Assembly (NCBI GenBank): GCA_944363755.1
Contig: CALVVC010000018.1
Coordinates: forward strand, 1-14,054
From: an uncultured Bacilli bacterium
GTDB lineage: Bacteria; Bacillota_I; Bacilli_A; RF39; UBA660
DNA length: 14,054 nt
Reading direction: 5' to 3'
Part shown: one piece after another, positions 1-14,054 of the stretch
Numbering within the stretch: position 1 is the stretch's first letter
Layout: each line of letters starts with the position of its first letter
Made by a program: the position numbers and the translations under genes
Notes under the pieces: model-generated
What the model was told of the DNA's origin: nothing
Databases searched by the model: none
The model's input: the letters and a program-made list of their open reading frames with translations, nothing else

Positions 1-175
1 TAATTAATTCTCTTATAATAAAGATTATAAAACTAATTACTTTAAAACTCTTAAATCTATAAAACTTAGTAGGTATTAACTTACCTATTAAAGGTAGTTT
101 ACTAAAGCCATAAATAACTTGATTAACAGTATAAGCATTTTTTACTCTTAAAGATATTAAAAAGTTATTAAACAT
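1..175 (-). CDS. ABC transporter permease, N-terminal fragment (runs off the window)
   Basis: An open frame enters from the left edge on the minus strand; its ATG is at 175-173 and 58 codons are visible. The peptide starts MFNNFLISLRVKNAY and includes a KLPLIGKLIP segment, then a hydrophobic stretch beginning near residue 46 (VISFIIFII). This soluble start followed by a first membrane helix is typical of the large multi-spanning permeases encoded directly after exporter-type ABC ATPases. The start overlaps the stop of the ATPase gene by 8 nt, so translation is probably coupled and the two proteins form one transporter. The substrate cannot be told. The permease assignment rests on context and this short N-terminus; the existence of a gene here is secure. 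Confidence 0.7.
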   Translation of the reverse strand, partial: MFNNFLISLRVKNAYTVNQVIYGFSKLPLIGKLIPTKFYRFKSFKVISFIIFIIRELI

Positions 176-875
176 CTTCTTCACCTTTTAAAACATTAAT
201 TATTTTATTTTTTAATTCTTTATCTGTTAATTCATCTCTTTTTATTTCTAAAAGTTCACCTTTGTTTAACACTACTATCTCATCACATAAATCTAAAGCT
301 AGTTCCATAATATGAGTAGAAAAGATAAGAATTCTATTCTTCTTCATTTTCTTTAATAACTCTTTCATCTCTTCTGCTACTACAACATCAAAAGATGTTA
401 AAGGCTCATCTAGTAATAAGATATTAGGACTTGCTATTAAATAGATTAACATCTGCATTTTATTCTTCATACCATGAGAATAATCTTTCATAAGTTTATC
501 TCTATCTTCCATATCTATCTTAACTATATCAAAATATTCATCTATAGTTTTTAAGTCTTTAATATTATCTTTATTGATATCTATAAAGTATTTTAAAAAC
601 TCTCTTCCTGTTAAAAATTCAGGAACAACAGGAGTTGATAGAACATAGCCTATATCACTACTTTCTATTTTTTTATTACTTTTACCATCAGTTAAATAAA
701 ACTCTCCACTATCACACTTTAAATCTTCATTTAAACAGTTAAAGAAAGTAGTCTTCCCTGCTCCATTTCTTCCTAATAATCCATAAATTTTACCACTTTC
801 AAATGTAAAATTAATATTTTTAAGTACACACTTTTTATCAAAGTTTTTACTTAAATTTTCTATTACTAACTTCAT
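168..875 (-). CDS. ABC transporter ATP-binding protein (exporter type)
   Basis: A 235-aa nucleotide-binding domain that would sit on the cytoplasmic face of a transporter and hydrolyse ATP. Walker A is GRNGAGKT at residues 35-42, the signature is YSHGMKNK at 132-139 (the SxGMKxK form common in ABC-2/exporter ATPases), Walker B plus catalytic Glu is ILLLDEP at 152-158, the D-loop is TSFD at 160-163 and the H-loop is STH at 186-188. The usual Q-loop glutamine is replaced: the sequence reads GYVLSTP at 76-82, as in a subset of exporter ATPases. The length is normal for a single-domain ATPase. An RBS (GGAG) lies just upstream of the ATG. The gene overlaps the downstream permease by 8 nt. Candidate roles are efflux of a drug, bacteriocin or lipid; the sequence does not decide. 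Confidence 0.95.
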   Translation of the reverse strand: MKLVIENLSKNFDKKCVLKNINFTFESGKIYGLLGRNGAGKTTFFNCLNEDLKCDSGEFYLTDGKSNKKIESSDIGYVLSTPVVPEFLTGREFLKYFIDINKDNIKDLKTIDEYFDIVKIDMEDRDKLMKDYSHGMKNKMQMLIYLIASPNILLLDEPLTSFDVVVAEEMKELLKKMKKNRILIFSTHIMELALDLCDEIVVLNKGELLEIKRDELTDKELKNKIINVLKGEEDV

Positions 876-999
876 AATTACTCCTCATTTCTTTTTAAGT
901 CTATCATAGGTAAATTTAAATATCAATATCTATAATTTTAGCCTATAATAATCTCCTATAAAATGGCAAAAATTACCATTAAAAACTTTGTATTTTTAA

Positions 1000-1026
1000 T
1001 TGTTATAAGATATATAATATGTTACT
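1000..1026 (+). promoter_or_regulatory. Candidate promoter of the small hydrophobic peptide gene
   Basis: TTGTTA at 1000-1005 is followed after 17 nt by TACTAT at 1023-1028 (first T at 1022 also usable). An alternative -10, TATAAT at 1013-1018, pairs with TTGTAT at 988-993 but with a 19-nt spacer. Either would give a 5' leader of roughly 50-70 nt before the peptide start at 1090. The area is AT-rich, so the exact boxes are uncertain. Confidence 0.4.
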
Positions 1027-1059
1027 ATATATCTAGGAATATTTAATAGTTGGGTAGAG

Positions 1060-1085
1060 CCTCTTTCATAATAGAGGGAGGTGAT
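1060..1085 (+). promoter_or_regulatory. RBS with adjacent sequestering hairpin
   Basis: A very strong ribosome binding site, GGGAGGTGAT, spans 1076-1085, 4 nt before the ATG at 1090. CCTCT at 1060-1064 can pair with AGAGG at 1073-1077 (8-nt loop), taking up the first two G bases of the RBS; CCTC can alternatively pair with GAGG at 1078-1081 inside it. Self-sequestered, unusually strong RBS regions are common in type I toxin mRNAs, whose translation must be held down. The pairing is seen directly; its function is inferred. Confidence 0.5.
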
Positions 1086-1089
1086 ATTA

Positions 1090-1173
1090 ATGAACAAGAA
1101 AGATTTTCTAATTTTTTCTTTAGTAATGATTATCTTCCTTTTACTATTCTTACTATTCATAGTATTAATATAA
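1090..1173 (+). CDS. 27-aa hydrophobic peptide, candidate type I toxin
   Basis: ATG at 1090, stop TAA at 1171-1173, 27 residues. The peptide begins MNKKDF and is otherwise almost entirely Ile/Leu/Phe/Val, so it is one membrane helix with a short positively charged start (inner face expected). The RBS is nearly perfect and the gene sits alone between two minus-strand genes. A good minus-strand promoter (1247-1218) points back over it, so an antisense RNA would cover the whole mRNA. A tiny membrane peptide, strong RBS and convergent antisense promoter are the marks of type I toxin-antitoxin loci (TxpA/RatA, BsrG/SR4, Fst kinds). It lacks the polar C-terminal tail of Fst and I cannot place it in a named family. 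Alternatives are a small regulatory membrane peptide or a fortuitous frame; the RBS argues against the latter. Confidence 0.6.
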   Translation: MNKKDFLIFSLVMIIFLLLFLLFIVLI

Positions 1174-1179
1174 AGGAAA

Positions 1180-1211
1180 ACTACCTAACTAACATATGTT
1201 GATTAGGTAGT
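1180..1211. other. Inverted repeat at the 3' end of the small peptide gene
   Basis: ACTACCTAA at 1180-1188 and TTAGGTAGT at 1203-1211 form a perfect 9-bp stem, with a further palindrome (AACATATGTT, 1191-1200) inside the loop. It starts 6 nt after the peptide stop codon. On the plus strand no U-run follows, so it is more likely an mRNA 3' stem. On the minus strand it would be the 5' stem-loop of the predicted antisense RNA. A shared stem-loop of this kind could start the contact between the two RNAs. Confidence 0.6.
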
Positions 1212-1217
1212 CTAACA

Positions 1218-1247
1218 ATAATACTAAAGGCTCACTCAACACGTCAA
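1218..1247 (-). promoter_or_regulatory. Promoter for a predicted antisense RNA
   Basis: On the minus strand TTGACG (1247-1242) is followed after 18 nt by TATTAT (1223-1218): 5/6 matches to the sigma-A -35 consensus and a good -10. Transcription would start near 1211, at the base of the inverted repeat, and run leftward across the complete peptide gene and its RBS. No open frame of note lies on that transcript, so it is best read as a non-coding antisense RNA (antitoxin). Confidence 0.55.
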
Positions 1248-1273
1248 TATTAAGTGTTCCTACTTTTTTATTT
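1238..1273 (+). terminator. Candidate terminator for the small peptide mRNA
   Basis: AACAC at 1238-1242 pairs with GTGTT at 1254-1258 (11-nt loop), followed by CCTAC and a run of six T, then ATTTTA. The stem is weak and 5 nt separate it from the T-run, so this is only a moderate candidate. It lies beyond the antisense promoter, so sense and antisense RNAs would overlap at their 3' and 5' parts respectively. Confidence 0.4.
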
Positions 1274-1315
1274 TATGCAAATTTCTTTTACATATTAATA
1301 GTATCATAAAATATT

Positions 1316-1337
1316 TAAAAATTCAATACATACTGAA
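1316..1337 (-). terminator. Terminator after the PHP-domain gene
   Basis: On the minus strand TTCAGTA (1337-1331) pairs with TATTGAA (1328-1322) through one G-U pair, followed immediately by a run of T (1321-1317). It lies about 10 nt beyond the PHP-domain gene stop codon. Confidence 0.55.
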
Positions 1338-1344
1338 TAAAAAA

Positions 1345-2233
1345 CTACTGGTAATATTTTCCTAATATTTTATTATTTATAACATCTTTACTTATCTTAA
1401 GATTACCTCTACCAATACCTAGATTATGATTTTCTTTATTAGTACCATGATAATCACTACCTCCTGATATCAATAGATTCCTCTCCTTTGCAAAATTAAC
1501 TAAATAATTAGTTTGTTCCTCACTAAAAGTTGTATAAAAGCACTCTATTCCATCTAAAGCTACTTCATTATAAATTTTATCTAAAAACTCTTCTGTATCA
1601 GTAAATTTATATTGATAAGGATGCGCTAAAAAGGCAATACCTCCATTTTCATGTATAAGACTAACTATTTCTTTGATAGGAGGATAAAACTTTGCTTTAT
1701 TTATAAACATTTTACTCTTAGGATTAGTTATTCCCTTCCTATAATAGTCACTATAAGAATTCCAAATATCCTCATTTATTATTTTTCTATTGTTTTCATA
1801 CTTTTTTAATTCTTTATAAACTTCTATTTCAAAAGACTTCCCAAATCTTGCTTTTTTAATAACATTTAGATCACACTCTAAACCAAGCTTTCTTATCTTG
1901 TTATTTATTTCAGTATAAATTTTTTTGAATCTTTTTTTATTATTTAAGAAATTGTACTTCTTCGCTAAATACTTATTAGCTTTTTTATAATCAAAGCCAT
2001 AACCTAATACTTCAATTAATCTGTTATCAAAACTAGTAGTAAATTCACAGCCTACTATAATATCTCCTTTATATATTTCTTTTACATTAAACTTCTCCAT
2101 TTCATAGTAAGCTTTACAAGTATTATGGTCTGTAATAGAAATAATTTCTAATCCAATACCCTCAGCTTTTTAATAATTCCCTAACTGTATCTGTTCCATC
2201 AGAATAGGTTGTATGCATATGTAAATCTATCAT
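1345..2233 (-). pseudogene. PHP-domain metal-dependent phosphoesterase, frameshifted
   Basis: The gene starts at ATG 2233-2231 behind AAAGGAG (2248-2242). It reads MIDLHMHTTYSDGT, the first PHP motif (metal-binding HxH), then hits TGA after 23 codons. The next frame resumes at once with GLEIISITDHNT, the second PHP motif, and runs to the end with GCEF (metal-binding Glu), GGIAFLAHPYQY, DGIECFY and GGSDYHG. All core motifs are therefore present but split over two frames. The break lies in an A5 run (T5 on the plus strand, 2167-2171); one extra A or two missing A would explain it. The product would have been about 296 aa, a cytoplasmic hydrolase of the YciV/RnaAM-like PHP group (metal-dependent phosphoesterase or 5'-3' exonuclease). 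The downstream part alone (from ATG 2100, 251 aa) would lack two metal-ligand motifs. A real mutation, an assembly error in a homopolymer, or slippage could each account for it. Confidence 0.88.
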
Positions 2234-2276
2234 TATCTATTCTCCTTTGTATATTTTTAAAGCATCACCTAATATA

Positions 2277-2305
2277 ATTTTAGACTAAAAGACACACTAA
2301 GTCAA
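2277..2305 (-). promoter_or_regulatory. Promoter of the PHP-domain gene
   Basis: On the minus strand TTGACT (2305-2300), a 17-nt spacer and TAAAAT (2282-2277) make a good sigma-A type promoter, giving a leader of about 37 nt before the ATG at 2233. Confidence 0.6.
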
Positions 2306-2327
2306 CAACATGTGAGTCATTTAGTTT
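2282..2327. repeat. Imperfect inverted repeat around the PHP promoter
   Basis: The arm at 2282-2297 (AGACTAAAAGACACAC) and the complement of 2312-2327 match at 13 of 16 positions, with about 14 nt between them. The arms bracket the -35 box of the PHP promoter, so this may be an operator. It could also be a transcript hairpin or a remnant of a lost element. Confidence 0.4.
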
Positions 2328-2361
2328 AATTTCTATCCTAATCATAATCTCTATCTTTTAA

Positions 2362-2457
2362 ATAATTTGATAATCAACATAATTAGATAATTCATCTTGT
2401 TTAGTTGTTCCTCATATATTGTTCACAACATTCATATCAAAAATATTATCAAATTAT
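2362..2457. repeat. 13-bp perfect inverted repeat in gene-free DNA
   Basis: ATAATTTGATAAT at 2362-2374 and its exact complement ATTATCAAATTAT at 2445-2457 enclose 70 nt. A shorter nested pair, GTTGT (2404-2408) and ACAAC (2425-2429), lies inside. No open frame spans the segment. It lies between a decayed phage-type gene and the PHP gene, so the arms may be ends of a decayed small element; low complexity makes chance pairing possible. Confidence 0.4.
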
Positions 2458-2480
2458 ATTATTTTTAAAAGTAATTAAGT

Positions 2481-2603
2481 CTAATATATTTTTATGTGAC
2501 ATTTGGTTATAGATATTTCACTATCTAGCATCACTTGAACGCAACATACTTCATAGATTAAATTTTCTATATTAATATTATCCTTTAGTATAACTTCATT
2601 CAA
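2481..2603 (-). pseudogene. ORF6N-domain protein remnant (phage-type DNA-binding/antirepressor family)
   Basis: A start (TTG at 2603) sits 10 nt behind a perfect AAGGAGG (2620-2614), and TTGATT-N17-TATATT (2672-2644) upstream is a usable promoter. The 40-residue frame contains INIENLIYEV and VQVMLDSEI, which match the opening of ORF6N domains, typically (I)ENxIYxIRGxQVMLDxDLAxLY. After MLDSEI the similarity fades and a TAG ends the frame; what follows in all minus frames is broken by stops. ORF6N proteins are usually about 150-300 aa and occur in phages and mobile elements. This is a decayed N-terminus with its expression signals still in place. The conserved RG is changed to CC, a further sign of decay. 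Identification rests on recalled family consensus over about 25 residues. Confidence 0.6.
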
Positions 2604-2657
2604 CTTTACCTTGCCTCCTTGTTTATAAAATTTATATAGTTTAAATATACTAGTACT

Positions 2658-2759
2658 TTATCCTTGAATCAACGATATTTTAACTCCATTTTTGTAATTT
2701 AATATCATAAAAAACAATCCAGTAAATGTCATAAGAAAAATATATAAATAGTCTTTCAT
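2658..2759 (-). CDS. 33-codon open frame with one membrane helix, doubtful gene
   Basis: ATG at 2759, stop at 2660-2658, directly after the methyltransferase gene (19 nt gap). It begins MKDYLYIF and has one hydrophobic helix (about residues 4-20), then a short polar tail. No ribosome binding site precedes the ATG, so independent translation is unlikely. Its 3' end overlaps the relic ORF6N promoter. It may be the ruin of a longer membrane protein gene or a chance frame. Confidence 0.2.
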   Translation of the reverse strand: MKDYLYIFLMTFTGLFFMILNYKNGVKISLIQG

Positions 2760-2778
2760 TTATATAATATACTGTTTA

Positions 2779-3975
2779 TTAATTTTTCTTTCGCAAATTT
2801 AATAAAGTTATAGTTTCTACATGATAAGTATTGGGAAATTCATCTACAAGCTTGATGTAATTAAGTTCGTAACAACTATCTAAGAGATTAATATCACGAG
2901 CAAGGGTTAAGGGATTACATGAGACATAGATAATATTTTTTACTTTTAAAGATAAAAGAAACTCTATTAACTCTTTAGAAATACCACTTCTTGGAGGATC
3001 TAAAATAATAGTATCAGGAACATACTTTAGTTTATTAATAACTTTACTAACATCTCCTAAATAAAACTCTGTATTAGTAATATTATTTAACTTAGCATTA
3101 CTTATAGCATCTAAAATTCCATCTGCAACTACTTCTATACCAATTACTTTTTTTGCATAATCACTTACAAGTAAACTAATAGTACCTGTACCACAATATA
3201 AATCATAAATAATACTAGAGTTTAATTTCTTAACTAAATCAATAACTTCTTTATAAATTAAGCTAATACCCTCTTTATTTACTTGGAAAAAAGATTCTTT
3301 TCGGACCATAAACTTTTTAGATAAAACTTCTATCATCAAAGTTGAAACACCACTTATTAGTTCATTATTATAATAAAGAGAACTTACTTTAGATGAGAAA
3401 AACTCTTTTATACATTCTCTAGACTCATTACCTTCTAATATTAACATAAGCTTACCATCTAAAGACTTTATAATCACTTTAGTTAATCCTTTATGTACTT
3501 TAATAAAAGAATTAAGTATAGCTGTTAAAGTTATGATATTACTATCTAATAAATTGCATTTATCTATAGGTATTAAATTATTAGTTGCTTCTTCATAATA
3601 ACCTAGTCTATCTCCTTTAATATGAAAAGTTACTTTATTACGATAGTTATACTCTCTAGTAGGAATTATTTCTAGATTATCTAAATTATAATTTGTATAT
3701 TTAGAAAATATATTCTTAACTGTATTTTTCTTAAACTCTAACTGTTCAAGATAAGTTAAATGTCCTATCTGACATCCTCCACAAGTTTGATAATAAGGAC
3801 AATAAGACACTTTAAAAGAATCACATCTTTTACCTATAGAGTAATTTTTCTTTTCTTTTACTATTTTAATAGGAACTTCTTCTCCTAGTTTTACTTTAGG
3901 TATAAAAATAATTTTATTATCTATTTTGGCAATGCCTCTACCTTGATGGTCATAATCTATTATTTTAACTAACAT
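2779..3975 (-). CDS. rlmD: 23S rRNA (uracil-5-)-methyltransferase, RlmD/RumA family
   Basis: This is a SAM-dependent enzyme that forms 5-methyluridine in 23S rRNA (position U1939 for E. coli RlmD; some Gram-positive members act on U747 and U1939). The N-terminal part is a TRAM RNA-binding domain (about residues 1-50). The four [4Fe-4S] cysteines are visible: C59-x5-C65-x2-C68 and C140. The methyltransferase domain shows DLYCGTGTISLL (SAM binding), DPPRSG, the catalytic cysteine in SCNPLTLARD (C353) and the C-terminal HVETITLL with the expected Glu387. Length (398 aa) is slightly short of the 430-460 aa norm, as in compact Firmicute versions. I chose ATG 3975, with GGTGAGG just upstream. A GTG at 3984 would extend it by 3 residues but lies inside that RBS. 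It is a single gene with no partner. The family is certain; the exact target uridine is not. Confidence 0.95.
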   Translation of the reverse strand: MLVKIIDYDHQGRGIAKIDNKIIFIPKVKLGEEVPIKIVKEKKNYSIGKRCDSFKVSYCPYYQTCGGCQIGHLTYLEQLEFKKNTVKNIFSKYTNYNLDNLEIIPTREYNYRNKVTFHIKGDRLGYYEEATNNLIPIDKCNLLDSNIITLTAILNSFIKVHKGLTKVIIKSLDGKLMLILEGNESRECIKEFFSSKVSSLYYNNELISGVSTLMIEVLSKKFMVRKESFFQVNKEGISLIYKEVIDLVKKLNSSIIYDLYCGTGTISLLVSDYAKKVIGIEVVADGILDAISNAKLNNITNTEFYLGDVSKVINKLKYVPDTIILDPPRSGISKELIEFLLSLKVKNIIYVSCNPLTLARDINLLDSCYELNYIKLVDEFPNTYHVETITLLNLRKKN

Positions 3976-4036
3976 ACACCTCACCTACTAATAGATTACT
4001 ACAAAATTTATGAATGGAAAAGCTTTTTAATATCGC

Positions 4037-4065
4037 TTGACACCCAAGAAAATGTGCTATATCAT
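4037..4065 (+). promoter_or_regulatory. Promoter of the 126-aa gene
   Basis: TTGACA (4037-4042, perfect -35), a 17-nt spacer and TATCAT (4060-4065). Predicted start of transcription is near 4072, giving a leader of only about 19 nt that is mostly the RBS. AAGC (4020-4023) and GCTT (4035-4038) form a small inverted repeat that overlaps the -35 box. Confidence 0.7.
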
Positions 4066-4090
4066 AATTACACAAAGAGGAGAGAAAAAT

Positions 4091-4471
4091 ATGTTTGAAA
4101 GAAATAATATTGATGATTTATTTTTAGCAAGTATCAGTGTTTTATATCCTGATGACGATAAAATAACTGATAATGTTGGTGGTCTTTTAAAATTGAGTAG
4201 AGCAGGATATGGATACTCAACAATTTTAAAAAAAGAAGGAGAAAAATACATTGATTTAAATGATACTAAAAAAGAAATAACTACTACTAGAAATCCAAAT
4301 AAAACTAGTTATACAATAGATTATATGGAACCATTAAGTAAATATTATGACGGTGATGGAAAAAGAAAACAAATTTTTAGTAATAGACAGGCGATTAAAA
4401 TGGCAGAAACATATTACGATGAATTTGATAAAGACGAAAAAGAAACACAAAAAGTAAGAGTTTATAAATAA
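4091..4471 (+). CDS. Hypothetical protein, 126 aa, unrecognised
   Basis: The start is ATG 4091, behind AGAGGAGAG (4076-4084); an in-frame start near 4037 falls within the promoter and is excluded. The protein begins MFERNNIDDLFLASISVLYP and is hydrophilic, rich in Lys, Asp, Glu and Tyr, without membrane helix, signal peptide or cysteine pairs, so it is probably cytoplasmic. I recognise no domain or catalytic motif. It has its own strong promoter and its own terminator, so it is a single-gene unit between the rRNA methyltransferase and the AbiE operon. Part of its promoter (CGCTTGA across the -35) recurs in the AbiE promoter, which could mean shared control. Candidate roles such as a defence accessory or mobile-element protein are only suggested by location. 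The gene is credible; its function is unknown. Confidence 0.75.
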   Translation: MFERNNIDDLFLASISVLYPDDDKITDNVGGLLKLSRAGYGYSTILKKEGEKYIDLNDTKKEITTTRNPNKTSYTIDYMEPLSKYYDGDGKRKQIFSNRQAIKMAETYYDEFDKDEKETQKVRVYK

Positions 4472-4473
4472 TT

Positions 4474-4500
4474 GAGGTTAAATGCCTCTTTTTTTGTTTT
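4474..4500 (+). terminator. Terminator after the 126-aa gene
   Basis: GAGG (4474-4477) pairs with CCTC (4485-4488), followed by an uninterrupted T-run and GTTTT (4489-4500). The stem is only 4 bp but lies 3 nt after the stop codon and has a very good U-tract. Confidence 0.6.
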
Positions 4501-4511
4501 AATAATATTAT

Positions 4512-4528
4512 TTATTTTGGTAATACTA
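4512..4528 (+). repeat. 17-bp direct repeat, copy 1 (contains a sigma-F/G-like -10)
   Basis: TTATTTTGGTAATACTA is identical to copy 2 at 6126-6142. Its last ten bases, GGTAATACTA (4519-4528), fit the forespore sigma-F -10 consensus (GGnRAnAnTA). A weak -35-like TTAATA lies 14 nt upstream (4499-4504). The copy sits just after the 126-aa gene's terminator and about 70 nt before the AbiE promoter. Confidence 0.75.
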
Positions 4529-4552
4529 GAAATAAAATATAATGTTTAATAT

Positions 4553-4578
4553 AAGCGATTTTAGACATAAAAACGCTT
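4553..4578. promoter_or_regulatory. Second inverted repeat in the AbiE promoter region (candidate operator)
   Basis: AAGCG (4553-4557) and CGCTT (4574-4578) pair. Inside them, TTTT (4559-4562) and AAAA (4569-4572) continue the stem after one A-A mismatch, so 9 of 10 pairs match. The right arm overlaps the -35 box. AbiEi antitoxins are known to bind two inverted repeats in their own promoter, which this arrangement would suit. Confidence 0.45.
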
Positions 4579-4605
4579 GATTTTCACCGGTTTTTATCAT
4601 ATAAT
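4577..4605 (+). promoter_or_regulatory. Promoter of the AbiE operon
   Basis: TTGATT (4577-4582), exactly 17 nt, TATAAT (4600-4605). The -10 is a perfect consensus match. Transcription should begin near 4612, leaving a leader of about 13 nt that consists almost wholly of the RBS (AGAGGTGA, 4613-4620). Confidence 0.8.
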
Positions 4606-4613
4606 GATAAAAA
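4591..4613. promoter_or_regulatory. Palindromic operator covering the AbiE -10 box
   Basis: TTTTTATCA (4591-4599) and TGATAAAAA (4605-4613) are perfect 9-bp inverted arms separated by 5 nt, centred on the -10 box. A DNA-binding protein here would block RNA polymerase directly. The AbiEi product has a winged helix-turn-helix and AbiEi proteins are known to repress their own operons, so it is the obvious candidate ligand. The palindrome is seen; binding is inferred. Confidence 0.65.
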
Positions 4614-4624
4614 GAGGTGAAAAT

Positions 4625-5215
4625 ATGATAATAACAAGTGATATAGCAAAACAATATTTAGCAAAATATTCTAATAAAAATACTAGATTATCTAGAGATG
4701 TTAGAGATGGAAAACTAATCAAGATAAGAAATGGTTTATATGAAACTGAGGCAAATACTCCTTCATATTTACTAGCTGGAAGTATTTATGGTCCATCATA
4801 CATATCTTTTGAATATGCACTTTCCTATTATGGATTAATTCCAGAAAGAGTGACTACTATAACTTGTGCTACTTTTAATAAGAGAAAGAAAAAAAAATAT
4901 GATACTCCATTTGGTACATTTACTTATAGAGATGTTCCATTATTAGCATATCCAGAAGAGATAATTTTAAAAGAAGAAAATAATTATTCATATCAAATAG
5001 CAACTCCTGAAAAAGCTTTATGCGATAAATTATATACATTAAAATCATTAAAAAATTATTCTAATTTAGAAAAGATGTTATTTGAAGATTTACGCATAGA
5101 TATAGAAGAGTTTAAAACCTTAAACACTGAAAAAATAGAAAAACTAAGTAATTTATATCATTCAAAAAATATAGTATTACTTGCAAAATATAAAAGGAGG
5201 AAAAATGATGAATAA
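4625..5215 (+). CDS. abiEi: AbiEi-type antitoxin / transcriptional repressor (type IV TA)
   Basis: A 196-aa protein with an N-terminal winged helix-turn-helix (about residues 5-42: TSDIAKQYL, LSRDVRDGKLIKIRNGLYE) and the AbiEi C-terminal domain, including the diagnostic PSYISFEYALSYYGLIPE and ATPEKALCDKLY segments. It counters the AbiEii toxin without stable complex formation in characterised homologues, and represses the operon through the N-terminal domain. ATG 4625 is used because AGAGGTGA lies 5 nt before it; an upstream in-frame start at 4577 would fall inside the -35 box. It overlaps the toxin gene by 8 nt, ensuring coupled synthesis. The length fits the family (about 200 aa) and nothing is missing, so it should be functional. 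Confidence 0.9.
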   Translation: MIITSDIAKQYLAKYSNKNTRLSRDVRDGKLIKIRNGLYETEANTPSYLLAGSIYGPSYISFEYALSYYGLIPERVTTITCATFNKRKKKKYDTPFGTFTYRDVPLLAYPEEIILKEENNYSYQIATPEKALCDKLYTLKSLKNYSNLEKMLFEDLRIDIEEFKTLNTEKIEKLSNLYHSKNIVLLAKYKRRKNDE

Positions 5216-6068
5216 TATAATAGAACAAATGCTTTCAAAATATGAAATAAAAAATGTTACTGATGAAATAAATGCTTTAAAAGAAATTATTCAAGAAATA
5301 GTATTATTAGGATTATCTAGGAGTGGATTTTTTGATAAGGCAGCCTTTTATGGAGGAACTGCTTTAAGAATTTTTTATAAGTTAGATAGATTTTCAGAAG
5401 ATTTAGATTTTGCCCTAATCTCCCCTAATAAAGATTTTGATTTAAGTAAATATTTTAGTTATATAGAAAAAGAACTTAAAGCCTATGGATTAAATATGGA
5501 AGTTAATACTAAACAAAAAAGTATATCTTCTAATATAACTTCTGCTTTTGTAAAAGGGGATACATTAGAACATATCTTAAAATTTTTTCCTAATGAAGAA
5601 AGCCATAATTATAATCATATCTTAAAAAAAATTAAAATAAAATTCGAAGTTGATATTAACCCACCAGACAGTGCTACTTATGAAGACGTATATAAATTAC
5701 TACCAAGTCCCCATCAAATTAAACTATATGATAAAGAATCTTTATTTGCTAGTAAAATTCATGCTATTCTATGTAGGAACTGGAAAACAAGAACTAAAGG
5801 AAGAGATTTATATGACTATATATTTTTTCTAGCCAATAATACAAAAGTTAATTTAGAACTTTTAAAGAATAAATTAATTGCATCAAATTATATAGATGCT
5901 AATAGTAAATTTGATATAAATATACTAAAAGAATTATTAATTAAGAAATTTGAAATAATTGATTATGAGGAAACAAAAGAAGATGTAATATCATTTATTA
6001 AAAATGTAGAAAGTTTAACTATGTGGAATAGAGATTTTTTTATCAGTATTACTGAAAAACTAAATTAA
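5208..6068 (+). CDS. abiEii: AbiEii-type nucleotidyltransferase toxin (type IV TA, abortive infection)
   Basis: A 286-aa nucleotidyltransferase of the AbiEii/AbiGii family. Motif I is YGGTALR (48-54) followed by SEDLDF (63-68), the GG...DxD nucleotide- and metal-binding core. KFEVDI near 144-149 supplies the third acidic residue. KESLFASKIHAIL and KGRDLYD (197-203) are the conserved C-terminal motifs. Family members transfer nucleotides to targets such as tRNA (shown for MenT relatives), causing growth arrest that limits phage spread. AGGAGG ends at 5200; ATG 5205 and ATG 5208 are both possible, and 5208 has the better spacing (7 nt). All catalytic motifs are intact and the length is normal, so the toxin looks active. 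It is encoded last in its operon and followed by a strong terminator. Confidence 0.92.
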   Translation: MNNIIEQMLSKYEIKNVTDEINALKEIIQEIVLLGLSRSGFFDKAAFYGGTALRIFYKLDRFSEDLDFALISPNKDFDLSKYFSYIEKELKAYGLNMEVNTKQKSISSNITSAFVKGDTLEHILKFFPNEESHNYNHILKKIKIKFEVDINPPDSATYEDVYKLLPSPHQIKLYDKESLFASKIHAILCRNWKTRTKGRDLYDYIFFLANNTKVNLELLKNKLIASNYIDANSKFDINILKELLIKKFEIIDYEETKEDVISFIKNVESLTMWNRDFFISITEKLN

Positions 6069-6082
6069 GTAATATTTCATGG

Positions 6083-6116
6083 AGAAGAACAGATTAAAAG
6101 TTCTTCTTTTATTTTA
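6083..6116 (+). terminator. Terminator of the AbiE operon
   Basis: AGAAGAAC (6083-6090) pairs perfectly with GTTCTTCT (6100-6107), 9-nt loop, followed by TTTATTTTAT. It lies 14 nt after the toxin stop codon and separates AbiE from the germination operon. Confidence 0.85.
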
Positions 6117-6142
6117 TAAAATTTATTATTTTGGTAATACTA
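6113..6142 (+). promoter_or_regulatory. Sigma-F/sigma-G-like promoter of the germination operon; contains direct-repeat copy 2
   Basis: TTTATA (6113-6118), 14 nt, GGTAATACTA (6133-6142). The latter matches the sigma-F -10 consensus GGnRAnAnTA at every defined base, and AATACTA is one base from the sigma-G form CATACTA. Germinant-receptor operons are known to be transcribed in the forespore by sigma-G, so the match fits the genes it precedes. A start near 6149 leaves a 15-nt leader carrying GAGGTGA. Bases 6126-6142 are the second copy of the 17-bp repeat. Spacer length and -35 are imperfect and no vegetative promoter stands out. Confidence 0.6.
6126..6142 (+). repeat. 17-bp direct repeat, copy 2
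   Basis: TTATTTTGGTAATACTA, identical to 4512-4528. Together the copies flank the AbiE promoter, both AbiE genes and their terminator (about 1.6 kb). The surrounding bases upstream are similar AT-rich sequence, but the perfect match ends at both sides. Confidence 0.75.
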
Positions 6143-6163
6143 AAAGTGAAATGAGGTGAAGTT

Positions 6164-7582
6164 ATGCTTAGAGATGAGATTAAGAAAGCTTTTGGTAATG
6201 CCACTGATTTAATAGTTAGACCTTTTATTATCGATAATAGAGAAATCACTTTAGTCATGAGTGAAGTTTTAGGTAGTTCAAGTTATGTTAATGATTTTAT
6301 TTTAAGACGACTTTTAACTATTAAGTTTCAAAGTGATGATATAGGAAGTGAACTTCTTAACTTTATTCCTACTAATAATGGAAAAATACTAAATAAATTA
6401 AGTGATATGACAGACTATATTTGTATGGGCTTTGCCCTTCTTCTTTTTAGTAATGAAGAAGCGATAGCGATTGAAGCAAGGGCTACTGTTGATAGAGGTA
6501 TTCCTCTTGTTAGTAATGAATCTAGTATAACAGGCAGTAAAGATGCTTTTAATGAAAATTTTAATACAAATATTGGTCTTATTAGAAGAAGAATAAGAGA
6601 TGCTAATTTATATGTAGATGGAATGTTTATAGGTAAATCTAGTAAGACTAAGATTGGTATTTTATATATGAATAATATTGTAATTAAGGATAATGTAAAA
6701 AAAATAAAGAATAAACTAAATAAAATTAATGTAGATGGTATTATTGATGTTGGTAGCTTAAAGACTTATTTAGATAGTAAGACTAATTTTTTCTTTCCAA
6801 CAATTACTTCAACTGAGCGTCCTGATAAAGTTAGTCAAGCTCTACTTGAAGGTAAAATTGCTATTGTCGCTGATAATTCTCCTTATGTTTTAATTATGCC
6901 TACTTTCTTTGTTGATTATTTGCATACTAGTGATGATTATTATGAGAAAGCTATTAATACGTCTTTTATTAGAATAATTAGATTCCTTGCTTTTCTAATA
7001 TCTATTTTTACTCCAGCTTTATATATCGCTCTAACTACTCATAATCAAGATATTTTATCGCTTCCTTTATTTTTAAATTTTTTAGAACAAAGAAGTACTG
7101 TCCCCTTCTCAGCTTTAATTGAAGCTTTATTTATGAGTATATCTTTTGAAATACTAAGAGAAAGTGATATTAGAAAGCCAGCTAGTATGGGAACATCCGT
7201 ATCAATACTTGGTGGTTTAATCTTAGGAGATGCGGCAGTATCAGCAGGTATCATCTCCCCAATTATGATTATAGTTATATCGATATCAGCAATATCAGGT
7301 CTTGCTTTTTCATCAGTTGAAATGATTTATGCCCTTAGATGGTGGAGATTTATTATGATGTTTCTTGCTATGTTCTTTGGATTATTTGGAATATTTACAG
7401 GTTTTATAATTTTACTTTCATCTTTAGTTACAACATCTTCTTTATCTGTTCCTTATACTGCACCGTTTTCTCCTTTTATAAAAGAAGAAATTAAAGATAC
7501 TATTATTAAAGGAAATCATAAAAAAATAAGATATAGAAATCCCTTACTTACAAAAAATAAAATTAGGGAGCAAGATTTATGA
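6164..7582 (+). CDS. gerKA: Spore germination protein, GerA-family receptor A subunit
   Basis: A 472-aa A subunit of a germinant receptor, located in the spore inner membrane, where A, B and C subunits together sense small nutrients. The N-terminal half is soluble (about 1-265) and contains the family hallmark STERPDKVSQALLEGKIAIVADNSP region (from about residue 215) followed by VLIMPTFFVDY. The C-terminal half has about five to six membrane helices, including FLISIFTPALYIAL, GGLILGDAAV and a run of aromatic-rich helices ending near residue 445. Length is near the family norm (460-520). RBS GAGGTGA lies 4 nt from the ATG. It is the first gene of an A-C-B operon; that order matches B. subtilis gerK, which is why I use this symbol, though the specific receptor class cannot be assigned. 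Its stop overlaps the next start (ATGA). Confidence 0.93.
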   Translation: MLRDEIKKAFGNATDLIVRPFIIDNREITLVMSEVLGSSSYVNDFILRRLLTIKFQSDDIGSELLNFIPTNNGKILNKLSDMTDYICMGFALLLFSNEEAIAIEARATVDRGIPLVSNESSITGSKDAFNENFNTNIGLIRRRIRDANLYVDGMFIGKSSKTKIGILYMNNIVIKDNVKKIKNKLNKINVDGIIDVGSLKTYLDSKTNFFFPTITSTERPDKVSQALLEGKIAIVADNSPYVLIMPTFFVDYLHTSDDYYEKAINTSFIRIIRFLAFLISIFTPALYIALTTHNQDILSLPLFLNFLEQRSTVPFSALIEALFMSISFEILRESDIRKPASMGTSVSILGGLILGDAAVSAGIISPIMIIVISISAISGLAFSSVEMIYALRWWRFIMMFLAMFFGLFGIFTGFIILLSSLVTTSSLSVPYTAPFSPFIKEEIKDTIIKGNHKKIRYRNPLLTKNKIREQDL

Positions 7583-8541
7583 AGAAGATAATTATATTAT
7601 TAATTGTACTATTAATATTCTTAGGTTTTACTCCTTATAATGAATTAAATAGTCTTGCTGTTGTTGATACTTTAGGTATAGAATTTAAAAATAATAAATA
7701 CTCTCTTTACTTAAATGTTATTAATGATGATAATAAAGTTTATAATGTTAAAGGTGATAGTTTAGGAGAAGTATTTTTAAAAGCTAAGAATGTTAATAAT
7801 AAAAAAACTTATTATAAGCATTTAGAAGTAGTTATTTTAAATACTAATGTTATAAATAATAAAACTCTTAATTTTTTTAAAGATGAATTTACTTCTATTG
7901 ACTACTTAGTTTTAGGAACAGAAGATAATTTAGATGATTTATTCAAAAAATATCATAAACGTAATGATTATAAAAGCTTTATAAAAAAAGAAAAAGAGGA
8001 AAGTGCTAGTATTATTAATGTTACTTTTAAAGAATTTCTAAGTAGTAGTTTAGATGATATTAAGAATGCTAGTATCCCACTTATTAGTTATAAAGAAAAT
8101 TTAATTAGTAAAGGTATTTATATTCCTTATTTAAAAATTACTTTAGGAAAAAACTTAGCAAAAACTAATTATTTAATTAATAATAAAATTGATACTTTTA
8201 ATACAAAAGTAAATTTAAATGATAATAGTTATGAAGTAAGTGTATATGATTTAAAATCACGCATAAATTACAAAAATAATATTATTAATATAAAAATTGA
8301 AGGTAAAATTGATAGTCCTGATAGTGAAGATTTAAAAGAGTTAAAAAAGATAGTTATTAAAGATTTGAATGATAATATTTTAGAATTAATTAATAATGAA
8401 AGAAAAAATAACTATAATATTTCTAATGTTATTAATTATATTTATTTAAAAACAAGAGAAGTTAATTATGATACATATAAAAAAGCTAATATAGATGTTA
8501 ATATTACTTTAAAGGAGGAGGAGAAAAATAATTATGGTTAA
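7579..8541 (+). CDS. gerKC: Spore germination protein, GerC-family subunit lacking the lipobox cysteine
   Basis: A 320-aa GerC-family protein (family norm about 360-400), the normally lipid-anchored outer subunit of the receptor. After a hydrophobic N-terminal segment (residues 4-17) it has PYNELNSLAVVDTLGIE, the conserved GerC start usually written (G)CWDxxELNxLAIVxxxGID. At the point where the lipoprotein cysteine belongs, the sequence reads LGF: residue 17 is Phe (TTT) and not Cys. There is no cysteine anywhere in the protein. It therefore cannot be diacylated; it may stay attached by the uncleaved helix. The C-terminal domain (about 170-310: KGIYIPYLKIT, IKIEGKI) fits the family though shortened. 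It overlaps gerA by 4 nt and gerB by 8 nt. The family call depends mainly on the N-terminal motif and operon position. Confidence 0.82.
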   Translation: MKKIIILLIVLLIFLGFTPYNELNSLAVVDTLGIEFKNNKYSLYLNVINDDNKVYNVKGDSLGEVFLKAKNVNNKKTYYKHLEVVILNTNVINNKTLNFFKDEFTSIDYLVLGTEDNLDDLFKKYHKRNDYKSFIKKEKEESASIINVTFKEFLSSSLDDIKNASIPLISYKENLISKGIYIPYLKITLGKNLAKTNYLINNKIDTFNTKVNLNDNSYEVSVYDLKSRINYKNNIINIKIEGKIDSPDSEDLKELKKIVIKDLNDNILELINNERKNNYNISNVINYIYLKTREVNYDTYKKANIDVNITLKEEEKNNYG

Positions 8542-9406
8542 TAAAAAAATAGGCCTATTACAACTAGCTAGTTTAACTTTCTTTTTGACTACTTCTTCCT
8601 TTCCTCTTTTTATTGAAAAGATTATTAATATAAGTAAAGAAGATACTATTATTAGTATTATATTAGGTAGTGTTTTAGTTATACTTTTATTTAAAGTTAT
8701 TTTAAAAATAAGAAAATCTTTAAAAGTAGAAAAAAAATCTTTAAAAATCATAATATCTTTAGTTTATCTAAGTTTTTTTATCTATTTAATAATAGAAAGT
8801 ACTAACTTTATTAAAAGTTCTTTTTTAACTAGTGGTAATTTTTATAGTATTCTTATTCTTCTTTTATTAATGTGTTTAGTAGCTTCTAATAAGAGTTTTA
8901 AAGAACTTACTAGTCTTTCTTTAATTCTAAGTTTTATTTTTATACCTTTATTTATTATTAATATTATAGGAAGCAGCTTTAGTTTAGATTTAACTTATTT
9001 AAGAGTTCCCTTTAGTAATAGTATTTTAAGTATAGTTAAAGGTAGTATCTTATTCTTTACTTATGAAATTATTCCTCTTACTTTACTATTATTTATTCCA
9101 TATAAAGAAATAGATGGTAAGAAAAAACAAGATAAATATTTATATCTTGCTTTAATTGTTGGTATTTTAGTCATATTAATTCAATATTTATTATTATATT
9201 TTTCTAGTAGTATTAATCTCTTAACTAATTATAACTATCCTTTTATGTTAGTTATTAATAGTCTATCTAGTACCTTTCTTTTAGGTAGACTAAGTTATAT
9301 TATAAGCTTTTACTTACTATTTTCACTACTGATTACTTTATCTTTAATTATTTGTATTATTAAGCAGTTAATTTGGAACAAGTATACCCTAAAGACTCAA
9401 GATTAG
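8534..9406 (+). CDS. gerKB: Spore germination protein, GerB-family transporter-like subunit, possibly C-terminally shortened
   Basis: A 290-aa integral membrane protein, APC-superfamily fold, serving as the membrane core of the germinant receptor. It opens with KIGLLQLASLTFFL, equivalent to the GerB start (IS..Q...), and has about eight hydrophobic segments: roughly 5-26, 38-58, 70-93, 102-118, 126-148, 160-190, 200-225 and 235-278. The conserved late motif around an arginine is present as LLGRLSYIISFYLLF (R252). GerB proteins are usually about 360 aa with ten helices, so the last one or two appear missing. Translation starts at ATG 8534 after a long purine RBS (AAAGGAGGAGGAG, 8511-8523) inside gerC. 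The end overlaps the convergent gene at 9360 by 47 nt. Either the line has a short GerB or this end was cut by a rearrangement. Confidence 0.82.
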   Translation: MVNKKIGLLQLASLTFFLTTSSFPLFIEKIINISKEDTIISIILGSVLVILLFKVILKIRKSLKVEKKSLKIIISLVYLSFFIYLIIESTNFIKSSFLTSGNFYSILILLLLMCLVASNKSFKELTSLSLILSFIFIPLFIINIIGSSFSLDLTYLRVPFSNSILSIVKGSILFFTYEIIPLTLLLFIPYKEIDGKKKQDKYLYLALIVGILVILIQYLLLYFSSSINLLTNYNYPFMLVINSLSSTFLLGRLSYIISFYLLFSLLITLSLIICIIKQLIWNKYTLKTQD

Positions 9407-9884
9407 TTTGTTGAGCTTCTAATGGTTGAAAGAATGTATCTAAACTTGTATTAGTAGGATTGGATTCTTTCATCTTTTTAGTTAACGTAAAAATTGTAGT
9501 TAAACCATTAGTAGTCTCCTCTACTAACCCTGAATTTCTTATTGTAGCCATTTCTGTTAAAACAGGATTATCTATAACAGTACTATCTACAACATCAGGA
9601 GCATCATAACTAAAAGTTACTTTATTTAAAGTATCATTACCATAATTACTAGTAATAGTTACATTATAAATCATTGTACCAACCGCTACTTCTCTTCTAC
9701 AAGTTAAGGCTGTAGCACTACCTACTCTAGCATCATTATTATTAGAAGAATTTATATTAGTACTATTCATACTATCTTTAAAAAATACCCTAAATAATGG
9801 TGGTAAAGCAATTAAAATAATAAAGATGACTATTAATAAATATATAAAAATATTAATAATAGAACTTTCTTTTTTCTCTTTCAT
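9360..9884 (-). CDS. Hypothetical membrane-anchored extracytoplasmic protein, 174 aa
   Basis: Residues 9-31 form one membrane helix after a Lys/Glu-rich start (MKEKKE), so the rest would face the outside. A low-complexity Ser/Asn linker (about 38-51) leads to a small domain with many Thr and Val, beginning ALTCRREVAVGTMIYNVTI. Two cysteines, C62 and C169, stand near the two ends of this domain and could form a disulfide. The layout (CxR..., beta-rich with KVTFSYD) loosely recalls small secreted DUF1307/YehR-like domains, but I do not assign it. The start follows GAGGGTGA, and the ATG shares 1 nt with the stop of the gene upstream, so the two are co-transcribed. Its 3' end overlaps gerB by 47 nt in the opposite direction. 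Confidence 0.75.
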   Translation of the reverse strand: MKEKKESSIINIFIYLLIVIFIILIALPPLFRVFFKDSMNSTNINSSNNNDARVGSATALTCRREVAVGTMIYNVTITSNYGNDTLNKVTFSYDAPDVVDSTVIDNPVLTEMATIRNSGLVEETTNGLTTIFTLTKKMKESNPTNTSLDTFFQPLEAQQTNLESLGYTCSKLTA

Positions 9885-10288
9885 TATTCACCCTCACTTT
9901 CTTGTTGTTCTAATTTTTCTTTTCTTTTAATATTAATAATAAATTTAGCGATATAGAAAATTAAGAAAAATAAAGGAAAAAGAGGAAATACCATAAAGAA
10001 ATAATAAAAGAAAATATTTTCATCAATAGCATCTAAAGCCCTAACATTTTCTGTAAAAGCAAGAGAAAAACCAATAGATACTGATAGAAGTATAGAAGTA
10101 AAAATTATTCCCATGACATTACTCCAATAATTAATTACAAAATTAGTTCTATTTAAGTCTTTTTTCTTATTATAATGCTCATATATCTTTGTACCTATAA
10201 AAAATATAATAAGAATTATTATTAAAGGAATAATTACATAACAAAGTAAAACTCTCATATTTTCTTCACTATAAACCGTCTGTGTCAC
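9884..10288 (-). CDS. Hypothetical three-helix membrane protein, 134 aa
   Basis: Three hydrophobic segments are visible (about 12-32, 57-79 and 91-117), joined by a basic loop containing YNKKKDLNRTNF and followed by a charged tail (KRKEKLEQQESEGE). I recognise no family. The start is GTG 10288, supported by AGGTGAT 7 nt upstream; an internal ATG (10258) has no comparable site. The next gene starts at its stop codon (TAATG), so they probably work together at the membrane: this protein within it and the partner outside it. Confidence 0.75.
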   Translation of the reverse strand: MTQTVYSEENMRVLLCYVIIPLIIILIIFFIGTKIYEHYNKKKDLNRTNFVINYWSNVMGIIFTSILLSVSIGFSLAFTENVRALDAIDENIFFYYFFMVFPLFPLFFLIFYIAKFIINIKRKEKLEQQESEGE

Positions 10289-10306
10289 TTATCATCACCT
10301 ATTATA

Positions 10307-10335
10307 ATGATAACATAGTCTTTAATTCACTTCAA
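10307..10335 (-). promoter_or_regulatory. Promoter of the two-gene membrane operon
   Basis: On the minus strand TTGAAG (10335-10330), 17 nt, TATCAT (10312-10307), just upstream of the RBS and GTG start at 10288. The leader would be about 12 nt. Confidence 0.5.
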
Positions 10336-10338
10336 CTT

Positions 10339-10362
10339 AAAAAAGACAACTTTTCTAAAGTT
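10339..10362 (-). terminator. Terminator of the ogt operon
   Basis: On the minus strand AACTTT (10362-10357), loop AGA, AAAGTT (10353-10348), then GTC and a run of six T. The stem begins at the last base of the ogt stop codon. Confidence 0.7.
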
Positions 10363-10823
10363 TACATATTATTTTTTTCTAAATTTAATAAATATTCTTT
10401 TTTCTCTATACAAGATACATAACTACCTATATCACTATCATCTTTTACTACTCTATGACATGGTAAAAGAATAGGACAAGGATTCTCATTTAAAATATTT
10501 ATTACAGGACTAGTCATTTCTTCATTACCTAGAATTCTTGCTACATCACTATAAGTCATAGTTTCTCCATATGGTATATGACTAACTACTTCTAAAACTC
10601 TCTTTTCAAGTCCAGACAATAAATAATTATAAAAAGAAAACGAAGTAATCTCCCCTTTAAAATACAAATCTAACTCTTCTTTAACTTTAATACTTAACTT
10701 ACATTCTCTTTCTTCTTCTAGTTGTTCAAGAATAAATGTTATAGATAAAACATCATAATAACTAGTATTAATTCTAATTATTCCAATAGGACTCTCATAA
10801 AATGAAAGATAACTTATATGCAT
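10362..10823 (-). CDS. ogt: Methylated-DNA-[protein]-cysteine S-methyltransferase (Ogt-type DNA repair)
   Basis: A 153-aa suicide enzyme that removes O6-alkyl groups from guanine onto its own cysteine. The active site ILLPCHRVV is intact with acceptor Cys122, the DNA-probing tyrosine is in TMTYSDVARIL (Tyr92), and the C-terminal KKEYLLNLE carries the Glu-bearing helix. The N-terminal domain (1-70) is the usual short variable one. One feature is odd: the recognition-helix motif normally reads RAVGxAxxxNP, where Arg flips the base out, but here the ungapped equivalent is SPVINILNENP, so the arginine finger is Ser105 and Ala is Pro106. This may weaken repair or change substrate. It is not a standard alkyltransferase-like (ATL) protein, since those lose the cysteine. 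The gene starts 12 nt after the TVP38-family gene and ends the operon. Confidence 0.92.
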   Translation of the reverse strand: MHISYLSFYESPIGIIRINTSYYDVLSITFILEQLEEERECKLSIKVKEELDLYFKGEITSFSFYNYLLSGLEKRVLEVVSHIPYGETMTYSDVARILGNEEMTSPVINILNENPCPILLPCHRVVKDDSDIGSYVSCIEKKEYLLNLEKNNM

Positions 10824-10835
10824 AACAACTACCCC

Positions 10836-11408
10836 TTAAAACAATTTTATAAATAAACTATAGAATATCAAAGTAAATGGTTTACCTACTAATATTATAA
10901 TAATAAATTTCCTAAAGGTCAAATTACTAATTCCTGATATATAACATAATAAATCATCAGGAGCTCCTGGTAATAAAATACCCCAAAAAAATATTTTTTC
11001 AAACTTTTTAGTTCTAATATATTTTAAATATTTATTAATTGTCTCTTCCTTAAATAATTTTTTAATAAGAGGAAGTCCAAAGTTTCTTGATAACATATAG
11101 GCAACTACACTACCTAAAGTTAAACCAACATAATTATAAATAAAACCTTCTATAGGTCCAAAAGCAAGTGGTCCAACAAGACAAGAAGCACCTCCTGGTA
11201 TAACGGGAAATACTACTTGAACTATTTGTAGTAAAAGAAAAATTATTGGTCCAATAAGCCCATATTTTTTTATTCTACCAACTAAAACTTCAGGACTAGT
11301 TAAAAGATTTACCTTAATAGCATAAATTATGAAAGCAACTAATAATATCGTTATTATAACCGTTGTAATTGTCATTATTTTCTTTAATTTTTGTTCATCT
11401 TTAGCCAT
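10836..11408 (-). CDS. TVP38/TMEM64-family (VTT domain) membrane protein
   Basis: A 190-aa integral membrane protein of the VTT (SNARE-associated/DedA-related) group. TM1 spans about residues 10-30. The family core follows: IGPIIFLLLQIVQVVFPVIP, then PGGASCLVGPLAFGPIEG with its re-entrant loop, and GLTLGSVVAYMLSRNFG with glycine packing. Near the C-terminus, PGAPDDLLCYISGIS is the second conserved segment. VTT proteins are linked to lipid scrambling or envelope homeostasis; the exact role in bacteria is unsettled. RBS GGAGG lies 7 nt from the ATG. It sits between the MYG1-family gene and ogt, with short gaps, as part of a minus-strand operon. Confidence 0.9.
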   Translation of the reverse strand: MAKDEQKLKKIMTITTVIITILLVAFIIYAIKVNLLTSPEVLVGRIKKYGLIGPIIFLLLQIVQVVFPVIPGGASCLVGPLAFGPIEGFIYNYVGLTLGSVVAYMLSRNFGLPLIKKLFKEETINKYLKYIRTKKFEKIFFWGILLPGAPDDLLCYISGISNLTFRKFIIIILVGKPFTLIFYSLFIKLF

Positions 11409-11458
11409 AACTTTCCTCCATTAACTATTGTACCCTAAACTACTATTAATTACTACTA

Positions 11459-12370
11459 TTATTCTTTCTCATTTACATTTATTGCAATTTCTGCAAGTTT
11501 TTTAGCAGTATCTAAGTCCTTTGCAGTCATTAAAAATCTATTAGTATGACAAAATAATGATCCTTTTATACCAGTTACTTCTTCTAAATCACTATTAGAA
11601 AGGCCTCCCCAATTCTTTGGAAAATAAACTCTACTAGTTTTATCTATAGTACTAATAGGAACAGTATTAATAGCATAACCCCCTCTATTAGAAGGATAGA
11701 TTACAAGCTTTATTTTTTTACCATCAAGGGATGTTAAAATAGTCTCTTCATAAGGTAGATATTCATCTAATATTAAAATAGGACCTTTAGTTTTATTTAG
11801 AAGTTTTTTTACTTTAACACCTGCTTCTACTTTACCAACTACATTTTTTAACTCATAAATTAAAATAGTTTCTGCAAGATTAACTGCTTTAACAAATTGT
11901 TCATCAAGACTATCATTACTCAAATAACTAGGATTAAATATTTTAATAATATCACTTACTGTCTTTACTTTATAATCTGCTTTTATCAAAGGAAATATGC
12001 CATTATCAATAGCATCTATTCCTTCTATAAAGTCTTTAACTAAATAATTATATATAGCTTTAGTATTTTTAAGTTTTAACTTTTTTAAATACCTTAGTCC
12101 ATACTCTTCAAATAAAAGACCAAATGAGGAATACTTTATTCCATTATCTCTAATTCTAGCATTACTTTGATGATGATCATACTTACCATTACCTATATCA
12201 TAAACAATAACATTAGATGAAATATCTTTTGGTACTTCATTTACTCTTGCTACTTTAAAATTATCAAAATATAAAGAAAGAAATGCTGTTGCAAAAACAT
12301 CATCAGCATGCATTGTTCCATTATGAGTAATACCATCAGCATCATTTATATCTTTAACTAAAGTTATCAT
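11459..12370 (-). CDS. MYG1-family (UPF0160) metal-dependent hydrolase-like protein
   Basis: A 303-aa protein of the MYG1 family, DHH-related; eukaryotic MYG1 is a 3'-5' RNA exonuclease, while bacterial members are mostly uncharacterised. The N-terminal signature THNGTMHADDVFA (15-27) and YDHHQ (64-68) supply the His/Asp metal ligands. WGGLSNSDLEEVTGI and FCHTNRFLMTAKDLDTAKKLA near the C-terminus are the conserved end of the family. No membrane helix or signal is seen, so it is cytoplasmic. GGAGG precedes the ATG, which overlaps the stop of the glycosyltransferase gene (ATGA), so translation is coupled. The family call is firm; the in vivo substrate is unknown. Confidence 0.9.
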   Translation of the reverse strand: MITLVKDINDADGITHNGTMHADDVFATAFLSLYFDNFKVARVNEVPKDISSNVIVYDIGNGKYDHHQSNARIRDNGIKYSSFGLLFEEYGLRYLKKLKLKNTKAIYNYLVKDFIEGIDAIDNGIFPLIKADYKVKTVSDIIKIFNPSYLSNDSLDEQFVKAVNLAETILIYELKNVVGKVEAGVKVKKLLNKTKGPILILDEYLPYEETILTSLDGKKIKLVIYPSNRGGYAINTVPISTIDKTSRVYFPKNWGGLSNSDLEEVTGIKGSLFCHTNRFLMTAKDLDTAKKLAEIAINVNEKE

Positions 12371-13614
12371 TTTAAATCCTCCTTTACTATATTACCATTA
12401 TGTTCAATCTTTTCCCAAGTTAAATCTTTATTTTTTAAAGAAAGATACAAACACTTTACATAACTTATTAAAAATAAAGGATTAAAAAACAAGGCTTTTA
12501 TCTTCATTTTTCTATTTAACCTTAAATTATCTTTTTCTTTTATTAAAAGAATACTTGTAAATATTAAAAGGACTAAATAAACTGCCACTATAATTAATAA
12601 TACTTGTAATAAAAGATTATAACTTTCAACTTTTACTATAGAATTAGAAATGATTCTATATATTAAATTAGCTAGATATAGTATAACACTAAGAGCTAAT
12701 AAAATATAAGGTTTTACTCCTACTAAGGTAAGATAAACAGAAGGATAGTTATTATCTTTTCTACTAGCTTTATCTCTTAGTAAAGGATAATATTTTCTTC
12801 TTGAATCAAAATAACCTTTTACCCATCTTGTTCTTTGTTTAATTGTAGTAGCATAATCTATTGGTTGTTCATCAAAGTACTTTGCTTTAGTATTATAATT
12901 AGATGTTAAATCATTTAAAGTAGCATATAAAGTAAACTCATAATCTTCTGTTAGACTATTAAATGGATAACCACCTAATTTTTCTAATATTTCTCCTTTA
13001 ATATAAAAACCTGTACCACTAACAGTTAAAGTTAAATTATGTTTCATTTTATAATTATTAGAGAAAGTATTTATCATCGAAAAAGTAAGGGAAGAACAGG
13101 CAGAAAAAATAGTTGCATTACCATTTTTAGTATTACGGTAACCTATACCTATATCATAACCTTTTTTATAAGTTTTAACCATTTCTTTAAAATAATTCCT
13201 ATCTAAAACATTATCAGCATCAAAGATAAAATAAGCATCATAGTGTTTTTTCGCCTTTAATATCTCTTTTAAAGCATCATCTAAGGCATAACCTTTTCTT
13301 CTTCTATTAGTTAAATTTTTACGATAAATAATATTAATATCTCTTTGTTTAGCGATAGAAACAGTTTTATCTTTTTTAGACTCTACAATAATATAAATAT
13401 CTTTAGAATCTATCTTAAATGTTTGCTTTTTAATACTATCTAAAAGATTAGATATTACTAAAGATTCATCCCTTGCTGGTATTAAAATAGCGAAGGTTGG
13501 TGTTTCTTTTACTTTAGTTAATGTTAATTTAGAGCCTCTTAAAGCAACTAAATATTCTTTAATTAATAAAAAAGATGCTACAAATATTAAGATTAAACAT
13601 ATTAATGTTATCAT
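12367..13614 (-). CDS. Family 2 glycosyltransferase, membrane-bound (processive type)
   Basis: A 415-aa GT-A fold enzyme. One membrane helix (about 2-24) leads to the catalytic domain: PARDES (46-51), the metal/nucleotide-sugar binding FDADN (131-135), SGTGFYI (199-205), acceptor-site TED (222-224) and QRTRW (260-264), the Q/RxxRW signature of processive synthases (cellulose, hyaluronan, poly-GlcNAc type). Three C-terminal hydrophobic segments follow (about 290-390). It would transfer sugar from a nucleotide donor on the inner face, possibly while extruding polymer or glycolipid. A longer frame opens at 13728, but those 38 codons lie over the end of the upstream gene; ATG 13614 has AAAGGG upstream and follows that gene's stop by 1 nt. 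Product identity (polysaccharide or glycolipid) cannot be told. Confidence 0.9.
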   Translation of the reverse strand: MITLICLILIFVASFLLIKEYLVALRGSKLTLTKVKETPTFAILIPARDESLVISNLLDSIKKQTFKIDSKDIYIIVESKKDKTVSIAKQRDINIIYRKNLTNRRRKGYALDDALKEILKAKKHYDAYFIFDADNVLDRNYFKEMVKTYKKGYDIGIGYRNTKNGNATIFSACSSLTFSMINTFSNNYKMKHNLTLTVSGTGFYIKGEILEKLGGYPFNSLTEDYEFTLYATLNDLTSNYNTKAKYFDEQPIDYATTIKQRTRWVKGYFDSRRKYYPLLRDKASRKDNNYPSVYLTLVGVKPYILLALSVILYLANLIYRIISNSIVKVESYNLLLQVLLIIVAVYLVLLIFTSILLIKEKDNLRLNRKMKIKALFFNPLFLISYVKCLYLSLKNKDLTWEKIEHNGNIVKEDLK

Positions 13615-13615
13615 A

Positions 13616-14054
13616 CTACTTACCCTTTCTAGTTTTAAATTCTGTATTAGGAAAATGCTTTGATAAAACACTATCCGGATAGACTCTATCATATAACCTA
13701 CCAATAGGAGTAATAGGTTCAATATCACTTTTTCTCATTGCACCTCTAAATAAAGCAGTCCATGATATAAACATATCAATTATTAAAAATATTAACAAAA
13801 TATAAAAGACTATATTACCGATATTTATAGGTATTTTTTCTATCCATTTAGAAAGATAAGGATAAATTATTTTTGCAAAGATTAGAGTAAAGATACCCCA
13901 AGCTATTAAGAAGGGAATAGTTGTCCTTCCACCAATATTTAAAAAGTGATTTGAGTAATCCCAAGAAGTTGTATGAGTAAATATTTCTTGAAGAAGACTA
14001 ATAGAATATTCTATAAAGCCTCCTAAAAGTCCTCCATAAATAAAAGTTTTAATA
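13616..14054 (-). CDS. PF06541-family membrane protein (putative ABC-transporter type IV), C-terminal part
   Basis: The frame runs in from the right edge for 145 codons and stops at 13618-13616. It contains GGLLGGFIEYSISLLQEIF, a WDYSNHFLNIGGRTTIPFLIAWG segment split here for length (WDYS, then NIGGR), and KIIYPYL, which are the conserved middle and late parts of the PF06541 family (IGGxxEY...WDYSxxxxNxxGRI). Three hydrophobic segments are visible, followed by a basic cytoplasmic tail ending KTRKGK. These are small integral membrane proteins of unknown function, common in Firmicutes. The first helices lie outside the window. It is the first visible gene of the minus-strand operon and is followed after 1 nt by the glycosyltransferase start. 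Confidence 0.82.
   Translation of the reverse strand, partial: IKTFIYGGLLGGFIEYSISLLQEIFTHTTSWDYSNHFLNIGGRTTIPFLIAWGIFTLIFAKIIYPYLSKWIEKIPINIGNIVFYILLIFLIIDMFISWTALFRGAMRKSDIEPITPIGRLYDRVYPDSVLSKHFPNTEFKTRKGK

Follow-up and report, generated by a model that had tools for sequence, protein, structure and literature searches.

A short interval between two minus-strand genes of an uncultured Bacilli bacterium very probably holds one member of a type I toxin-antitoxin family that occurs in many copies, as judged from the sequence of this locus and of its relatives. The window, by which we mean the whole stretch of 14,054 nucleotides that was analysed, carries in this interval a plus-strand open reading frame (ORF) of 27 codons that is a toxin candidate. 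The original prediction had proposed a type I arrangement here; that interpretation is partly supported, and the likely antisense start, antisense promoter and region covered differ from those it proposed. The promoter of the toxin mRNA, the pairing of the mRNA ends and the existence of many copies go beyond it.

Parts of the locus

The toxin candidate lies at 1090–1173 (plus strand) and encodes a peptide, MNKKDFLIFSLVMIIFLLLFLLFIVLI, with a single hydrophobic stretch. It is preceded by a very strong Shine–Dalgarno (SD) sequence, AGGGAGGTGAT, at 1075–1085, which is partly masked by a hairpin at 1060–1077 formed by CCTCT (1060–1064) and AGAGG (1073–1077), and it is followed, right after the stop codon, by an inverted repeat that forms a stem-loop at 1180–1211. 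The ORF, the partly paired ribosome-binding site and the post-stop stem-loop had all been predicted from the window, and each was confirmed.

The putative toxin mRNA promoter occupies 1000–1028 on the plus strand, with −35 TTGTTA (1000–1005), a 17-nt spacer, −10 TACTAT (1023–1028) and a TG extension (1020–1021), giving a predicted RNA start at about 1035. The mRNA would open with a 5′ arm (1035–1062), whose partner is a 3′ arm at 1229–1261 that can also form a weak local hairpin, and would end at a T-rich run (1264–1274) that is its probable 3′ end, for a predicted full length of about 235 nt.

Converging on it, a putative antisense promoter lies on the minus strand at 1298–1326 (−35 TTGAAT at 1326–1321, 17-nt spacer, −10 TACTAT at 1303–1298, with a TG extension). 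The predicted antisense RNA is about 120 nt long (1171–1291, minus strand); it may begin with a hairpin at 1275–1293 (ATGTAAAAGAAATTTGCAT), for which the C1 copy has a matching change in both strands of the stem, and its probable terminator is the post-stop stem-loop, which has a T-rich minus-strand tail at 1179–1172. With ends predicted from promoters and terminators, the two transcripts would overlap by about 95–105 nt, at 1172–1275, within the mRNA 3′ UTR. A covariance model of the antisense module, R1, matches the window at 1171–1330 on the minus strand.

About 20 nt upstream of the toxin −35, most copies from the genus carry a palindrome, TTACGAAAATTCGTAA (L009, 204–219), that may be an operator or an upstream terminator; other palindromes replace it in the window copy and in another clade. 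Elsewhere in the window, the minus-strand gene at 1345–2100 resembles, on visual inspection, the C-terminal part of a PHP-type phosphoesterase (Pfam gave no match for the 251-aa piece), the N-terminus of which seems to lie in another frame near 2165 (region 1345–2235), which suggests either an assembly error or a pseudogene. A probable type IV toxin-antitoxin pair is found at 4577–6068, where the gene before an AbiEii nucleotidyltransferase (Pfam E = 6.6e-29) has no Pfam match but probably encodes AbiEi, as judged by eye. A gerA-type germinant receptor operon follows at 6164–9406, with GerA and GerAC_N above the Pfam cut-off and a permease below it; the source organism is probably a spore former.

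Copies, peptides and loss of the candidate toxin ORF

In the same genome the peptide has nine matches at E ≤ 10. One is an identical peptide encoded on another contig, and others form two tandem pairs with a spacing of about 430 bp; six copies could be aligned over about 350 nt. Two weak peptide matches were left uncounted: one (C19:3790) lies in a decayed copy and the other (C53) looks like a different small ORF. Searched with R1, the assembly (1.09 Mb, 85% complete) gave 21 antisense-module matches at E < 1e-5, of which 17 have an intact hydrophobic ORF, one has lost its start codon, two are cut by contig ends and one is decayed.

Within the genus, the peptide was matched (E ≤ 0.01) in 30 of 35 genomes and R1 in all 35, the source genome included in both, with 1–27 R1 matches each and 539 in sum; matches per genome are lower bounds, the candidates scored per genome being 48 for the genus, 15 for the taxonomic family, 10 for the order and 9 for the class. 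R1 matched 0 of 25 genomes outside the genus in a first sample, an apparent restriction that searches of the family and order overturned. In the family sample, 135 of 193 genomes and 108 of 148 genera had a match at E ≤ 0.001 and 58 genomes had none; at the same threshold the order sample gave matches in 219 of 288 genomes and 81 of 102 genera, every order genome listed belonging to this one family. In the class sample, 34 of 296 genomes were matched at E ≤ 0.01, 26 of them within the family. Seven matches outside it, at E 0.001–0.01, were treated as background. The one strong match beyond the family (genome G544, E = 1.2e-14) adjoins a contig end; this lone copy (L369) encodes what appears by eye to be a KTKTF-like peptide, and horizontal transfer or a binning error could account for it.

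A pattern scan of contigs yielded at least 111 stretches, and the matches listed came mostly from uncultured Bacilli, Tenericutes or Mollicutes, with animal guts a frequent origin; Candidatus Onthousia faecipullorum is one source among them. Copies also occur in tandem arrays of three and four units (L059 and L258), and one locus (L211) has three 5′ arms in a row. Phages and plasmids, queried with window positions 985–1335, and viral contigs, queried with two 5′-arm patterns, gave no match.

The collection of 316 non-identical copies comprised 268 of full length, 25 without the 5′ side, 21 without the 3′ side and two without both. Among the full copies, 237 ORFs of 22–33 aa were recognised, representing 154 distinct peptides, and ten more were intact by inspection. 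Such lengths suit a type I toxin, for which genes code for hydrophobic peptides of fewer than about 60 residues. The source genome alone has at least five unlike peptide classes on a common RNA frame. In every class (KKDFLI-type, which includes the window peptide, FLQ-type, KTKTF-type, KLEK/KIEK-type and KREKSFF-type) the peptide is short and joins a charged N-terminus to a single long hydrophobic stretch. Across 76 disjoint ORF pairs, in which orthologues and paralogues are mixed, dN/dS was 0.21 (0.17–0.25) in the peptide frame and 0.69 and 2.66 in the other two; by this measure the peptide is under purifying selection.

The peptide had originally been assigned to no known toxin family, and the library searches agree. 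The window peptide had no match in Pfam or NCBIfam at E ≤ 1 and seven further peptides stayed below the curated cut-offs; PADLOC and PHROGs (four peptides) and PDB (window peptide only) gave no significant match, and an Rfam scan of 850–1400 returned nothing at the gathering score. Weak library matches (E 0.04–0.83), to unrelated families, were put down to chance.

We compared the fate of the ORF with that of the antisense promoter. An intact hydrophobic ORF is present in 247 full copies, an altered one in two and a broken one in 19, where the start codon is lost or there is a frameshift, an interruption or general decay; these totals include 31 copies that failed the ORF filter and were sorted by eye into ten intact, two altered and 19 broken, some of the ten intact ones having a poor ribosome site. 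All 19 copies with a broken ORF have a strong antisense promoter (16 by the strict motif, three by a score of at least 11/14), as do one of the two altered copies and 241 of the 247 intact ones (232 by strict motif, nine by a score of at least 11). Shuffled sequences reach the strict motif in 1% and a score of at least 11/14 in 2%; a looser score of at least 9 is reached by 33% of shuffles, and the stricter measures were therefore used. The six remaining intact-ORF copies score weak. A contig end truncates L104; L046, truncated by the limit of the fetched stretch, has the motif when extended; and L217 carries TTGATA-N16-TATAAT as a promoter-like replacement. The antisense promoters of L205 and L188 are weaker, and only in L027, whose antisense −10 is altered, does an intact ORF clearly stand beside a damaged antisense promoter.

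Truncations that lie away from the ends of the fetched stretches left only the antisense (3′) part in 21 copies, although some of these alignments reflect limits of the model (L295 still has its 5′ arm, and L091 and L180 their ORF), and only the toxin (5′) part in two, one with a cut ORF and one with none; the two copies truncated at both sides are in neither count. Loss of the toxin side is thus commoner than loss of the antisense side, in a collection assembled by three routes (ORF, antisense model and 5′-arm pattern), of which only the antisense model favours antisense-side remnants whereas the other two favour toxin-side remnants.

Purifying selection and one hydrophobic stretch would suit any small membrane protein, and the locus might accordingly encode an antisense-regulated, non-toxic one, a regulator or a complex subunit, its dose set by the same RNA apparatus. 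We consider this unlikely. Up to 27 matches per genome and the tandem arrays suit a toxin better than a conserved subunit, as do the presence of no fewer than five unlike peptide classes in a single genome and the repeated loss of the ORF from copies that retain the antisense promoter.

A second small hydrophobic ORF (MNKNNDNRKDNLIF...) was noticed in L012 at 624–719 on the minus strand (C53:6426–6518 of the source genome) and in L371–L376; it adjoins an apparent CRISPR array. Its copy in the source genome has complementary flanks, AAGCATCTAAT and ATTAGATGCTT. The ORF is not matched by R1, occurs in six of 40 relatives searched, the source genome included, and may belong to a further type I system; C. 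difficile is described as having such systems next to CRISPR arrays (PMC7699646).

Conserved RNA pairing and predicted transcription signals

On both strands the locus folds more stably than its dinucleotide shuffles: z is −4.7 over 1040–1275 (plus) and −3.8 over 980–1212 (minus). For comparison across the toxin-antitoxin family, copies were grouped into 59 clusters at 90% identity, seven of which were dropped as truncated or decayed, leaving 52 aligned representatives. RNAalifold gave 21 consensus pairs, 18 with changes on both sides. Standard pairs fill 96.4% of the cells over these pairs, against 32–50% when partners are slid by 1–3 columns, and the covariation score is 0.466, against at most 0.126 for slid partners and with 0 of 500 shuffles reaching it; the pairs counted were taken from the consensus structure itself, a bias in its favour, but the gap is still large.

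Consistent with pairing between the mRNA ends, the mean energy of cognate 5′ and 3′ arms is −33.7 kcal/mol, compared with −20.0 for arms exchanged between copies less than 45% identical and −11.8 for shuffled arms. The cognate pairing is the stronger in 1,517 of 1,534 comparisons between copies less than 50% identical. In copies from other genera the duplexes mostly reach −35 to −50 kcal/mol, against about −16 to −28 when shuffled (values read row by row, the row for L343 being invalid). An alternative partner for the 5′ arm is the 5′ strand of the post-stop stem-loop (−17.4 versus −11.7 kcal/mol non-cognate, cognate stronger in 1,437 of 1,534), a hint that the mRNA may alternate between two folds. 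Pairing of the mRNA leader with the antisense stem-loop differs less between cognate and non-cognate partners (−21.6 versus −17.6 kcal/mol, cognate stronger in 1,135 of 1,534), and a second contact between the antisense RNA and the leader is only weakly suggested. Among 16 copies from the source genome, 240 non-cognate pairings of antisense RNA with 3′ UTR had a median of 26% of the cognate energy and none exceeded 80%, so these copies look mutually insulated.

Two of the three consensus pairs of the SD hairpin have changes on both sides and 89% of cells are paired, and the mean unpaired probability of the SD is 0.21, versus 0.31 with flanks shuffled, a modest excess of occlusion; values below 0.3 occur in 34 of 51 copies and in 51% of controls.

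Conservation extends to the promoters on either side. The sense promoter stands directly upstream of the 5′ arm, mostly with a 17-nt spacing, and has the TG extension in 43 of 52 representatives and lacks it in nine. Beyond the 3′ arm, the minus-strand motif TGnTAnnnT is invariant in the 52 aligned representatives. Of 63 antisense matches from other genera, 12 had no ORF that passed the filter; among the 51 intact-ORF copies, 50 have TTG-N16..18-TGnTAnnnT, a pattern found in about 1% of shuffled genus copies (mononucleotide shuffles, as in the other controls for the sense and antisense promoters). Together with the SD hairpin, the antisense promoter at 1326–1298 is among the features conserved across homologues.

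Many copies, dispersed and tandem, with arms that resemble imperfect terminal inverted repeats, might also describe a selfish, MITE-like DNA repeat in which the ORF is incidental. Three observations make this very improbable: conservation passes both arms into both promoters, and the unit does not end at the inverted repeats; the arm pairs change through G-U states (for example, CG 21, UG 20 and UA 11 at one pair), as in RNA pairing; and the peptide has a dN/dS of 0.21.

The tail of the post-stop stem-loop is T-rich on one strand. On the minus strand it has a mean of 5.6 T in 10 nt, with at least five in 31 of the 40 copies that have enough tail, and on the plus strand a mean of 2.1, with at least five in one of 52 copies. 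This asymmetry indicates that the stem-loop is most likely an antisense terminator and, with the conserved minus-strand promoter, it predicts an antisense RNA that runs from about 1291 to the stop codon, over the mRNA 3′ UTR. The 16 nt beyond the 3′ arm contain a mean of 10.5 T across the family and are the probable mRNA 3′ end.

The original prediction had placed the antisense start at 1211, downstream of TTGACG-N18-TATTAT (1247–1218, minus strand), with a transcript covering the gene. The motif is present, scoring 10/12, and compared by eye it is kept in five of six orthologous loci, window included (same left-hand gene, 91–93% identity); on that account we dropped the idea that it is spurious, and it may be a local secondary promoter. 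The scanned stretch has nine promoter-like sites, against 7.1 ± 2.7 in shuffles, a count within chance, so the motif does not stand out by number. As the source of the antisense RNA it is hardly credible: a promoter scoring at least 10/12 occupies this position in only 10 of 163 scorable family copies, whereas that at 1326–1298 is conserved family-wide, and an RNA from 1211 would open with the probable terminator stem-loop.

Proposed mechanism and relation to known type I systems

We propose that the promoter at 1000–1028 would drive a short mRNA for a 27-residue, single-helix membrane peptide. In the completed mRNA the ends would pair (1035–1062 with 1229–1261) and the SD would sit partly in its local hairpin; as a result, little peptide would be made from the full-length transcript. 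The convergent promoter (1326–1298) would produce the antisense RNA of about 120 nt, terminated at the post-stop stem-loop; being fully complementary to the mRNA 3′ UTR, it would pair there and either lock up the mRNA or have it degraded, probably by RNase III, keeping the peptide off. If the antisense supply failed or the mRNA 3′ end were trimmed, translation could follow, and the released peptide would insert into the membrane and depolarise it, as reported for many membrane type I toxins (PMC8309996). By analogy with BsrG/SR4, TxpA/RatA and AapA/IsoA, the mRNA is most likely kept silent both by its internal folding and by the antisense RNA.

Toxin mRNA and antisense RNA of TxpA/RatA and BsrG/SR4 are described as overlapping at their 3′ ends by about 75 and 120 nt, respectively, with the bsrG ribosome-binding site in a stem (PMC4147584). 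The overlap predicted here (about 95–105 nt) would be of the same kind. The present loci differ in the length of the peptide (27 aa in the window, 59 aa in TxpA), in the additional conserved pairing of the mRNA ends, in their many copies and in a peptide without a Pfam or NCBIfam match, kinship being judged by family libraries. Fst and RNA I-RNA II of pAD1 are converging RNAs with a common terminator region and an overlap outside the coding region (PMC4147584). Convergence, a shared terminator region and an overlap outside the coding region are likewise predicted here; unlike Fst, the peptide has no Pfam or NCBIfam match, and a second antisense-leader contact is only faintly indicated. Pfam and NCBIfam hold Fst models. 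Because the family libraries gave no kinship of the toxin, we claim no membership in the TxpA, BsrG or Fst families and regard the locus as representing a new family of type I-like systems.

The mRNA fold resembles that described for AapA/IsoA of Helicobacter pylori, a system with several chromosomal copies in which long-distance 5′-3′ pairing and SD hairpins keep the full-length mRNA inert (PMC6733600). By that description the two share pairing of the mRNA ends (supported here by covariation and energy), an SD hairpin and several copies. Repeated or tandem loci for tiny toxins with an RNA antitoxin are also a likeness to Ibs/Sib and Zor/Orz of Escherichia coli, by their descriptions, which give five ibs copies (PMC4147584) and tandem zor/orz as well as antitoxin-only loci (PMC11264685). 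Copy number and peptide variety look larger in the present family, and its predicted antisense RNA lies at the 3′ end, unlike in those two systems. From IsoA, too, it would differ in antisense position, which here is predicted over the 3′ UTR. Published work mentions type I systems in Tenericutes (PMC12390103); a search of the literature on RF39, uncultured bacteria and Mollicutes, with most subscription papers beyond its scope, found no report of a type I toxin-antitoxin system.

Tentatively, we suggest that the RNA frame (facing promoters, end pairing, SD hairpin and antisense terminator) is an exchangeable cassette that carries at least five unlike membrane peptides and gives this lineage of uncultured Bacilli 20 or more mutually insulated toxin-antitoxin loci per genome of about 1–1.5 Mb. 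Arm-by-arm divergence would make each antisense RNA fit its own mRNA only, and antisense-only remnants may persist as anti-addiction RNAs.

With hundreds of natural copies, clear covariation, and both live and dead toxin candidates, the essential RNA pairings of such a system could be read from sequence. R1 provides a search model for loci whose peptides are too short or too varied for the protein libraries tried. The family could show how cognate specificity persists among paralogues, and it bears on why a small genome keeps some twenty such loci.
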